The position numbers and the translations under genes are program-made. A DNA stretch of 64,000 bases from Streptomyces roseoverticillatus (GTDB lineage Bacteria; Actinomycetota; Actinomycetes; Streptomycetales; Streptomycetaceae): assembly GCF_000719265.1 (NCBI RefSeq), contig NZ_JOFL01000019.1, positions 186,001 to 250,000 of the forward strand. Reading direction: 5' to 3'. Under the pieces are notes generated by a model. That model was given only the letters and a program-made list of their open reading frames with translations. It had not been told where the DNA came from and made no database searches. Numbering within the stretch: the stretch's first letter is position 1; each line of letters begins with the position of its first letter. This document shows, piece by piece, positions 1-64,000 of the stretch.

Positions 1-814
1 GCCCAAGCGCCTCGGCCTGATCGTCCTGTGCGCCGCCACGATCTCGGTGAACTGGGGGGTCTACATCTGGGGCGTCAATTCCGGGCACGTCGTGGAGACG
101 TCGCTGGGATATTTCATCAACCCCCTGGTGAGCATCGCGCTCGGCGTGGCCGTCCTGCGGGAGCGGCTGCGGCCCGTGCAGTGGACGGCGGTCGGCGTCG
201 GCGCGGCCGCCGTGATCGTGCTGTCGCTGGCGTACGGGCGGCTGCCGTGGATCGCGCTGGTGCTCGCGGCGTCGTTCGGCACGTACAGCCTGGTCAAGAA
301 GCAGGTGGGGCTGGACGGGCTGGAGTCGATGGCGGCGGAGACGGCCGTGCAGTTCCTCCCCGCCGCGGGGTTCCTGGTGTTCCTGGGGACGACGGGGCGC
401 AGCACGTTCCTGTCCGCGGGCGCGGGGCACACGGCGCTGCTGATGTGCTCGGGGGCGATCACCGCGCTGCCGCTCATCCTCTTCGGCGCGGCCGCGGTGC
501 GGCTGCCGCTGTCGGTGGTGGGCATGGTGCAGTACCTGGCGCCGACGTTCCAGTTCGTGCTGGGTCTGCTGGTGTTCCGCGAGGGGATGCCGCCGGAGCG
601 CTGGGCCGGCTTCGCGCTGGTGTGGCTCGCCCTGGCGCTGCTGACGTGGGACGCCCTGCGGACGGCACGGCGCGGGCGGGTGGCGCTGCGGGAGGCGGAG
701 GCCCGGGCCCGTACGTCCGGTGCCACGGCCGGGGGCACGACCACGGGCAAGAGTCTTAACACAGAAGTCACATCAGCCTCAGAGACACCAGAAGTCACAG
801 CTCAGGGGCAGTAA
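1..814 (+). CDS. EamA/RarD-type membrane transporter, 5' end cut by window
   Basis: The reading frame is open from base 2 to the TAA at 812-814, so the start lies outside the window; 270 codons are visible. The protein is a string of hydrophobic helices with the EamA/RarD signatures: ISVNWGVYIWGVNSGHV near the visible start, then LGYFINPL, and later VGMVQYLAPTFQFVLG. RarD proteins are inner-membrane drug/metabolite transporter family permeases of about 300 residues with ten helices; substrate is not known. About 40 hydrophilic residues rich in Ala, Thr and Gly follow the last helix, probably a cytoplasmic tail. It is transcribed towards the aminopeptidase gene, with about 110 bp between them. 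Confidence 0.85.
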   Translation, partial: PKRLGLIVLCAATISVNWGVYIWGVNSGHVVETSLGYFINPLVSIALGVAVLRERLRPVQWTAVGVGAAAVIVLSLAYGRLPWIALVLAASFGTYSLVKKQVGLDGLESMAAETAVQFLPAAGFLVFLGTTGRSTFLSAGAGHTALLMCSGAITALPLILFGAAAVRLPLSVVGMVQYLAPTFQFVLGLLVFREGMPPERWAGFALVWLALALLTWDALRTARRGRVALREAEARARTSGATAGGTTTGKSLNTEVTSASETPEVTAQGQ

Positions 815-2302
<1,488 letters not shown>

Positions 2303-2365
2303 ACCTCACGTTCTAGACCTCACGTTTTCGAGCACGTTCCGGACCACTGAGGGCACAACCCCGCA

Positions 2366-2403
2366 GCGGGCCCGGGAGGCCGTGACCGGCCTCCCGGGCC
2401 CGC
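2366..2403. terminator. Bidirectional terminator
   Basis: A perfect 16-bp stem (2366-2381 with 2388-2403) closes a 6-base loop between the convergent aminopeptidase and ABC permease genes. CCTTTT follows on the plus side. Position and symmetry suit termination from both sides. Confidence 0.85.
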
Positions 2404-2427
2404 ACCCTTTTCCCGTACGCCGGCCCC

Positions 2428-3312
2428 TCAGGCCGTAACGTCCTTCGCCGTGAACCGCGCCCACGCCGCCGAGCCGAACACCGCCGCGTACAGCGCCTGC
2501 AGGCCCAGGTTGTCCAGCAGCTGGTCCCAGTAGACCGGGGCGCGCAGCAGGTCGGCGAAGCTCAGCCAGTAGTGCGGGAAGAGATACGGCTGGACCGCGT
2601 GCAGCTGCGGGAACTGGTCGACGATCTGCGCCGTGATCAGCAGCCCCACCGTGGTGGCCATCGCCGCGATCCCGCTGTTGGTGAGCGTGGAGACGAACAG
2701 CCCGAGCGCCGCGATGCCCACCAGCGACAGCGCCACCGCCCCCGCGACCGCCAGCGCCCGCAGCAGCCCCTCCCCGAAGGAGACCGTCACCCCGCTGATC
2801 AGGGTCACGTCGCCGAGCGGGAAGAGGAGCGCGCCGACGGCGAGCGCGGAGGCCGCGACCGTCAGGGTCGCCGCGCAGCAGAACGCGAGCGTCGCCGTGA
2901 ACTTGGCGAGCAGCAGCCGGGTGCGGCCCGCGGGGGCGACGAGGAGGTAGCGCAGCGTGCCGGAGCTCGCCTCGCCCGCCACCGAGTCACCCGCGACCAC
3001 GCCGACGGCCATCGGGAGGAAGAAGGGCAGGGTCGCGGCGAGGGAGGTGAAGACCAGGAAGAGGCCGTTGTTGGTGACCTGGCTGATAAACGCCGGCCCC
3101 GCTCCCCCGCGCCCGGCCGTGCCGCCGTCGCCCGTCTCCATCTTCACGGCGATCCCGACGAGGACGGGAACGGCCGCCAGGACGCCCAGCAGCGCGATCG
3201 TGCGCCACCGGCGGAAGACCGTGCCGACTTCGCTGCGGAAGAGCGAGAGGGCCCACAGCGGGCTCGGAGCGGACCGCGCAGCGGCTGCCGTGGTGACCTC
3301 AGCCTGCGACAT
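2428..3312 (-). CDS. ABC-2 type transporter permease
   Basis: The 294-residue protein has an N-terminal cytoplasmic part, a helix near residues 38-58, then five more hydrophobic segments (FLVFTSLAATLPFFLPMAVGVV, the LLLAKFTATLAF region, LLRALAVAGAVALSLVGIAAL, IAAMATTVGLLITAQIV and a C-terminal helix). The stretch VVAGDSVAGEASSGTLRYLL is the conserved cytoplasmic coupling loop of ABC-2 permeases. It is the membrane half of the exporter whose ATPase ends 14 bases inside this gene, so the two are co-translated. Substrate is unknown. The gene before them encodes a LolA-like protein, which may mean the three work together on an envelope substrate; that is inference. Confidence 0.9.
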   Translation of the reverse strand: MSQAEVTTAAAARSAPSPLWALSLFRSEVGTVFRRWRTIALLGVLAAVPVLVGIAVKMETGDGGTAGRGGAGPAFISQVTNNGLFLVFTSLAATLPFFLPMAVGVVAGDSVAGEASSGTLRYLLVAPAGRTRLLLAKFTATLAFCCAATLTVAASALAVGALLFPLGDVTLISGVTVSFGEGLLRALAVAGAVALSLVGIAALGLFVSTLTNSGIAAMATTVGLLITAQIVDQFPQLHAVQPYLFPHYWLSFADLLRAPVYWDQLLDNLGLQALYAAVFGSAAWARFTAKDVTA

Positions 3313-4258
3313 CGAATCCCTCTCCGGTGAGTGCGACGAAGGCGTCCTCCAGGGAGGCGCGGGCGGTGCCGAAGGAGCGGACGCGGACCCCGGCCCGCAC
3401 GAGGGCGGCGTTGAGGTCGGCGAGCTCGCGGACCGCGGCGGGCAGTTCGCCGCTGACGCGGTCGTCCTCGACGGTGAGGTCGTTCACGCCGTGCTCCTTG
3501 AGCACGCGGACGGCCTCCGCCGTGTCGGGGGTGGTGACGGCCAGCCTGCCGCGGGCGGAGGAGGCCAGCCCGGCCACCGTGCCCTGGGTCAGGAGGCGGC
3601 CCTGGGCCATCACGGCGGCGTGCGTGCAGACCTGCTCGATCTCGTCGAGCAGGTGCGAGGAGAGGAAGACCGTGGTGCCCTCGGAGGCGAGGCCGCGCAC
3701 CAGGGCACGGATCTCCCGCATGCCCTGCGGGTCGAGGCCGTTGGTGGGCTCGTCGAGGACGAGCAGCTCGCGGGGCTGCAGGAGGGCCGCGGCCAGGCCC
3801 AGGCGCTGCTTCATGCCGAGGGAGTACGCGCGGGCCTTCTTGCCCGCCGCGGCGACCAGCCCCACCCGGTCCAGGGCGGCGTCCACCCGGGCCCGCCGGG
3901 TGCGCGGGTCGGCCGCCGGGTCGGCCGCGTCGAACCGCAGGAGGTTGTCGCGGCCGGTGAGGAAGCCGTAGAGGGCGGGCCCCTCGATCAGGGCGCCCAC
4001 CCGGGGCAGCACGCGCCGCCCGGCCCGCGGCATCTCCTCGCCGAGGACGCGGACGGTGCCGGAGGTCGGCTCGATCAGCCCCATGAGCATGCGGATCGTC
4101 GTGGTCTTGCCGGAGCCGTTGGGGCCGAGGAAGCCGAAGACGCTGCCGCGCGGCACGACGAGGTCGAGCCGGTCGACGGCGAGCTGCCCGCCCCGGTAGC
4201 GCTTGGTGAGCGCGTGGGTGACTATCGCCGGTTCCCCGGCGGCGGACAGCTCCTCCAT
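3299..4258 (-). CDS. ABC transporter ATP-binding protein
   Basis: This 319-residue ABC ATPase has the Walker A loop GPNGSGKT at residues 45-52, the signature YSLGMKQR at 145-152, Walker B LLVLDEP at 165-171 and the switch histidine in SSHLLDE near residue 202. The roughly 100 residues after the ATPase core match the DrrA/CcmA-type C-terminal extension found in exporters for drugs and lipids. It powers the permease encoded immediately downstream, with a 14-base overlap. The LolA-like gene starts the cluster 47 bases upstream. Confidence 0.93.
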   Translation of the reverse strand: MEELSAAGEPAIVTHALTKRYRGGQLAVDRLDLVVPRGSVFGFLGPNGSGKTTTIRMLMGLIEPTSGTVRVLGEEMPRAGRRVLPRVGALIEGPALYGFLTGRDNLLRFDAADPAADPRTRRARVDAALDRVGLVAAAGKKARAYSLGMKQRLGLAAALLQPRELLVLDEPTNGLDPQGMREIRALVRGLASEGTTVFLSSHLLDEIEQVCTHAAVMAQGRLLTQGTVAGLASSARGRLAVTTPDTAEAVRVLKEHGVNDLTVEDDRVSGELPAAVRELADLNAALVRAGVRVRSFGTARASLEDAFVALTGEGFDVAG

Positions 4259-4305
4259 CGGGCCTCCCCTTGCGGTGTGCTTTCCCTTGCCGTGTGCTTC
4301 GCGTG

Positions 4306-5562
4306 CTACTTCGACGCGGCCTTGATCAGCGCGTCCTTGGTGACGGCGCCCGCGTACACCTTGCCGTCGTCCGTGACCAGGACGTTGACCAGGCGGGTGC
4401 TGAAGACGTGGCCCGAGCCGAAGGAGCCCGAGACCTTGCTGCCGAGGCTGTCGAGCAGGGCACCGGCCGGGCCGGCGTCCTTGGCGCCCTTCGCGCCCGC
4501 GCCCGAACCCACGCCGCCGGGCGCCTTGAGCTCGGCGATCGACGTCCAGCCCTTGCCCAGCACGTTCATGCCGGAGAGGTCGGGCGCGCCCGCGTCCTTG
4601 CCCGGGCCGGCCTTGTGCTCCTTGCCGGCCTTGCCGTCCGCCTTGTCCTCGATGACCTTCGCGCCCTTCGGCGGCTTGAAGTCGAAGGTGTCCGCGGCCG
4701 GCTTCCCGAAGCCGACCTTGGTGAACGCCGCGTCCACGACGGCCTTGCCGCCGTTCTTCGGGCTGAGCGTGAACTTCAGCGGCACGCCGTTCTTCGCGTC
4801 CACCGCGATGCGCACCGCGCCGACCGTCGTCTCGGCCGCCTTGGGCTTCAGGACCAGCTGGTAGGCGTCGCGGCCGGCGACCTTGACCGTGCCGTCGACC
4901 GTCACCGACGTGGAGTCGTCGACCGCGGCGAGCGTCTTCTTGGCGAGCTCCTGCGGCGAGGCACCGCGCAGCTCCTGCGGGGCCTCCTTGCCGCCGTGCA
5001 TGCCCTTGGGGGCCGTGGAGCGATGGACGGTGTTGCTCTTGCTGTCGTACGCCCAGACCTGGTCGCCGTTGCGGATCACGCTGTACTCCGCGGCGCGCTC
5101 CACGATCGACAGCCGCTGCTTGTCCGGGCCGTCGGCGGCCACGCGCAGCGTGTGCGTACCGGAGGCGAGCTCGGTGAGCTTGGCCTGCGGGGAGGTGTCC
5201 GCCCCCGCCTCCTTGCCGGCGGAGCCGTGGCCCGCCTTGCCGCCGGCCGGGGCGTCGCCCAGGGAGAGCCCGGACGGCAGCGAGGGCAGGCCCAGGTCGG
5301 TGGTGACCTTGACGGTGCCGGACAGCTGCTGCGTGTCCGACTCCGCCATCTTGGCTATCAGGTCCTGCGCGCTGATCTTCGGAAGATCCGGGTCACCGCT
5401 GCTCGCGAGCGCGGTGCCGATGCCGATCGACGCCGCGGCGACGCCGGCCACCGCGACCGGGACGGCGTAGCGGACGGCCTTGCGGCGGCCGTGCGCCCGC
5501 CGGGTGCCTTCCCCGGCGTCGGGCGCCCCGTCGGTGCCGTGGGTCGGTTCGATGCGTGCCAT
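4306..5562 (-). CDS. LolA-like / DUF2092 membrane-anchored protein
   Basis: I place the start at the ATG at 5562 because GGAGGT lies nine bases upstream; earlier in-frame ATGs (for example 5691) lack a site. The 418-residue product has a charged N-terminus with HGRRK, a membrane segment at about residues 32-52 (AVPVAVAGVAAASIGIGTAL) and an extracytoplasmic domain. The core resembles the LolA/LppX fold of lipoprotein-carrier proteins: a two-part beta sheet with the DLIAKMAESDTQQLSGTVKV start, and QVWAYDSKSNTVHR in the middle. A Gly/Lys/Ala-rich insert is at about residues 115-135. It is probably co-transcribed with the ABC exporter genes. A lipid or lipoprotein handling role is inferred from fold and neighbours only. 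Confidence 0.75.
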   Translation of the reverse strand: MARIEPTHGTDGAPDAGEGTRRAHGRRKAVRYAVPVAVAGVAAASIGIGTALASSGDPDLPKISAQDLIAKMAESDTQQLSGTVKVTTDLGLPSLPSGLSLGDAPAGGKAGHGSAGKEAGADTSPQAKLTELASGTHTLRVAADGPDKQRLSIVERAAEYSVIRNGDQVWAYDSKSNTVHRSTAPKGMHGGKEAPQELRGASPQELAKKTLAAVDDSTSVTVDGTVKVAGRDAYQLVLKPKAAETTVGAVRIAVDAKNGVPLKFTLSPKNGGKAVVDAAFTKVGFGKPAADTFDFKPPKGAKVIEDKADGKAGKEHKAGPGKDAGAPDLSGMNVLGKGWTSIAELKAPGGVGSGAGAKGAKDAGPAGALLDSLGSKVSGSFGSGHVFSTRLVNVLVTDDGKVYAGAVTKDALIKAASK

Positions 5563-5784
5563 GTCCTCTACCTCCGTCGTCGGCGGCGGTCTCGACCTGT
5601 CGTGCACTCGCCACCCCCCACGGCTCATTGTGAGCCCGGCCGCTCTGTGGTGGAGCGGGGAATCCGGAGGAATTCCCCTGCCTCGAGACACTTCGATTCC
5701 ACCAGACCCCGTCTGTCAGGTCATCAGACGACGGGATCAAGTCCGCGTACCTCTTGGGTAGGACATCCCCTACGGGGACACCAA

Positions 5785-5826
5785 CTTTTGGGTGGAGCGG
5801 CCCGGCTTTTGGATGGAGCGGCCCCG
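5785..5826 (+). repeat. 21-bp tandem repeat, two copies
   Basis: Bases 5785-5805 and 5806-5826 are head-to-tail copies differing at two positions; both begin CTTTTGG and contain TGGAGCGGCCC. Function unknown. Confidence 0.8.
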
Positions 5827-5910
5827 ACTGCCGGCGGGGCCGGCCCGGCTTCCGGCCGAAGTACCACGCCGACCGGCCCTGATCCCCGCGGCGAAGCCAC
5901 GGAAAAGATG

Positions 5911-5925
5911 CCCGCCGCCACGGCG
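5911..5925 (+). repeat. Dispersed GC palindrome, copy 1
   Basis: CCCGCCGCCACGGCG is one member of a family that recurs at 7373-7387 (inverted), 7424-7438, 7478-7492, 7596-7610, 48623-48636 (inverted) and 50914-50928. The core CGCCGNNRCGGCG is an imperfect palindrome able to fold. All copies lie between genes or in the non-homologous tail of the flavoprotein gene. Confidence 0.7.
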
Positions 5926-5997
5926 CCCGGCCCCCACGGCGAGGGCCCGGCGGAATACAAGGCGGCCGGAACCACCACGCACGGCACAAGCCCGGCG

Positions 5998-7008
5998 CTA
6001 GCCCGCCCGGTGGACCACCGCGTCGCAGAGGTTCTCCAGGGCGGCCTTCGCGTAGCAGTCCGGCAGCGGGGCCAGCGTGGCCCGCGCCTCCTCCGCGTAC
6101 CGCACGGTGTCGCGTCGGGCCTGCTCCAGCGCGGGGTGGGCGCGCAGCCGGCGCAGCACCTCGGCGTGGAGGGCGTCGTCGGTGAGGTCGCCGTCGAGCA
6201 TCTCGCACAGTTCGAGGTCGGCGGCCGAGCCGGTCGCGGCGGCCTGGGCGCGCAGGTGCAGGACCGGCAGGGTGGCGATGCCCTCGCGCAGGTCGGTGCC
6301 GGGCGTCTTGCCGGACTCGTGGGAGTCGCTGGCGATGTCGAGGACGTCGTCGGCGAGCTGGAAGGCGATGCCGAGGCGCTCCCCGTAGTGGGTGAGGATG
6401 TCGACCGTGCGCTCGTCGGCGCCGGACATCATCGCGCCGTACCGCCCGGAGACGGCGACCAGCGAGCCGGTCTTGCCGGCGAGGACGTCCAGGTAGTGCT
6501 CGATGGGGTCGCGGCCGTCGCGGGGGCCCGCGGTCTCCAGGATCTGGCCGGTGACCAGCCGCTCGAAGGCCTCGGCCTGGATGCGGACGGCCTCGGGGCC
6601 GAGGTCGGCCAGTATGTGCGAGGCGCGGGCGAAGAGGAAGTCGCCGGTGAGGACCGCCACGGAGTTGCCCCAGCGGGCGTTGGCGCTGTCGACGCCGCGC
6701 CGCTTCTCGGCCTCGTCCATGACGTCGTCGTGGTACAGCGTGGCCAGGTGCGTGAGCTCGACGACGACGGCGGACGGCACGACGCCGGGGGTGTAGGGGT
6801 CACCGAACTGGGCGGCGAGCATCACCAGGAGTGGCCGGAAACGCTTCCCCCCGGCGCGCACGAGGTGCTGCGCGGCCTCGGTGATGAAGGGCACGTCGCT
6901 CTTGGTGGCCTCCAGGAGGCCCTCCTCGACAGCGGCCAGTCCCGCCTGGACATCGGCTTCAAGAGCCTGGTCCCGCACGCTCAGCCCGAAAGGCCCGACG
7001 ACGGTCAC
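5998..7008 (-). CDS. Long-chain polyprenyl diphosphate synthase
   Basis: This 336-residue trans-prenyltransferase condenses isopentenyl diphosphate onto an allylic primer to build the menaquinone side chain. Signatures are GGKRFRP at residues 53-59, the first Asp-rich motif DDVMD at 94-98, GKTGSL near 178-183 and the second Asp-rich motif DDVLD at 220-224. The residue five before the first motif is small (A89, in LATLYHDD), as expected for enzymes making long chains. Streptomyces menaquinones usually carry nine isoprene units, so a nonaprenyl product is likely, but chain length cannot be read with certainty. The gene stands alone, transcribed from the spacer above 7008. Confidence 0.92.
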   Translation of the reverse strand: MTVVGPFGLSVRDQALEADVQAGLAAVEEGLLEATKSDVPFITEAAQHLVRAGGKRFRPLLVMLAAQFGDPYTPGVVPSAVVVELTHLATLYHDDVMDEAEKRRGVDSANARWGNSVAVLTGDFLFARASHILADLGPEAVRIQAEAFERLVTGQILETAGPRDGRDPIEHYLDVLAGKTGSLVAVSGRYGAMMSGADERTVDILTHYGERLGIAFQLADDVLDIASDSHESGKTPGTDLREGIATLPVLHLRAQAAATGSAADLELCEMLDGDLTDDALHAEVLRRLRAHPALEQARRDTVRYAEEARATLAPLPDCYAKAALENLCDAVVHRAG

Positions 7009-7367
7009 GAGGGGTACTCCTGTCTGCCTGCGAACACGAGGTTTGTCGATGTGTCGCTGTCTCCACCGAAAGTCAGCGTATCCGGTCGGCTGTGGATCAC
7101 CGTGGCCACCCGTCCGGGTTGCGCTGCCGAGGACCCTGCCCGGGCCCCCGTCCCGGCCGGTGTGCGGGGCCCTCGCGGCCCGTTGCGCCGACCTTATGCG
7201 CGAGCCGGCGTACGACGCGGGTGCGACCAGACGTGTGCCCCGCGGGGGCCTTGGTCACCCCACGGGGGGCCCTGACGGGCAGGCTCGGGGCCGTGGAATT
7301 CGGCCATCCGCGGGCGGCCGGGGCCGGGCGGGACGGTTCCGGCACCGCCGACCACGTCCGTGGGGGG

Positions 7368-8876
7368 TCAATCGCCGTTGCGGCGGGGATCGCTCACCCT
7401 GCGGCAAGCAGCCGGAACGGATGCCCGCCGCAGCGGCGCGCAGGGCCGGCCCCACGCCTTGCCCCGGGCAACAAAAGCCCGCCGCCACGGCGCGCAACCA
7501 CCCACAAGGCACCCGGCGGTGCCGAACCCGGGCTCAGACGGGTCCGGCACCACCGGGCATGCCCAGACCCCACGCCTTGCCCCAGGCAACAAAAGCCCGC
7601 CGCCACGGCGCGCAACCACCCACAAGGCACCCGGCGGTGCCGAACCCGGGCTCAGACGGGTCCGGCACCACCGGGCATGCCCAGCCGCGACCGCCCGCGC
7701 CAGCCGCGGCGAGGCGTACTCCGTGCCGCAGACGAACCGCATGACCGGGCCGTAGCTGGCCGCGGCCGGCAGGCCCGTGAAGAACAGCCCCGGTACCGAG
7801 GCGCGGTAGCCGGGGCCGAGCCGGGGACCGCCCGCGCCGACGGCGAGCCGGGTGCGCAGGCCGTGGCCGAGGAAGTCCATGGCCGCGAGGTCGACGCGGT
7901 AGCCGGTCGCCGCGATGACGTGGTCGGCGGCGAGCTCGCCCGCGCTCGCGCCGTCCGGGCCGATGAGGTCGAGGACGGGGCGGCCCTGTTCGACCCGGGC
8001 CGAGCCGATCCGCGTGCCCTCCGAGACGTGCACCCGGCCGATGAAGCGGTCCCGCAGCCACCAGGCGCCGAGGGGCCCGAGCACGCGCCCCACCAGGAAC
8101 CGGCGGGCCGGCGCCGGAAGATGGCGGAATCCGTCGGCGTGGTACGAGAACGCGTAGAGCGACCAGGCCCGGCCGAACGGCGTGTCCGGCTTCAGCCGCG
8201 ACTGCCCGTCCGGCGCCGCACCAAAACGGACCGCACCCTTCCGGCGGGCGACCACCCGTACCGACGCGGCCCCCGCATCGGCCAGCAGCACGGCCGTCTC
8301 CAGCGCCGACTGCCCGGCGCCGACGACGACGACCTCGCGCCCCGCGAACGGCGCCAGGTCCCGGTGCTGCGAGCTGTGCGAGACGGGGCCCACGGCGGAC
8401 GGGCCGTCCGGGACGGCCGCGGCCAGCTCGGGCGGGAGCTGGGCCAGCCCGCTGAGACCGCTGGCGATCACCACCGCCCGGGCGGTGAACTGCTCGCCGG
8501 AGTCGAGCTTCAGCTCGAAGTCCGCGGCCCGCCGGTCCACGGACACCACGCGCACCTGCTCCAGCTCCGGCACCAGGCGCTCCTGGAACCACAGGCCGTA
8601 GCGCGAGAAGGTCTCGACCGGGATGGTGTCCCAGTCAGATTCGAAGCGCCGCTCGCCGGTCTCCCGGCAGAAGTCGAGCAAGGTGTGCCCGGGTTGCGGG
8701 GCGTCGATGCTGGAGGCCGAGGGGGTGGATTTGAGAATCATCCCGGCGGGCATGTTCTCTCGCCAGCTCACCATCGGCGAGCCGAAGACGCGGGTCCCTA
8801 TCCCGCGGGCCCGCAGATGGGCGGCGGTCGACAGGCCGTACGGGCCGGCCCCGATGACTGCTACGGGAAGTGTCAC
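7368..8876 (-). CDS. FAD/NAD(P)-binding oxidoreductase with repeat-encoded tail
   Basis: The frame encodes 502 residues. Residues 1-397 look like a flavin monooxygenase-type protein: FAD Rossmann loop GAGPYG at 9-14, NAD(P)H loop GAGQSA at 186-191, and a late ATGYRVD motif near residue 305. From about residue 398 to the stop the sequence comes from the 118-bp tandem repeat and related palindromes and resembles no protein domain; it is rich in Arg, Gly and Pro. Because 118 is not a multiple of three, the two repeat copies are read in different frames, so this tail is probably an accidental extension after loss of the native stop. It lies 134 bp downstream of the ATP-grasp gene, likely its operon partner. 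The substrate is unknown. Confidence 0.8.
   Translation of the reverse strand: MTLPVAVIGAGPYGLSTAAHLRARGIGTRVFGSPMVSWRENMPAGMILKSTPSASSIDAPQPGHTLLDFCRETGERRFESDWDTIPVETFSRYGLWFQERLVPELEQVRVVSVDRRAADFELKLDSGEQFTARAVVIASGLSGLAQLPPELAAAVPDGPSAVGPVSHSSQHRDLAPFAGREVVVVGAGQSALETAVLLADAGAASVRVVARRKGAVRFGAAPDGQSRLKPDTPFGRAWSLYAFSYHADGFRHLPAPARRFLVGRVLGPLGAWWLRDRFIGRVHVSEGTRIGSARVEQGRPVLDLIGPDGASAGELAADHVIAATGYRVDLAAMDFLGHGLRTRLAVGAGGPRLGPGYRASVPGLFFTGLPAAASYGPVMRFVCGTEYASPRLARAVAAGHARWCRTRLSPGSAPPGALWVVARRGGGLLLPGARRGVWACPVVPDPSEPGFGTAGCLVGGCAPWRRAFVARGKAWGRPCAPLRRASVPAACRRVSDPRRNGD
7373..7387 (-). repeat. Dispersed GC palindrome, inverted copy
   Basis: CGCCGTTGCGGCGGG is the reverse complement of the family core seen at 5911 and elsewhere. 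It lies at the very end of the extended flavoprotein frame, just inside its stop codon. Another forward copy is at 7424-7438. Confidence 0.7.
7450..7684 (+). repeat. 117-bp direct repeat, two copies with 118-bp period
   Basis: Bases 7450-7566 and 7568-7684 are near-identical, separated by one base; the only difference I see is a G/A about 16 bases into each copy. Each unit contains the 15-bp GC palindrome (7478-7492 and 7596-7610). Each also has a second inverted pair built from GGCACCCGGCGGTGCC and from GGTCCGGCACCACCGGGC, so it could form strong hairpins. The array replaces the 3' end of the flavoprotein gene. Near identity suggests a recent duplication. Confidence 0.9.
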
Positions 8877-8904
8877 GAGTCCCCTCCCAGGGCGTTCCTC
8901 ACTG

Positions 8905-8950
8905 CTGACTGCTCGTGCTCGTTCGCTCGTTCACTCGTTGCTCGTTGCGC
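8905..8950. repeat. Simple repeat of CTCGTT-like units
   Basis: The spacer between the ATP-grasp and flavoprotein genes contains several imperfect copies of GCTCGTT/CACTCGTT in a row (TGCTCGTTCGCTCGTTCACT and onward). It is less GC-rich than its surroundings and probably arose by slippage. Confidence 0.6.
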
Positions 8951-9010
8951 GCTGCTCACTGGTCGGCAAGGGCCCTCGCCCGGATCCCCGGACTGCTGGG
9001 TCCGCCCGGC

Positions 9011-10291
9011 TCACCCGACGTGCCCGGCCCGCTCCGCGACGGACGCGGCGGCCCGCCTGGAGCGCCACATCTGCCACAGATGCCGCACGCCCGGCCGCAC
9101 GAACCGGGCGAGCATGGTGAAGAACGGCTTCATGTCGTCCCGCGCGACCCAGGCCAGCTCCGTGCTGCTGGGGCGCGCGGGCGCGTGCGGGGTGGTGTAG
9201 CCGCTGCGGCGGTACGCGGCGAGCGCGGGCAGGTCGATGTTCTCCACGACGAACCGCCGCCCCGCCGGCTGCTCGCCCTCCGGGACCCTGCGCCCGGTCA
9301 GGTCGAGGTGCTGCGCCCGGACGACGTCCACGCCCGTCTCGCTCTCGAAGAGCCGGAACTGCGCGCCCATCCGGGGGTTGAAGTCCAGCAGCTTGTACCG
9401 CCCGTCGCGGCGGTCGAAACGCCAGTCCAGGTCGACGATGCCGCTGAAGCCGATCTGCTTGATGAACTGGGCCGTCATGTCCGCCAGTTCGGGATTGTCC
9501 ACGACGTAGGCGTTGGCGGTCATGCCGGCGTGCGGCGGCCAGGAGCGCACCTTCACGCCCGTGAACATCGCCAGCGGCGTGCTCTCGGCGTCGAAGTACG
9601 CGTGGACGATCCAGTCCTCCGCCTGCTCGCGGGGCAGGTACTCCTGGAGGATCACGCCGGGCGCCGGACCCCAGCCCTGCGCCAGCCGCAGCAGCTCGCG
9701 CGGCCCGTGGATCCGGGTGGTGCCGTGCACGGCGGGCTTGCGGCGGCGCTCGAAGGCCTCCCGGTTCTTGGCGACGAGGGGGAACCGGGCGCGCTCCGCG
9801 AACTCCTCGATCTCCTCGTACGACGCCGGGAACAGGGCCTCCGGCGACGGCACGCCGTGCTCCACGCAAAGCTCGTGCAGCCCCTGCTTGCTCGCCAGCC
9901 GTCGCGGCAACTCCCGCTCCACCCGCGGGAAGAGGAAGCTGCCGGACAACTCCGCGGAGTGCTCGGCGACGAGCACCGCGGCCTCTTCGTCGGTGGGGAT
10001 CAGGACGGCCGGCCGGCCGATCTCGCGGCCGATCCGCAGCAGGCCATCGACCAGCTCGGCGGGCTGCTCGGTGCCCGTCGTCCGCCAGACGAATCCGCCG
10101 CGGAGATAGCGGGAGACGGCGGCCGGCGTCCAGCGGTCCTCCGTGATCGCGTACATGGGCACGCCGAGTCTGCCGAGGCTGCGGATCGCGCCCACCCCGC
10201 CGTGGTGCAGGGGATAGTCACCGATCTTCACGATCAGCCCTGGAACGGACCGGTCCGCCGCGATGGGCGTGCTCCTGCTCGCCACCAGCAT
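9011..10291 (-). CDS. ATP-grasp family carboxylate ligase-like protein
   Basis: This 426-residue protein has an N-terminal region starting VKIGDYPLHHGGVGAIRSLG (like the pre-ATP-grasp domain of D-aspartate ligase and carbamoyl-phosphate-type enzymes). The ATP-grasp core follows: FPLVAKN near residue 170, VILQEYLP near 210 and YKLLDFNPRMGAQ near 300, giving the nucleotide-binding lysine, glutamate hinge and Mg-binding D/N residues. About 70 basic residues at the end have no clear domain. ATP-grasp enzymes join a carboxylate to an amine or thiol through an acyl phosphate; the substrates are unknown. The flavoprotein gene follows 134 bp downstream, so the pair may make or modify a small molecule. 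Start is the GTG at 10291. Confidence 0.82.
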   Translation of the reverse strand: MLVASRSTPIAADRSVPGLIVKIGDYPLHHGGVGAIRSLGRLGVPMYAITEDRWTPAAVSRYLRGGFVWRTTGTEQPAELVDGLLRIGREIGRPAVLIPTDEEAAVLVAEHSAELSGSFLFPRVERELPRRLASKQGLHELCVEHGVPSPEALFPASYEEIEEFAERARFPLVAKNREAFERRRKPAVHGTTRIHGPRELLRLAQGWGPAPGVILQEYLPREQAEDWIVHAYFDAESTPLAMFTGVKVRSWPPHAGMTANAYVVDNPELADMTAQFIKQIGFSGIVDLDWRFDRRDGRYKLLDFNPRMGAQFRLFESETGVDVVRAQHLDLTGRRVPEGEQPAGRRFVVENIDLPALAAYRRSGYTTPHAPARPSSTELAWVARDDMKPFFTMLARFVRPGVRHLWQMWRSRRAAASVAERAGHVG

Positions 10292-10623
10292 CCCCCTCGG
10301 CCCCTCAGCCGCAGCGGCCCCCCACTGTGCTTGGCCCGATTAAGGACGCTACTTCGGAATCGCCGCTTCCAGCAAGGAATTACCGGATATTGCGCGCTCT
10401 TTAGTCGAAGGTCGGGCGGTGGTTCGGACAGCGGTTCGGAGGCCGGTCCGCGTGGGCTGCGGGCAGCCGTTCGGGGCGCCTCGCGGGGACGTCCCCGGCC
10501 CCCCGCGCAGGGACCCTCCGGACACCCCTTGTCTGGCGGCCATCAGCACGTAATGTGGGCCGCGGGCCCCACCCGGGCCCACCGGCTTCCCGGAGCGTCC
10601 AGGAGAGAGCGAGGCAGCGTTCC
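10292..10623. other. Divergent promoter region, ATP-grasp / fahA
   Basis: The 332-bp spacer has an AT-richer patch at about 10337-10410 (GATTAAGG, GGAATTACCGGATATTGCGC, CTTTAGTCG) where divergent promoters are likely. No clear operator, hairpin or coding gene stands out. AGGAGAG at about 10599 may be the fahA ribosome site, though it is far from the ATG at 10624. Confidence 0.4.
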
Positions 10624-11793
10624 ATGCCCCAGCACAGCCCCCGCGAGCTGCCCGAAGGCGACCCCTTCGGCGCGGACACCCTCCCGTACGGCGTCTTCAC
10701 CACCGCCGACGCCCCGGACCGGCCCCGCATCGGCGTCCGCTACGGCGAATCCGTCCTCGACGCGGGGGCCGCGGCGGCCGCGCACGGCTCCGCGCACGCC
10801 GCCCTGCTGGAGGCCCCGACGCTGAACCCCCTGCTGGCCGCCGGCCGGCCCGTCTGGCGTGCCGTACGCGCCGAGGTCCGCTCCTGGCTGGCCGACGGGC
10901 CCTTCCACCCGCTCTCCGAGGTGACGCTGCACCTGCCGTTCGAGGTCGCCGACTACGTCGACTTCTACTCCAGCGAGCACCACGCCACCAACGTCGGCCG
11001 CATCTTCCGGCCGAACGACGAGCCGCTCACGCCGAACTGGAAGCACCTGCCGATCGGTTACCACGGCCGCGCCGGCACCGTCGTCGTCAGCGGCACCGAC
11101 GTCGTGCGCCCCCAGGGCCAGCGCAAGGCCCCCGCCGACGCCCGTCCCTCCTTCGGACCCTCGCGCCGCCTCGACATCGAGGCCGAGGTCGGCTTCGTCG
11201 TCGGCACCCCCGCCGACGCGCCCGTGGGCCTCGCGGACTTCCGCGAGCACGTCTTCGGCGTCTGCCTCGTCAACGACTGGTCCGCGCGCGACCTGCAGGC
11301 GTGGGAGTACGTGCCCCTCGGCCCGTTCCTCGGCAAGTCCTTCGCCACCTCTGCCTCGGCCTGGATCACCCCGCTCGACGCCTTCGACGAGGCCCGCACG
11401 GCGCCGCCGGAGCGCACCCACCCGCTCCTGCCCTACCTCGACGACTCCGCGGCCGAGCCGGGCGGCCTCGACCTGCGCATCGAGGTGAAGATCAACGGCG
11501 AGACGGTCTCCCGGCCGCCGTTCTCCGCCATGTACTGGACAGCGGCGCAGCAGCTGGCGCACATGACGGTCAACGGCGCCACCCTGCGCACCGGCGACTT
11601 CTACGCCTCCGGCACGGTCAGTGGCCCCGAGCCGGACCAGCTGGGCTGCCTCCTCGAACTGACCGCGGGCAAGGGCCCGTGGCTGGAGGACGGCGACGAG
11701 GTCACGATCACGGCCTGGGCGCCCGGCCCCGGCGGGGCGCGGATCGGCCTCGGCGAGGTCACCGGCCGCGTCCTCCCGGCCCGCGACGCGTGA
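10624..11793 (+). CDS. fahA: Fumarylacetoacetase
   Basis: Hydrolyses 4-fumarylacetoacetate to fumarate and acetoacetate, the last step of tyrosine/homogentisate breakdown in the cytoplasm. The 389-residue length suits the family. The N-terminal SH3-like domain (LPYGVFTT...RIGVRYGESVLD) is followed by the FAH core: DYVDFYSSEHHATNVGRIFR holds the catalytic His and metal Asp region, DIEAEVGFVVG the metal Glu residues, and NDWSARDLQAWEYVPLGPF the metal Asp and active-site loop. The ATG at 10624 is chosen because family homology begins there; the frame is open upstream. The GPP34 gene begins four bases after the stop, so they are co-transcribed. Confidence 0.95.
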   Translation: MPQHSPRELPEGDPFGADTLPYGVFTTADAPDRPRIGVRYGESVLDAGAAAAAHGSAHAALLEAPTLNPLLAAGRPVWRAVRAEVRSWLADGPFHPLSEVTLHLPFEVADYVDFYSSEHHATNVGRIFRPNDEPLTPNWKHLPIGYHGRAGTVVVSGTDVVRPQGQRKAPADARPSFGPSRRLDIEAEVGFVVGTPADAPVGLADFREHVFGVCLVNDWSARDLQAWEYVPLGPFLGKSFATSASAWITPLDAFDEARTAPPERTHPLLPYLDDSAAEPGGLDLRIEVKINGETVSRPPFSAMYWTAAQQLAHMTVNGATLRTGDFYASGTVSGPEPDQLGCLLELTAGKGPWLEDGDEVTITAWAPGPGGARIGLGEVTGRVLPARDA

Positions 11794-11797
11794 TGCC

Positions 11798-12460
11798 GTG
11801 ACCGCCGCCGCCCCGCGCCTGACACTCCCCGAGGAGCTGGTGCTGCTCTGCTTCGACCCGGTGAGCGGGCGCAAGCTGATGCGCGCCGGCCACTCCTCGG
11901 GGTACGGCGTGGCCGGGGCGGTGCTGGCCGAACTGCGGCTCGCCGGCAGGGTCGTGGAGGCGCGCGGCCGGGTGCAGGTCACGAACCCGCTGCCGCCGGC
12001 CGACCCGCTGCTGGCCATGGCGATGGCGAGCCTGCAGCAGCCCGGCAAGGGCGCCGGCGGGCCGCGGACGGCCGGCTGGGTGCGGAGCGCCTCGCGGCAC
12101 CTCGAAGAGCCGTGGCTGGCCCGGCTCGCGGAGAGGGGTGCGCTACGCCTGGAGACCCGCCGCTTCCTCGGCGTCATCCCGTACCGCCGCGACTCCGTGG
12201 GCCCGGTGGACCTGACGACGGCGGCACGGGAGCGCTTCGAGCTGGCCCGGCGCGGGGGCTTCACCGATCCGCGCGACCGCGCGCTCGCCGCGCTGGTGTC
12301 CGCCACCGGCATATCGGGGGCGCTCTGCCCCGGCTGGGGCCGCCGGCACCAGCGGCAGGCGATGCACCGGCTCATGCGCGCGGACTGGGTGGCGCGGGCC
12401 GTGCACAAGAACCGGATGCGCGACAGCGCGGATTCAGCCGGGGGCGGGGCCGCGGGCTGA
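11798..12460 (+). CDS. GPP34 (GOLPH3/VPS74-like) family protein
   Basis: The 220-residue protein starts at a GTG four bases after the fahA stop. It shows the GPP34 pattern: LTLPEELVLLCFDPVSGRK at the start, YGVAGAVLAELRLAGRV, then ERGALRLETRRFLGVIPYRR and a final helical half ending at HRLMRADWVARAVHKN. In eukaryotes this fold binds phosphatidylinositol 4-phosphate at the Golgi. Actinobacteria encode many bacterial homologues whose function is unsettled. It probably binds membrane phospholipid through its basic surface, but no activity can be assigned. Coupling to fahA looks incidental. Confidence 0.85.
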   Translation: MTAAAPRLTLPEELVLLCFDPVSGRKLMRAGHSSGYGVAGAVLAELRLAGRVVEARGRVQVTNPLPPADPLLAMAMASLQQPGKGAGGPRTAGWVRSASRHLEEPWLARLAERGALRLETRRFLGVIPYRRDSVGPVDLTTAARERFELARRGGFTDPRDRALAALVSATGISGALCPGWGRRHQRQAMHRLMRADWVARAVHKNRMRDSADSAGGGAAG

Positions 12461-12525
12461 GTCACTCGGAGTGCCGGACCGGGGCTGCTAACTTGTCATG
12501 CCCTGAACCAGCTTTAAGGAGAGAC

Positions 12526-13053
12526 GTGCGCAAGGCAGTACAGATCACGGGGGCGGCGCTCTGCGCCGCTGTGCTGATGACCGGTTGCAGCAGTTCGAGC
12601 GACGGCGGCAAGAAGGACGACAAGCCGGTCGGCGGCGCCACGCCGACCTCCCAGGCCCCGGCGGAGCAGCCGTCCTCGCCGGCCGCGGACGCCGGGCAGC
12701 GCGCGACGGCGGCCGGCCTCGCGGGCGGCTGGTCGAACAACGGCAAGCTCACCGACAAGAGCCTCGTCATCCTGTCGTTCGCCCAGAACACGGTGATGGT
12801 CAGCGGGAAGACCGCCTGCTCGGGCACGCTCGTCGACACCTCGCAGCCGGCGACGATCACCATCAAGCGCTGCCAGGACGGCAGCACGGACTACAGCACG
12901 GGCACCATCAAGGACTTCGACGGCAAGTCCTTCACGGTGGTCTGGGCCTCCGGCAAGCAGGACAAGATGAGCAAGGCCGTCGGCAGCGACGGCAAGCCGA
13001 CCGGCGTCGCCGGCGGCATCGCGGGCGGCCTGCCCACCATGCCGAAGAGCTGA
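12526..13053 (+). CDS. Secreted lipoprotein of unknown function
   Basis: The gene starts at GTG 12526 behind AAGGAGAG. The 175-residue product has a short basic start (VRKAVQ), a hydrophobic stretch and the lipobox LMTGC, so Cys20 or so should be lipidated and the protein held on the outer face of the membrane. A Ser/Gly/Lys linker and a Pro/Ala-rich spacer follow. The folded part (about residues 65-150) begins GGWSNNGKLTDKSLVILSF and holds two cysteines (KTACSG, IKRCQD) that may pair. It ends in a Gly-rich tail. I do not recognise a named family. A strong terminator lies right after it. Confidence 0.85.
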   Translation: MRKAVQITGAALCAAVLMTGCSSSSDGGKKDDKPVGGATPTSQAPAEQPSSPAADAGQRATAAGLAGGWSNNGKLTDKSLVILSFAQNTVMVSGKTACSGTLVDTSQPATITIKRCQDGSTDYSTGTIKDFDGKSFTVVWASGKQDKMSKAVGSDGKPTGVAGGIAGGLPTMPKS

Positions 13054-13066
13054 GCCCCGTACGCGT

Positions 13067-13106
13067 GCCGCTGCCCGGCAACCGGGGAGGGTTGCCGGGC
13101 AGCGGC
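13067..13106. terminator. Strong hairpin terminator between lipoprotein gene and nuoN
   Basis: A perfect 17-bp stem (13067-13083 with 13090-13106) and 6-base loop sits between convergent genes. No T tract follows, as is common in Streptomyces terminators. Confidence 0.8.
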
Positions 13107-13162
13107 GCGTGCACGAGACGGGTCCGGGCTTCCGCGCGTACGGAGGGCCCCGCCGGGCGGCG

Positions 13163-14815
13163 TCACCGCACGAAAACGCCCGCCCGGCCCGCCAGATCGA
13201 GGAAGTACTGCGGCGCCACGCCCAGCGCCAGCGTCACCGCGACCCCGATCGCGATCGCCGAGGACGTCAGCGGGCTCGGGACGGCGACCGTCGGCCCGTC
13301 CTCCTTCGGCTCGCTGAAGAACATCAGCACGATCACCCGGACGTAGAAGAACGCGGCGATCGCCGAGGACACGACACCGACGATGACCAGCGGCCCCGCC
13401 CCGCCCTGCGCCGCCGCCTTGAACACCGCGAACTTCCCCGCGAACCCGCTCGTCAGCGGAATGCCCGCGAAGGCCAGCAGGAACACCGCGAACGTCGCCG
13501 CCGTGAGCGGCGAACGGCGGCCCAGCCCCGCCCACTTGGACAGGTGCGTGGCCTCCCCGCCCGCGTCGCGCACCAGCGTCACGACCGAGAACGCGCCGAG
13601 CGTGACGAACGAGTACGCGCCCAGGTAGAACAGCACGGACGACACGCCGTCGGGCGACGTCGCGACAACGCCGGCGAGGATGAAGCCGGCGTGGGCGATG
13701 GAGGAGTAGGCCAGCAGCCGCTTCACGTCGGTCTGGGTGACGGCCACGATGGCGCCCACCAGCATGGTGACGATCGCGACGCCCCACATCACCGGCCGCC
13801 AGTCCCAGCGCAGCCCCGGCAGGACCACGTACAGCAGCCGCAGCAGCGCGCCGAAGCCGGCGACCTTGGTGGCGGCGGCCATGAAGCCGGTGACGGGTGT
13901 GGGGGCGCCCTGGTAGACGTCCGGCGTCCACATGTGGAAGGGCACCGCGCCGACCTTGAAGAGCAGGCCCATCAGGACGAGCGCGCCGCCGATCAGCAGC
14001 AGGGCGTCGTTGCCGGTGGTGGCGGCGAGGGCCGGGTCGAGCATCCGGACGTTGCCGTTGACGACGTCGGCGATGCCGGAGTACGTGACCGTGCCCGCGT
14101 AGCCGTAGAGCAGGGCCACGCCGAAGAGCAGGAAGGCCGAGGAGAAGGCGCCGAGCAGGAAGTACTTGACCGCCGACTCCTGCGACAGGAGCCGCTTGCG
14201 GCGGGCCAGCGCGCACAGCACGTACAGCGGGAGGGAGAAGACCTCCAGGGCGACGAAGAGCGTCAGCAGGTCGTCCGCGGCGGGGAAGACGAGCATGCCG
14301 CCCACCGCGAAGAGCAGGAGGGGGAACACCTCGGTGGTGGTGAAGCCCGCCCTGACCGCGTCCTGCTCCGCCCGGCCGCCGGGCACGGCGGCGCCCTGGG
14401 CGGCGAAGGAGTCGACGGGCCGGCCGTGCGCCGCCGGGTCCAGGCGCCGCTCGGCGAAGGTGAACACCGCGACGAGGGAGACGAGGAGAATGGTGCCCTG
14501 CAGGAACAGCGCGGGGCCGTCCACGGCGACGGCGCCCATCGCGGCGGCGTGCGCCTTGCCCGTGCCGTAGCCGCCGGCCGCGAGGGCGACGACGGCGGCG
14601 AAGGCCGCGGCCAGCGCGACGCACGTCAGCAGCAGCTGGACGGGGTGGCGGGTGCGCCGTGGGAGGAATGCCTCCACGAGGATGCCGAGCACCGCGGCGC
14701 CGAGCACGATCAGCGTCGGGGACAGCTGGGCGTACTCGATGTGCGGTGCCGGGATCTTCTGCGGCGCGTCCGCCGACATCGTCCACAGGCTGTGGACGGA
14801 TGCTGCGTGGCTCAC
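13163..14815 (-). CDS. nuoN: NADH-quinone oxidoreductase subunit N
   Basis: NuoN is one of three antiporter-like membrane subunits of complex I that pump protons as NADH reduces menaquinone. I take the GTG at 14815, which overlaps the nuoM stop as GTGA; an ATG at 14779 is the alternative. The 550-residue product is all helices, with conserved FKVGAVPFHMWTPDVYQGAPTPVTGF (channel Lys and discontinuous helix), the Glu in LFVALEVFSLPLYVL and the later Lys in TQTDVKRLLAYSSIAHAGF. It is the last gene of the nuoA-N operon; the strong hairpin at 13067-13106 lies just beyond its stop. Confidence 0.95.
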   Translation of the reverse strand: MSHAASVHSLWTMSADAPQKIPAPHIEYAQLSPTLIVLGAAVLGILVEAFLPRRTRHPVQLLLTCVALAAAFAAVVALAAGGYGTGKAHAAAMGAVAVDGPALFLQGTILLVSLVAVFTFAERRLDPAAHGRPVDSFAAQGAAVPGGRAEQDAVRAGFTTTEVFPLLLFAVGGMLVFPAADDLLTLFVALEVFSLPLYVLCALARRKRLLSQESAVKYFLLGAFSSAFLLFGVALLYGYAGTVTYSGIADVVNGNVRMLDPALAATTGNDALLLIGGALVLMGLLFKVGAVPFHMWTPDVYQGAPTPVTGFMAAATKVAGFGALLRLLYVVLPGLRWDWRPVMWGVAIVTMLVGAIVAVTQTDVKRLLAYSSIAHAGFILAGVVATSPDGVSSVLFYLGAYSFVTLGAFSVVTLVRDAGGEATHLSKWAGLGRRSPLTAATFAVFLLAFAGIPLTSGFAGKFAVFKAAAQGGAGPLVIVGVVSSAIAAFFYVRVIVLMFFSEPKEDGPTVAVPSPLTSSAIAIGVAVTLALGVAPQYFLDLAGRAGVFVR

Positions 14816-16443
14816 TTCGCGGCCTCCACATCGTTCACGTCGGGCTTGGGGTCGGCCTGGTGCACCTGCGACATCGTGTGCCGGACCGCCGGGTCGAGGA
14901 TCTCCGTCACCGGCTTCGGATAGACGCCGAGGAAGAGCAGGAGGGCGATCAGCGGGGCCACGACTGCCAGCTCGCGCGCCCTGAGGTCGGGCATGCCCCG
15001 CACCTCCTCCTTCACCGGCCCGGTCATGGTGCGCTGGTAGAGCACGAGGACGTACAGCGCGGCGAGCACGATGCCGAGCGTGGCGATCCCGCCGGCGACC
15101 GGATAGCGGCTGAACGTGCCGACGAGGACGAGGAATTCGGAGACGAACGGCGCGAGGCCGGGCAGCGACAGCGTCGCGAGGCCGCCGACGAGGAAGGTGC
15201 CGGCGAGGACCGGAGCGACCTTCTGCACGCCGCCGTAGTCCGCGATGAGCCGCGAGCCGCGGCGGGAGATCAGGAAGCCGGCGACGAGCATCAGCGCGGC
15301 CGTGGAGACGCCGTGGTTGACCATGTAGAGCGTCGCGCCGCTCTGGCCCTGGCTGGTCATCGCGAAGATGCCGAGCACGATGAAGCCGAAGTGCGAGATC
15401 GAGGCGTACGCGACCAGCCGCTTGATGTCCCGCTGCCCGACCGCGAGCAGCGCCCCGTACAGGATGCTGATCAGCGACAGGACGACGATGACGGGGGTGG
15501 CCCACTTCGAGGCCTCCGGGAAGAGCTGGAGGCAGAAGCGGAGCATCGCGAACGTGCCGACCTTGTCGACCACGGCGGTGATCAGCACGGCGACGGGGGC
15601 GGTGGCCTCGCCCATGGCATTGGGCAGCCAGGTGTGCAGCGGCCACAGCGGGGCCTTCACGGCGAAGGCGAAGAAGAAGCCGAGGAACAGGGCCCGTTCG
15701 GTGGTGGTCGCGATGTCGAGCTTGCCGGCGGCGCGGGCCTGGACGATCTCCTGGAGGGAAAAGGTGCCCGTGCCGAGCTGGTCGGCGGTGACCGCGTACA
15801 GCCCGATGACGGCGGCCAGCATGATCAGCCCGCCGACGAGGTTGTAGAGGAGGAACTTCACGGCGGCGTACGAGCGCTGGGCCGCCGCGCCCGCCTCGCC
15901 GTGCTCGGCCGCGCCGTCCCCGAAGCCGCCGATGAGGAAGTACATCGGGATGAGCATGGCTTCGAAGAAGATGTAGAAGAGGAAGACGTCGGTGGCCTCG
16001 AAGGAGATCACCACCATGGCCTCGACCATAAGGATCAGCGCGAAGAAGCCCTGGGTGGGGCGCCACCGCGAGGAACGCGTCTCCAGGGGGTCGGCGTCGT
16101 GCCAGCCGGCCAGCATGATGAAGGGGATCAGCAGCGCGGCCAGGGCGATGAGGACCACCGCGATGCCGTCCACGCCCAGTTCGTAGCGGACCCCGAAGTC
16201 CGCGATCCAGGCGTGCGACTCGGTGAGCTGGAAGGGACCCTTCGCTCCCCCAGAGCTTGATGCCTGGGAGGTACCCCCAGGGTCGAAGCGCACGAGCTGC
16301 ACGGCCGCCAGGGCGAGCGTGGCGAGCGAGAAGGCGAGTGCGAGCCACTTGGCGGCGGTGCGCCGCCCGGCCGGCACGGCCGCGGTGGCGACCGCGCCGA
16401 CCGCGGGGATCGCGGCCGTGAGCGTCAGCAGGGGAAAGGCCAT
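14812..16443 (-). CDS. nuoM: NADH-quinone oxidoreductase subunit M
   Basis: Second antiporter-like proton channel of complex I, 543 residues, about fourteen helices. Signatures: FYIFFEAMLIPMYFLIGG with the channel glutamate, FAVKAPLWPLHTWLPNAMGEATAPVAVLI with the channel lysine and broken helix, and QRDIKRLVAYASISHFGF. A hydrophilic segment of about 25 residues (GGTSQASSSGGAKG) sits after the first helices, longer than in the Escherichia coli protein. ATG at 16443 begins two bases after the nuoL stop; its own stop overlaps the nuoN start. Confidence 0.96.
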   Translation of the reverse strand: MAFPLLTLTAAIPAVGAVATAAVPAGRRTAAKWLALAFSLATLALAAVQLVRFDPGGTSQASSSGGAKGPFQLTESHAWIADFGVRYELGVDGIAVVLIALAALLIPFIMLAGWHDADPLETRSSRWRPTQGFFALILMVEAMVVISFEATDVFLFYIFFEAMLIPMYFLIGGFGDGAAEHGEAGAAAQRSYAAVKFLLYNLVGGLIMLAAVIGLYAVTADQLGTGTFSLQEIVQARAAGKLDIATTTERALFLGFFFAFAVKAPLWPLHTWLPNAMGEATAPVAVLITAVVDKVGTFAMLRFCLQLFPEASKWATPVIVVLSLISILYGALLAVGQRDIKRLVAYASISHFGFIVLGIFAMTSQGQSGATLYMVNHGVSTAALMLVAGFLISRRGSRLIADYGGVQKVAPVLAGTFLVGGLATLSLPGLAPFVSEFLVLVGTFSRYPVAGGIATLGIVLAALYVLVLYQRTMTGPVKEEVRGMPDLRARELAVVAPLIALLLFLGVYPKPVTEILDPAVRHTMSQVHQADPKPDVNDVEAAK

Positions 16444-16445
16444 AA

Positions 16446-18341
16446 TCAAACCGCCCTCATCAGCAGGGTGGCGGCGATGAGCACCGCCGCACCGCCGAAC
16501 ATCGAGACCGCGTACGAACGGGCGTAGCCGTTCTGCAGCTTGCGCATCCGGCCCGACAGCCCGCCCACCGAGGCGGCGGTGCCGTTGACGACGCCGTCGA
16601 CCAGGCTGTGGTCGACGTAGACCAGGCTGCGGGTGAGGTGCTCGCCGCCGCGGACCAGCACGACGTGGTTGAAGTCGTCCTGCAGCAGGTCCCGCCGGGC
16701 GGCCCGGGTGAGGAGGCTGCCGCGGGGGGCCGTGACGGGGACGGGCCGGCGCCCGTACTGCGCCCAGGCGATCGCCACGCCGATCACGAGCACGACCATG
16801 GTGGCGGCGGTGACGGTGAGGGCGCTGACGGGCGAGTGGCCCTCCTCGTGCCCGGTGACCGGCTCCAGCCACTTCAGGAAGGTGTCGTTGATGCTGAACA
16901 GGCCGCCGGCGAAGACCGATCCGAAGGCCAGGACGATCATCGGGACCGTCATGGTGCGGGGCGACTCGTGGGGGTGCGGCATCTCGCCCTCGGCGTCGGG
17001 CTGCCACCGCTTCTCCCCGAAGAAGGTCAGCAGCATCACCCGCGTCATGTAGTACGCGGTGATGGCCGCGCCGAGCAGGGCCGCGCCGCCGAGGATCCAG
17101 CCCTCGGTGCCGCCCTTGGCGAAGGCCGCCTCGATGATCTTGTCCTTGGAGAAGAAGCCGGACAGCCCCGGGAAGCCGATGATGGCGAGGTAGCCGAGGC
17201 CGAAGGTGACGAACGTGACCGGCATGTACGTGCGCAGGCCGCCGTAGCGGCGCATGTCGACCTCGTCGTTCATGCCGTGCATGACGGACCCGGCGCCGAG
17301 GAAGAGCCCGGCCTTGAAGAAGCCGTGGGTCACCAGGTGCATGATCGCGAAGACGTAGCCGATCGGCCCCAGGCCGGCGGCCAGGATCATGTACCCGATC
17401 TGGGACATGGTGGAGCCGGCCAGGGCCTTCTTGATGTCGTCCTTGGCGCAACCGACGATCGCACCGAAGAGGAGCGTGACCGCGCCGACCGTGACGACCG
17501 CCGTCTGCGCGTCCGGCGCCGCGTCGAAGACCGCGCCGGAACGGGTGATCAGATAGACGCCGGCGGTCACCATCGTCGCGGCGTGGATGAGGGCCGAGAC
17601 CGGCGTCGGGCCCTCCATCGCGTCCCCGAGCCAGGACTGCAGCGGCACCTGGGCGGACTTGCCGCACGCGGCGAGCAGCAGCATCAGCGCCACGGCCGTC
17701 AGCTTGCCCTCCCCCGCGTCGGTCGCCCGCGTCAGGACGGGATCGAAGGCGAAGGTGCCGAACGTGGTGAACAGCAGCATGATCGCGATCGACAGCCCCA
17801 TGTCGCCGACGCGGTTGACCAGGAACGCCTTCTTGGCGGCGGTGGCCGCGCTCGGCTTGTGCTGCCAGAAGCCGATCAGCAGGTACGAGGCGAGGCCGAC
17901 GCCCTCCCAGCCCACGTACAGGAGCAGGTAGTTGTCGGCGAGGACGAGCAGCAGCATCGCGGCGAGGAAGAGGTTGAGATAGCCGAAGAAGCGCCGCTTG
18001 CGCTCGTCGTGGGCCATGTAGCCCACCGAGTACAGGTGGATGAGCGAGCCCACGCCCGTGATCAGCAGGACGAAGGTCATCGACAGCTGGTCGAGGTGGA
18101 AGCCGACGTCCGCGCGGAAACCGCCGACGGGCACCCACTGGAAGACCGTGACGTCCAGGGCGCGCTCCTCGCCGCCCTTGCCGAGCATGTCGGCGAAGAG
18201 CACCACGCCGAGCGCGAAGGACACGGCCGCGAGCAGGGTGCCCAGCCAGGGCCCGCTCCGGTCGAGCCTGCGCCCGCCGCACAGCAGCACGCCCGCTCCC
18301 AGCAGGGGCGCAAGGACGAGCAATCCGATGAGGTTCTCCAC
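16446..18341 (-). CDS. nuoL: NADH-quinone oxidoreductase subunit L
   Basis: Distal antiporter-like subunit of complex I, 631 residues, with the long lateral helix at the C-terminus that ties the proton channels together. Signatures: [80 protein letters not shown] and [11 protein letters not shown]. Start is GTG 18341. It lies 12 bases after nuoK and two before nuoM. The C-terminal helix ends [25 protein letters not shown]. Confidence 0.96.
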
Positions 18342-18353
18342 GTCAGCGTCCCC

Positions 18354-18653
18354 TTACAGCTTCAGCAGGCCGGCGTCGTCCACCGAGGCCGAGTGCCGGG
18401 AGCGGAAGATCGTCACGATGATGGCGAGGCCCACCACGACCTCGGCCGCGGCCACGACCATCGTGAAGAAGGCGATGATCTGGCCGTCGAGATTGCCGTG
18501 CAGCCGGGCGAAGGTGACGAACGCCAGGTTGCAGGCGTTCAGCATCAGCTCGACGCACATGAAGATGACGATCGCGTTCCGCCGGATGAGCACGCCGGCC
18601 GCCCCGATGGTGAACAACAGGGCCGCCAGGTAGAGGTAGTTGACCGGGTTCAC
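18354..18653 (-). CDS. nuoK: NADH-quinone oxidoreductase subunit K
   Basis: A 99-residue three-helix subunit of the complex I membrane arm. The first helix starts [18 protein letters not shown], the second holds the conserved glutamate in [17 protein letters not shown] and the third another in [18 protein letters not shown]; both are on the proton path. The GTG start at 18653 overlaps the nuoJ stop as GTGA. Length equals the usual family length of about 100. Confidence 0.96.
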
Positions 18654-19501
18654 TTGCCCGCCCCCTTCCCGTTCGCGTCTGCGTCCTCGCTGCGGCCGCG
18701 CTCCAGCCATTCGCTGGAGCGCTGCTCCAGGGCCTTGAGGTCCTGCAGGGCCTCGCCCGAGACGTCGCGGACCTGGCCCCGGGCGCGCAGGGTGGGGCTG
18801 ACGGTCAGGTCGGAGGCGGTGCCGTCGGGCAGGAGGCCCGGGATGTCCACGGCGTTGTGCCGGGCGTAGACGCCCGGGGCGGGGAGCGGGGTGACCTGCT
18901 TGCCCTCGCGGACGCGCTGTTCGGCGCGCTCGCGCTGGGTGGCGGCGCGCTCGGTGCGCTCGCGGTGGGTGAGCACCATCGCGCCGACGGCCGCGGTGAT
19001 CAGCAGGGCGCCGGTGATCTCGAACGCGAACACGTACTTGGTGAAGATGAGGGAGGCGAGGCCCTCCACATTGCCGCCGGCGTTGGCCCGGCCGACGCCG
19101 TTCCACTCCTTCAGGGAGGCGTTGGAGATGCCGGCCATGAGCAGGATGCCGAAGCCGAGCACGCACAGCCCGGCCAGCCACCGCTGGCCCTTGATGGTCT
19201 CCTTGAGGGAGTCGGCGGCGGTGACGCCCACGAGCATGACAACGAAGAGGAAGAGCATCATGATCGCGCCGGTGTAGACGACGATCTGCACGACACCCAG
19301 GAAATAGGCGCCGTTGGCGAGGTAGAACACCGCCAGGACGATCATGGTGCCGGCCAGCGAGAGGGCGCTGTGCACGGCCTTCCTCATCAGGACGGCGCCG
19401 AGCGCCCCGAGGACGGCGACGACGGCCAGGATCCAGAACTGGACCGCCTCACCCGTCGAGGTGGTGGAGGCGGCCGAGGCGGCCAGGGAAGGGGCGATCA
19501 T
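18650..19501 (-). CDS. nuoJ: NADH-quinone oxidoreductase subunit J
   Basis: Five-helix membrane subunit of complex I at the junction of the quinone site and the proton channels. The core (about residues 20-185) includes [24 protein letters not shown], whose pi-bulge helix is a family hallmark. The protein has 283 residues, roughly 100 more than Escherichia coli NuoJ. The extra part is a charged cytoplasmic C-terminus ([18 protein letters not shown] and onward), a feature I associate with actinobacterial NuoJ. ATG 19501 overlaps the nuoI stop as ATGA. Confidence 0.95.
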
Positions 19502-20106
19502 GCGTCCGCCCCTTCCTCTTCCGGCTTCTCTCCCTTGGAGACGGCGACCTGGCGGACCGTGCCGGGCGCGGCCTCCGTCACCAGCCCGCGGTAGTAGTCC
19601 TGTTCGGTCATGCCGGGGAAGATCGCGTGCGGCGCGTCGACCATGCCCTCCTCCAGGCCCGCGAGCAGCTCCTCCTTGGTGTAGATGAGCGACTCGCGGC
19701 TGGTGTCGGCCAGTTCGTACTCGTTGGTCATGGTCAGGGCGCGGGTGGGGCACGCCTCGACGCACAGGCCGCACAGGATGCAGCGGAGGTAGTTGATCTG
19801 GTAGACGCGGCCGTAGCGCTCGCCCGGCGAATAGCGCTCCTGGTCCTTGTTGTCCGCGCCCTCCACGTAGATGGCGTCGGCGGGGCAGGCCCAGGCGCAC
19901 AGCTCGCAGCCGATGCACTTCTCCAGGCCGTCCGGGTGCCGGTTGAGCTGGTGGCGGCCGTGGAAGCGGGGGGCCGTGGGCTTCTTGTACTCCGGGTACT
20001 GCTCGGTCAGCCGCTTCTTGAACATGGCCTTGAAGGTCACGCCGAAGCCGGCCACGGGATTGCGGGGGGTGTCGCGCGAAGCGTCGCCCGCAGGGTCGGT
20101 AGCCAC
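19498..20106 (-). CDS. nuoI: NADH-quinone oxidoreductase subunit I
   Basis: Carries iron-sulfur clusters N6a and N6b, relaying electrons from NuoG to NuoB in the peripheral arm. Two ferredoxin motifs are intact: [12 protein letters not shown] and [12 protein letters not shown], each CX2CX2CX3CP. The 202-residue protein has an N-terminal amphipathic part ([19 protein letters not shown]) that seats it on the membrane and a C-terminal acidic tail. GTG start at 20106, five bases after nuoH. Confidence 0.96.
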
Positions 20107-20111
20107 TGCCG

Positions 20112-21479
20112 TCAGCCCTCCTTTCCGTCACGCACAGTATCGGGCCCACCACTGACAATGAGCTCTCCGTCGCGGCGCGGCCTGCGGCGCGGCACCGGCG
20201 GCGGCGTCTGCCCGGGCAGCGGCGGCACGGGGAATCCGCCGCCCGTCGGGTCGAACTCCCGCTCCGGCGCGGCCTCCCCGTCCCCCTGGCCGCGCTCGCC
20301 CTTGCGGAAGATGTCCGCGACGAAGGAGAGCAGCAGGACGGCGACGACGGCGCCGCCGACGTACAGCACGATCTGCTGGAAGTCGTAGTTCTCGTTCCGC
20401 AGCGCCCGCACCGAGGCGACGAGCATCAGCCACACCATCGAGACCGGGATGAGGACCTTCCACCCCAGCTTCATGAACTGGTCGTAGCGCAGCCGCGGCA
20501 GCGTGCCGCGCAGCCAGATGAAGAAGAACAGCAGCAGCTGCAGCTTGATCACGAACCACAGGAGCGGCCACCAGCCGTGGTTCGCGCCCTCCCAGAACGC
20601 CGAGACCGGGTACGGGGCCCGCCATCCGCCGAGGAACAGCGTCACGGCCACCGCCGAGACGGTGACCATGTTGACGTACTCGGCCAGCATGAACATCGCG
20701 AACTTGATGGAGGAGTACTCGGTGTTGAAGCCGCCGACCAGGTCGCCCTCGGACTCCGGCAGGTCGAACGGCGCCCGGTTGGTCTCCCCCACCATCGCCA
20801 CGATGTAGATGAGGAAGGACACCGGCAGCAGCAGCACGTACCAGCGGTCGTGCTGGGCCTCCACGATCGCCGAGGTCGACATCGACCCGGAGTAGAGGAA
20901 GACGGCGGCGAAGGAGACGCCCATCGCGATCTCGTAGGAGATCATCTGCGCGCACGAGCGCAGGCCGCCCAGCAGCGGGTACGTCGAGCCGGACGACCAG
21001 CCCGCGAGCACGATGCCGTAGATGCCGACCGAGGCCGTGGCGAGGATGTAGAGCACGCCGATCGGCAGGTCCGTCAGCTGCATCGTCGTGCGGTGCCCGA
21101 AGATGGAGATCTCATTGCCCGCGGGGCCGAAGGGGATCACGGCGATCGCCATGAACGCGGGGACGGCCGCCACGACGGGGGCCAGCAGATAGACCGCCTT
21201 GTCCGCCCGCTTGACGATCACGTCCTCTTTCAGCATCAGCTTGATGCCGTCCGCGAGGGACTGCAGCATGCCCCACGGGCCGTGCCGGTTGGGGCCGATC
21301 CGCAGCTGCATCCACGCGACGACCTTGCGCTCCCAGACGATCGAGAACAGCACGGTCAGCATGACGAACGCGAAGCAGAAGACCGCCTTGACGACGATCA
21401 GCCACCACGGGTCCCGGCCGAACACCGACAGGTCCCCGGCGGCCAGCTCGCTCAGGCTGTAAGCCTCCACAGTCTTCAC
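20112..21479 (-). CDS. nuoH: NADH-quinone oxidoreductase subunit H
   Basis: Membrane subunit forming the quinone chamber with NuoB and NuoD. Signatures: [83 protein letters not shown] and [22 protein letters not shown]. At 455 residues it exceeds the Escherichia coli subunit (about 325). Some 55 extra C-terminal residues are charged then Pro/Arg-rich ([14 protein letters not shown]) and probably stay in the cytoplasm. The GTG start at 21479 shares one base with the nuoG TAG stop. Confidence 0.95.
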
Positions 21480-23986
21480 TACCGCGCCTCCGGTGTCCCG
21501 GTCCCGGTGCCCTCACCGGAATCCGCCCCGATCCGTACGAGCTCGCCGGGGCGCGCCCCCGTGTCCCCGGCGACACCACCGCCCGCCGAGTTCAGCGGCA
21601 GCCACACCACGCGGTCCGGCATGGCCGTCACGCACAGCGGCAGCCGTACCGTTCCGGCCGGGCCCGTCACCGCCAGCACCTCTCCGTCGCGCACGCCCGC
21701 CTCGGCGGCGGTCGCGGGCGACAGGCGGGCGAGCGCCGCGTGCCGCGTGCCGGCGAGGGCGTCGTCACCGTCCTGCAGGCGCCCCTGGTCCAGCAGCATC
21801 CGGTGGCCCGCGAGGACCGCCTCGCCCGCGGCCGGCCGCGGCAGCGGCCCGGCGGTCTCCGCCGGGTCCGCGGCGTGCTCCCCGTCCCAGGGGCCGAGGC
21901 GGCGCAGCTCCGCGCGCACGGCGTCGGTGTCGGGCAGGCCGAGGCCGATGCCCATGGCGTCGGCCAGCATGTGCAGCACGCGGGCGTCCGCGGGCACGTG
22001 GCGGCGCGGCAGCTGGTCGGGCTTGATCGCGACCTCGAACGGGCGGGCCCGGCCCTCCCAGTTGAGGAACGTGCCCGCCTTCTCCGCGACGGCCGCCACC
22101 GGCAGGACGACGTCCGCACGGTCCGACACCTCGCTCGGCCGCTGCTCCAGGCTGACCAGAAAGCCGACGGCGTCCAGGGCCTCCCGCGCGCGGGCCGGGT
22201 CGGGCAGGTCCGCGACCTCGACGCCGCCCACCAGCAGGGCACCCAGCTCGCCCCGCGCGGCCGCCTCCACGATCTGGCCGGTGTCCCGGCCCGGGCTGCG
22301 CGGCAGGCCGGACACGCCCCAGGCGGCCGCGGTCTCCTCGCGCGCCCGCGGGTCGGTGGCCGGGCGGCCGCCGGGCAGCAGCCCCGGCAGGGCCCCCGCC
22401 TCGACCGCGCCGCGCTCGCCGGCCCGGCGCGGGATCCACACCAGCTGCGCGCCGGTCGCCGAAGCCGCGGCAACGGCGGCCGTCAGGGCACCGGGCACGC
22501 CCGCGAGCCGCTCACCGACGACGATCACCGACCCGCCGGCGCGCAGGGCTTCGGCCGCGGCCTGCCCTCCGTCGTCCAGGCCCGTGCCGTCGGCCAGCGC
22601 CCGCAGCCACATGGTCTCGGTGCCCGGCGCGGCCGGCAGCAGCGTGCCCCCGGCCTTCTCCAGGCCGCGGGTGGCGTGCGTGGCGAGCGCGAAGACGCGC
22701 TGCCCGTGCTTGCGCCAGGCCTTGCGCAGCCGCAGGAAGACGCCGGGCGCCTCCTCCTCCGCCTCGAAGCCCACCAGCAGCACCGCCGGGGCCTTCTCCA
22801 GCGCCGCGTACGTCAGCCCGCCGCCGTCGAGATCCCGGCCCCTGCCCGCCACGCGGGCGGCCAGGAAGTCGGCCTCCTCACCGCTGTGCACCCGGGCCCG
22901 GAAGTCGACGTCGTGCGTGTCGAGCGCCACGCGCGTGAACTTGGCGTACGCGTACGCGTCCTCGACCGTCAGCCGGCCGCCGGTCAGGACGCCCGCCCTG
23001 CCGCGCGCCGCCGCCAGCCCGCGCCCCGCGGCCTCCAGCGCCTCCGGCCAGCTCGCGGGCTCCAGCACACCCTCCGCGTTCCGCACCAGCGGGTGGGTGA
23101 AGCGCTCCGGCCGCTGCGCGTAGCGGAACGCGAAGCGGCCCTTGTCGCACACCCATTCCTCGTTGACCTCGGGGTCGTCGGCGGCCATGCGGCGCATCAC
23201 CTTGCCGCGCCGGTGGTCCGTGCGCAGCGCGCAGCCGCCCGCGCAGTGCTCGCACACCGTCGGCGACGACACCAGGTCGAAGGGGCGCGAGCGGAAGCGG
23301 TACGCCGCCGACGTCAGCGCCCCCACCGGGCAGATCTGGATGGTGTTGCCCGAGAAGTACGACTCGAAGGGCACTCCCTCGCCTGTGCCGACCTGCTGCA
23401 GCGCGCCGCGCTCCAGCAGCTCGATCATCGGGTCGCCCGCGATCTGCTGCGAGAAACGAGTGCAGCGCGCACACAGCACGCACCGCTCGCGGTCCAGCAG
23501 CACCTGCGGGGAGATCGGCACCGGCTTCTCGAAGGTCCGCTTGCGGCCCTCGAAGCGGCTGTCCGCCTGCCCCGCCGTCATCGCCTGGTTCTGCAGGGGG
23601 CACTCGCCGCCCTTGTCGCAGACCGGGCAGTCCAGCGGGTGGTTGATCAGCAGCAGCTCCATCACGCCGCGCTGCGCCTTCTCCGCGACGGGCGAGGTCA
23701 GCTGCGTCCGGACGACCATGCCGTCGGTGCAGGTGATGGTGCAGGACGCCATCGGCTTGCGCTGGCCCTCCACCTCCACGATGCACTGCCGGCAGGCGCC
23801 GGCCGGATCGAGCAGCGGGTGGTCGCAGAAGCGGGGGATCTCGATGCCCAGCAGCTCCGCGGCGCGGATGACCAGCGTCCCCTTGGGGACGGAGATCGCG
23901 GCGCCGTCGATGGTGAGGGAGACGAGGTCCTCCGGCGGCGGCTTCGCGCCCCCTCCTCCGGAGGGGGCAGACGTCGTGACCGTCAC
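21479..23986 (-). CDS. nuoG: NADH-quinone oxidoreductase subunit G
   Basis: Largest peripheral-arm subunit, 835 residues, carrying several Fe-S clusters between NuoF and NuoI. The N-terminal ferredoxin domain has [15 protein letters not shown] (2Fe-2S). Next come [14 protein letters not shown] (His/Cys-ligated 4Fe-4S) and CVLCARC plus a later [24 protein letters not shown] is the molybdopterin-type 4Fe-4S domain, so N7-type ligands appear present. The rest is a degenerate molybdopterin oxidoreductase fold. GTG at 23986 overlaps the nuoF stop as GTGA. Confidence 0.95.
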
Positions 23987-25344
23987 GCGTTCACCTCCAG
24001 GGGGAAGTTCTGCGGGCCGTCGGCCCACAGGGTCGACTTCGACGGGTCGAAGGGGCAGCCCTTGCCCGTGATGTGCTGCTCGTACTCCGCGCGGAAGTGC
24101 TGCAGCGAGGAGAGGATGGGCGCCGCGGCGCCGTCGCCGAGGGCGCAGAACGACTTGCCGTTGATGTTGTCGGAGATGTCGGCGAGCTTGTCGAGGTCGG
24201 CCTTGCGGCCCTTGCCGGCCTCGATGTCGCGCAGCAGCTGGACGAGCCAGTACGTGCCCTCGCGGCAGGGCGTGCACTTGCCGCACGACTCGTGCGCGTA
24301 GAACTCCGTCCAGCGGGTGACCGCGCGCACCACGCACGTCGTCTCATCGAAGCACTGCAGCGACTTGGTGCCCAGCAGCGAGCCGGCCGCGCCCACGCTG
24401 TCGAAGTCCAGCGGCACGTCGAGGTGTTCGGCGGTGAACATGGGGCTGGAGGAGCCGCCCGGCGTCCAGAACTTCAGCCGGTGGCCGGGCCGCATGCCGC
24501 CGCTCATGTCGAGCAGCTGGCGCAGCGTGATGCCCATGGGCCCCTCGTACTGGCCGGGGTTCACGACGTGCCCGGAGAGCGAATAGAGCGTGAAGCCGGG
24601 GCACTTGTCGGTGCCCATCGAGCGGAACCACTCCTTGCCCCGGTGGAGGATCGCGGGAACCGACGCGATGGACTCCACGTTGTTCACGACAGTGGGGCAG
24701 GCGTAGAGGCCGGCGACCGCGGGGAAGGGGGGCCGGAGCCGGGGCTGGCCGCGGCGGCCTTCGAGCGAGTCGAGGAGGGCGGTCTCCTCGCCGCAGATGT
24801 ACGCGCCCGCGCCCGCGTGCACGGTCAGCTCCAGGTCCAGCCCGGAGCCGAGGACGTTCGTGCCGAGGTAGCCCGCGGCGTAGGCCTCGCGCACGGCCTC
24901 GTGCAGCCGGCGCAGCACGGGGACGACCTCGCCGCGCAGGTAGATGAAGGCCCGGTTCGAGCGGATCGCGTGGCAGGCGATCACGATGCCCTCGATGAGG
25001 GTGTGCGGCGCGGCGAAGAGCAGCGGGATGTCCTTGCAGGCGCCCGGCTCGGACTCGTCCGCGTTGACCACGAGGTAGTGCGGCTTGCCGTCGCCCTGCG
25101 GGATGAACTGCCACTTCATGCCCGTCGGGAAGCCCGCGCCGCCGCGGCCGCGCAGGCCCGAGTCCTTCACGTAGGCGATCACGTCGTCGGGGGCCATCGC
25201 GAGGGCCTTGCGCGCGCCCTGGTAGCCGTCGTGGCGCAGGTAGGTCTCCAGCGTCCAGGAGCGCGGCTCGTCCCAGAACGCGGAGAGCACGGGGGCGAGC
25301 AGCTTCTCCGGGCTCGTCTCCCCCATCGTTGGTGCCATGGTCAT
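23983..25344 (-). CDS. nuoF: NADH-quinone oxidoreductase subunit F
   Basis: Binds NADH and FMN and starts electron flow. The 453-residue protein has the nucleotide loop [16 protein letters not shown], the FMN region [33 protein letters not shown], and the N3 cluster ligands [12 protein letters not shown] plus the cysteine in [11 protein letters not shown] at 25344 follows GGGAGGG and overlaps the nuoE stop as ATGA. Confidence 0.97.
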
Positions 25345-26189
25345 CCCTCCCCCTCCTCGCTGACCGGGCCCGCGGGGTGGTCGGGGTCCGAGGCGGACGT
25401 CTCGTGCGGCGCGTCGTGGGAGCTGAGGTGCTCTCCGGGGTGTCCGGGCCCGCCGTCGGCCGGGGGCGCACCGCGCGGCGGCCCCACCCGCGCCGCCGCG
25501 CCGGGCCGCTCGCCCTTGGCCAGCCGCAGCCCCGCCAGGGAGGCCGGGCCCGCACCGCCGCTCGCCTCGACCGCGCCCGGGCGGGAGTCGGGGAAGCCGG
25601 CGAGGATCCGGGAGGTCTCCCGGAAGGTGCAGAGCGGGGCGCCGCGGGTCGGCGCGGCGGGGCGGCCCGCGCGCAGGTCGTCGACGAGGGCCTTGGCGCT
25701 CTCGACGGTCTGGTTGTCGAAGAACTCCCAGTTGACCATCACGACGGGCGCGAAGTCGCAGGCGGCGTTGCACTCGACGTGCTCAAGGGTGATCTTGCCG
25801 TCGGGGGTGGTGCCGCCGTTGTCGACGCCGAGGTGCCGGCGCAGGCCCTCGAAGATCGCGTCGCCGCCCATGACCGCGCACAGGGTGTTGGTGCACACCC
25901 CCACCTGGTACTCGCCGCCCGGCTCGCGCCGGTACATCGTGTAGAAGGTGGCGACCGCCGTGACCTCGGCGATGGTCAGGCCGAGCGTCTCGGCGCAGAA
26001 GCGCAGGCCGGTCCGGGTGACGTGCCCCTCCTCGGCCTGGACGAGGTGGAGCAGCGGCAGCAGGGCGCTCCGGCTGTCGGGATAGCGGTCGATCACCTCC
26101 TTGGCATCGGCCGCCAGCCGTTCCCGTACCTCCGCGGGATAGTCCGGCGCGGGGAGCGAAGGCATCCCCAGCTGTACGTCATGTGTCAC
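25341..26189 (-). CDS. nuoE: NADH-quinone oxidoreductase subunit E, extended C-terminus
   Basis: Holds the 2Fe-2S cluster N1a: ligands in VGVCTNTLCAVMGG (CX4C) and VECNAACDFAP (CX3C). Residues 1 to about 190 form the normal subunit (EVRERLAADAKEVIDRYPDSRSALLPLLHLVQ, then the thioredoxin-like domain). The last roughly 90 residues are Pro/Gly/Ala/His-rich and look disordered, making 282 in all against about 166 in Escherichia coli. GTG start at 26189; 88 bases separate it from nuoD, the longest gap in the operon. Confidence 0.95.
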   Translation of the reverse strand: MTHDVQLGMPSLPAPDYPAEVRERLAADAKEVIDRYPDSRSALLPLLHLVQAEEGHVTRTGLRFCAETLGLTIAEVTAVATFYTMYRREPGGEYQVGVCTNTLCAVMGGDAIFEGLRRHLGVDNGGTTPDGKITLEHVECNAACDFAPVVMVNWEFFDNQTVESAKALVDDLRAGRPAAPTRGAPLCTFRETSRILAGFPDSRPGAVEASGGAGPASLAGLRLAKGERPGAAARVGPPRGAPPADGGPGHPGEHLSSHDAPHETSASDPDHPAGPVSEEGEG

Positions 26190-26277
26190 GGCGCCTCCCT
26201 GGTCGCTTCTCCGCCCGCGCGGCGCAGAGGTGCGGGATTCGTCTTCGTCCGCGGCCCGGCGGCCGCGCGTGCGACGC

Positions 26278-27600
26278 TCACCTATCGACGCCTCCCATCA
26301 CGGGATCGATGGACGCCACCGCGACGATCACGTCGGCCACCTGGCCGCCCTCGCACATCGCCGCCATGGACTGCAGGTTGGTGAAGGACGGATCGCGGAA
26401 GTGGACGCGGTACGGGCGGGTGCCGCCGTCGCTGACGACGTGCACGCCCAGCTCGCCCTTGGGCGACTCGACCGCGGCGTAGACCTGGCCGGGTGGCACC
26501 CGGAAGCCCTCCGTGACCAGCTTGAAGTGGTGGATCAGGGCCTCCATGGAGGTGCCCATGATCTTCTTGATGTGGTCGAGGGAGTTGCCGAGGCCGTCGG
26601 GGCCGAGGGCCAGCTGCGCGGGCCAGGCGATCTTCTTGTCCGCGACCATGACCGGGCCGGGCGCCAGCCGGTCCAGGCACTGCTCGACGATCCGCAGGGA
26701 CTGGTGCATCTCCTCGATGCGGATGAGGAAGCGCCCGTACGCGTCGCAGCTGTCGGCGGTCGGCACCTCGAAGTCGTAGGTGTCGTAGCCGCAGTACGGC
26801 TGGGACTTGCGCAGGTCGTGCGGGAGACCGGTGGCGCGCAGGATGGGGCCGGTCGCGCCGAGGGCCATGCAGCCGGCCAGGTCGAGGTGGCCGATGCCCT
26901 GGAGGCGGCCTTTGAAGATGGGGTTGCCGGTGGCGAGCTTGTCGTACTCCGGCAGGTTCTTGCGCATCTTCTTCACGAAGGCGCGCACCGCGTCGACGGC
27001 GCCGGGCGGCAGGTCCTGCGCGAGGCCGCCGGGGCGGACGTAGGCGTGGTTCATGCGCAGGCCGGTGATCAGCTCGTAGACGTCGAGGACGAGCTCGCGG
27101 TCCCGGAAGCCGTAGATCATGATCGTGGTGGCGCCGAGCTCCATGCCGCCGGTGGCGATGGCCACCAGATGCGAGGAGATTCGGTTCAGCTCCATCAGCA
27201 GGACGCGGATGACCGTGGCGCGGTCGGGGATCTGCTCCTCGATGCCCAGCAGCCTCTCCACGCCCAGGCAGTACGCCGTCTCGTTGAAGAACGGCGTCAG
27301 GTAGTCCATGCGCGTGACGAAGGTGGTGCCCTGCGTCCACGTCCGGTATTCGAGGTTCTTCTCGATGCCGGTGTGGAGGTAGCCGATGCCGCAGCGGGCC
27401 TCGGTGACGGTCTCGCCGTCGATCTCCAGGATCAGGCGGAGCACTCCGTGGGTGGACGGGTGCTGCGGGCCCATGTTGACGATGATGCGCTCGTCGTCGG
27501 CCTGTTTCGCGGCTGCCGCCACCTCGTCCCAGTCGCCGCCGGTGACGGTGTAGACGGTGCCTTCCGTGGTCTCGCGCGGGCTTGCCTGTGATGCGCTCAT
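26278..27600 (-). CDS. nuoD: NADH-quinone oxidoreductase subunit D
   Basis: The 49-kDa quinone-site subunit, 440 residues, related to the large subunit of NiFe hydrogenases. [15 protein letters not shown] near residue 42 contains the quinone-binding loop histidine; [32 protein letters not shown] and [21 protein letters not shown] are further signatures. ATG 27600 shares one base with the nuoC TGA. After its stop an 88-bp spacer precedes nuoE, with no obvious terminator. Confidence 0.97.
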
Positions 27601-28376
27601 CAGCTGTACGACCTCCGCTCGTCCGGAGCCGGGATCCGGGCGCCCTTGTACTCGACGGGGATGCCGCCGAGGGGGTAGTCCTTGCGCTGCGGGAAGCCCT
27701 GCCAGTCGTCCGGCATCATGATCCGCGTGAGCGCGGGGTGGCCGTCGAAGACGAGGCCGAAGAAGTCGTAGGCCTCGCGCTCGTGCCAGTCGTTGGTGGG
27801 GTAGACGTCCACGATCGACGGCAGGTGCGGGTCACTGTCGGGGACGCTCACCTCCAGCCGGATCAGCCGGTTGTGGGTGATCGAGCGCAGGTGGTAGACC
27901 GCGTGCAGCTCGCGGCCCACGTCGTGAAGAGATGCAGTGCCGGGGAAGTGCACTCCGCTCACGCCCGTGCACAGCTCGAAGCGGAGCGCGGGGTCGTCGC
28001 GGAGGGTGCGGGCCACGCGCGGGAGGTGCTCGCGGGCGATGTGGAACGTGAGCTCGCCGCGGTCGACGACGGTCTTCTCGATGACGCTCTCCGGGAGGAG
28101 GCCCTGTTCCTCCAGGGCGCCCTCCAGCTCGTCCGCCACCTCGTCGAAGTACCCGCCGTAGGGGCGGGTGGCCTCGCCCGGCAGCCGGACGGTGCGCACC
28201 AGGCCGCCGTAGCCGGAGGTGTCGCCGCCGTTGCGGGCGCCGAACATGCCGCGCTGGACGCGGATGGCCTCGCCGTGCTCGCCCCGCTGGCCCGGGAGGT
28301 TCTGGGCGTTCAGGTCCTTGTCGGGGTTCACGCCGCCCGCGTTCGGCTCGCCCCCGCCGGCCGTGGGTCCGCTCAT
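27600..28376 (-). CDS. nuoC: NADH-quinone oxidoreductase subunit C
   Basis: The 30-kDa subunit of complex I, 258 residues, docked beside NuoD. The core signature is [50 protein letters not shown], with AVYHLRSI before it. The first 70 residues are Gly/Asn/Arg-rich and not part of the usual domain, an actinobacterial extension. ATG 28376 overlaps the nuoB stop as ATGA. NuoC and NuoD are separate here, unlike the fused NuoCD of Escherichia coli. Confidence 0.96.
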
Positions 28377-28927
28377 CGCAGCAGCCCCTTCATCTCGATC
28401 AGAGGCAGGGCCTTCAGGGCGGCGTCCTCCGCCTCGCGCTCGGCCTTCTCGCGGTGCGGCCCGAGCTTCTCGCCCTGGATCTTCTTGTGCAGCTTCAAGA
28501 TCGCGTCCATCAGCATCTCGGGGCGCGGCGGGCAGCCGGGCAGATAGATGTCCACCGGCACGATGTGGTCGACGCCCTGGACGATCGCGTAGTTGTTGAA
28601 CATGCCTCCGCTGGAGGCGCAGACACCCATGGAGATCACCCACTTGGGGTTGGGCATCTGGTCGTAGACCTGGCGCAGGACGGGGGCCATCTTCTGGCTG
28701 ACCCGGCCGGCGACGATCATCAGATCGGCCTGGCGGGGCGAGCCGCGGAAGACCTCCATGCCGAAGCGGGCCAGGTCGTAGCGGCCGGCGCCGGTGGTCA
28801 TCATCTCGATGGCGCAGCAGGCCAGGCCGAAGGTCGCCGGGAAGACGGACGACTTGCGGACCCAGCCGGCGGCCTGTTCGACGGTGGTCAGCGCGAAGCC
28901 GCTGGGCAGCTTCTCCTCGAGTCCCAT
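28373..28927 (-). CDS. nuoB: NADH-quinone oxidoreductase subunit B
   Basis: Carries terminal cluster N2, which hands electrons to menaquinone. The 184-residue protein has the adjacent cysteines in [10 protein letters not shown], the third in [18 protein letters not shown] and the fourth in [10 protein letters not shown], the full N2 set. A charged C-terminal tail of about 30 residues ([14 protein letters not shown]) follows the core. Ten bases separate it from nuoA. Confidence 0.97.
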
Positions 28928-28937
28928 GTGGTGCCCC

Positions 28938-29297
28938 CTAGTCCCATTCCAGGCCGCCGCGGCGCCAGACGTAGGCGTAGGCGACGAAGACGGTGAGCAC
29001 GAAGAGCAGCATCTCCACGAGCCCGAACAGACCCAGGGCGTCGAAGGTGACGGCCCAGGGGTAGAGGAAGACGATCTCGATGTCGAAGACGATGAAGAGC
29101 ATCGCCGTCAGGTAGTACTTGATCGGGAAGCGCCCGCCGCCCGCGGGCTGCGGGGTGGGCTCGATACCGCACTCGTAGGCCTCGAGCTTGGCGCGGTTGT
29201 ACCTCTTGGGCCCGACGATCGAGGCCATGACCACGGAGAAGATCGCGAAGCCTGCCCCGAGGGCTCCCAGTACGAGGATGGGCGCGTAGGCGTTCAC
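28938..29297 (-). CDS. nuoA: NADH-quinone oxidoreductase subunit A
   Basis: First gene of the nuo operon. I use the GTG at 29297 ([14 protein letters not shown]), giving 119 residues, because GGAGCGAGGAG sits just upstream; the frame is open to 29342. Three helices are separated by the conserved loop [41 protein letters not shown], which lies at the quinone channel and includes the switch-loop cysteine. Expression is probably under Rex control (operator at 29401-29416). Confidence 0.95.
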
Positions 29298-29400
29298 CGC
29301 TCCTCGCTCCTTCCAGTCGACGCTGACTGCCGGCTCAACCAACCCGGCCGGGCGGACCGCCCCTGCGGGCCACCGGAGATCACCGCGAAGATCACCGATA

Positions 29401-29416
29401 TGTGAGGCAGTTCACA
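29401..29416. promoter_or_regulatory. Rex (redox repressor) operator in front of nuoA
   Basis: TGTGAGGCAGTTCACA keeps the TGTGA...TCACA arms of the Streptomyces Rex operator (consensus TGTGAACGCGTTCACA). Rex senses NADH/NAD+ and represses respiratory genes; its reported targets include nuo. The site lies about 104 bp upstream of the nuoA GTG and just downstream of a candidate -10, where bound Rex would block transcription. Confidence 0.75.
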
Positions 29417-29432
29417 AGCCCGGGTCGATTGC

Positions 29433-29438
29433 ATCCTA
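29433..29438 (-). promoter_or_regulatory. Candidate -10 of the nuo operon promoter
   Basis: TAGGAT on the minus strand (plus-strand ATCCTA) matches the HrdB -10. Transcription would begin near 29426, immediately before the Rex-like operator. The -35 is not clear. Confidence 0.45.
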
Positions 29439-29957
29439 TGCCCGTCGGTCTGTGATCTGCGACACGGGGTACACACCCGCGTTTGTGATCTCCACCACCT
29501 GACGAACGATCATCAAGTCGGATGAGCGGCGATCTTCATACATGAAGCACACAAGTGATCACCAGGGGTGACATTCGGACGCCCGAGGCCTGGTCGGAGG
29601 GGCTGCTCACTATCAAGGGGTGTGCCGCACACACAAATTGGTATGTGCCGCCGTCAACTGATATGGACCGGCCGCCCACTGACCCGGCGTCGCCCGCGGC
29701 GCGCCGCCGGCGCCTTCGTTCACGAGGACCCGTACGGGGGTGGCCGGGACGTGAGCTGCGCCACGCGACAGGAGGTTCGGGGGCCGGATTTCATGGGTAG
29801 CCTCGACACGTGAACCGTGATGGTGATATGACCATCGCCGATCATGACCGGTGGCCAAAACCCCATGCTGAGGCGGCCGATAGGGGTTCATGGGCGATCC
29901 GCCGCCGTGATGTTCCCGTGATCAAATGCCCGAATTCTGGGCGCGTGCACGTCAATT

Positions 29958-29971
29958 GTGACGCACGTCAC
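29958..29971. promoter_or_regulatory. Crp-like operator upstream of NlpC/P60 gene
   Basis: GTGACGCACGTCAC fits the Streptomyces Crp pattern GTG-N6-G-N-CAC and the older GTGA-N6-TCAC form. It is 43 bp before the ATG at 30015, a usual activator position. Crp in Streptomyces is known to act on germination and cell-wall hydrolase genes. Confidence 0.6.
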
Positions 29972-30014
29972 CTTTATTGAACTCAACCTGCGCGGACTGA
30001 TAGTCCGTTGTCCC

Positions 30015-30857
30015 ATGTCCCCCAACGCGCACATAACCAGCCACCGGAAGCCCCGTCGTACGGCCACCCAGTCGTGGGTCGTCCGCACTGGTGTTGCCGG
30101 TGGCGTCCTCAGCACCCTGGCCGTGGCCGGCGCCGGTTCCGCCACCGCCGCCGAGAAGCCCGTCGAGGCGACCGTCGAGATGCCCGCGGTCAACGCGGCC
30201 CTGGCCACGTCCATCGCGCAGAGCGCGGCGGCCACCCAGCAGACGTCCTTCGACTTCCAGGACCGCGCGCAGCAGGACGAGGCGACCAGCAAGGTCGAGG
30301 CCGCCGCCAAGAAGGCCGCCGACGAGGCCGAGCGCAAGGCGGAGGCGGAGCGCAAGGCCGCCGCCGCCAAGGAGAAGCGCGAGAAGGAGGAGGCCGACCG
30401 CGCCTCCCGTGCCACCGAGCGCAAGAGCCTCAGCACCAAGTCCGCCGCCCAGACCTCCGAGGACGCGGCCACGGCCGCCTCGTCCTCCTCGAAGGGCGCC
30501 ACCGGCTCCACCTCCACCCTGGTGTCCTTCCTGGAGGCCCAGCTCGGCAAGGCGTACGTGATGGGCTCCACCGGCCCGTCCTCCTACGACTGCTCCGGCC
30601 TGGTCCAGGCGGCCTACAACCAGATCGGCATCAGCCTGCCGCGCGTCTCGCAGGACCAGTCGACGGCCGGCACCCAGGTCTCGCTGAGCAACCTGCAGGT
30701 CGGCGACATCCTGTACTGGGGCTCCGCGGGCAGCGCGTACCACGTGGCCGTGTACGTCGGCGGCGGCAAGTTCATCGGCGCGCAGAACCCGAGCACGGGC
30801 ATCGTCGAGCGCAACATGAACTACGACCCGCCCACCGGCGCGGTCCGCGTCCTGTAA
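30015..30857 (+). CDS. Secreted NlpC/P60 peptidoglycan endopeptidase
   Basis: The 280-residue protein (start ATG 30015) probably cuts cell-wall peptide cross-bridges. A signal peptide covers about residues 1-46 (basic start with RKPRR, then VAGGVLSTLAVAGAGSATAA). An Ala/Glu/Lys-rich coiled-coil stretch (about 75-135) and a Ser/Thr linker lead to the NlpC/P60 domain (about 165-280). This has catalytic Cys in SSYDCSGLVQ, His in SAYHVAVYVG and a third polar residue in FIGAQNP. No good ribosome site is seen before this ATG; an earlier in-frame ATG at 29958 would lie on the Crp palindrome. A strong terminator follows. Confidence 0.9.
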   Translation: MSPNAHITSHRKPRRTATQSWVVRTGVAGGVLSTLAVAGAGSATAAEKPVEATVEMPAVNAALATSIAQSAAATQQTSFDFQDRAQQDEATSKVEAAAKKAADEAERKAEAERKAAAAKEKREKEEADRASRATERKSLSTKSAAQTSEDAATAASSSSKGATGSTSTLVSFLEAQLGKAYVMGSTGPSSYDCSGLVQAAYNQIGISLPRVSQDQSTAGTQVSLSNLQVGDILYWGSAGSAYHVAVYVGGGKFIGAQNPSTGIVERNMNYDPPTGAVRVL

Positions 30858-31216
30858 CCCAGGGCTCCGCAGACGTACGAAGGGCCGCCGTCCCACCGCT
30901 CGGGACGGCGGCCCTTCGGCATGCCCGCCGGCGGCCGTGTCCCCCGCACGGCCCGCGGCGCGGCTGCCGGCCGGACGCCCTGCGACCCCCGTCGCCCACA
31001 GGACGCGACCCCGGCCTCCCCCGTACCGGAACGGGAGCTCCGAGCCGCTGGAGAAGCGCCCGTCCCGGTATGTGAAGTCTGCAAGCACCGTCACCGGCGG
31101 GACAAAGCCCTTCGGCGGGGGCCGAATCCGGACGCGCGCGGGGTCCTGAGCGAATCCGCGCGAAGCTCTGCGCGGAGGTTCCCCGCGCAGGTGCCCCCGC
31201 GCTACCGTCGGTCGTC
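30858..31216. other. Spacer between NlpC/P60 gene and ArsR-like gene
   Basis: Apart from the terminator at 30879-30917 this 359-bp spacer holds only GC-rich sequence and the leader of the regulator gene. CCGCGCG-N5-TGCGCGG at about 31156-31175 could fold. I see no gene. Confidence 0.4.
30879..30917 (+). terminator. Terminator of NlpC/P60 gene
   Basis: A perfect 16-bp stem (30879-30894 with 30902-30917) and 7-base loop begins about 20 bp after the stop codon. Confidence 0.85.
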
Positions 31217-32245
31217 GTGCTCCGCATCCACTTCGGCCCGGACGACCTCGGCAGGGTGCGCCTCACGCCCGGCCCGGACCCCCTGGCGGAGGCGGCGCTG
31301 AGCCTGCCCGTACTGCAGAACCGCTGGATGGGCGGGATCGCCCTCGACGGCTGGCGGCACCGCACCCAGCGCGGCCTGAGCCCCCTCATGCGGCCCCTGC
31401 TGGAGCTCGCCCCGGCGGGCATGGGCGAGTACCTCCCGGAGGCGTTCCTGCACGCCGAGGACGGCGCCACCACGCTCGGGGAGAGCCTGGAGTCCGTGTG
31501 GGCCCTGCCGCAGAAGGTCTGGACGGCCGAGCTGGAGTGCGCGCTGGACCACCGCCCCGTGCCGCAGTGGTTCGGCGACCTGCACACCGCCGACCGGCCG
31601 GCCGCCCGCACCGTCGACCAGGCCTTCCGCTCGTACTACGACACGGCCCTCGCGCCCTACTGGTCGCAGGTGACCGCCTGCGTGCAGGCCGACCGCACGC
31701 GCCGCATCCGCACCGCCGCGGAGCAGGGCGTCGAGCACCTCCTGGCCACCCTGCACCCCACGGTGCACTGGGAGTCGCCCGTGCTGCACGTGCCCTGCAT
31801 GCACAACGAGGGCTTCCACCGGGACTTCCACGACGTGCACCTGGCGGGCCGGGGCCTGACCCTCACGCCCTCGTTCTTCTGGCCGCACCCCACGGCGCGG
31901 GCCCACAGCGCGGACGACGAGGCGCCCATCGACCTCTGCTATCCCGTCGCCCTCGACCTCACCGCCTACCAGACGGTGCTCACCGGCCCCGCCGGGCGCG
32001 GCACCGGCGACCTCGTGCGGCTGACCGCACTGCTCGGGCGCACCCGCGCCCGCGTGCTGGACGCGGTCGCGGACGGCGGCAGCACCGCGCAGCTCGCCCG
32101 CCGCGCCGGGATCTCCCCGGCCTCGGCGAGCGAGCACGCGACCGTCCTGCGGGAGGCGGGCCTCCTCACCACGCGCCGCACGGGGCCGTCCGTGCGGCAC
32201 ACGCTGACGCCGCTGGGGCTGGCGCTGCTGAACGGAGTGACGTAG
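31217..32245 (+). CDS. ArsR-like winged-helix regulator with N-terminal DUF5937-type domain
   Basis: The 342-residue protein starts at GTG 31217. The last 80 residues are a winged helix: GRTRARVLDAVADGGSTAQLARRAGISPASASEHATVLREAGLLTTRRTGPSVRHTLTPLG, the ArsR recognition helix and wing. The first 250 residues, from FGPDDLGRVRLTPGPDPLAEAALSL to YPVALDL, match a large N-terminal domain common in streptomycete regulators of this kind (DUF5937, from memory), probably the effector or dimer module. No metal-binding CXC site is seen. It is transcribed alone; targets unknown. Confidence 0.8.
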   Translation: MLRIHFGPDDLGRVRLTPGPDPLAEAALSLPVLQNRWMGGIALDGWRHRTQRGLSPLMRPLLELAPAGMGEYLPEAFLHAEDGATTLGESLESVWALPQKVWTAELECALDHRPVPQWFGDLHTADRPAARTVDQAFRSYYDTALAPYWSQVTACVQADRTRRIRTAAEQGVEHLLATLHPTVHWESPVLHVPCMHNEGFHRDFHDVHLAGRGLTLTPSFFWPHPTARAHSADDEAPIDLCYPVALDLTAYQTVLTGPAGRGTGDLVRLTALLGRTRARVLDAVADGGSTAQLARRAGISPASASEHATVLREAGLLTTRRTGPSVRHTLTPLGLALLNGVT

Positions 32246-32296
32246 TTATCCCCAGGGGCCCTGCCCCTGGTGTCCCGGGTGCCCCGTTCCTGGAAG

Positions 32297-32869
32297 TCAC
32301 CCGAAGGACGGACCGTTCCTCCGCCGGAAGGTACGCCACCCGGCGATCCGCCGTAAGCGCCACAGCGCACGGATGCGCCGCGGGTCGGCGGGCGACGCGA
32401 GCACGCCCACGCAGTCGGCGAGTTCGTGCACCGGACGCTGGATGGGCAGCGCGAGGTAGACGCTCGTGGCTCGTCGGCGGCCGTCCCACATGCGGGAAAC
32501 GCCGGTGTAGAGCGCCATCCGACGGATGATCTCCAGCCGGGGCGCGGCGGCGAGGTCCCTCGGCGTCAAGTGGTACAGGTTGCGCGAAGGGCCGTCGCTG
32601 TCCTCGATCACGAAGGCCACGTACGTACGGTGCAGGCGGACAGTCACGGTGACCGTCGGGTGCCCGGGGGTCTCGGCGAGGACGTAGGCGATGGCGTCGG
32701 ATACACAGACGCGCGCGTCCTCGATCACTGCGGGGTGAGCGCGCAGGATCGCTTGCAAAGCGTCGCGTGCGACCCGGATCGCCGTTTCGGTGGCCGGCAC
32801 GGCGATGCGGTAGAGCTCACCCTGGTCGTCCGTTGTGGTGCGGGGACTGCTGAGCATGGCTGTACGCAT
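32297..32869 (-). CDS. ATP-binding protein, HATPase_c anti-sigma-like
   Basis: I use ATG 32869, preceded by GGGAG; the frame is open further upstream but without support. The 190-residue protein has the GHKL kinase pattern of RsbW/SpoIIAB-type proteins: N-box ARVCVSDAIAYVLAETPGHPTVTV, where the usual Asn is replaced by Asp/Ala (SDAIAY), then a G1-like region VAFVIEDSDGPS and LEIIRRMALYTGV in place of the G2 loop. The N-box Asn and some Gly residues are not canonical, so ATP binding is uncertain. In Streptomyces such proteins often stand beside an XRE regulator and a DUF397 protein, as here (divergent to 33113). Confidence 0.75.
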   Translation of the reverse strand: MRTAMLSSPRTTTDDQGELYRIAVPATETAIRVARDALQAILRAHPAVIEDARVCVSDAIAYVLAETPGHPTVTVTVRLHRTYVAFVIEDSDGPSRNLYHLTPRDLAAAPRLEIIRRMALYTGVSRMWDGRRRATSVYLALPIQRPVHELADCVGVLASPADPRRIRALWRLRRIAGWRTFRRRNGPSFG

Positions 32870-33112
32870 GGGGCGTCTCCCATCGGTTGTAGCCGCGCAC
32901 CTCACGCCGTCCGTGGCTCGGCCGCCCCCCGGAGTGCCCGTCAACAGGCATGCAGGCGGCTGCACTTCGGGTCTTCCCGACGCGCTGCGCGGTGCTGTCA
33001 GGACCATAGGGCCCACCTGTGGGACGGCGCAACAGTGGTACGCCGGGCCCAAGAGTTGGGAGCGTGGCACAGTAGGCGGCACACTCGGACCGACGAGGGA
33101 GAGGGAGGGGCG

Positions 33113-33970
33113 ATGCCGCCGAGGAGTTACCCAACCGCGCGGCAGCGGCGACTTGGGGCTGAGCTGCGCAAGCTGCGCGAAAAGGCGGGCATGTCCGGCA
33201 GCAAGGTCGCCGCTTTTCTGGGCGGTGAGCGTGCGCAGGTGAGCCACATCGAATCCGGCCGATACGGCATCAGCGCGGAGAGAGTCCGACGTTTGGCTGC
33301 CTACTACTCCGCAGCAGACAAACACCTCATTGACGCACTCGCAGCCATGGCGGATGAGCGCAGTAAGGGTTGGTGGGAGGAGTACCGGGGGATACTGTCG
33401 CCGGGATTCCTTTACCTGTCTGAGCTTGAGCACCACGCAACGTACCTGCGGGACGTGCAGATGCTGCACATCCCGGGAATCTTCCAGACCGCCGAGTACG
33501 CGCGCGAGGTGATGTCGAATAGCATCTCTTCAATGCCCGCTCTGCCTGCAGCCGAGCTTAACGCCAGGGTTGCGCATCGACTGAGGCGTCGAGAAATCTT
33601 CGACAGGCCGGCGCCGCCGAAGTTTGAGGCGTTCATCCACGAGGCTGCACTGCGCATGCGCTACTGCGAGCCTGAGACCATGCGGGAACAGCTGGACTTC
33701 CTGAGCGACATGTCGGATTTCCCGACCGCCACGGTTCGCGTGATCCCGTTCGAGAAGCGGATCACCAGCTCGGTTCATTCACTGCTGTACACAGGCGGGC
33801 CGATTCCACAGCTCGACACGGTGCAGATCGATAGCGCGTTTGCTGCCGGGTTCCTGGACGCAGAGGCTCAGCTGTCACGCTACCGAGCCCTGTTGAATTC
33901 CGTGGCGGATATAGCGCTCGACCCCGACGAATCGAGCAAGTTCATCCGACGCATCACAAAGGAACTGTGA
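33113..33970 (+). CDS. XRE-family regulator with DUF5753 domain
   Basis: The 285-residue protein starts at ATG 33113 behind GAGGGAGGGG. The helix-turn-helix is at about residues 10-65 (LGAELRKLREKAGMSGSKVAAFLGGERAQVSHIESGR). A DUF5753 domain follows from about residue 95 to the end (FLYLSELEHHATYLRDVQMLHIPGIFQTAEYAREVM and TVRVIPFEKRITSSVHSL). These proteins pair with small DUF397 proteins; the BldB/WhiJ families are studied relatives. Base composition is visibly less GC-rich than the core genes, suggesting acquisition. The DUF397 gene starts ten bases after its stop. Confidence 0.92.
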   Translation: MPPRSYPTARQRRLGAELRKLREKAGMSGSKVAAFLGGERAQVSHIESGRYGISAERVRRLAAYYSAADKHLIDALAAMADERSKGWWEEYRGILSPGFLYLSELEHHATYLRDVQMLHIPGIFQTAEYAREVMSNSISSMPALPAAELNARVAHRLRRREIFDRPAPPKFEAFIHEAALRMRYCEPETMREQLDFLSDMSDFPTATVRVIPFEKRITSSVHSLLYTGGPIPQLDTVQIDSAFAAGFLDAEAQLSRYRALLNSVADIALDPDESSKFIRRITKEL

Positions 33971-33980
33971 GCGAAGAATT

Positions 33981-34181
33981 ATGACCGGCGAACTCATATG
34001 GCAGAAGTCCTCATTCTCTGGTGGGGATAATAACCAATCCTGCGTCGAAGTCGCGCACGCTTCCCACTTGATCGCGATCAGGGAAAGCGACATCCCGAAC
34101 GACATCATCATGACGACCGCGGCACACCTCCGCTCGCTGATCAGAGGCGTCAAGTCAGGTCGCCTCGATGACCTGATCTAG
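33981..34181 (+). CDS. DUF397 domain protein
   Basis: A 66-residue protein with the DUF397 frame: WQKSSFSGGDNNQSCVEVA at the start, IAIRESDIPN in the middle and a final helix LRSLIRGVKSGRLDDL. DUF397 proteins partner or antagonise the XRE regulator encoded directly upstream. Codon use is AT-richer than average here (AATAACCAATCC). A T-tailed terminator ends the pair. Confidence 0.92.
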   Translation: MTGELIWQKSSFSGGDNNQSCVEVAHASHLIAIRESDIPNDIIMTTAAHLRSLIRGVKSGRLDDLI

Positions 34182-34199
34182 CGATCAGCCACGGCGCAC

Positions 34200-34229
34200 G
34201 CCCCCCATCGATGCAGGTGGGGGGCTTTT
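34200..34229 (+). terminator. Intrinsic terminator after DUF397 gene
   Basis: GCCCCCCA (34200-34207) pairs with TGGGGGGC (34218-34225) and TTTT follows, a classical rho-independent terminator. Confidence 0.9.
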
Positions 34230-34263
34230 GGCATATGCGGGCCCAACGTAGGGACTTGAACCT

Positions 34264-34291
34264 CAAGGGTCGGACTCCTGCCCCACCCTTG
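34264..34291 (+). other. Inverted repeat upstream of the NUDIX/radical SAM genes
   Basis: CAAGGGT (34264-34270) and ACCCTTG (34285-34291) form a perfect 7-bp inverted repeat around a 14-base centre. It could be an operator for the nearby XRE regulator or an RNA hairpin. Confidence 0.4.
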
Positions 34292-34377
34292 CACCCGGCG
34301 AGATGGCAGCGCTACGTTCTGCCCTGCACCACCGCGCCGGGCGAATGACAGGCGAGACCGCGTCCGGCGGACGATGT

Positions 34378-34410
34378 AACTCCCGTACTACACCGGAGCG
34401 TTCGGGAGTT
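34378..34410 (+). promoter_or_regulatory. Stem-loop ahead of the degenerate NUDIX gene
   Basis: AACTCCCG (34378-34385) pairs with CGGGAGTT (34403-34410) across 17 bases that include TACTAC, a possible -10. It lies 29 bp before the ATG at 34439, so it may be an operator or a leader hairpin. Sequence evidence only. Confidence 0.45.
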
Positions 34411-34438
34411 CCCCCCACGCGAGGAGCGCACAGACCTC

Positions 34439-34939
34439 ATGGCACAGGGATTCGGGCAGATCTCGACACGGCGACTCGTTGGACTGGCGCTGGTCACCAA
34501 TGCAACGGGGCAGCTGCTCATGGTGAATCGCCCCACCGGAGCGCTCGAACTGCCCGGTGGCGAAGCGATCCTGGAAGAGCCCGCAGTGCGGTCGGCCGCT
34601 TACCATCTGCGCCGCCTCGGCCTGGCCAAGCAGCCCGGCCCCATTCTGGCCGTCGACCACATGGAAGCGCTCCCCCTCGGCGTCGCCGGAGACACTCTGA
34701 CCGTGGTCTTTCACTGCGGCACACTGACCCCCGCCGAGGTCAGCTCTCTCAACGACGTCACGCTGCCCGACGACGTGAAGTCCTGCGCGTTCGTAGACCC
34801 GACGTACTTTCATCCGGGCATTGCCCGCTACCACCGGAGATGTCTCGAGGCTGCCGTCTCCAGCCTCAACTGCGGCACCGGCACGCCCTACCTCCGTAAC
34901 GGACTCCGGATCAACGCGCAGCTTCCCGTACTGACCTGA
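34439..34939 (+). CDS. NUDIX-like protein with degenerate NUDIX box
   Basis: The 166-residue protein starts at ATG 34439, with GAGGAG about 13 bases upstream. Residues 10-65 follow the NUDIX fold opening (STRRLVGLALVTNATGQLLMVNRPTGALELPGG). The box that should read REUXEE is AYHLRR at about residues 54-59, so the metal-binding glutamates are missing. Hydrolase activity is therefore unlikely and the protein may bind a nucleotide-like ligand or act as a partner. The later part is plain alpha/beta (LTVVFHCGTLTPAEVSSLND, CAFVDPTYFHPGIARYHRR). It heads a set with a radical SAM protein 101 bp downstream and a methyltransferase. Confidence 0.75.
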   Translation: MAQGFGQISTRRLVGLALVTNATGQLLMVNRPTGALELPGGEAILEEPAVRSAAYHLRRLGLAKQPGPILAVDHMEALPLGVAGDTLTVVFHCGTLTPAEVSSLNDVTLPDDVKSCAFVDPTYFHPGIARYHRRCLEAAVSSLNCGTGTPYLRNGLRINAQLPVLT

Positions 34940-35040
34940 TCTTCTCCGCACCGGGCGGTCGCGGGGGACCGCCTGGAGGCACGTCCCACCACACCCAGCC
35001 GAGCCATCAGGGCGGGCCATCAGCCGCAGGAGGCACATCA

Positions 35041-35934
35041 ATGCCCTCCGTCATGCAGGCACCATCTCCCACCGTCTCCGTTGTCCAGTCGGTCGAGTGC
35101 GAGCTCACCGAGGTCTGCAACTTGCGTTGCGGTCACTACTGCACCCTCTCCGGCCCCACCATGTCGCACGGCTCGATGACCCTCGCCGACTGGCAGCGCG
35201 TCGTCGACGACATCGACGCCCTCGGCATCCCGACCGTGCAGTTCATCGGCGGTGAGCCGACGCGATCCCCCCACCTGCCCACCCTGATCAAGTACGCCCT
35301 CGACCGCCGCCTCGCCGTCGAGGTGTACTCGAACCTCACCCACATCCGACCCGGCCTTTGGAAGCTGTTCACCCGCAAGGGCGTCCACCTGGCCACGTCG
35401 TACTACAGCGACAATCCGGCCGAGCACGACAAGATCACAGAGTCCCCCGGAAGCCACGCGCGCACCCGCGCCAACATCGTCAAGGCACTCGAACTCGGCA
35501 TCCCGCTACGGGCCGGCCTGGTCGAAATCCTCGACGGCCAACGTGTCCAGCAGGCCGAGGCCGAACTGCGCGCCCTCGGCGTGAAGCACACCCGCATCGA
35601 CCACGTCCGCAAAGTCGGCCGCGCCGCGACCCCGGACACGCCCACACCGGCCATGAGCGAGCTGTGCGGCCGGTGCTTCCGCCAACGCGCCGCGATCTCG
35701 CCCGACGGGTACGTGTACGGCTGCATCCTGTCGCGCCACCTTGTCGCCGGCAACGTGAAGTCCGGCGGACTCGCGAAGGTGCTCACCGGCCCTGAGTGGG
35801 CAGAGATCACTGAAAGTGTGCCCATCCGGCGCAACGCCTGCACCCCGGACGACAGCGGCGATTGCGACCCCGCCAACACCGAGGCATGCCTGCCGGGTTT
35901 CCCCGGTGGCGACGACGACGGCGACGGCTCATAG
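35041..35934 (+). CDS. Radical SAM protein with unusual CX3CX3C motif and SPASM-like tail
   Basis: The 297-residue protein starts at ATG 35041 behind AGGAGG. Residues 18-36 carry the expected cluster site but read CNLRCGHYC (C26, C30, C34), spacing CX3CX3C instead of CX3CX2C. The codons are TAC TGC where relatives would have TGC TAC. FIGGEPT (GGEP at 70-73) is the SAM-binding motif, and the rest of the barrel looks intact. C209, C212, C228, C267, C275 and C283 form a SPASM-like auxiliary cluster region (CGRC, GYVYGC). SPASM proteins usually modify peptides or protein side chains. The methyltransferase gene follows 12 bp later. The substrate is not evident and no precursor peptide gene was found. 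Confidence 0.85.
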   Translation: MPSVMQAPSPTVSVVQSVECELTEVCNLRCGHYCTLSGPTMSHGSMTLADWQRVVDDIDALGIPTVQFIGGEPTRSPHLPTLIKYALDRRLAVEVYSNLTHIRPGLWKLFTRKGVHLATSYYSDNPAEHDKITESPGSHARTRANIVKALELGIPLRAGLVEILDGQRVQQAEAELRALGVKHTRIDHVRKVGRAATPDTPTPAMSELCGRCFRQRAAISPDGYVYGCILSRHLVAGNVKSGGLAKVLTGPEWAEITESVPIRRNACTPDDSGDCDPANTEACLPGFPGGDDDGDGS

Positions 35935-35946
35935 GAGACGGACCGA

Positions 35947-37074
35947 ATGAACTGGGAACCACGCGCCGCGGCACTCGCCGAGCGCGTCACCCACCGCTCA
36001 TCACGGTGGCGCGCTCCTGTGGCGCGGACGCCCCGGCATCAGCTCGCACCACGGTGGTGGGAGCGCAGCCCCGACGGCTGGACGCTTCGAGACGGGCCCT
36101 CGGATGAGGCGCGATGGCTCGACGCCGCATACAGCGACAAGACCATCGTGACCCGGGTGAGCGGGCTGCACGCCGACCGCGCCGCCACTGACGACCGCCC
36201 GGCCGGCCTGCCGACGTCGTCCTCGACCCTGCCGAGCCTGAACGTCAGCATGCTTCAGCACGCCAGGCTCGGCGACGGCGACACCCTCGGGCACATCGGC
36301 ACCGGCCCCGGCTACGCCGACGCCCTCGCCTGTCACCGCCTCGGGGACAGACAGGTCACCACCGTGGACGTCGACCCGTACCTCGCCGAAGCCGCGCGCG
36401 CACGCCTCGATGAGATGGGGCTGCACCCCACCGTCGTGAGCATGGACGCAACCGGCTGTCTGCCCGACATGTTCGACCGGATCGTCGCTACGGTCGCCGT
36501 CCGGCCGATCCCCGCGAGCTGGCTCGCCGCGCTGAACCCCGGCGGCCGGCTGGTGACCACGATCGCCGGAACATCACTCCTGATCACCGCTGAAAAAAAC
36601 GACGAGGGCGGGGCGACAGGGCGCGTCGAGTGGGACCGGGCCGGCTTCATGCACACCCGCCACGGCGCCGACTATCCGCCACGCCTCGCCGCCCTGCTCG
36701 CCACTGCCCGCGAGCATGACGGCGACGCGATCGGCACCGGTCGTTACCCGGTCGTTCATGTGACCGAAGCATGGGATCTGGCGTCGATGCTGGACATCAT
36801 GGTCCCCGGCATCGAGCACGAATACAGTGAGGACGACGAACAGCGCGTCGCCGTCATGGCGCATGCCGACGGGTCATGGGCACGAGCGACCGCTCGCACC
36901 GACGAGCCCCCCAGGGTCCATCAGGGCGGCCCGCGCCGTCTGTGGGACGCCCTCGACGACATCCGTACGTACTGGCTCACCAACGGCGAACTGCCCGTGC
37001 GCGGAGCCAGGGTCTACGTCAAGCCCGACGGCTCGACGTACCTCGCCCGGGGGAAGTGGCGCGCCAAGCTGTAG
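35947..37074 (+). CDS. PIMT-like SAM-dependent methyltransferase
   Basis: The 375-residue protein starts at ATG 35947 after AGGAG. Residues 90-230 resemble protein-L-isoaspartate O-methyltransferase: SSSTLPSLNVSMLQ (substrate loop), LGHIGTGPGYADALAC (SAM motif I, about 114-129), TTVDVDPYLAEAARARL (motif II) and FDRIVATVAVRPIPASWLAALNPGGRLV (motifs III/IV). About 90 N-terminal and 140 C-terminal residues are extra; the latter end GARVYVKPDGSTYLARGKWRAKL. PIMT-like enzymes with such additions occur in RiPP maturation clusters, so with the radical SAM neighbour a modified peptide is possible, but that is inference. Confidence 0.85.
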   Translation: MNWEPRAAALAERVTHRSSRWRAPVARTPRHQLAPRWWERSPDGWTLRDGPSDEARWLDAAYSDKTIVTRVSGLHADRAATDDRPAGLPTSSSTLPSLNVSMLQHARLGDGDTLGHIGTGPGYADALACHRLGDRQVTTVDVDPYLAEAARARLDEMGLHPTVVSMDATGCLPDMFDRIVATVAVRPIPASWLAALNPGGRLVTTIAGTSLLITAEKNDEGGATGRVEWDRAGFMHTRHGADYPPRLAALLATAREHDGDAIGTGRYPVVHVTEAWDLASMLDIMVPGIEHEYSEDDEQRVAVMAHADGSWARATARTDEPPRVHQGGPRRLWDALDDIRTYWLTNGELPVRGARVYVKPDGSTYLARGKWRAKL

Positions 37075-37144
37075 TGCGCCGGGCCCCGAGGCCCCGGGCA
37101 CCCGCTGCGGAGCGGACGACCGGGGCCTACTGTCGCTTCAATCG

Positions 37145-38422
37145 TCACGCCTTCGGCGCGACCCGGCTCAGCCCGTTGATGATGCGGTCCATCGCGTCGC
37201 CGCCCGTGGGGTCCGTGAGGTTCGCCAGCATCTTCAGGGTGAACTTCATCAGCAGCGGGTGCGTCAGGCCGTGCTGGGCGCCGATCTTCATGACCTTCGG
37301 GTTGCCGATGAGCTTCACGAACGCCCTGCCGAGCGTGTAGTAGCCGCCGTAGGTGTCCTTGAGGACCTTCGGGTAGCGCTGCAGGGCCAGCTCGCGCTGC
37401 GCGTACGAGGCGCGCGCGTGCGCCTGCACGATGACGTCCGCGGCGATCTGCCCGGACTCCATGGCGTACGCGATGCCCTCGCCGTTGAACGGGTTCACGA
37501 GCCCGCCCGCGTCGCCGACCAGCAGCAGGCCGCGCGTGTAGTGCGGCTGGCGGTTGAAGGCCATGGGGAGGGCGGCGCCGCGGATCGGGCCGGTCATGTT
37601 CTCCGGGGTGTAGCCCCAGTCCTCGGGCATCGAGGCGCACCAGGCCTTGAGGACCTCGCGCCAGTCCAGCTCCTTGAAGGACTCGGAGGTGTTGAGGACG
37701 CCGAGGCCGACGTTGCTCGTGCCGTCGCCCATGCCGAAGATCCAGCCGTAGCCGGGCAGCAGCCGGTCCTTCGGGCCGCGCCGGTCCCACAGCTCCAGCC
37801 AGGACTCCAGGTAGTCGTCCTCGTGGCGCGGGGAGGTGAAGTACGTCCGCACGGCGACGCCCATCGGGCGGTCCTCGCGGCGGTGCAGGCCCATGCCCAG
37901 CGACAGCCGGGAGGAGTTGCCGTCCGCGGCGACGACGAGCGGGGCGCGGAAGGTGACCGGGGTCTTCTCCTCGCCGAGCTTCGCCTCGACGCCCACGATG
38001 CGGCCCGTGCGGTCGTCGATGACGGGGGCGCCCACGTTGCAGCGCTCGTACATCCGGGCGCCGGCCTTCACCGCGTTGCGGGCCAGCTGCTCGTCGAAGT
38101 CGTCGCGCTTGCGGACCAGTCCGTAGTCCGGGAAGGACGCGAGGTCCGGCCAGTCGAGCTGCAGCCGGACGCCGCCGCCGATGATGCGCAGGCCCTTGTT
38201 GCGCAGCCAGCCCGCCTCCTCGGAGATGTCGATGCCCATCGACACGAGCTGCTTGGTGGCGCGCGGGGTCAGGCCGTCGCCGCACACCTTCTCGCGCGGG
38301 AACGCCGTCTTCTCCAGCAGGAGGACGTCCAGTCCGGCCTTGGCGAGGTAGTACGCGGTGGTCGACCCGGCCGGGCCGGCCCCGACGACGATCACATCCG
38401 CGGAGTGTTCGGTATCGGTCAC
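37145..38422 (-). CDS. Geranylgeranyl reductase family FAD protein
   Basis: A 425-residue flavoprotein with the N-terminal FAD loop VGAGPAGSTTAYYLAKAG, FPREKVCGDGLTPRA (family active-site cysteine region), VVAADGNSSRLS, and GLLLVGDAGGLVNPFNGEGIAYAMESG near residue 300. The family reduces isoprenoid double bonds. In actinobacteria members act on the menaquinone side chain (MenJ) or on glycerolipid isoprenoids. Its place beside the MenG-type methyltransferase and mqnC favours partial saturation of menaquinone. Start is GTG 38422. Confidence 0.88.
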   Translation of the reverse strand: MTDTEHSADVIVVGAGPAGSTTAYYLAKAGLDVLLLEKTAFPREKVCGDGLTPRATKQLVSMGIDISEEAGWLRNKGLRIIGGGVRLQLDWPDLASFPDYGLVRKRDDFDEQLARNAVKAGARMYERCNVGAPVIDDRTGRIVGVEAKLGEEKTPVTFRAPLVVAADGNSSRLSLGMGLHRREDRPMGVAVRTYFTSPRHEDDYLESWLELWDRRGPKDRLLPGYGWIFGMGDGTSNVGLGVLNTSESFKELDWREVLKAWCASMPEDWGYTPENMTGPIRGAALPMAFNRQPHYTRGLLLVGDAGGLVNPFNGEGIAYAMESGQIAADVIVQAHARASYAQRELALQRYPKVLKDTYGGYYTLGRAFVKLIGNPKVMKIGAQHGLTHPLLMKFTLKMLANLTDPTGGDAMDRIINGLSRVAPKA

Positions 38423-38525
38423 GGTCGGCTCTCCCGGTTCGGCTGAGGACTGGTCACCCGAGTCTATGAGCCGCCCGCCCGGCCCCGGGCAGGGGCTGCT
38501 CCTCCTCGCCGGCCCCGGCGGAGCG

Positions 38526-39428
38526 TCAGCCGGATGCCCGCGGACCGGCCTGCCAGGAGCCGAGCGCGGTGTCGAAGGGCTTGCGCGTGGCGTCCCCTTC
38601 GTCCCGGCCGGCGAACATGACGGCGTACTCGGTGCCCGAGCCGTCCACGTACGCCTGGTTGTAGGCGTGCATGGTGCGGCCGGTGGACTTCTCGGTCCAG
38701 GTCCACTCCCACAGGGCGCCCGGCCGGCCCTGGAAGGTGTTCCGCGTCATCGACACCCGCCGGTAGCCGTTCTGCCCCTCCCCGCCCTTCTCCAGCTCCT
38801 GGAAGTGGTCGTACGGCGACTGCTTCGCGTCGCGCACGATGCCGATCCGCAGGTGCTCGGGGCCCGTGCTGCCCGTGTAGTCGACCTGGCCGCTCCCCTT
38901 GTCCTCCCGGCGCCATCCCTTGGGCACCGCGAGCGCGAACCCCTCCGGGGCGGTCACCTTCTCGTAGCCGCCGGGAACGGGCTCACCGGACTCCGGGCCG
39001 GACGCCGACGGGGAGGCGGATATGGACTCGGACGGCGACGGGGAGGCGGAGGCCGACGCGGACGCGGACGGAGACCCGGACGGAGACGCGGACGCGGAGG
39101 GCGACGGGCTGACCGGGCCGCTCGGCGCCACCGGGGGCGCGGCCTGTGCGGCGGGCGTCTCGTCGTCGATGCCGAGCGTGTGCTGCTTGTCGTCCTTCTT
39201 GCCCTGCGTCAGCAGCACGCCGCCCACCACGGCCCCGCCGAGCACGCAGACCGCCAGCCCGACCCCGACCCACTTGAGCACGCCGGGGCGGCGGGGGGCG
39301 GCGGGGAAGCCGTAGGCCGCGAACTGCCCGGGGGCGGCCCCCGTATACGTCCGCGGCCGCCCGCACTTCATGCAGAAGTGCGCATCCTCCCGGACGAACG
39401 GGGTACCGCAGTGAGAACAGACGGTCAT
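38526..39428 (-). CDS. Zinc-ribbon membrane protein with extracytoplasmic domain
   Basis: The 300-residue protein starts at ATG 39428. A zinc ribbon lies at the N-terminus (C4-X2-C7...C19-X2-C22). A transmembrane helix spans about residues 51-73 (VLKWVGVGLAVCVLGGAVVGGVLL), followed by a long Ser/Ala/Pro/Glu linker of near-repeats (about 98-150). The outer domain of about 150 residues begins YEKVTAPEGFALAVPKGWRRED, a pattern seen in secreted or kinase-linked actinobacterial domains. No enzymatic motif is seen. It may sense or scaffold at the membrane; function unknown. Confidence 0.82.
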   Translation of the reverse strand: MTVCSHCGTPFVREDAHFCMKCGRPRTYTGAAPGQFAAYGFPAAPRRPGVLKWVGVGLAVCVLGGAVVGGVLLTQGKKDDKQHTLGIDDETPAAQAAPPVAPSGPVSPSPSASASPSGSPSASASASASPSPSESISASPSASGPESGEPVPGGYEKVTAPEGFALAVPKGWRREDKGSGQVDYTGSTGPEHLRIGIVRDAKQSPYDHFQELEKGGEGQNGYRRVSMTRNTFQGRPGALWEWTWTEKSTGRTMHAYNQAYVDGSGTEYAVMFAGRDEGDATRKPFDTALGSWQAGPRASG

Positions 39429-39528
39429 GAGGCGCTCCGGGTCTCGGGACGGTCGTACGGAGGGCGGGGGACCTTGATCGTATCGACCGTTGACGCCCTG
39501 CCCATGACAAACCGTCCGACGCCGGGGC

Positions 39529-40227
39529 TCACGCCCCCGGCTTGGTCCCCCGGTGCAGGGCCACGACGCCGCCGGTCAGGTTGCGCCACGCAACCTTCGA
39601 CCAGCCCGCCTCCTGCAGCAGCCCGGCGAGCGCCGGCTGGTCCGGCCAGGCGCGGATCGACTCGGCGAGGTACACGTACGCGTCGGGGCTGCTGCTGACG
39701 GCCCGCGCGACGGGCGGCAGGGCGCGCATCAGGTACTCGGTGTAGACCGTGCGGAACGGCGCCCAGGTGGGCGTCGAGAACTCGCAGATCACCACGCGGC
39801 CGCCGGGGCGGGTGACCCGCAGCATCTCGCGCAGCGCCGCGCCGGTGTCCTGCACGTTGCGCAGTCCGAAGGAGATCGTGACGGCGTCGAACACGCCGTC
39901 CGCGAAGGGCAGGCGCGTCGCGTCGCCGGCGGTCAGCGGCATCCAGGGGTTGCGCTTCTTGCCCTCGCGCAGCATGCCGACGGAGAAGTCGCAGGGGACG
40001 ACGTACGCCCCGTCGACGACGAACGGCAGCGACGAGGTGCCCGTGCCGGCCGCGAGGTCCAGCACCTTCTCCCCCGGGCGGGCGTCGACGGCCCGGGCGA
40101 CGGCCTTGCGCCACTGACGGGCCTGGCCGACCGACAGCACGTCGTTGGTGAGGTCGTATTTGGCCGCCACGTCGTCGAACATCGCGGCGACTTCGTGCGG
40201 CTGCTTGTCCAGGGATGCTCGGGTCAC
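39529..40227 (-). CDS. menG: Demethylmenaquinone methyltransferase (UbiE/MenG)
   Basis: Methylates demethylmenaquinone with SAM to give menaquinone. The 232-residue length fits. [26 protein letters not shown] at the start and [12 protein letters not shown] (SAM motif I) are diagnostic, followed by [39 protein letters not shown], the UbiE signatures. The GTG at 40227 is chosen because homology begins at [17 protein letters not shown]; upstream codons are a low-complexity repeat. It belongs with mqnC, mqnA and mqnE of the window. Confidence 0.95.
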
Positions 40228-40641
40228 GCCCCCATTGTTCACCCCCGGGGCGGGAGGGGACGCAGAGGGTTGGGACGCGGAGGGTTTGGACGCGAGGGTT
40301 GGGACGCGCAGGGTTTGGACGGGGACGGCGCGCCCGGGAAGGACCGGCCGTCCCGCGGTGCCGACTGCGCTCGTCCCGGGAGCCCCCGCTCCCCGGGACC
40401 GCCGGACCCCCCGCCCGGCGTCGCGCGCCCTTGCGGCCCGGCGTACGGAACCGTTGCCCGGGCCCTCCACAGTGACACCGCGGGACGCCCGTAGCGGCCG
40501 TCCCCGCGTCACTCATCCTGCCCCGCGGAACGGACCGGGGCCCTCCGCATTGACGGCCCTCTGACGTGCGGGAACGCCCTCCATACGGCTCGTTGACGCC
40601 CGTGCGCGGGCCCGGCCGGCGACATGCCCGCGGGCATCCGC
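40228..40641. other. Spacer with four-unit tandem repeat
   Basis: The 414-bp gap between menG and the pseudo-amidohydrolase gene holds the 15-bp repeat at 40266-40324 and further GC-rich sequence with partial copies of CGGGA/CCGGGA. No ribosome site or coding pattern is convincing. Confidence 0.5.
40266..40324 (+). repeat. Tandem repeat, four units of 14-15 bp
   Basis: Units begin at 40266, 40281, 40295 and 40310. They alternate AGGGTTGGGACGCG and AGGGTTTGGACGCG, so the array looks like a duplicated dimer. It lies 39 bp upstream of the menG start, in its leader or promoter. Confidence 0.85.
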
Positions 40642-41298
40642 TCAGCGGCGCCGGTACACCAGCCGGCCGCCGAGCACCGTCGCGACGCACGTTCCTGCGC
40701 CCGCCTTCAGCAGGGCGGCCTCGTCCGGTACGTCGAAGACGGCGAAGTCGGCGCGCCCGCCGGCCGTCAGCGGCTCCGCGAAGGCAACCGCCGGATCGGA
40801 GACGCCCCGCAAGGGGTCAAGGCCGGGCTCGTCCACCGGAACCCCCGGCATCCACGCCACCGAGACGAACCTCAGCCCCGAGCGGGCGAGGGCGGTGGCC
40901 GTCACGGGGTCGTCGAAGCAGCTGCCCGCCACGGCCGTGGTGCCGTGCCGGAGCATCTGCTGGATCCCCCGGCGCACGCTGCCCGCCCGCCGGGCCTCGC
41001 TCATCTCCAGGGCCGCCAGGCGCTCGCCCGTCAGCGGCTGCTCGCCCAGCTCCTCGTACTCCCGGGGATCGGGGTGGTAGCACCGCTCCAGCAGCCATTT
41101 CGCGTACCACTGCCGCAGCCCCGGCGTCAGCACCCCCGGCCAGCGCCGCACGCGCGCCTGCGGGAAGGCCGCGGCCACGTCCTCGTACGGGCCGGTCGCC
41201 GCGACCGTGTCACCGTCCACGACCACGGCGCCGCCGGGCACGGGAGCCGCGCCCGGGGCGGCGGTCAGCAGCAGGCCGGCCGCGTGCAGCGTCAGCAC
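40642..41298 (-). CDS. Imidazolonepropionase-like protein lacking metal ligands
   Basis: The 218-residue protein starts at GTG 41298, seven bases after the mqnC stop codon and in line with it. The N-terminal composite beta domain (LTLHAAGLLLTAAPGAAPVPGGAVVVDGD) and C-terminal strand part (GRADFAVFDVPDEAALLKAGAGTCVATVLGGRLVYRR) resemble amidohydrolases such as HutI. Where the metal-binding HXH should follow PG, this reads VLTPGLRQWYAKWL. It is half normal length and lacks the other metal ligands, so catalysis is unlikely. Its tight linkage to mqnC suggests an accessory role in the futalosine pathway, unproven. Confidence 0.7.
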   Translation of the reverse strand: MLTLHAAGLLLTAAPGAAPVPGGAVVVDGDTVAATGPYEDVAAAFPQARVRRWPGVLTPGLRQWYAKWLLERCYHPDPREYEELGEQPLTGERLAALEMSEARRAGSVRRGIQQMLRHGTTAVAGSCFDDPVTATALARSGLRFVSVAWMPGVPVDEPGLDPLRGVSDPAVAFAEPLTAGGRADFAVFDVPDEAALLKAGAGTCVATVLGGRLVYRRR

Positions 41299-41305
41299 GG
41301 CGGCG

Positions 41306-42517
41306 TCAGCCCGCGTCGATGAGCTTCAGCTCGGGATGCGCCGTGCCGCCCTCGATCGCCGTCGACGACAGGTGCGAGACGACGCGGTCGTCGACCGGGT
41401 CGTTCGCCGGATCGTCGTGCACGACCAGGTGCTCGTACGTCGTGGCGCGCTGCGCCGGGACCCGGCCCGCCTTGCGGATCAGGTCGATGAGCTCCATGCG
41501 GTTGGAGCGGTGCTTGGCGCCGGCGGAGGAGACGACGTTCTCCTCCAGCATCACCGAGCCCAGGTCGTCCGCGCCGTAGTGCAGCGACAGCTGGCCCGCC
41601 TCCTTGCCGACGGTCAGCCAGGAGCCCTGGATGTGGGCGACGTTGTCGAGGAAGAGCCGGGCGACGGCGATCATCCGCAGGTACTCGAAGACGGTCGCCT
41701 GCGTACGGCCCTTCAGCACGTTGTTCTGCGGCTGGTAGGTGTACGGGATGAAGGCGCGGAAGCCGCCCGTACGGTCCTGCACGTCACGGATCATGCGCAG
41801 GTGCTCGATGCGCTCGGCGTTCGTCTCGCCGGTGCCCATGAGCATGGTGGAGGTCGACTCGACCCCCAGGGTGTGCGCCAGCTCCATGATCTCCAGCCAG
41901 CGCTCGCCCGACTCCTTCAGCGGCGCGATGGCCTTGCGCGGCCGGGCCGGCAGGAGTTCGGCGCCGGCGCCCGCGAAGGAGTCCAGGCCGGCGGCGTGGA
42001 TGCGGCGGATCGCCTCCTCGGCGCTCACGCCGGAGATCCGCGACATGTGCTCCACCTCGGACGCGCCGAGGGAGTGGATCACCAGCTGCGGGAACTCCTT
42101 CTTGATGGCCGAGAAGTGCTCCTCGTAGTACTCCACGCCGTAGTCCGGGTGGTGGCCGCCCTGGAACATGATCTGCGTGCCGCCGAGCTCCACGGTCTCC
42201 GCGCAGCGGCGCAGGATGTCGTCGAGGGGGCGCGTCCAGACCTTGTCGCTCTTCGGCGGGGCGTAGAAGGCGCAGAACTTGCACGCCGTGACGCACGAGT
42301 TCGTGTAGTTGATGTTGCGCTCGATGATGTACGTCGCGATGTGCTCGATGCCCGCGTAGCGGCGACGCCGGGCGGCGTCCGCGGCGGCGCCCAGGGCGTG
42401 GAGCGGAGCGTGCCGGTAGAGGTCGAGCGCCTCCTCCGGAGTGATGCGGCCACCGGCGGCGGCACGGTCGAGGACCGCGGTCACATCCATGGGCGTGAGT
42501 TCGGCCTTCTCGCTCAC
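41306..42517 (-). CDS. mqnC: Cyclic dehypoxanthinyl futalosine synthase
   Basis: A radical SAM enzyme that cyclises dehypoxanthinyl futalosine, a step in the futalosine route to menaquinone. The cluster motif CVTACKFC (about residues 75-82) is standard CX3CX2C. TYIIERNINYTNSC, FQGGHHPDYGVEYYEE, and MLMGTGETNAERIEHL are family signatures. I use GTG 42517 because GAAGGGA sits nine bases upstream, giving 403 residues; GTG 42547 is possible. Next to it lie the pseudo-amidohydrolase gene downstream and a protein kinase gene upstream. Confidence 0.95.
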   Translation of the reverse strand: MSEKAELTPMDVTAVLDRAAAGGRITPEEALDLYRHAPLHALGAAADAARRRRYAGIEHIATYIIERNINYTNSCVTACKFCAFYAPPKSDKVWTRPLDDILRRCAETVELGGTQIMFQGGHHPDYGVEYYEEHFSAIKKEFPQLVIHSLGASEVEHMSRISGVSAEEAIRRIHAAGLDSFAGAGAELLPARPRKAIAPLKESGERWLEIMELAHTLGVESTSTMLMGTGETNAERIEHLRMIRDVQDRTGGFRAFIPYTYQPQNNVLKGRTQATVFEYLRMIAVARLFLDNVAHIQGSWLTVGKEAGQLSLHYGADDLGSVMLEENVVSSAGAKHRSNRMELIDLIRKAGRVPAQRATTYEHLVVHDDPANDPVDDRVVSHLSSTAIEGGTAHPELKLIDAG

Positions 42518-42569
42518 CGGGGCGTCCCTTCGGAGGGGGTTTGACACGACCGTCAGCCTACGCCAGCCC

Positions 42570-44318
42570 TCAGTCTCCCCGGCGGGTGAGGGTCGCGTGC
42601 GGCTTGCCGCCCTTGGTGTCCTCGGAGGCGTACGCGAGCTTGCCGTCCGGGGCCGGGGAGAACGTGATCCGCGCGGTCTCGCCGGTGCAGCCGAGCGACG
42701 GCTCCCCGTCGGTGGCCTCCTCCAGGGTGAGCCGGGTGGGGTTGGCGGTGAGGAGCTTGCCCTTGCTGTGGCACTCCAGGACGTTGAGGGCGGAGTAGGT
42801 GGTGCGGACGACGTACGTGCCGGGGGCGCCGTCCTTGATGACCGCGGTCATGGTGCCGTTGGGGGTGCCGTCGTTCTGGACGATCTGTCCTGTCCACGTG
42901 CCGAGGAATTTTCCGGGGACCGTCCCCGTCTCCGTCTTCGAGGCGCCCTCGCCGCCCTTGCCGCCCTTGCCGCCCTCGCCGGGCAGGAGGGTCAGCACGA
43001 CAGTGGTGACGGCGACTGCGGCCAGGAGGGCGGTGGCGGCCAGGACTTTCGCCCTCAAACGCCGGGCGGGCTGGGACGTTGCCTGGACGGGCTGAGAGGT
43101 TGCCTGGACGGGCTGAGATGTGGCCCCAGCGGGCCGGGATGTTGCCCGAGCGGGCCGGGTTTCCGCCTGGGCAGGCCCGGAATCCGCCCGGGCAGGCCCG
43201 GATTCCGCCGGAGGGCACCCGTCCTTCGCGAGGCTCACGTCCGCGCGGTCCGCGGCACCGGGCACCCCGGCACCCGTCGTCACGGCGTCCTGCGGGCCCG
43301 GCCCGCGGTCCGGAGCGAGGCCCTGGGCAAGGCCCTGCCCAGGGCCCGGAGCGGCGGCCGCCGCGGGCTCCACGGGCCCCGCCGGAGGCGGCCCCGCCCG
43401 GTCCGCGACCGTCGGCGCGCCCGTCTCCAGGTCCAGCAGCTCCACCGCGCGTCTGCTCACGCGCTCCACCAGCACGCGCGGCAGCCAGCCCGCCCCGACG
43501 AGGGCGTCCGCGCCGTCCGGGGCCAGGGCGGCGGCGATCTCCCGCGGGGCGGGCCGCGCCGCCGGGTCCTTGGCCAGGCAGGACTCCACCAGGGAGCGCG
43601 GGTCGCCCGCCAGGGCGGGCCCGAGGGCGGGCGCCTCGTGGACGACCTTGTAGAGCAGGACCGCCGCGCTGTCGCCGGGGAACGGCGGCTCGCCCGTCGC
43701 CGCGTAGGCGAGCACCGCCCCGAGGGAGAAGACGTCCGCGGCGCCCGTCACCGCATGCCCGAGGATCTGTTCCGGGGCCATGTAACCGGGCGAGCCGACG
43801 GAGACGCCGGTCGCGGTCAGTGACGCCGTGCCCTCCGTGGCCCGGGCGATGCCGAAGTCGATCAGCCGGGGCCCGTCGAGGGCGAGCAGCACGTTGGACG
43901 GCTTGACGTCGCGGTGGACGAGGCCGAGCGCGTGGACGGCCGCGAGGGCCTGCGCGAGCCCCGCTCCGAGGGCCCGTACGGTCCGCTCCGGCTGGGGGCC
44001 GGTGGCGAGGACGGCCTCGGTGAGGGACGGGCCGGCCACGTAGCCCGTGGCGACCCAGGGCACGGGGGCGTCCGGGTCGGCGTCCAGGACCGGCGCGGTC
44101 CACGCCCCGCCCACGCGGCGGGCCGCCGCCACCTCGCGTCGAAAACGCGCGCGAAATTGGTCATCCAGGGCAAAATGGGGATGCACCACCTTGACGGCCA
44201 CCGTACGACCGCCGGCGCTGCGCCCCAGGTACACCCTTCCCATACCGCCCGCGCCCAGCCGCCCGAGCAGCCGGTACACGCCGATGACCTGCGGATCTTC
44301 CGCCTGCAAGGGCTCCAT
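42570..44318 (-). CDS. PknB-type Ser/Thr protein kinase, membrane-anchored
   Basis: A 582-residue kinase. Cytoplasmic kinase domain (about 13-275): glycine loop LGAGGMGRVYLG, catalytic Lys43, HRDVKPSN with D137, DFGIA at 154-158 and the SPGYMAPEQ activation segment. A long Pro/Ala/Gly linker (about 310-425) includes a repeat ATSQPVQATSQPVQATSQP. A membrane helix follows (VLAATALLAAVAVTTVVLTLL, about 430-450), then an outer domain of about 125 residues with two cysteines. Targets unknown. A divergent esterase gene begins 162 bp away. Confidence 0.93.
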   Translation of the reverse strand: MEPLQAEDPQVIGVYRLLGRLGAGGMGRVYLGRSAGGRTVAVKVVHPHFALDDQFRARFRREVAAARRVGGAWTAPVLDADPDAPVPWVATGYVAGPSLTEAVLATGPQPERTVRALGAGLAQALAAVHALGLVHRDVKPSNVLLALDGPRLIDFGIARATEGTASLTATGVSVGSPGYMAPEQILGHAVTGAADVFSLGAVLAYAATGEPPFPGDSAAVLLYKVVHEAPALGPALAGDPRSLVESCLAKDPAARPAPREIAAALAPDGADALVGAGWLPRVLVERVSRRAVELLDLETGAPTVADRAGPPPAGPVEPAAAAAPGPGQGLAQGLAPDRGPGPQDAVTTGAGVPGAADRADVSLAKDGCPPAESGPARADSGPAQAETRPARATSRPAGATSQPVQATSQPVQATSQPARRLRAKVLAATALLAAVAVTTVVLTLLPGEGGKGGKGGEGASKTETGTVPGKFLGTWTGQIVQNDGTPNGTMTAVIKDGAPGTYVVRTTYSALNVLECHSKGKLLTANPTRLTLEEATDGEPSLGCTGETARITFSPAPDGKLAYASEDTKGGKPHATLTRRGD

Positions 44319-44480
44319 CGGGCCTTTCGCCTCCCCCGGCGGGGGCCTGCGGACCCCGATATCGGCCTATGACTCATTTCACGGGGTGCCTCAGGAACCC
44401 CCCAGGGCGGTTTCCCCATCCACCTGGACGGAACAAACCGTCATGTCCTTCGGGGCAGCAGCAACGTCCGGAGCGGCGCG

Positions 44481-45611
44481 ATGACGTACCAGCAACCAGG
44501 GACCTGCCAGTCCTGCGGCCACCCCTGCGGCCACGGCCGCGGATCCCGTGGCAAAAAATGGACGATCATCGTGGCGTCCATAGCCGTGGTGGGCCTCATA
44601 GCCGCCGGCGTCCTGAACTACTTCAAGATCGGCCCGTTCTCGGACAAGGGCAAGCCGGTCAGCTTCGGCCAGGAGCAGCCGGGCAACGGCGGCGGCCAGG
44701 CCGGCGGCTCGTCCGGCGCGCAGAAGGCGGACTCCAAGGTCCTGATGCCGACCGGCCCGGCGGCCGAGTTCAAGAACACCAGCACCCTCTCCGACGGCAC
44801 CCAGGTGGCCGTGACCACCCTGGACGGCAAGAAGTCCGGCTTCAAGGGCAAGGTGTGGGTCTGGGCGCCCAAGGCGTACAAGGACCCGAAGTTCAAGGAC
44901 CACGGCTTCCCGGTCCTGATCGCGCTCCCGGGCGGCCCCGGATTCCCGAACAACTACTGGATGGACGACGGGGGCCTGCACCTCGAGTCGTCCGTCACCA
45001 AGTGGTACAACGAGGGCAAGGGCAAGCCGTTCATCCTGGCGATGCCGGTCCTCAACCCGCAGCCGGACACCGGCGGCCTCTACTGGGACGGCAGTGACAT
45101 CCCGGGCCAGCCGAAGATGGGCACCTGGCTGACCGAGGACGTCCCGGACCTGATCAAGGCCAACTTCCGCACGGTGAAGTCGCGCGACGGCTGGGCGTTC
45201 ATGGGCTCCTCCTCCGGCGCCTTCGCGGGCCTGAAGGCCGTCCTGAAGCACCCGGACAAGTTCAAGGCCGTGATCGCGTCCGGCCCGGACATCGTCCCGG
45301 ACTCGCGGCTGTGGAACGGCCACGAGAAGGAGAAGGCCGAGAACAACCCCGAGGTGCTGGCCAAGCAGCTGATCGCCGCGAACAAGCCCGGGACCGACGT
45401 CTACCTCGCGTTCCAGTACGGGACGAAGGAGTCCAGCGTCATCCCGCACGTGGACAAGTTCATCGCCACCTACGGCAACAAGGGCCCCGTCCACACCCGC
45501 CTGCAGAAGATCGAGGGCGGCAAGCACAACGCCGTGACCTACATCCAGGGCATGGACATGGGCAGCATGCAGTGGATCAGCGAGCAGATGGTCGGCCCCG
45601 TCGCCCCGTAA
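44481..45611 (+). CDS. Membrane-anchored esterase (alpha/beta hydrolase)
   Basis: The 376-residue protein starts at ATG 44481. A short Cys/Gly/His-rich N-terminus (CQSCGHPCGHGRG), perhaps metal-binding, precedes a membrane helix at about residues 27-47 (WTIIVASIAVVGLIAAGVL). A Gly/Ser linker follows, then a hydrolase domain from about residue 100. The domain has GFPVLIALPGGPGFPNNYW, the nucleophile elbow GSSSGAFAG and a likely catalytic His in GGKHNAVTY. It resembles esterase D/antigen 85-type putative esterases. Outside-facing; substrate unknown. Confidence 0.85.
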   Translation: MTYQQPGTCQSCGHPCGHGRGSRGKKWTIIVASIAVVGLIAAGVLNYFKIGPFSDKGKPVSFGQEQPGNGGGQAGGSSGAQKADSKVLMPTGPAAEFKNTSTLSDGTQVAVTTLDGKKSGFKGKVWVWAPKAYKDPKFKDHGFPVLIALPGGPGFPNNYWMDDGGLHLESSVTKWYNEGKGKPFILAMPVLNPQPDTGGLYWDGSDIPGQPKMGTWLTEDVPDLIKANFRTVKSRDGWAFMGSSSGAFAGLKAVLKHPDKFKAVIASGPDIVPDSRLWNGHEKEKAENNPEVLAKQLIAANKPGTDVYLAFQYGTKESSVIPHVDKFIATYGNKGPVHTRLQKIEGGKHNAVTYIQGMDMGSMQWISEQMVGPVAP

Positions 45612-45635
45612 GCCCGCTGCGGTTCGTTCCAGCCC

Positions 45636-46572
<937 letters not shown>

Positions 46573-46689
46573 CTAGTCCCGGGCCGCCGGGCCGGTGGGG
46601 CCGGGGTGTGCTCCGGCCGGGTGCCCGACCGGGGATCTTTTCCGTCAGGAACACCGGGAAAACCATCCGACAGCGTGATCTTCAACTCC

Positions 46690-46718
46690 TTCCGCGGGAG
46701 AACCTCGCGTGCTAGGCT
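46690..46718 (+). promoter_or_regulatory. Candidate promoter of the cold-shock gene
   Basis: TTCCGC (46690-46695), 17 bases, then TAGGCT (46713-46718). The -10 is good, the -35 weak. It would give a 5' leader of about 125 bases with a hairpin inside. Confidence 0.5.
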
Positions 46719-46755
46719 CGCCGCAAGTTGCAGTTTGGTTTCCCTTGCAGTACAG

Positions 46756-46787
46756 AGCCTGCGGAGCATGTGACCCGCAGGCTTTTG
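46756..46787 (+). terminator. Terminator-like hairpin in the cold-shock mRNA leader
   Basis: AGCCTGCGG (46756-46764) pairs with CCGCAGGCT (46775-46783), followed by TTTTGTAGTTTT counting the stem's last T. Lying between promoter and start codon, it may act as an attenuator or a cold-responsive RNA switch. Confidence 0.65.
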
Positions 46788-46849
46788 TAGTTTTCAGACT
46801 TCTCGCAGGTTCTGGAGCAGGGCAACCCTTTGGGCCCAAGGAGGGCTTT

Positions 46850-47053
46850 ATGGCTACCGGAACCGTGAAGTGGTTCAACGCTGAAAAGGGCTTTGGCTTC
46901 ATCGCCCAGGACGGCGGGGGCCCCGACGTCTTCGTTCACTACTCCGCGATCAACGCCTCTGGCTTCCGCTCCCTCGAGGAGAACCAGCAGGTCAACTTCG
47001 ACGTCACGCAGGGCCCGAAGGGCCCGCAGGCGGAGAACGTCACCCCGGTCTGA
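46850..47053 (+). CDS. Cold-shock protein (CspA family)
   Basis: A 67-residue RNA-binding chaperone with both nucleic-acid motifs: KGFGFI (RNP1) and VFVHY (RNP2), and the usual [12 protein letters not shown] start. ATG 46850 follows AAGGAGG. Such proteins melt RNA structure during cold or growth shifts. Its long leader contains a hairpin with a T-rich tail that could regulate its own transcription. A branched terminator follows. Confidence 0.96.
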
Positions 47054-47110
47054 TCTTCGGATCCCTCCGGTGTGACGCCTTGACCGATCGCGGTCGACGC
47101 GCTGTACCCA

Positions 47111-47155
47111 AGGAGCCCGGCCTTCCGCTTCGGCGGAGGAGCCGGGCTCCTGCCT
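47111..47155 (+). terminator. Terminator of the cold-shock gene
   Basis: AGGAGCCCGGC (47111-47121) pairs with GCCGGGCTCCT (47141-47151). An inner stem TCCGC-TTCG-GCGGA extends it, and CCTTTTCC follows. Confidence 0.88.
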
Positions 47156-47342
47156 TTTCCCGATCGTTCATGAACTCTTAGCGACTTCTTATCGATCAGT
47201 TTCTTTCGTTTTCTTTCGCTCGGGCGGGGATTCCGATCGCCGCGCGGGCGATCACGGAGGTACGGGCGTTTCGGAGTTTCGTCCGAGGGTTTCGCGACGA
47301 GACATGAGTGACCGGACACAACTGAACAGTCAGGAGAGCCGC

Positions 47343-48530
47343 ATGCACTTGCGCACGCACCTGCGTTGGCAGCTCCGTACGAAGCAGCTCCGTACAAAAA
47401 CGTGGGCCGCCGTCGGCACGCTCGCCGTCTCCCTCGGCCTCGCGGGCACCGCGGGCGCCACCGGGCCCGCACCCGCCCCGGGCGAGATCGTCACCTCCGC
47501 CCCCACCTCCTTCCACCCCCTGCCGGGCCAGCCCACCCGCACCAAGGCGTGGCACATCACCTACCGCTCCACCACCGCCCGGGGCGCCCCGGACGTCGTC
47601 TCCGGCACCGTGATCGTCCCCCAGGACGGCAGAACCGGGCCGCGCCCGCTCGTCACCTACGCCGTCGGCACCGTGGGCCTGGCCGACCAGTGCGCCCCCT
47701 CGGCCGGCTTCCCGCGCGGGACGACCGTGGAGGGCAACCTCATCCAGCTGCTCACCCTGCGCGGCTGGGCCGTGGCCGTCACCGACTACGAGGGCCTCGG
47801 GACGCCCGGCACCCACACGTACACCGTCGGCCGGTCCGAGGGCCACGCCGTCCTCGACGCCGCCCGCGCCGCGCAACGGCTGCCCGGCACGGGACTGTCC
47901 GTGGACGGCCCCGTCGGCATCATGGGCTACTCGCAGGGCGGCCAGGCCGCCGGCTGGGCGGCCGAGCTGCACGACACGTACGCGCCCGAGCTGAACGTCA
48001 AGGGGACGGCGGCCGGCGGCGTCCCCGCCGACCTCATCAAGGCCGCCGAGTTCAACGACGGCCGCATCGGCGCGGGCCTGGTCCTCATGGCCGCGATCGG
48101 GCAGGACGCCGCCTTCCCCGAGCTGGACCTCGCCTCGTACCTCAACGGCAAGGGCCGGGCCAGGACCGCCTACTTCACCCAGCACTGCGTGGCGGCCGAC
48201 ACCGCCGCGGGCCTGTTCAACCGGATCTCCGACGTGACCGTCCGCAACCCGCTGCAGCAGCCGGACTGGCAGCGCGTCCTGCGCTCCTCCGACCTCGGCA
48301 CGCACGTCCCCGACCGTCCCGTGCACCTCTACCACGGGACGCAGGACGAGCTCGTCCCCTACGACAGCGCCGCGCTGCTGCGCGCCGGCTGGTGCGCGAA
48401 GGGCGCCGTGGTGGACTGGAAACCCCTGCCGCAGGGCGGGCACGGCTCCAGCCTGCTGGCCGAATCGGTGCCGGCGGCGAACTGGCTGGCGGACCGGTTC
48501 GCCGGCAAACCGGCGGCGGGCAACTGCTGA
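47343..48530 (+). CDS. Secreted lipase family protein
   Basis: The 395-residue protein starts at ATG 47343 behind AGGAG; an earlier ATG at 47304 is less likely. The signal peptide has several Arg/Lys residues then AAVGTLAVSLGLAGTAGA. The alpha/beta hydrolase triad is visible: GYSQGG (Ser), HGTQDELVP (Asp) and GGHGSS (His). It matches secretory lipases of the LIP family. C-terminal cysteines (GWCAKG, GNC) may form disulfides. The leader has an AT-rich stretch with TTTCTTTCG twice at about 47201-47220. No terminator is clear, but a 14-bp direct repeat covers the stop (48528-48555). Confidence 0.9.
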   Translation: MHLRTHLRWQLRTKQLRTKTWAAVGTLAVSLGLAGTAGATGPAPAPGEIVTSAPTSFHPLPGQPTRTKAWHITYRSTTARGAPDVVSGTVIVPQDGRTGPRPLVTYAVGTVGLADQCAPSAGFPRGTTVEGNLIQLLTLRGWAVAVTDYEGLGTPGTHTYTVGRSEGHAVLDAARAAQRLPGTGLSVDGPVGIMGYSQGGQAAGWAAELHDTYAPELNVKGTAAGGVPADLIKAAEFNDGRIGAGLVLMAAIGQDAAFPELDLASYLNGKGRARTAYFTQHCVAADTAAGLFNRISDVTVRNPLQQPDWQRVLRSSDLGTHVPDRPVHLYHGTQDELVPYDSAALLRAGWCAKGAVVDWKPLPQGGHGSSLLAESVPAANWLADRFAGKPAAGNC

Positions 48531-48555
48531 TGCCCCTCCCGTGATGCCCCTCCGG
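48528..48555 (+). repeat. 14-bp tandem repeat covering the lipase stop codon
   Basis: TGATGCCCCTCCCG at 48528-48541 is followed by TGATGCCCCTCCGG at 48542-48555, one mismatch. The first copy contains the lipase TGA. Confidence 0.75.
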
Positions 48556-48622
48556 CGGATCGAGGCGTCCGGGCCCGTACCGGCGGCCTCGGATTCCACC
48601 GGCCCCCGCCGGCGTGGTGATC

Positions 48623-48636
48623 CGCCGTTGCGGCGG
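48623..48636 (-). repeat. Dispersed GC palindrome, inverted copy near ligase gene end
   Basis: CGCCGTTGCGGCGG is identical to 7373-7386 and stands 51 bp past the end of the acyl-CoA ligase gene, where it could help terminate transcription. Confidence 0.65.
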
Positions 48637-48686
48637 CAGGTGTTCCCAAGGCGGAGCCCTCCGTGCGAGCGCTGAGCCGCCCTCGG

Positions 48687-50570
48687 TCAGCGCTCGTACA
48701 GCCGCTCCACCTCGTCCGCGAAGTCCCGGGCGATCACCGCCCGTTTGAGCTTCAGGGACGGCGTGAGGTGGCCGGCGTCCTCCGTGAAGTCGGCGGTCAG
48801 GACGGCGAAGCGGCGTATCGACTCCGCCCGCGAGACCGACGCGTTCGCGTCGTCCACCGCCGTCTGCAGCTCCGCGAGCAACTCCCCGTCCCGCACCAGC
48901 TCCTCCGGCGCCAGCCCCTCCTTGCGGTGCATGCGCGCCCAGTGGGCGATCCCGTCGGGCTCCAGGGTCAGCAAGGCCGTGATGTACGGGCGGTCGTCGC
49001 CGACGACCATGCACTGGCCGACGAGCGGGTGCGCGCGCAGCCGGTCCTCCAGGGGCGCGGGGGCGACGTTCTTGCCGGCGGAGGTGACGAGCAGCTCCTT
49101 CTTGCGGCCGGTGATGGTGAGGTAGCCGTCCTCGTCGAGCGCGCCCAGGTCGCCGGTGGGGAACCACTCCCCCGGCGCCGCGGGCACCGCCTCCCCGCGC
49201 TCGCCGTCCCAGTAGCCGGCGAAGACGTGCCCGCCGCGCAGCAGCACCTCGCCGTCCTCCGCGATCCGCACGGCGCCGCCCGGCAGCGGCCAGCCGACGG
49301 TGCCGAGGCGGGGGCGGTGCGGCGGGGTGAGGGTCGCGGCGGCCGTGGTCTCGGTGAGGCCGTAGCCCTCGAAGACGTCGATGCCCGCGCCCACGCAGAA
49401 GGCCGCGAGGCGCTCGCCGAGCGGGGAGCCGCCGCTGATCACGTAGCGGACCCCGCCGCCGAGGGCGGCCCGGATCCGGCGGTAGACCAGCGGGTCGTAC
49501 AGCGCCCGGGCGATCCGCAGGCCGGGCCCGGGCCCGGGGCCGCTGCCGTGCCGGCGGGCAAGCTCCGCCTCGCCGTAGCGGCGGGCGGTCCGGGCGGCGC
49601 GGTCGAAGGAGTCGGCGCGGCCCAGCTTCTCGGCGCTCGCGCGGCCGGTGTTGTAGACCTTCTCCAGCACGTAGGGGATAACCAGCAGGAACGTGGGCCG
49701 GAAGCCGGCGAGGTCCGCCAGCAGGTCCTCGGTGCGCAGGGACGGGGCGTGGCCCATGCGGACGCGGGCGCGCATGCAGCCGACGGCGACGGTCCGGCCG
49801 AAGACGTGCGAGAGCGGCAGGAAGAGGAGAGTGGCGGCGGGCTCCTTGCTGACCGCCTTGAAGACGGGGTGCAGCAGCTCGGTGGAGTTGTCGGCCTCGG
49901 CGAAGAAGTTGGCGTGGGTGAGGACGCAGCCCTTGGGGCGGCCGGTGGTGCCCGAGGTGTAGATGAGGGTGGCGACATCGCCGGGGCCACGGGCGGCGCG
50001 GGCCTCGGTGACGGCGTCGTCGGGCAGGCCGCGCCCTGCCGCGACCAGGCGGGGGACGGCGCCGGCGTCGAACTCCCACAGGTGGGCGAGGCCCGGGAGC
50101 GCGGCGCGCTCCCCCTCGACCAGGCGCGTCTGGTCCGGGTCCTCGACGGCGCAGGCGGCGGCGCCGGAGTCCTGCAGGATCCAGCGGACCTGGGAGGCGG
50201 AGGAGGTGGGGTAGACGGGGACGGTGACCAGCCCGGCGGCCCAGGCGGCGAAGTCCAGCAGCGTCCACTCGTAGCGGGTGCGGGCCATGATGGCGAGCCG
50301 GTCGCCGGGCCGCAGCCCGTGGGCGATCAGGCCCTTGGCGGTGGCGAGCACCTCGGCCGCGAAGGTGGCGGCGCTGACGTCGCGCCAGGTGCCGTCGGGC
50401 TGCTTGCGGCTGAGGACGGGGTCGGCGGGGGCCTCGGCGGCGTTGTCGAAGGGCAGGTCGCCGAGCGAGCCCCGCGCCACGGGCGGGACGAGCGGGGGGA
50501 GGGACGCTTCGCGGACGACGCCGTCGACGAAGGTGACGCGGGGTGGGGCTGCGGTGCGCGGAATGGACAC
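48687..50570 (-). CDS. Long-chain fatty-acid-CoA ligase
   Basis: The 627-residue adenylating enzyme activates fatty acids to acyl-CoA through acyl-AMP. Motifs: the P-loop TLIYTSGTTGRPKG near residue 205, the second motif GYGLTETTA, GEWFPTGDLGALDEDGYL, and ITGRKKELLVTSAGKNVAPAPLE with the A8 hinge. A loop rich in Gly-Pro repeats (GSGPGPGPGLR) interrupts the middle. GTG start at 50570. A TetR-like operator sits 20 bp upstream, matching the one in front of the TetR gene at 51005-51664, so the two form a probable regulatory pair. Confidence 0.93.
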   Translation of the reverse strand: MSIPRTAAPPRVTFVDGVVREASLPPLVPPVARGSLGDLPFDNAAEAPADPVLSRKQPDGTWRDVSAATFAAEVLATAKGLIAHGLRPGDRLAIMARTRYEWTLLDFAAWAAGLVTVPVYPTSSASQVRWILQDSGAAACAVEDPDQTRLVEGERAALPGLAHLWEFDAGAVPRLVAAGRGLPDDAVTEARAARGPGDVATLIYTSGTTGRPKGCVLTHANFFAEADNSTELLHPVFKAVSKEPAATLLFLPLSHVFGRTVAVGCMRARVRMGHAPSLRTEDLLADLAGFRPTFLLVIPYVLEKVYNTGRASAEKLGRADSFDRAARTARRYGEAELARRHGSGPGPGPGLRIARALYDPLVYRRIRAALGGGVRYVISGGSPLGERLAAFCVGAGIDVFEGYGLTETTAAATLTPPHRPRLGTVGWPLPGGAVRIAEDGEVLLRGGHVFAGYWDGERGEAVPAAPGEWFPTGDLGALDEDGYLTITGRKKELLVTSAGKNVAPAPLEDRLRAHPLVGQCMVVGDDRPYITALLTLEPDGIAHWARMHRKEGLAPEELVRDGELLAELQTAVDDANASVSRAESIRRFAVLTADFTEDAGHLTPSLKLKRAVIARDFADEVERLYER

Positions 50571-50589
50571 GTGCGGCTCCCTACGGGGG

Positions 50590-50603
50590 CTACCAGTCGG
50601 TAA
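50590..50603 (-). promoter_or_regulatory. TetR-type operator of the acyl-CoA ligase gene
   Basis: On the minus strand it reads TTACCGACTGGTAG, a TACC/GGTA inverted repeat. It matches TTACCGGCAGGTAA at 51695-51708 in ten of fourteen positions. It lies 20 bp before the ligase GTG. Confidence 0.6.
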
Positions 50604-50639
50604 GTGGCGGCAATCTACGCCTCGGGAGCCACACGCTCC

Positions 50640-50930
50640 AGACCGCCGCCGGTCCGGCCCGGCCGGTATCGGCCGTGCCGGGCGTGGTCCGGCACGGCCG
50701 GGCCACTGCGCCGTGGCGTTCCGCCGCCGCGGCGGAAAGGAACTGCCGCGGCAGCGAGGGGTCCCCCTGCGCCGGGCTCGCGGCCCGGCTCGGCACCGCC
50801 GGACGGCTGCGTCGTGGCATCCCGCCGCCGCGGCGGAAAGGGCGGCCCGCGGCAGCGGCTTACCCGCGAGGCTCGCAGCACGGCCGAGGCTCGCCCGTTG
50901 CCGCGAATGAACTCCCGCCGCAGCGGCGAT
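50640..50930. repeat. Palindrome array with 101-bp period
   Basis: CCGCCGCCGCGGCGGAAAGG begins at 50721 and again at 50822, each followed by a GCCGCGGCAGCG-like stretch and preceded by CGTGGC. CCGCCGCGGCGG inside is a perfect palindrome. A third relative, CCCGCCGCAGCGGCG, is at 50914-50928. The units also share GGCACCGCCGG/GTCCGGCACGG pieces with the inverted 117-bp repeat at 7450-7684. Confidence 0.75.
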
Positions 50931-51004
50931 GTACCGCGACGGCGGGAGTCCGGCGGCATTGCCGCATGCCTCCAGGCGCCGCCCCCGCTACGGCGCCCGC
51001 GGCG

Positions 51005-51664
51005 TCACGCGCCCACGGGGGCCCAGCGCCGCCCGTGCGTCAGGTTCTCCAGCCCGGTCCACGCGAAGTTCATCAGCGTCGCCGCCGTCTCCCGCTCACA
51101 AGCGGCGGCGCCGTCGCGTTCGTTGGACCAGCCGGCGAGCGACTCGGCCGCGCCCACCAGGGCGTGGGCGAGGCCGGCGACCTCGGTCTCGGGCAGCGGC
51201 GCGGTGCAGCCGCTGTCCGCGGCCGTCTCGGTGATCAGCTGGGTGACCACGTCGACGAGCTGCTGCCGCAGGGCGGCCACTTCCAGGGCGAACGGTTCGC
51301 CGTGGGTGCGCGCCTGGCAGTGCAGGACGGCCCAGCCGTCGGGGTGCGCGGCCGTGTGGGCGAAGAACCCGCGCAGCCCGTTCCACAGCCGCCGGTCGGC
51401 GGGCGCCCCCGGGTCCACGGCGGCCCGCACGGCCGCGATGAGCGCCGCGGCCTCGCGCCGGATGCAGGCGCTGAAGAGGTCTTCCTTCGAGTTCAGGTAG
51501 AGATAGACCAAGGGCTTCGACGCCCCGGCGAGCTCGGCTATCTCGTCCATCGACGCGGCCCGGTACCCGCGCCGGGCGAAGACGGCCACGGCGGCGTCGA
51601 GCATCTGGCGCTCGCGCACCTCCCGCGGCATGCGCTTGGGCCTGGTCTGTGCAGCAGCAGTCAC
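51005..51664 (-). CDS. TetR family regulator
   Basis: I use GTG 51664, ten bases after GGAGGG; an ATG at 51673 overlaps that site. The 219-residue protein has an N-terminal helix-turn-helix (MLDAAVAVFARRGYRAASMDEIAELAGASKPLVYLYLNSKEDLF, about 20-64) and a helical ligand domain. A TTACC/GGTAA palindrome 31 bases upstream is likely its own operator, and a second one precedes the acyl-CoA ligase gene, which is next downstream. A fatty-acid or acyl-CoA ligand is therefore plausible. Confidence 0.9.
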   Translation of the reverse strand: MTAAAQTRPKRMPREVRERQMLDAAVAVFARRGYRAASMDEIAELAGASKPLVYLYLNSKEDLFSACIRREAAALIAAVRAAVDPGAPADRRLWNGLRGFFAHTAAHPDGWAVLHCQARTHGEPFALEVAALRQQLVDVVTQLITETAADSGCTAPLPETEVAGLAHALVGAAESLAGWSNERDGAAACERETAATLMNFAWTGLENLTHGRRWAPVGA

Positions 51665-51694
51665 GACAAACATCCCTCCGCCCCCGTCGTCACG

Positions 51695-51708
51695 TTACCG
51701 GCAGGTAA
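51695..51708. promoter_or_regulatory. TetR autoregulatory operator
   Basis: TTACCGGCAGGTAA is an inverted repeat with perfect 5-bp arms and a 4-base centre, with TAATGTTAC next to it. It sits just upstream of the TetR gene and has a relative at 50590-50603. Confidence 0.65.
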
Positions 51709-51806
51709 TGTTACGGGGCGGAGGGATGCGGGGTAGGGCCGTTCGGGCCTTCCCTACGGACGGGTCAGTCAAGATCCCGTCAGCAGCGACCCTCGCACGC
51801 CGTCCG

Positions 51807-53135
51807 TCAGGCCGCCACGGGCTGCGGCGCGGCCTCCACGCGGGGCTCGTCCTCCAGGCGGGAGCCGTCGGCCGTCGCGTACGCCTCGCGGTCCAGGATC
51901 CCCTCGCGGGAGGCCACCAGGATCGGGACGACCGACTGGCCGGCGACATTGGTCGCCGTACGCATCATGTCGACGATCGGGTCTATCGCCAGGAGCAGAC
52001 CCACACCCGCCATCGGCAGGCCCAGCGTCGACAGCGTCAGGGTCAGCATCACCGTCGCGCCGGTCAGGCCGGCGGTCGCGGCCGAGCCGATCACCGAGAC
52101 GAAGGCGATCAGGATGTAGTCCTTGACCTCCAGCGGCACGTCGAAGACCTGCGCGACGAAGATCGCGGCGATGGCCGGGTAGATCGAGGCGCAGCCGTCC
52201 ATCTTGGTCGTCGAGCCGAACGGCACGGCGAAGGACGCGTACTCCCTGGGCACGCCCAGGCGCTCGGTGACCTTCTGCGTCAGCGGCATCGTGCCCACGG
52301 AGGAGCGGGAGACGAAGGCCAGCTGGATGGCGGGCCAGGCGCCCCGGAAGAACTGCAGCGGGTTGACCTTGCCGACGCCGGCCAGCAGCAGCGGGTAGAC
52401 CACGAAGAGGACGAGGGCGCAGCCGACGTAGATGTCCGCGGTGAACGTCGCGTACTTGCTGAGCAGGTTCCAGCCGTACGTGGAGATGGCCGTGCCGACG
52501 AGGCCCAGCGTGCCCAGCGGGGCGAGCTTGATGACCCACCACAGGGCCTTCTGCAGCAGCTCCAGCACGGAGTGGCTGAGGGTGAGGACCGGCTTCGCCT
52601 TCTCGCCGGTCTTCAGGATCGCGATGCCCACGACCACGGCCATGAAGACGATCTGCAAGACCTTGAGCTGGGTGAAGGGCGTGACGATGTCGGTCGGGAT
52701 GATGCCGGTGAGGAAGTCCAGCCAGGAGCCGTGCTTCTTGGGCTCGGCGCCGTCGGCGGCGGTCAGGCCGGTGCCCGCGCCCGGGTCGGTGAGCAGGCCG
52801 ATGCCCAGGCCGATCACGACCGCGATCAGCGACGTGATCATGAACCACATCAGGGTGCGGGTGGCCAGCCGGGCGGCGTTGGAGACGTTCCGCAGATTGG
52901 TGATCGAGACGAGGATCGCGAAGAACACCAGCGGCGCGATGACCAGCATCAGCAGCTGGACGAAGAGGTCGCCGATCTTGCCCAGCGTGGTGGACAGCCA
53001 GGAGATGTCACCGCTCTTGGCGGCCCAGCCGAGCAGGGCGCCGACGACGAGACCGAGCAGGATCTGGGCCCAGAACGGGACCTTGGGTATGCGCCCGCGG
53101 ATGGACGCCGTGGGGGACGGGGGTGTCGATGACAA
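51807..53135 (-). CDS. Dicarboxylate/amino acid:cation symporter, possible cystine transporter
   Basis: The 442-residue membrane protein belongs to the DctA/GltP (DAACS) family: about eight helices plus two hairpins, with FVSRSSVGTMPLT (first hairpin), FGSTTKMDGCASIYPAIAAIF and DPIVDMMRTATNVAGQSVV (substrate and cation site). The start is TTG 53135 behind CGGAG. The family also includes TcyP-like cystine carriers. A 34-codon leader peptide rich in cysteine codons lies upstream on the same strand, which points to control by cysteine supply and so to a sulfur amino acid substrate. That assignment is inference; family membership is firm. Confidence 0.88.
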   Translation of the reverse strand: MSSTPPSPTASIRGRIPKVPFWAQILLGLVVGALLGWAAKSGDISWLSTTLGKIGDLFVQLLMLVIAPLVFFAILVSITNLRNVSNAARLATRTLMWFMITSLIAVVIGLGIGLLTDPGAGTGLTAADGAEPKKHGSWLDFLTGIIPTDIVTPFTQLKVLQIVFMAVVVGIAILKTGEKAKPVLTLSHSVLELLQKALWWVIKLAPLGTLGLVGTAISTYGWNLLSKYATFTADIYVGCALVLFVVYPLLLAGVGKVNPLQFFRGAWPAIQLAFVSRSSVGTMPLTQKVTERLGVPREYASFAVPFGSTTKMDGCASIYPAIAAIFVAQVFDVPLEVKDYILIAFVSVIGSAATAGLTGATVMLTLTLSTLGLPMAGVGLLLAIDPIVDMMRTATNVAGQSVVPILVASREGILDREAYATADGSRLEDEPRVEAAPQPVAA

Positions 53136-53156
53136 CGGAAACTCCGGTTACAGACG

Positions 53157-53179
53157 GAAGAAAAAGGGCGTGAGGCGCC
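53157..53179 (-). promoter_or_regulatory. Short hairpin with T tract before the symporter start
   Basis: On the minus strand GGCG-CCTCA-CGCC (53179-53167) is followed by CTTTTTCTTCC. It lies between the leader peptide and the symporter RBS, where a cysteine-controlled attenuator would be expected. The stem is only 4 bp, so termination may be weak. Confidence 0.45.
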
Positions 53180-53224
53180 GGGGAAATCCGTTTGCGCAGG
53201 ATCTCCGGCCGCGGTGGACATGCG

Positions 53225-53329
53225 TCAGCGGCGACAACAGGCCGCGGAGACACAGCGGCAAAGATCGACGTGCAGGCGCGCCACGAGCGCGGGGCCCGTG
53301 GGGAACTGGTGCGCTGCTGCTGTCTTCAT
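53225..53329 (-). CDS. Cysteine-rich leader peptide of the symporter gene
   Basis: A 34-codon frame from ATG 53329 to TGA 53225 ends RLHVDLCRCVSAACCRR. Four cysteine codons fall within the last 14. The HVDLCR motif marks the leader peptides found before sulfur and cysteine genes in actinobacteria, where ribosome stalling on Cys codons controls downstream expression. No ribosome site is obvious before the ATG, so translation may be nearly leaderless from a promoter near GTTAACGT. The symporter begins 89 bp after its stop. Confidence 0.8.
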   Translation of the reverse strand: MKTAAAHQFPTGPALVARLHVDLCRCVSAACCRR

Positions 53330-53361
53330 GTCCAATACGTTAACACTCGGACTTTGAGGAG

Positions 53362-53380
53362 CCCAAAGGTCTGCTTTGGG
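53362..53380. promoter_or_regulatory. Palindrome upstream of the leader peptide
   Basis: CCCAAAG (53362-53368) and CTTTGGG (53374-53380) form a perfect 7-bp inverted repeat with a 5-base centre. It lies 33 bp upstream of the leader ATG, near the expected -35 region. Confidence 0.5.
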
Positions 53381-53420
53381 TTCGCCGGACGCCGCGACCT
53401 CGCCGGAACCCCGCCGAAAA

Positions 53421-53469
53421 CGCCGGTGCCCCGGCGTGGAGCGGGTGGCTCCACGCCGGGGCACCGGCG
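53421..53469 (-). terminator. Terminator of the DUF4229 gene
   Basis: A perfect 22-bp stem (53421-53442 with 53448-53469) and 5-base loop is followed by TTTT on the minus strand. It is the longest perfect hairpin seen in the window. Confidence 0.9.
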
Positions 53470-53494
53470 AAAAATCGGGCAAACGTGACGAGGC

Positions 53495-53782
53495 TTACAC
53501 CCCGTCCTCCTGACCGGCGTTGGCGTTGATCGCCGCCTTGGCCCGGTCCACGCGCTCCACGATCTGCACGGACATCGCGTCGCGCGACTTGCGCAGCAGC
53601 ACCCAGCTCAGCGGCGCGGACAGGACGAGCGAGAGCAGCACCATCCACATGAGGTTCGAGCTGCCCACGCCCAGCGGGATGACGTGCGCGTAAGCGAGCA
53701 CGTAGACGACGGCGAAGCAGCCGATGAGCAGGCCGAATCGCAGGGCGGTGTAGCGGAGCGACGCGTACTTCTGGCTACTCAC
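53495..53782 (-). CDS. DUF4229 small membrane protein
   Basis: I choose GTG 53782 (VSSQKYASLRYTALRFG), which fits how family members begin; GTG 53821 would add 13 residues. The 95-residue protein has two membrane helices (GLLIGCFAVVYVLAYAHVIPL and NLMWMVLLSLVLSAPLSWVLL), then LRKSRDAMSVQIVERVDRAKAAIN, a conserved charged tail. DUF4229 is an actinobacterial family of unknown function that I recall often near menaquinone genes. mqnE lies 80 bp upstream on the same strand. Confidence 0.85.
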   Translation of the reverse strand: MSSQKYASLRYTALRFGLLIGCFAVVYVLAYAHVIPLGVGSSNLMWMVLLSLVLSAPLSWVLLRKSRDAMSVQIVERVDRAKAAINANAGQEDGV

Positions 53783-53862
53783 GGACGGGACCTTCTTCTC
53801 GACGACGACCGAAAGGGGCACGTTCTTCAGTCAAACCAGTACAGCACGGCCCGAAGTGGATC

Positions 53863-55026
53863 TCAGAGGCGCATCGCCTGCGGCGACTCGCGCAGCGCGG
53901 CGTCCGGACCCGGGTACTCGCGGATGACCTCGTAGCGGGTGTTGCGCTCGACCGGGCGGAAGCCGGCCTCGCGGATCAGCTCCAGCAGGTCGTCACGGGT
54001 GAGCTTGTTCGGCGTGCCGTAGTTGTCCGCGTCGTGCGTGATCTTGTACTCGACGACCGAGCCGTCCATGTCGTCCGCGCCGTGCTGCAGCGCGAGCTGC
54101 GCGGTCTGCACGCCGTGCATCACCCAGAACACCTTGACGTGCGGGACGTTGTCGAACAGCAGCCGCGAGACCGCGAAGGTCTTCAGCGCCTCGGCGCCCG
54201 ACGCCATCGTCGTCCGCGCCTGGAGGCGGTTGCGGATCTTGCCGTCCTTCATGTCCACGAAGTCGTGCTGGTAGCGCAGCGGGATGAAGACGTGGAAGCC
54301 GCCGGTCTCGTCCTGCAGCTCGCGCAGCCGCAGGACGTGGTCGACGCGGTGGCGCGGCTCCTCGATGTGGCCGTAGAGCATCGTCGCCGGGCCCTTGAGG
54401 CCCTTGGAGTGCGCCAGGCGGTGGATGCGCGACCAGTCCTCCCAGTGGGTGTCGTGGTCGACGATGTGCTGGCGGACCTCCCAGTCGAAGATCTCCGCGC
54501 CGCCGCCGGTCAGCGACTCCAGGCCGGCGTCGATCAGCTCGTCGAGGATCTCGTCGGCCGGCAGGCCGGAGATCTTCTCGAAGTGCTGGATCTCGGTGGC
54601 GGTGAAGGCCTTCAGCGAGACGTTCGGCAGCGCCTCCTTGAGGGCCTTCAGCGAGCGCGGGTAGTAGCGCCAGGGCAGCGTCGGGTGGAGGCCGTTGACG
54701 ATGTGCAGCTCGGTGAGCTTGTCGCTCTCCATCGCCTTGGCGAGGCGGACGGCCTCCTCGATGCGCATCGTGTACGCGTCCTTCTCGCCCGGCTTGCGCT
54801 GGAACGAGCAGTACGCGCACGACGCCGTGCACACGTTCGTCATGTTCAGGTGACGGTTGACGTTGAAGTGGACGACGTCGCCGTTCTTCTGCGTACGCAC
54901 GTGGTGGGCGAGCCCGCCCAGCCAGGCCAGGTCGTCGGACTCGTAGAGGGCGATGCCGTCCTCACGGGTCAGCCGCTCCCCGGCGAGGACCTTCTCCTCC
55001 AGCTCGCGCTTGAGCCCCGCGTCCAT
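53863..55026 (-). CDS. mqnE: Aminofutalosine synthase
   Basis: A radical SAM enzyme joining the chorismate-derived enolpyruvyl benzoate to SAM's adenosyl group to give aminofutalosine. The cluster motif CTASCAYC (C66, C70, C73) is CX3CX2C. FNVNRHLNMTNVC, ELHIVNGLHPTLPWRYYPRSL and TGGGAEIFDWEVRQ are diagnostic, and the 387-residue length is normal. It starts at ATG 55026. It is the second radical SAM step of the pathway here besides mqnC. Confidence 0.96.
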   Translation of the reverse strand: MDAGLKRELEEKVLAGERLTREDGIALYESDDLAWLGGLAHHVRTQKNGDVVHFNVNRHLNMTNVCTASCAYCSFQRKPGEKDAYTMRIEEAVRLAKAMESDKLTELHIVNGLHPTLPWRYYPRSLKALKEALPNVSLKAFTATEIQHFEKISGLPADEILDELIDAGLESLTGGGAEIFDWEVRQHIVDHDTHWEDWSRIHRLAHSKGLKGPATMLYGHIEEPRHRVDHVLRLRELQDETGGFHVFIPLRYQHDFVDMKDGKIRNRLQARTTMASGAEALKTFAVSRLLFDNVPHVKVFWVMHGVQTAQLALQHGADDMDGSVVEYKITHDADNYGTPNKLTRDDLLELIREAGFRPVERNTRYEVIREYPGPDAALRESPQAMRL

Positions 55027-55077
55027 GACGTCCGCCTCTCCGATACTTCCGCTTTACGAACCCTCCCGAGCGTATCC

Positions 55078-55533
55078 CTACGCCTCGTCGGGCAGTTCGC
55101 CGACCCGGTTCTCCCACTTCGTGGACAGCACGATCGTGGTACGGGTGCGGGCCACGCCCTTGGTGCCGGAGAGCCGGCGGATGGTGCGCTCCAGGCCGTC
55201 CACGTCGCCGACGCGGACCTTGAGCATGTACGAGTCGTCGCCGGCGATGAACCAGCAGTCCTCGATCTCCTCCAGGTCGCGCAGCCGGCGGGCGACGTCC
55301 TCGTGGTCGGCGGAGTCCGAGAGCTGAAGGCCGATCAGGGCGGTGACGCCCAGCCCGAGCGACGCGGCGTTCACGGTCGCGCGGTAGCCCGTGATGACGC
55401 CGGCCGCCTCCAGGCGGTTGATCCGGTCGGTGACGCTCGGCCCGGAGAGGCCGACCAGCCGGCCCAGCTCCGCGTACGAGGCCCGGCCGTTCTCCCGGAG
55501 GGCCTGGATGAGCTGCCTGTCCACCGCGTCCAT
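55078..55533 (-). CDS. Lrp/AsnC family regulator
   Basis: The 151-residue protein has the AsnC helix-turn-helix (DAVDRQLIQALRENGRASYAELGRLVGLSGPSVTDRINRLEAAGVI, residues 2-47) and the RAM ligand domain (ALIGLQLSDSADHEDVARRL, then WFIAGDDSYMLKVRVGDVDGLE). Such regulators respond to amino acids. It begins at ATG 55533; a palindrome at 55555-55568 between it and the divergent small gene may be its operator. The mqnE gene follows 51 bp downstream. Confidence 0.93.
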   Translation of the reverse strand: MDAVDRQLIQALRENGRASYAELGRLVGLSGPSVTDRINRLEAAGVITGYRATVNAASLGLGVTALIGLQLSDSADHEDVARRLRDLEEIEDCWFIAGDDSYMLKVRVGDVDGLERTIRRLSGTKGVARTRTTIVLSTKWENRVGELPDEA

Positions 55534-55554
55534 AACCTGGCACCTTTCAATAAT

Positions 55555-55568
55555 CGGCGAACTCGCCG
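55555..55568. promoter_or_regulatory. Palindrome between lrp and the small basic protein gene
   Basis: CGGCGAACTCGCCG is an inverted repeat (CGGCGA/TCGCCG) 22 bp upstream of the lrp ATG. TAGAAT at 55578-55583 is a fair -10 for the divergent small gene. Probably an Lrp operator. Confidence 0.5.
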
Positions 55569-55665
55569 CTTTTCATGTAGAATCTAAGGCATGCAGGGCT
55601 TCAGGCCCAGCAAATCTTCGCTCAACTCGCTAGATCAACGACGATCCTTCAGGAGTGACGTAACC

Positions 55666-55812
55666 GTGTACACGATCGAGATGGCCTACGCCCGCATGCG
55701 TGAGATGCAGGACCTGGCCAACCGCTCGCGTGCCCACCAGACCGCCGAGCGCCGCGCCGAGGCCAAGGCCGAGCGCGCCACCAGCCGGGCCGCGCGCGCG
55801 AAGAAGCGCTAG
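55666..55812 (+). CDS. Small basic Ala/Arg-rich protein
   Basis: A 48-residue product from GTG 55666, with AGGAG about 10 bases upstream. It starts VYTIEMAYARMREMQDLANRSRAHQ and ends in a run of Ala, Arg, Lys and Glu, predicted as one long helix. I know of similar short proteins annotated in Streptomyces but not of a function. It is divergent from lrp and overlaps the ubiX gene tail to tail by four bases (CTAG). Confidence 0.7.
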   Translation: MYTIEMAYARMREMQDLANRSRAHQTAERRAEAKAERATSRAARAKKR

Positions 55813-56504
55813 TCCCCCTCCCGGGAGCGCGCTTCACCCAGCTCTCCCTTCCACCGGCGGTACAGCCGGTGCGGCACACCCGCCGCATCCAGCACCCGCC
55901 CCGCGACGAAGTCCACCAGATCCTGGATGTGCGTCGCACCCGCGTAGAACGCCGGAGAGGCGGGCAGCACCACTGCGCCCGCCTCGTCCAGCGCCACCAG
56001 CTGCTTCAGCGACTGCCCGCTCAGCGGCGTCTCCCGCACGGCGACCACCAGCGGCCGCCGCTCCTTGAGCGTCACGCTCGCCACCCGCTGCAGCAGGTCC
56101 TTCGACAGCCCCAGCGCCACCCCGGCCACACAGGCCGTGCTCGCCGGGACGATCAGCATCCCCTTCGCCGGATACGAGCCGGACGACGGCCCCGCGGCGA
56201 GATCGCCCGCGGGCCAGTACCGGACGTCCTCCAGAGGGGCGGCCGGGAAGTGCGGCTTCCCGTCGGCACCCAGCGCCAGCCACTCGCGCAGGTCCTCCTG
56301 CCAGTGGGCGTCACGGAACTTGATCCCGGTCTCGTCCAGCAGCGTCAGCCGCGACGCGCGGCTCACCACCAGGTCGACTGCCTCACCGGCCGCCAGCAGC
56401 CCCCGCACCACGGCGGCGGCATACGGCGTACCCGACGCCCCGGACACGCCGACCACCCACGGCCGGCGCTCCTGGCGCTGCGCTCCACGTTCGTACGGCT
56501 CCAC
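55809..56504 (-). CDS. ubiX: UbiX-type flavin prenyltransferase
   Basis: Makes the prenylated FMN cofactor needed by UbiD-type decarboxylases. The 231-residue protein has WVVGVSGASGTPYAAAVVRGLL (FMN site), MLIVPASTACVAGVALGLSKDLLQRVASVTLKERRPLVVAVRETPLS and the late AVVLPASPAFYAGATHIQDLVDFVAGRVLD, all family signatures. Start GTG 56504. It lies 51 bp after the prenyltransferase gene and two genes from its client UbiD, in the same operon. Confidence 0.95.
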   Translation of the reverse strand: MEPYERGAQRQERRPWVVGVSGASGTPYAAAVVRGLLAAGEAVDLVVSRASRLTLLDETGIKFRDAHWQEDLREWLALGADGKPHFPAAPLEDVRYWPAGDLAAGPSSGSYPAKGMLIVPASTACVAGVALGLSKDLLQRVASVTLKERRPLVVAVRETPLSGQSLKQLVALDEAGAVVLPASPAFYAGATHIQDLVDFVAGRVLDAAGVPHRLYRRWKGELGEARSREGD

Positions 56505-56555
56505 GCCCTTGAGCCTAGCCGCAGGCCCGCGACCGCCCGCGCGAGGCGGTACCGG

Positions 56556-57476
56556 CTAGACGCCGAGCCCGCGCGCCACCAGATCGAGCAGCGCACACAC
56601 GAAAAGCGCAATGCCGATGAATCCGTTGACGGTGAAGAATGCCCTGTTCAGGCGGGACAGGTCGTGCGGCTTGACGATCGTGTGCTCGTAGAGGAAGGCA
56701 CCGGCCACCACGGCCAGACCCACCCAGAAGAACGCCCCCGCGTCCGTGGCCGCCCCGTACCAGACCAGCAGGCCCGTCGTGATCACGTGGCAGACGCGGG
56801 CGCCGTGCAGCGCCGCCGGGACGCCGAAGCGCGCCGGGGTCGACTTCACGCCGTGCGCCCGGTCCGCCATCACGTCCTGGCAGGCGAAGATCAGGTCGAA
56901 GCCGCCGATCCACACGCCCACCGCGAGGCCCAGGATCACCGCCTCCCACGACCACTCCCCTGTCACCGCGAGCCACGCGCCCACCGGGCCCATCGCCTGG
57001 GCCAGGCCCAGGATCGCGTGCGGGAAGTCGGTGAATCGTTTCCCGTACGGATAGACCACCATCGGGACGACCGCGATCGGGGCCAGCGCCAGACACAGCG
57101 GGTTCAGCAGCGCCGCCGCGCCCAGGAAGAAGAAGACGGCGATGCCGGCGCCGGTCCACGCCGAGCGCACGGACACCGCGCCGGTGACGATCTCGCGGTT
57201 CGCGGTGCGCGGGTTCCGGGCGTCGATCTCGCGGTCGATGATGCGGTTGCAGGCCATCGCGAACGTGCGCAGCCCGACCATCGCGACGGTGACCAGCAGC
57301 AGCCGCGTCCAGTGGACGTTGCCGTAGGTCCTGAACATCGCGGTGAGGGTGGCGATGTAGGCGAAGGGCAGCGCGAAGACGGAGTGCTCGATCATCACGA
57401 GCCGCAGGAAGGCCTTCACCTTGCCGCTCGACGGCGCCGGGCCCGGGTTGAGGACCCCCTCGGCAGCGGACGTCAC
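56556..57476 (-). CDS. mqnP: UbiA-type prenyltransferase for menaquinone (futalosine route)
   Basis: Attaches the polyprenyl chain to the naphthoate head group at the membrane. The 306-residue protein has about nine helices and two Asp-rich motifs: NRIIDREID and QDVMADRAHG. ATG is absent; GTG 57476 overlaps the UbiD stop as GTGA. Between ubiX and UbiD, and with the futalosine genes near, the aromatic substrate should be 1,4-dihydroxy-6-naphthoate. The gene name is by context; from sequence alone it is UbiA family. Confidence 0.92.
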   Translation of the reverse strand: MTSAAEGVLNPGPAPSSGKVKAFLRLVMIEHSVFALPFAYIATLTAMFRTYGNVHWTRLLLVTVAMVGLRTFAMACNRIIDREIDARNPRTANREIVTGAVSVRSAWTGAGIAVFFFLGAAALLNPLCLALAPIAVVPMVVYPYGKRFTDFPHAILGLAQAMGPVGAWLAVTGEWSWEAVILGLAVGVWIGGFDLIFACQDVMADRAHGVKSTPARFGVPAALHGARVCHVITTGLLVWYGAATDAGAFFWVGLAVVAGAFLYEHTIVKPHDLSRLNRAFFTVNGFIGIALFVCALLDLVARGLGV

Positions 57477-58924
57477 AGCCCGTACTCCTTCCACCGGCGG
57501 TCGACCTTCGCCGCCGTCTCCGGATCGGACTCGACCATCTGCGGCCAGCCCCCGTCGCGCGTGTAGCCCTCCTCGGGCCACTTCGCCGTCGCGTCGATGC
57601 CCGCCTTGCCGCCCCAGAACTGCTGGTACGACGCGTGGTCGAGGTGGTCGACCGGGCCCTCGACGACCGTCAGGTCGCGCGCGTAGTCGGTGTTGCCCAG
57701 CGCCCGCCAGGACACCTCGTGCAGGTCGTGCACGTCGCAGTCCGCGTCCACCACGATGATCAGCTTGGTCAGCGACATCATGTGCGCGCCCCAGACGGCG
57801 TGCATGACCTTCTGCGCGTGCTTGGGGTACTTCTTGTCGATCGAGACGATCGCGCAGTTGTGGAAGCCGCCGGACTCCGGCAGGTGGTAGTCCACGATGT
57901 CCGGAATGATGATCTTCAGCAGGGGCAGGAAGAACCGCTCCGTGGCCCGGCCCAGCGGGCCGTCCTCCGTCGGGGGGCGGCCGACGACGATGGACTGCAG
58001 CAGCGGCCGCTTCCGCATGGTCACGCAGTCGATTGTCAGCGCCGGGAACGGCTCCTGCGGCGTGTAGAAGCCGGTGTGGTCGCCGAAGGGGCCCTCGGGG
58101 AGCATCTCGCCCGGCTCCAGCCAGCCCTCGATGACGACCTCGGCGTTGGCCGGGACCTGCAGCGGGACGGTCTTGCAGTCGACCATCTCCACGCGCTTGC
58201 CGGAGACGAAGCCCGCGAACAGGTACTCGTCGATGTCGCCGGGCAGCGGCGCCGTGGAGGCGTAGGTCACGGCCGGCGGGCAGCCGAAGGCGATGGCCAC
58301 CGGCAGCCGCTCGCCGCGCTTGGCGGCGACCTGGTAGTGGTTGCGGCTGTCCTTGTGAATCTGCCAGTGCATGCCGATGGTGCGCTTGTCGTGGCGCTGC
58401 AGGCGGTAGAGGCCCAGGTTCCGTACGCCCGTCTCCGGGTGCTTGGTGTGGGTGAGGCCCAGGTTGAAGAAGGAGCCGCCGTCCTCGGGCCAGGTGAAGA
58501 GCGCCGGCAGCTGGTCGAGGTCGACGTCGTCGCCGGTGAGGACGACCTCCTGGACCGGAGCGTCCTTGATCTTGCGCGGCGGCACGTGCGCCATCGCGCC
58601 GAGCTTGCCGAACGCCTCGCGCATTCCGGTGAAGCCCTGCGGCAGCTCGGGTTTGAGCAGGCCGCCGATCTTCTCGCTGATCTCGTCGTAGGACGCGAGG
58701 CCGAGCGCCTTGAGCAGCCGCCGGTCGGTGCCGAAGACGTTCATGGCCAGCGGCATGGCCGAGCCCTTGACGTTCTCGAAGAGGAGGGCGGGGCCGCCCG
58801 CCTTGTTCACCCGGTCCGTGATCTCGCCGATTTCCAGGTACGGATCGACTTCCGCCGTAATGCGCTTGAGGTCGCCGTCGCGCTCCAGCGCCCGGAGGAA
58901 CGAGCGAAGGTCGTCGTAAGCCAT
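57473..58924 (-). CDS. UbiD-type menaquinone biosynthesis decarboxylase
   Basis: Removes the carboxyl group from the naphthoate intermediate using prenyl-FMN supplied by the ubiX product. ATG 58924 gives 483 residues, the family norm. Motifs: LRSFLRALERDGDLKRI, the GMHWQIHKDS region with prFMN/metal contacts, EGPFGDHTGFYTP with catalytic Glu, FLPLLKIIIPDIVDYHLPESGGFHNCAIVSI and LTKLIIVVDADCDVHD. First gene of the UbiD-UbiA-UbiX operon, divergent to the PLDc_N gene at 59012. Confidence 0.95.
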   Translation of the reverse strand: MAYDDLRSFLRALERDGDLKRITAEVDPYLEIGEITDRVNKAGGPALLFENVKGSAMPLAMNVFGTDRRLLKALGLASYDEISEKIGGLLKPELPQGFTGMREAFGKLGAMAHVPPRKIKDAPVQEVVLTGDDVDLDQLPALFTWPEDGGSFFNLGLTHTKHPETGVRNLGLYRLQRHDKRTIGMHWQIHKDSRNHYQVAAKRGERLPVAIAFGCPPAVTYASTAPLPGDIDEYLFAGFVSGKRVEMVDCKTVPLQVPANAEVVIEGWLEPGEMLPEGPFGDHTGFYTPQEPFPALTIDCVTMRKRPLLQSIVVGRPPTEDGPLGRATERFFLPLLKIIIPDIVDYHLPESGGFHNCAIVSIDKKYPKHAQKVMHAVWGAHMMSLTKLIIVVDADCDVHDLHEVSWRALGNTDYARDLTVVEGPVDHLDHASYQQFWGGKAGIDATAKWPEEGYTRDGGWPQMVESDPETAAKVDRRWKEYGL

Positions 58925-59011
58925 GCGTTCCAGTATCAAGCACGCACTACGCTGGCTATGTATCGGGGCCGCCGCGCGGCCCGTACCGTCGTCTCCGGGG
59001 AGCCGTCCGAC

Positions 59012-59305
59012 ATGCTCAGGTATCTGCCGTTCCTGCTGATCCTGGCGCTGTGGATCTACGCCTTCGTCGACTGCCTGAACACCCCGGAGAACGAGGTCCG
59101 CGGCCTGCCGAAGCTCGCCTGGGTGATCGTCATCCTGCTCTTCGGCGAGGTGCTGATCGGGCCGGTCGCCTGGCTGATCGCGGGGCGCCCGCGGGCCGCG
59201 GCCGCGGCGCGCGGCGGCGAGCGGCAGTGGGTCGCGCCCGACGACAACCCCGAGTTCCTGAAGTCGCTCCGGCGCGACCAGGGCGATCCGCCGCCCGCGA
59301 GCTGA
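59012..59305 (+). CDS. PLDc_N domain small membrane protein
   Basis: A 97-residue protein from ATG 59012 with GGGGAG about 10 bases upstream; an upstream ATG at 58956 is less likely. Two helices (LRYLPFLLILALWIYAFVDCL and LAWVIVILLFGEVLIGPVAWLIAGRPR) match the PLDc_N family, named after the N-terminus of cardiolipin synthase; here it stands alone. The tail WVAPDDNPEFLKSLRRD is typical of streptomycete members. Function unknown. Confidence 0.9.
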   Translation: MLRYLPFLLILALWIYAFVDCLNTPENEVRGLPKLAWVIVILLFGEVLIGPVAWLIAGRPRAAAAARGGERQWVAPDDNPEFLKSLRRDQGDPPPAS

Positions 59306-59483
59306 GCCCGCCCCGGCCGGGCCGGCAGTCCGCTGACGCCTCGTCAGACGATTCGCCCGACCGGCCGTCACCCGGCCTCCCGCACGTCACCCGCCGTACG
59401 GCGTAGCAGGTCATCCCCCGATCGGGTCATAAGAAAAGCAGATTCCGACCCCCGCACACCGCCCTCCGGACCAACTCGCTCCT

Positions 59484-59512
59484 CTTCACCGCCATTTGGC
59501 ACCCCGTTCACA
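59484..59512 (+). promoter_or_regulatory. PHO-box-like direct repeats upstream of phospholipase C
   Basis: CTTCACC at 59484, TTTGGCA at 59495 and GTTCACA at 59506 start exactly 11 bp apart. PhoP of Streptomyces binds 11-bp units starting GTTCACC. The middle unit is poor. Placement about 92 bp before the ATG suits a promoter site. Confidence 0.55.
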
Positions 59513-59603
59513 CACCCTCTCCTGCCCTTGACGCACCCGTGCCGGGAGAGTCCGAGAGGCCACACTGAGGCCTCACGCGACTCCAGGGAGAGGGGCACAC
59601 GCC

Positions 59604-61031
59604 ATGCCCGACATGACCCGACGCAGACTCCTCGGCTCCGCCGCGAGTGCCGTCGGCGGCGCCGCCGCACTGTCGCTGCTGCCGCCGAGCGTGCAGCGGG
59701 CCGTCGCCACCGGCCCGGCCCGGCGCGGCTCGCTGCGCGACATCGAGCACGTGGTCCTGCTCATGCAGGAGAACCGGTCGTTCGACCACTACTTCGGCAC
59801 CCTCAAGGGCGTGCGGGGCTTCGGCGACCCGGACGCCATCAAGCTGCCGGACGGCAAGGACGTCTTCCACCAGCCCGACGAGAAGAACCCCGCGGGCCAC
59901 CTGCTGCCCTTCCGGCTCGACACGCACAAGTCGAGCGCCCAGGTCATCCCGTCCACCAGCCACGCCTGGTCCGTCCAGCACGAGGCGTGGAACGGCGGGA
60001 AGATGGACCGCTGGATGCCGGCGCACCGCAAGGCGGACGGCGCGAACGGCCCGTACGTGATGGGCTACCACACGCGCGAGGACATCCCCTTCCAGTTCGC
60101 CCTGGCCGAGGCGTTCACCCTCTGCGACAACTACTTCTGCTCCGTCATGGGGCCCACCTGGCCCAACCGGCTGTACTGGATGACGGGCACCATCGACCCG
60201 GCCGGCACCCGCGGCGGCCCCGTCATCGACAACACCGCCCCCGAGCCGTACCGCTGGACGACATACGCGGAGCGGCTGCAGGCGGCGGGGGTCAGCTGGC
60301 GCGTGTACCAGGAGGAGGACAACTACGGCTGCAACCTGCTGGAGCAGTTCCAGCAGTTCAAGGACGCGAAGCCGGGCGATCCGCTGTACGAGCGGGGCAT
60401 GCGCAAGCTGCCCGCGGACGCCTTCGAGAGGGACGCCCGCGACGGGAAGCTGCCGGCCGTCTCCTGGATCATCCCGACCGCGGCGCAGTCGGAGCACCCG
60501 CGCTACCTGCCGGCCGCGGGCGCGGACTACGTGGCGCGGAAGATCGAGGCCATCGCGGACAATCCCGAGGTGTGGGCGAAGACGGTCTTCATCCTGAACT
60601 ACGACGAGAACGACGGCCTCTTCGACCACGTGCCGCCGCCGGTGCCGCCGGCGGGCACGGCGGACGAGTTCGTGGGGAAGCTGCCGATCGGCGGCGGCTT
60701 CCGGGTGCCGTGCCTGATCGTGTCGCCGTGGACGGTGGGCGGCTGGGCCGCGGGCGACGCCTTCGACCACACCTCGGTACTGCGCTTCCTGGAGGTGTGG
60801 ACGGGGGTGCGGGAGCCGAACATCAGCGCCTGGCGGCGCCGCGCCTTCGGCGACCTGACCTCGGCGTTCGGCTTCACGGACCGGGCCAAGCGCCCGCCGC
60901 GGCTGCCCGCGGACACCGCGCAGCAGCTGGAGCAGGCGAAGTGGGACGTGACCCACCTGCCCAAGCCCACGCTGCCGGGCGCCCGCCAGACCCCGCCGGA
61001 GCAGGAGAAGGGCAAGCGGCCGCGGCGCTGA
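59604..61031 (+). CDS. Tat-exported phospholipase C / phosphoesterase
   Basis: The 475-residue protein has a twin-arginine signal (TRRRLLGSAASAVGG) and the phosphoesterase fold of non-haemolytic phospholipases C: DIEHVVLLMQENRSFDHYFGTL (catalytic Asn/Glu/Asp region), HTREDIPFQFALAEAFTLCDNYF, SVMGPTWPNRLYWMTG, LNYDENDGLFDHVPPP and RVPCLIVSPWT. ATG 59604 follows AGGGAGAGG. It probably releases phosphate from phospholipids outside the cell; the upstream PHO-like repeats fit induction by phosphate limitation. The C-terminus is Lys/Pro-rich. Confidence 0.92.
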   Translation: MPDMTRRRLLGSAASAVGGAAALSLLPPSVQRAVATGPARRGSLRDIEHVVLLMQENRSFDHYFGTLKGVRGFGDPDAIKLPDGKDVFHQPDEKNPAGHLLPFRLDTHKSSAQVIPSTSHAWSVQHEAWNGGKMDRWMPAHRKADGANGPYVMGYHTREDIPFQFALAEAFTLCDNYFCSVMGPTWPNRLYWMTGTIDPAGTRGGPVIDNTAPEPYRWTTYAERLQAAGVSWRVYQEEDNYGCNLLEQFQQFKDAKPGDPLYERGMRKLPADAFERDARDGKLPAVSWIIPTAAQSEHPRYLPAAGADYVARKIEAIADNPEVWAKTVFILNYDENDGLFDHVPPPVPPAGTADEFVGKLPIGGGFRVPCLIVSPWTVGGWAAGDAFDHTSVLRFLEVWTGVREPNISAWRRRAFGDLTSAFGFTDRAKRPPRLPADTAQQLEQAKWDVTHLPKPTLPGARQTPPEQEKGKRPRR

Positions 61032-61037
61032 CGAACG

Positions 61038-61589
61038 TCAGCCCTCCGGTGGTTCGCCGGGGTCGCCGCTGCCGCGCAGCTCGTACTCCGCGCGGAGTTT
61101 CCGCCACCGTTCGAGGGTCCACCCCGTCCAGTCCGCCGGGCGGCCCGCCAGCGCCTCCAGCAGGTACTCGAAGTGGTGGTGCCAGCCCGCCAGGCAGTCC
61201 AGGCGGACGGTGTCGGGGCCGGTGAACTCGTTGGTGAAGTGCAGCAGCGTGCCGCCGACGCCGGCCGGGGCCTCCTCCAGCTCGAAGCGGATCCGGCCGT
61301 GGATCTCAACGGTGTACTCGGCCAGCCGCTGCGGCTGCCAGGCGGTGACGCGGCCGGGCGCGACGGTGGCGTGCCCGGCGGCGTCAGTGTTCTGCCAGCG
61401 CAGGGTGATGGCCCCGCCCTCCCGCTGGTCGAACGGCTCGGCCGCGGCCAGCCACGTCGGCAGGCCCTCGGGGGTGGCGACGGCCATCCACACCTCGGGC
61501 ACGGGGTAGGGCAGCGACAGCTCGTAGCGCAGGAGGTGGCTGTCCTCACCCCGCGGCTCGGACTTCCCGTAGAGGGAGGGGATCTCCAT
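61038..61589 (-). CDS. SRPBCC / AHSA1-like protein
   Basis: The 183-residue protein begins at ATG 61589. It shows the START-like fold used to bind hydrophobic ligands: LRYELSLPYPVPEVWMAVATPEGLPTWLAAAEPFDQREGGAITLRW, then GRVTAWQPQRLAEYTVEI, VGGTLLHFTNEF and a final helix CLAGWHHHFEYLLEALAGR. AHSA1-type proteins in bacteria have varied or unknown ligands. It converges with the phospholipase gene (stops six bases apart) and is about 80 bp downstream of ccsB. Confidence 0.87.
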   Translation of the reverse strand: MEIPSLYGKSEPRGEDSHLLRYELSLPYPVPEVWMAVATPEGLPTWLAAAEPFDQREGGAITLRWQNTDAAGHATVAPGRVTAWQPQRLAEYTVEIHGRIRFELEEAPAGVGGTLLHFTNEFTGPDTVRLDCLAGWHHHFEYLLEALAGRPADWTGWTLERWRKLRAEYELRGSGDPGEPPEG

Positions 61590-61671
61590 ACCCCCAGCTC
61601 TACCACCGCGGCCCGCCTCCCGCGCTCCGGGAAGCGCGGGAAACGGGCCGTACGAGGGGATGCGCGCCGGG

Positions 61672-62835
61672 TCAGACTCCGGCGTACGAGTGCTTGCCGG
61701 TGACGAAGATGTTCACGCCGTAGTAGTTGAAGATGTAGCAGCCGAAGGCGGCCAGGGCGATGTAGGCGGCCTTGCGGCCCTTCCAGCCGGCGGTGGCGCG
61801 GGCGTGCAGGAAGCAGGCGTAGGCGACCCAGGTGATGAAGGACCAGACCTCCTTGGGGTCCCAGCCCCAGTAGCGGCCCCAGGCGGCCTCGGCCCAGATG
61901 GCGCCGGCGATGATCGTGAAGGTCCACAGCGGGAAGACCGTCGCGTTGATGCGGTAGCCCAGCTTGTCGAGGGTGGCGGCGGCGGGCAGGCGCGACATGG
62001 GGTTGTCGGTGCGCAGCGCGAGCTTGGCCTTGAAGCGGGCGTAACGGCGGTCCTGCGGCAGCTCGTCCAGGTAGCGGCGCAGGCCGGCGCCGGTGCGGCC
62101 CTCGACGAGGCGCGCCTCGTAGCCGTCGCGGAAGAGGTAGAGCAGGGTGGAGCAGGCGCCGACCCAGAACGCGGCACCGCACAGGATCGCGGTGGAGACG
62201 TGGATCCACAGCCAGTACGAGTGGAGGGCCGGGACGAGCTGGTCGCTCTCGGTGTAGAGCACGGAGACGGCGAGGCCGAGGTCGAGGAGGATCGTGGTGG
62301 TCAGCGGCAGGCCGAGCCAGCGCACGTTCTTCTTGAAGACCAGCAGGCCGAGGTAGACGCCGACGACCGTCATGCCGAAGGTCGTGGAGAACTCGTACAT
62401 GTTGCCCCAGGGGGCCCGCTGCACGGACAGCGCCCGGGTGAGCACCGAGCCCGCGTGCAGCAGGAAGGACAGCACGGTCAGCGAGACGGCGATGCGGCCG
62501 TAGACGTCGCCCTTCTCGCTGGTGCCGGCGGCGCCGGGGCCGTCGGGGACGTCGCGGCTGCCGGTGGCGGCGCGGGTGACGACCTTGGGGCGCTCCAGGA
62601 CGGCCGTGCCGCTGCCCCCTTGAGAGCCCCGGGCGCTCGCGCCCGCGGCGGCGCGGGCGGCCCCGGCCTCGGTGGTGATCGCGGCGGCGGTGCGGCCGAC
62701 GGCGCTCCGGCTGCCGAACACCCACTCGGCGATGTGGGCGAGGAAGGCCAGGGTGTAGACGGCCATGGCCGAATAGATCAGTACGTTACTGATGTGGGCC
62801 AGGTTCTCGTTGGCTGCGGCAGCGAGGGGGATCAC
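61672..62835 (-). CDS. ccsB: Cytochrome c biogenesis protein CcsB
   Basis: With ResB forms the system II haem lyase that carries haem across the membrane and attaches it to c-type cytochromes. The 387-residue protein has about eight helices, an early His-containing helix (VYTLAFLAHIAEWVF), a hydrophilic Ala/Gly-rich segment (about 45-110), and the tryptophan-rich WGRYWGWDPKEVWSFITW haem-handling motif near residue 325. GTG 62835 overlaps the resB stop as GTGA. Confidence 0.95.
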   Translation of the reverse strand: MIPLAAAANENLAHISNVLIYSAMAVYTLAFLAHIAEWVFGSRSAVGRTAAAITTEAGAARAAAGASARGSQGGSGTAVLERPKVVTRAATGSRDVPDGPGAAGTSEKGDVYGRIAVSLTVLSFLLHAGSVLTRALSVQRAPWGNMYEFSTTFGMTVVGVYLGLLVFKKNVRWLGLPLTTTILLDLGLAVSVLYTESDQLVPALHSYWLWIHVSTAILCGAAFWVGACSTLLYLFRDGYEARLVEGRTGAGLRRYLDELPQDRRYARFKAKLALRTDNPMSRLPAAATLDKLGYRINATVFPLWTFTIIAGAIWAEAAWGRYWGWDPKEVWSFITWVAYACFLHARATAGWKGRKAAYIALAAFGCYIFNYYGVNIFVTGKHSYAGV

Positions 62836-64000
62836 GCGCGCGCTCCTTCGGATGCTGCGGAGGAATCCGCGGACTCGGCGGACTCCGCGGGGTCGGGGGC
62901 GTCCGTGGCGGTCACGGGCGGGGCGTCGGCCTGCAGGGCGCCGGCGAGGTCGGCGAGCTCCTCGGGGAGCTTCGCGGACTCGCTGCGGCCGAGGCCGGCC
63001 AGCTCGACGACGGTGTGCCCGTCCTTGCCGCGGACGGCCCGCACCCAGACGCGGCGGCGCTGGATGAACAGGGAGCCGGCGACGCCGAGGAGGGCCGCGA
63101 CCGCGCCGGCGAGGGCGGTGGCGTTGCCGGGCTGCTGGGAGATCTGGAAGGTGGCCCAGGGCTTGATGCCCTCGAACTTCAGGGTGCCGCCGTCGGGCAG
63201 CTTCATCGTGTCGCCGACCTTGAGGGCCTGCGCGAAGGGCTTGCCGTCCTTGTCCTTGAACTGCTCCATCTTGGACACGTCGAGCTGGTAGACGTTCTGC
63301 GGCGTGCCGCTGTCAGTGCCGAGGCTGCCGTGGTAGGCGGTGAGGACGAGGCGCGGATTGTCCAGGCCGGGGAACTGGGACAGCATGGTGCCGGTCTTCA
63401 GGTCCATGGTGGGCACGAAGTTGCCCTTGAAGCCGATCTGGTCCTTCCCGCCGTCCTTCGTGCGGTAGTCGCCGACCTTGAGGACGGTCGACTCGGTGAT
63501 GTTGTTGTCGATCGGCAGGGACGGGATGCCGCCGCGGAAGGAGACATCGCCCTGGCCGTCGCGGACGGTGACGACGGGCGCGTAGCCGTGGCCGATCAGG
63601 TAGACCTTCGAGCCGGAGGTCTCCAGCGGCTCGTTGACCTTGACCGTGGCCTTGCGGCCGGGCCCGTCGGCGCCCTCGTGGTAGGTGACGTGGGCCTCGT
63701 AGGTGCGCGGGGTGCCGCGCTGCGGGCCGGTGCGCTCGTACGTCGCCTCGAAGTCGTCGAGGTAGAAGCTGAAGGGCCTGAGGTCGTCGGCCGTGAACAG
63801 CGAGCCGGACTTGAAGTCGTCGTACTGGACGAGCGTGTTGGCGAATCCGTCGCCCTCGACGATCAGCTTCTGGCCCTCGGACTTCCACAGCTGCCCGGAG
63901 GCGAAGGCGATGAGCAGCACGATGAGCGCGATGTGGAAGACAAGGTTGCCGGCCTCGCGCAGGTAGCCCTTCTCGGAGGCCACGGAGTCACTGCCCGGCT
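62832..64000 (-). CDS. resB: Cytochrome c biogenesis protein ResB, N-terminus outside window
   Basis: The frame is open through the window edge, so about 389 C-terminal codons are seen. A GTG at 63983 is in frame but lies inside the protein. Visible parts: a helix LVFHIALIVLLIAFASGQLWKSEGQKLIVEGDGFANTLVQYDDFKSG, the long extracytoplasmic domain (VNEPLETSGSKVYLIGHGYAPVVTVRDGQG) and a last helix near ATALAGAVAALLGVAGSLFI. ResB holds haem with CcsB. An acidic Ser/Ala tail ends the protein. Confidence 0.94.
   Translation of the reverse strand, partial: PGSDSVASEKGYLREAGNLVFHIALIVLLIAFASGQLWKSEGQKLIVEGDGFANTLVQYDDFKSGSLFTADDLRPFSFYLDDFEATYERTGPQRGTPRTYEAHVTYHEGADGPGRKATVKVNEPLETSGSKVYLIGHGYAPVVTVRDGQGDVSFRGGIPSLPIDNNITESTVLKVGDYRTKDGGKDQIGFKGNFVPTMDLKTGTMLSQFPGLDNPRLVLTAYHGSLGTDSGTPQNVYQLDVSKMEQFKDKDGKPFAQALKVGDTMKLPDGGTLKFEGIKPWATFQISQQPGNATALAGAVAALLGVAGSLFIQRRRVWVRAVRGKDGHTVVELAGLGRSESAKLPEELADLAGALQADAPPVTATDAPDPAESAESADSSAASEGARA

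Follow-up and report, generated by a model that had tools for sequence, protein, structure and literature searches.

Two adjacent genes in the 64,000-nucleotide stretch of Streptomyces roseoverticillatus DNA analysed here (the window) encode a radical SAM (rSAM) protein and an aspartate-methylating methyltransferase (MT) of the PAMT type. We tentatively propose, at slightly less than an even chance, that the working unit of this locus is an rSAM-PAMT module whose substrate is the C-terminal tail of the rSAM protein itself. That this tail would be the likeliest precursor was a point absent from an earlier sequence-only reading of the same DNA, which had described a three-gene cassette. The proposal builds on the adjacency of the pair, the conservation of the tail, its predicted disorder, its tandem copies in a few homologues, and two tail types that match two partner types.

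Three open reading frames run on the forward strand with gaps of 101 and 12 bp, just as they had first been placed: a degenerate NUDIX-like protein of 166 aa (34439..34939), the rSAM protein of 297 aa, which has a partial, twitch-like SPASM domain and ends in a tail rich in Cys, Pro and Asp (35041..35934), and the TIGR04188-like, PAMT-type MT of 375 aa, which joins a PIMT domain to a C-terminal domain (35947..37074). Upstream on the same strand, HTH_31 and DUF5753 matches in an XRE-family regulator (33116..33970) and a DUF397 small protein (33981..34181) bear out the regulatory pair read there. The divergent GHKL-like ATPase fared less well: the gene is present (32297..32869, reverse strand), but its HATPase_c_2 match is weak and below the cut-off (E 0.026). 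The XRE/DUF397 part is less GC-rich, as claimed (GC 0.58-0.64 versus 0.70-0.76 to its left), and the flanking genes are indeed those for geranylgeranyl reductase (TIGR02032) and UbiE. Five of the 24 relatives that have the reductase were fetched, and none of them carries the cassette between the reductase and NlpC genes; the interval holds other genes in four and is empty in one. The place of the cassette is variable, in keeping with the acquired-looking setting that the sequence-only reading had taken as insertion. No tRNA was found within the window and no Rfam family matched at gathering score across 32600-37300, and we rejected the idea that the gap at 34.2-34.4 kb holds a tRNA or RNA element.

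What is conserved is the rSAM-MT pair, not the three-gene set. Of the 88 rSAM-family loci, which were pooled from several searches rather than sampled at random, 49 have the two genes side by side (L013 was set to MT-positive by hand for gene overlap). Across 199 Streptomyces genomes, the MT follows the rSAM at 20/20 of the nearest places, with a transposase gene interrupting one of them. The idea that an rSAM and a PIMT-like enzyme go together is thus upheld. Spread within the genus was 41/199 genomes (E 1e-40); within the order it was 36/245, 35 of them in the genus (E 1e-30), and within the phylum 3/296, all in the genus and one of them the window's own. Among 119 upstream proteins scanned, HATPase_c_2 was commonest (in 9), followed by HTH_31 (in 8), and NUDIX occurred in 1; a fixed third partner upstream was rejected. 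Upstream genes fell into 54 families; in the 25 shown, neither a protease nor an exporter was prominent.

The NUDIX-like gene was found beside the two in only 2/54 loci, both from S. klenkii, so its membership of a conserved set did not hold and we rejected a three-gene system; we take it to be a local accessory gene, probably incidental to the rSAM-PAMT module. Its degeneracy was confirmed as to the box: REXXEE is the core of the Nudix box with its catalytic glutamates, and the corresponding region (LPGGEAILEEPAVRSAAYHLRRLGL) lacks this core. The fold is less secure, as searches of Pfam and NCBIfam up to E 1 matched nothing and the assignment comes from an AF2 model of low confidence (pLDDT 65.7), for which Foldseek ranks MutT/NUDIX proteins highest (best E 2.5e-7). 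Apart from the protein itself, the protein database contains six relatives, and none of their genomes was recognised among the top-120 rSAM and MT lists in a weak, by-eye comparison. Distant NUDIX relatives (about 28-46% identity) occur in 13 of 61 relatives, the window's own genome counted, which counts against rejecting a three-gene system; in G031, one such NUDIX gene sits ~3 kb away from a family rSAM that has no MT. Family members L101, L078 and L015 also have other NUDIX genes nearby.

Both fold and Pfam Radical_SAM match clearly place the window rSAM in the radical SAM superfamily. The SPASM match is partial (profile 2-55 of 67), and the AF2 model has 192 of 297 residues at pLDDT 90 or more, with the SPASM-like region folded at high confidence. 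The nearest solved folds are the peptide maturases SkfB and SuiB (21% and 15% identity). Anti-phage defence was considered and rejected: pVip matches were weak (best E 5e-10) and were taken as general rSAM likeness.

The activity of this copy is in doubt. The cluster motif had been read as noncanonical, and in the window copy it is, with CNLRCGHYC (CX3CX3C) in place of CX3CX2C; this reflects a tyrosine at residue 33 (codon 35137..35139, forward strand), the site of the third cluster cysteine, which is Cys in 85/85 aligned homologues. The alignment holds 85 of the best 120 of 723 rSAMs plus the window protein (86 rows), with fragments and near-copies omitted; the omitted rows include P0083 and P0102 (no full tail core) and P0086, P0089, P0106 and P0108 (incomplete cluster motif). 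Judged from this substitution, the window-strain rSAM may be impaired or the cassette may be decaying. That the locus in this strain is a decaying remnant without function, which would be compatible with any other reading, is a serious possibility that still falls short of even. Relative to S. klenkii, in which the NUDIX frame is shifted by one base, dN/dS, computed from few changes, is 0.50 for the rSAM and 0.64 for the NUDIX-like gene, both of which would fit decay; however, the ArsR-like neighbour itself gives 0.36, the MT gives 0.21 (the reductase gives 0), and none of the three frames is interrupted in the window. A cysteine also directly follows residue 33, and CX3CX3C occurs in 18 other MT-positive loci, although there the spacing to the GP that follows is not that of the window copy.

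The proposed fused substrate is the tail core at residues 267-285 (CTPDDSGDCDPANTEACLP; 35839..35895, forward strand), singled out by conservation and the AF2 model, with D271 as the proposed methylation site. Over residues 267-287, conservation is 3.61 bits per column, the highest among seven segments of our choosing, which include the rSAM core (3.14), the auxiliary region (3.48) and the extension after it (0.56). C267, D271, C275 and C283 are kept in 85/85 aligned homologues. The tail appears unfolded in the model: residues 266-297 fall below pLDDT 50, and the tail core is at about 36. Many RiPP cores vary, whereas this tail stays conserved across the MT clade, a point against the proposal. 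Of the best 120 homologues, three (P0018, P0050, P0094) carry two full copies in tandem and two (P0083, P0102) are without a complete core. CxP tails also terminate Paraburkholderia and Rhizobium homologues; a Cys tail is missing from a Mycobacterium prophage relative. Among the open-licence PubMed Central papers listed in our searches, we recognised none describing an rSAM tail of this type.

The invariant tail cysteines also suit metal ligands, and in the main rival to a fused substrate the tail belongs to the enzyme: its cysteines would ligate either a second iron-sulphur cluster, substituting for the SPASM half that is missing, or another metal, and the substrate would lie elsewhere. C267, C275 and C283 match the cluster cysteines in invariance, and the tail starts just after the last helix of the model (H251-259); in twitch domains such as that of BtrN, further cysteines placed after a helix ligate a cluster. 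Most Q-type tails (described below) contain CGPCGPC, which would likewise suit a ligand set. Against this, the model folds the SPASM-like region confidently and the tail not, the number of cysteines per tail ranges from 0 to 10 over 81 tails, and a ligand role sits poorly with the tandem copies. Moreover, the auxiliary-cluster cysteines C209, C212 and C228 (CX2CX15C; 35665..35724, forward strand), each Cys in 85/85 aligned homologues, form a set complete without the tail, with spacing resembling that of the three-cysteine cluster of MoaA. We consider the metal-ligand explanation possible but rather doubtful.

In favour of the tail as substrate, two large MT-less groups carry other CxP tails that match other partner genes. 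Most of these partners are either proteins of about 265-290 aa with weak APH likeness (a weak "kinase" label, as Pfam APH matched 3/29 partner proteins) or proteins of 106-116 aa. We drew up the corresponding K and Q groups ourselves (15 and 12 loci); MT-less loci fitting neither are L007, L008, L054, L057, L061, L101, L107, L111, L112 and L141. The kinase-type tail ending occurs in 14/15 loci with the kinase-like partner, 0/12 Q loci and 0/49 MT-positive loci, while the Q motif occurs in 12/12 Q loci (two of which, L062 and L138, were assigned by tail with no partner gene seen), 0/15 kinase-type loci and 0/49 MT-positive loci. An aspartate followed by G, S or T is present in 48/49 MT-positive versus 17/37 MT-negative tails (L073 and L122 being omitted from tail counts, and tails missed by the pattern being read from their last residues). 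The sole MT-positive exception, L052, reads as frameshifted. The stricter D[SGT]x(1-2)CxP is absent in 10/49 MT-positive loci and present in 3/15 kinase-type loci and in L008. At least two CxP are found in 44/44 MT-positive tails and 35/37 others, counted over the same 81 rows as the tree (L052, L072, L073, L081, L121, L122 and L123 missing). Because the MT-positive rows form one tree group (one change, support 69/67; 81/88 rows), the match of tail to partner is largely due to descent and not to independent events.

Peptide maturation, with which the sequence-only reading had compared the pair, proved, as RiPP chemistry, the right comparison, and the lack of a visible precursor gene was borne out. 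A scan for small ORFs of 18-220 aa, from about 3.5 kb upstream to 2.5 kb downstream of the pair, gave no precursor-like family in three or more loci around MT-positive pairs, a search that very short or divergent precursors would escape. The families listed were DUF397, ATPases, transposase, and other or antisense frames, and a separate neighbouring precursor was rejected on this basis. L011 and L083 share a hydrophobic 28-aa ORF located immediately before the rSAM gene, which falls short of the three-loci bar. A six-frame scan for a three-CxP motif (L001-L100 plus the window) returned rSAM frames (many labelled OTHER, from loci without a hit table), one rSAM fragment, in L073, that lies behind a transposase gene, and one other match in L082. 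The only candidate for a split rSAM and tail, L073, reads as an rSAM cut by a transposase-like gene, and a split was rejected. Many rSAM maturases work on separate precursors, and the pair might likewise mature an unlinked precursor peptide, with the tail as a docking or recognition element. Imiditide precursors, according to the available text of PMC13001092, often lack annotation, which would favour this; both scans argue against it, and we regard it as improbable.

The cassette had been put forward as a candidate undescribed system, but the pair itself is already described: the available text of PMC10787088 already reports 249 rSAM-PAMT clusters, and there gives no precursor and names no substrate. 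By description, the window's pair resembles these clusters in its adjacent rSAM and PAMT with a C-terminal domain and in having no precursor gene, and its 375-aa PAMT adjoins the rSAM across 12 bp, where that text asks for an adjoining PAMT longer than 300 aa. The locus here differs in its local NUDIX-like gene and in the rSAM tail proposed here as substrate. The MT has a Pfam PCMT match and is related to the graspetide methyltransferase TIGR04188 (ATP-grasp peptide maturase system), to which it aligns over nearly the whole model (2-362 of 363); at 272 bits, below the curated cut-off of 380, we do not file it as a member, and unlike graspetide systems no ATP-grasp gene is among the genes found beside it. 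RiPP-associated PIMTs have an extra C-terminal domain with WXXXGXP, as stated in the available text of PMC13001092. The best 120 of 1427 MT proteins instead have a motif one residue longer, WXXXGXXP, near the C-terminus in 118, the window's own included, and WXXXGXP in 0.

On the fused-substrate proposal, we infer that the tail is modified, and likewise the enzyme responsible, the chemistry and any release. The Cys-rich CxP tail, either in cis or on another rSAM molecule, would be the target of the rSAM domain, which by analogy with SkfB would most likely form a thioether from Cys; the PAMT would then methylate a tail aspartate (D271 in D-S-x-D-C), leading to aspartimide or isoaspartate. In sister groups, rSAM and tail are retained with other partners and their own tail types. 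Unlike the proposed tail, the substrates of SkfB and SuiB are separate precursor peptides, reportedly so for SkfB and, for SuiB, as the title of the SuiB-SuiA structure indicates. The tail would be a core peptide joined to the maturase that modifies it, recalling borosins, in which core and methyltransferase are fused (PMC7878506, in its available text). The shared logic would be a core fused to the enzyme's C-terminus; borosins differ in enzyme, chemistry and organisms, and we claim no homology.

What is new here is the conserved Cys-Pro-Asp tail of the rSAM as the best candidate for the missing target. More tentatively still, we suggest that in this Streptomyces-centred rSAM family the C-terminus is the enzyme's own, self-modified core, that a second enzyme (PAMT, kinase-like or small protein) is matched to core type, and that this answers the missing rSAM-PAMT precursor. 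If this reading is true, it would be, to our knowledge, the first fused-core radical SAM RiPP family. Fused-core logic would then extend to radical SAM maturases, the same question would arise for the kinase-like and small-protein sister groups, and precursor searches should look inside the maturase gene. The substrate question of the 249 clusters, as they stand in the available text of PMC10787088, would become testable with two genes.

The three open reading frames of the cassette (34439..37074) match the sequence-only reading in their strands and gaps: a NUDIX-like gene (34439..34939), a radical SAM protein gene (rSAM; 35041..35934, 297 aa) and a PAMT/PIMT-like methyltransferase gene (MT; 35947..37074, 375 aa). 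rSAM has matches to Radical_SAM and to a portion of SPASM (profile positions 2-55 of 67, the match ending short of the profile end). MT matches PCMT and also aligns almost end to end with TIGR04188 (272 bits, short of the cut-off of 380); this methyltransferase belongs to ATP-grasp peptide maturase systems, and PMC8939145 counts it among the common genes of ATP-grasp loci. Family searches matched no family for the NUDIX-like protein, and its low-confidence structure model resembles MutT/NUDIX proteins.

The nearest named genome found for the window is that of S. klenkii. A set of 54 loci, each with an rSAM relative, was drawn from Streptomyces genomes, plasmids and one prophage; in it the window's NUDIX gene was found only in S. 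klenkii, whose single locus is counted twice (L003 and L066). At the 20 loci of 199 Streptomyces genomes that were taken as nearest (L066-L085), MT always lay downstream of rSAM, once with a transposase-like gene in between. In an initial set of 13 loci from plasmids and phages, 11 have the pair, the exceptions being a Mycobacterium prophage (L007) and an Amycolatopsis plasmid (L008), and in a wider set MT adjoins rSAM in 49 of 88 loci. Genes upstream of the pair are not constant (HATPase, XRE/DUF397, nuclease, phosphotransferase, dehydrogenase and others). The recurrence of the partner, the restriction of this NUDIX gene to S. klenkii and the changing upstream genes therefore identify the rSAM-MT pair as the conserved unit. 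The first observation was largely right, but its idea of a three-gene system was not borne out.

Other NUDIX genes lie near family members both with and without MT (~0.7 kb and ~3 kb upstream of rSAM in L101 and L104, L078:3387-3851 and L015:10110-10559), some at least with an intact-looking Nudix box, and may be loose recurring neighbours of the rSAM family. One Streptomyces plasmid (L009) carries a tgmA/tgmB graspetide pair (L009:1-1200 and 4989-6991) ~4 kb from its rSAM-MT pair, and L011 and L083 have in common a 28-aa hydrophobic ORF directly before the rSAM gene.

The cassette was absent between the geranylgeranyl reductase and NlpC genes in all five relatives fetched, where four carry other genes and one carries none. 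A relative's genome (G246) has the pair at a different place, with an XRE gene, ORFs that read as DUF397-like and ATPase-like, and no NUDIX gene at that locus. Together, these comparisons support the suspected insertion between conserved genes, with the cassette probably acquired at this site. XRE-DUF397 pairs are known antibiotic-production regulators in S. coelicolor (PMC6262351 and PMC10364602). In the window, XRE-DUF397 and the adjoining spacer (33010-34310) are strongly unlike S. klenkii (protein identity 46 and 44%), whereas the flanking DNA to the left and right matches it at 93-95% identity, which would fit an exchange of the regulatory pair.

At residue 33, the position of the third cluster Cys in all 85 aligned homologues, the window rSAM has Tyr; a Cys follows directly, and the motif therefore reads CX3CX3C. 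This form, instead of CX3CX2C, also occurs in 18 other MT-positive loci (L004, L009, L011, L076, L083 and 13 others; e.g., CQLTCASHC and CQLTCPSLC), where, unlike in the window copy, an extra residue is inserted and the distance to the following GP is as usual. The S. klenkii rSAM keeps the third cluster Cys, and its NUDIX gene is frameshifted by a one-base difference. Between window and S. klenkii, dN/dS, based on few changes, was 0.64 for NUDIX (first 124 codons), 0.50 for rSAM, 0.36 for the ArsR-like neighbour, 0.21 for MT and 0 for the reductase. The lineage may be losing the system, MT last.

The pair is already in print as an unsolved pair without a substrate: PMC10787088 reports 249 rSAM + PAMT clusters with no neighbouring precursor or substrate, and sections 10 and 11 of PMC13001092, a review of PIMT-like enzymes in RiPPs, do not mention it. 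After its last helix, rSAM ends in a Cys/Pro/Asp-rich tail (NACTPDDSGDCDPANTEACLPGFPGGDDDGDGS in the window). Over 86 aligned sequences, conservation reaches 3.61 bits per column in the tail core (267-287), compared with 3.14 for the rSAM core and 3.48 for the auxiliary region, and the stretch after the tail core drops to 0.56. All 85 aligned homologues keep C267, D271, C275 and C283; 35 of the best 120 of 723 homologues fall outside the alignment, two of them without a full tail core. Residues 266-297 have pLDDT <50 in AlphaFold2, while 192 of 297 rSAM residues reach 90. The tail is thus highly conserved yet apparently unfolded, as expected of a substrate or binding motif. Two full copies stand in tandem in 3 of those best 120 homologues; such repetition is well known from RiPP precursors with several cores but would be unusual among cluster ligands.

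Tails differ greatly across the family, and nearly all are CxP-rich: every one of the 44 MT-positive tails counted, and 35 of the 37 MT-negative ones, has at least two CxP. CxP tails are also present at the ends of the Paraburkholderia and Rhizobium homologues (identities of 38 and 34%), beside which no MT gene was seen. Loci with a kinase-like partner have one common tail ending (14 of 15), and a second group has another (12 of 12; a 106-116 aa partner seen in ten); each ending is absent from the other group and from all 49 MT-positive loci. Asp before Gly, Ser or Thr, which is suited to aspartimide chemistry, is found in 48 of 49 MT-positive versus 17 of 37 MT-negative tails. Of the 49 MT-positive loci, 39 have the stricter D[SGT]x(1-2)CxP, which L008 and 3 of 15 kinase-type loci share. 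The TxDGC and DTAD motifs of PMC10787088 offer a comparison for these Asp sites. In an 81-row tree, a single branch (support 69/67) separates the MT-positive rows from the rest, so the tail-partner matches stem from shared ancestry and do not count as independent. The rSAM relative of the Mycobacterium abscessus prophage (L007:2071-2862) has neither a Cys tail nor an adjoining MT, and the window's own genome encodes a second family rSAM (L056, G000:C26:70490-71251) with a CTPPQFLPSCGPCGPCVPTVGHCDP tail; its partner gene encodes 116 aa.

We propose, as a concrete and testable idea, that the tail fills the missing-substrate gap of the rSAM-MT pair, acting as a fused substrate with D271 as the methylation site. 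For a pair published without a substrate, the tail is a candidate answer.
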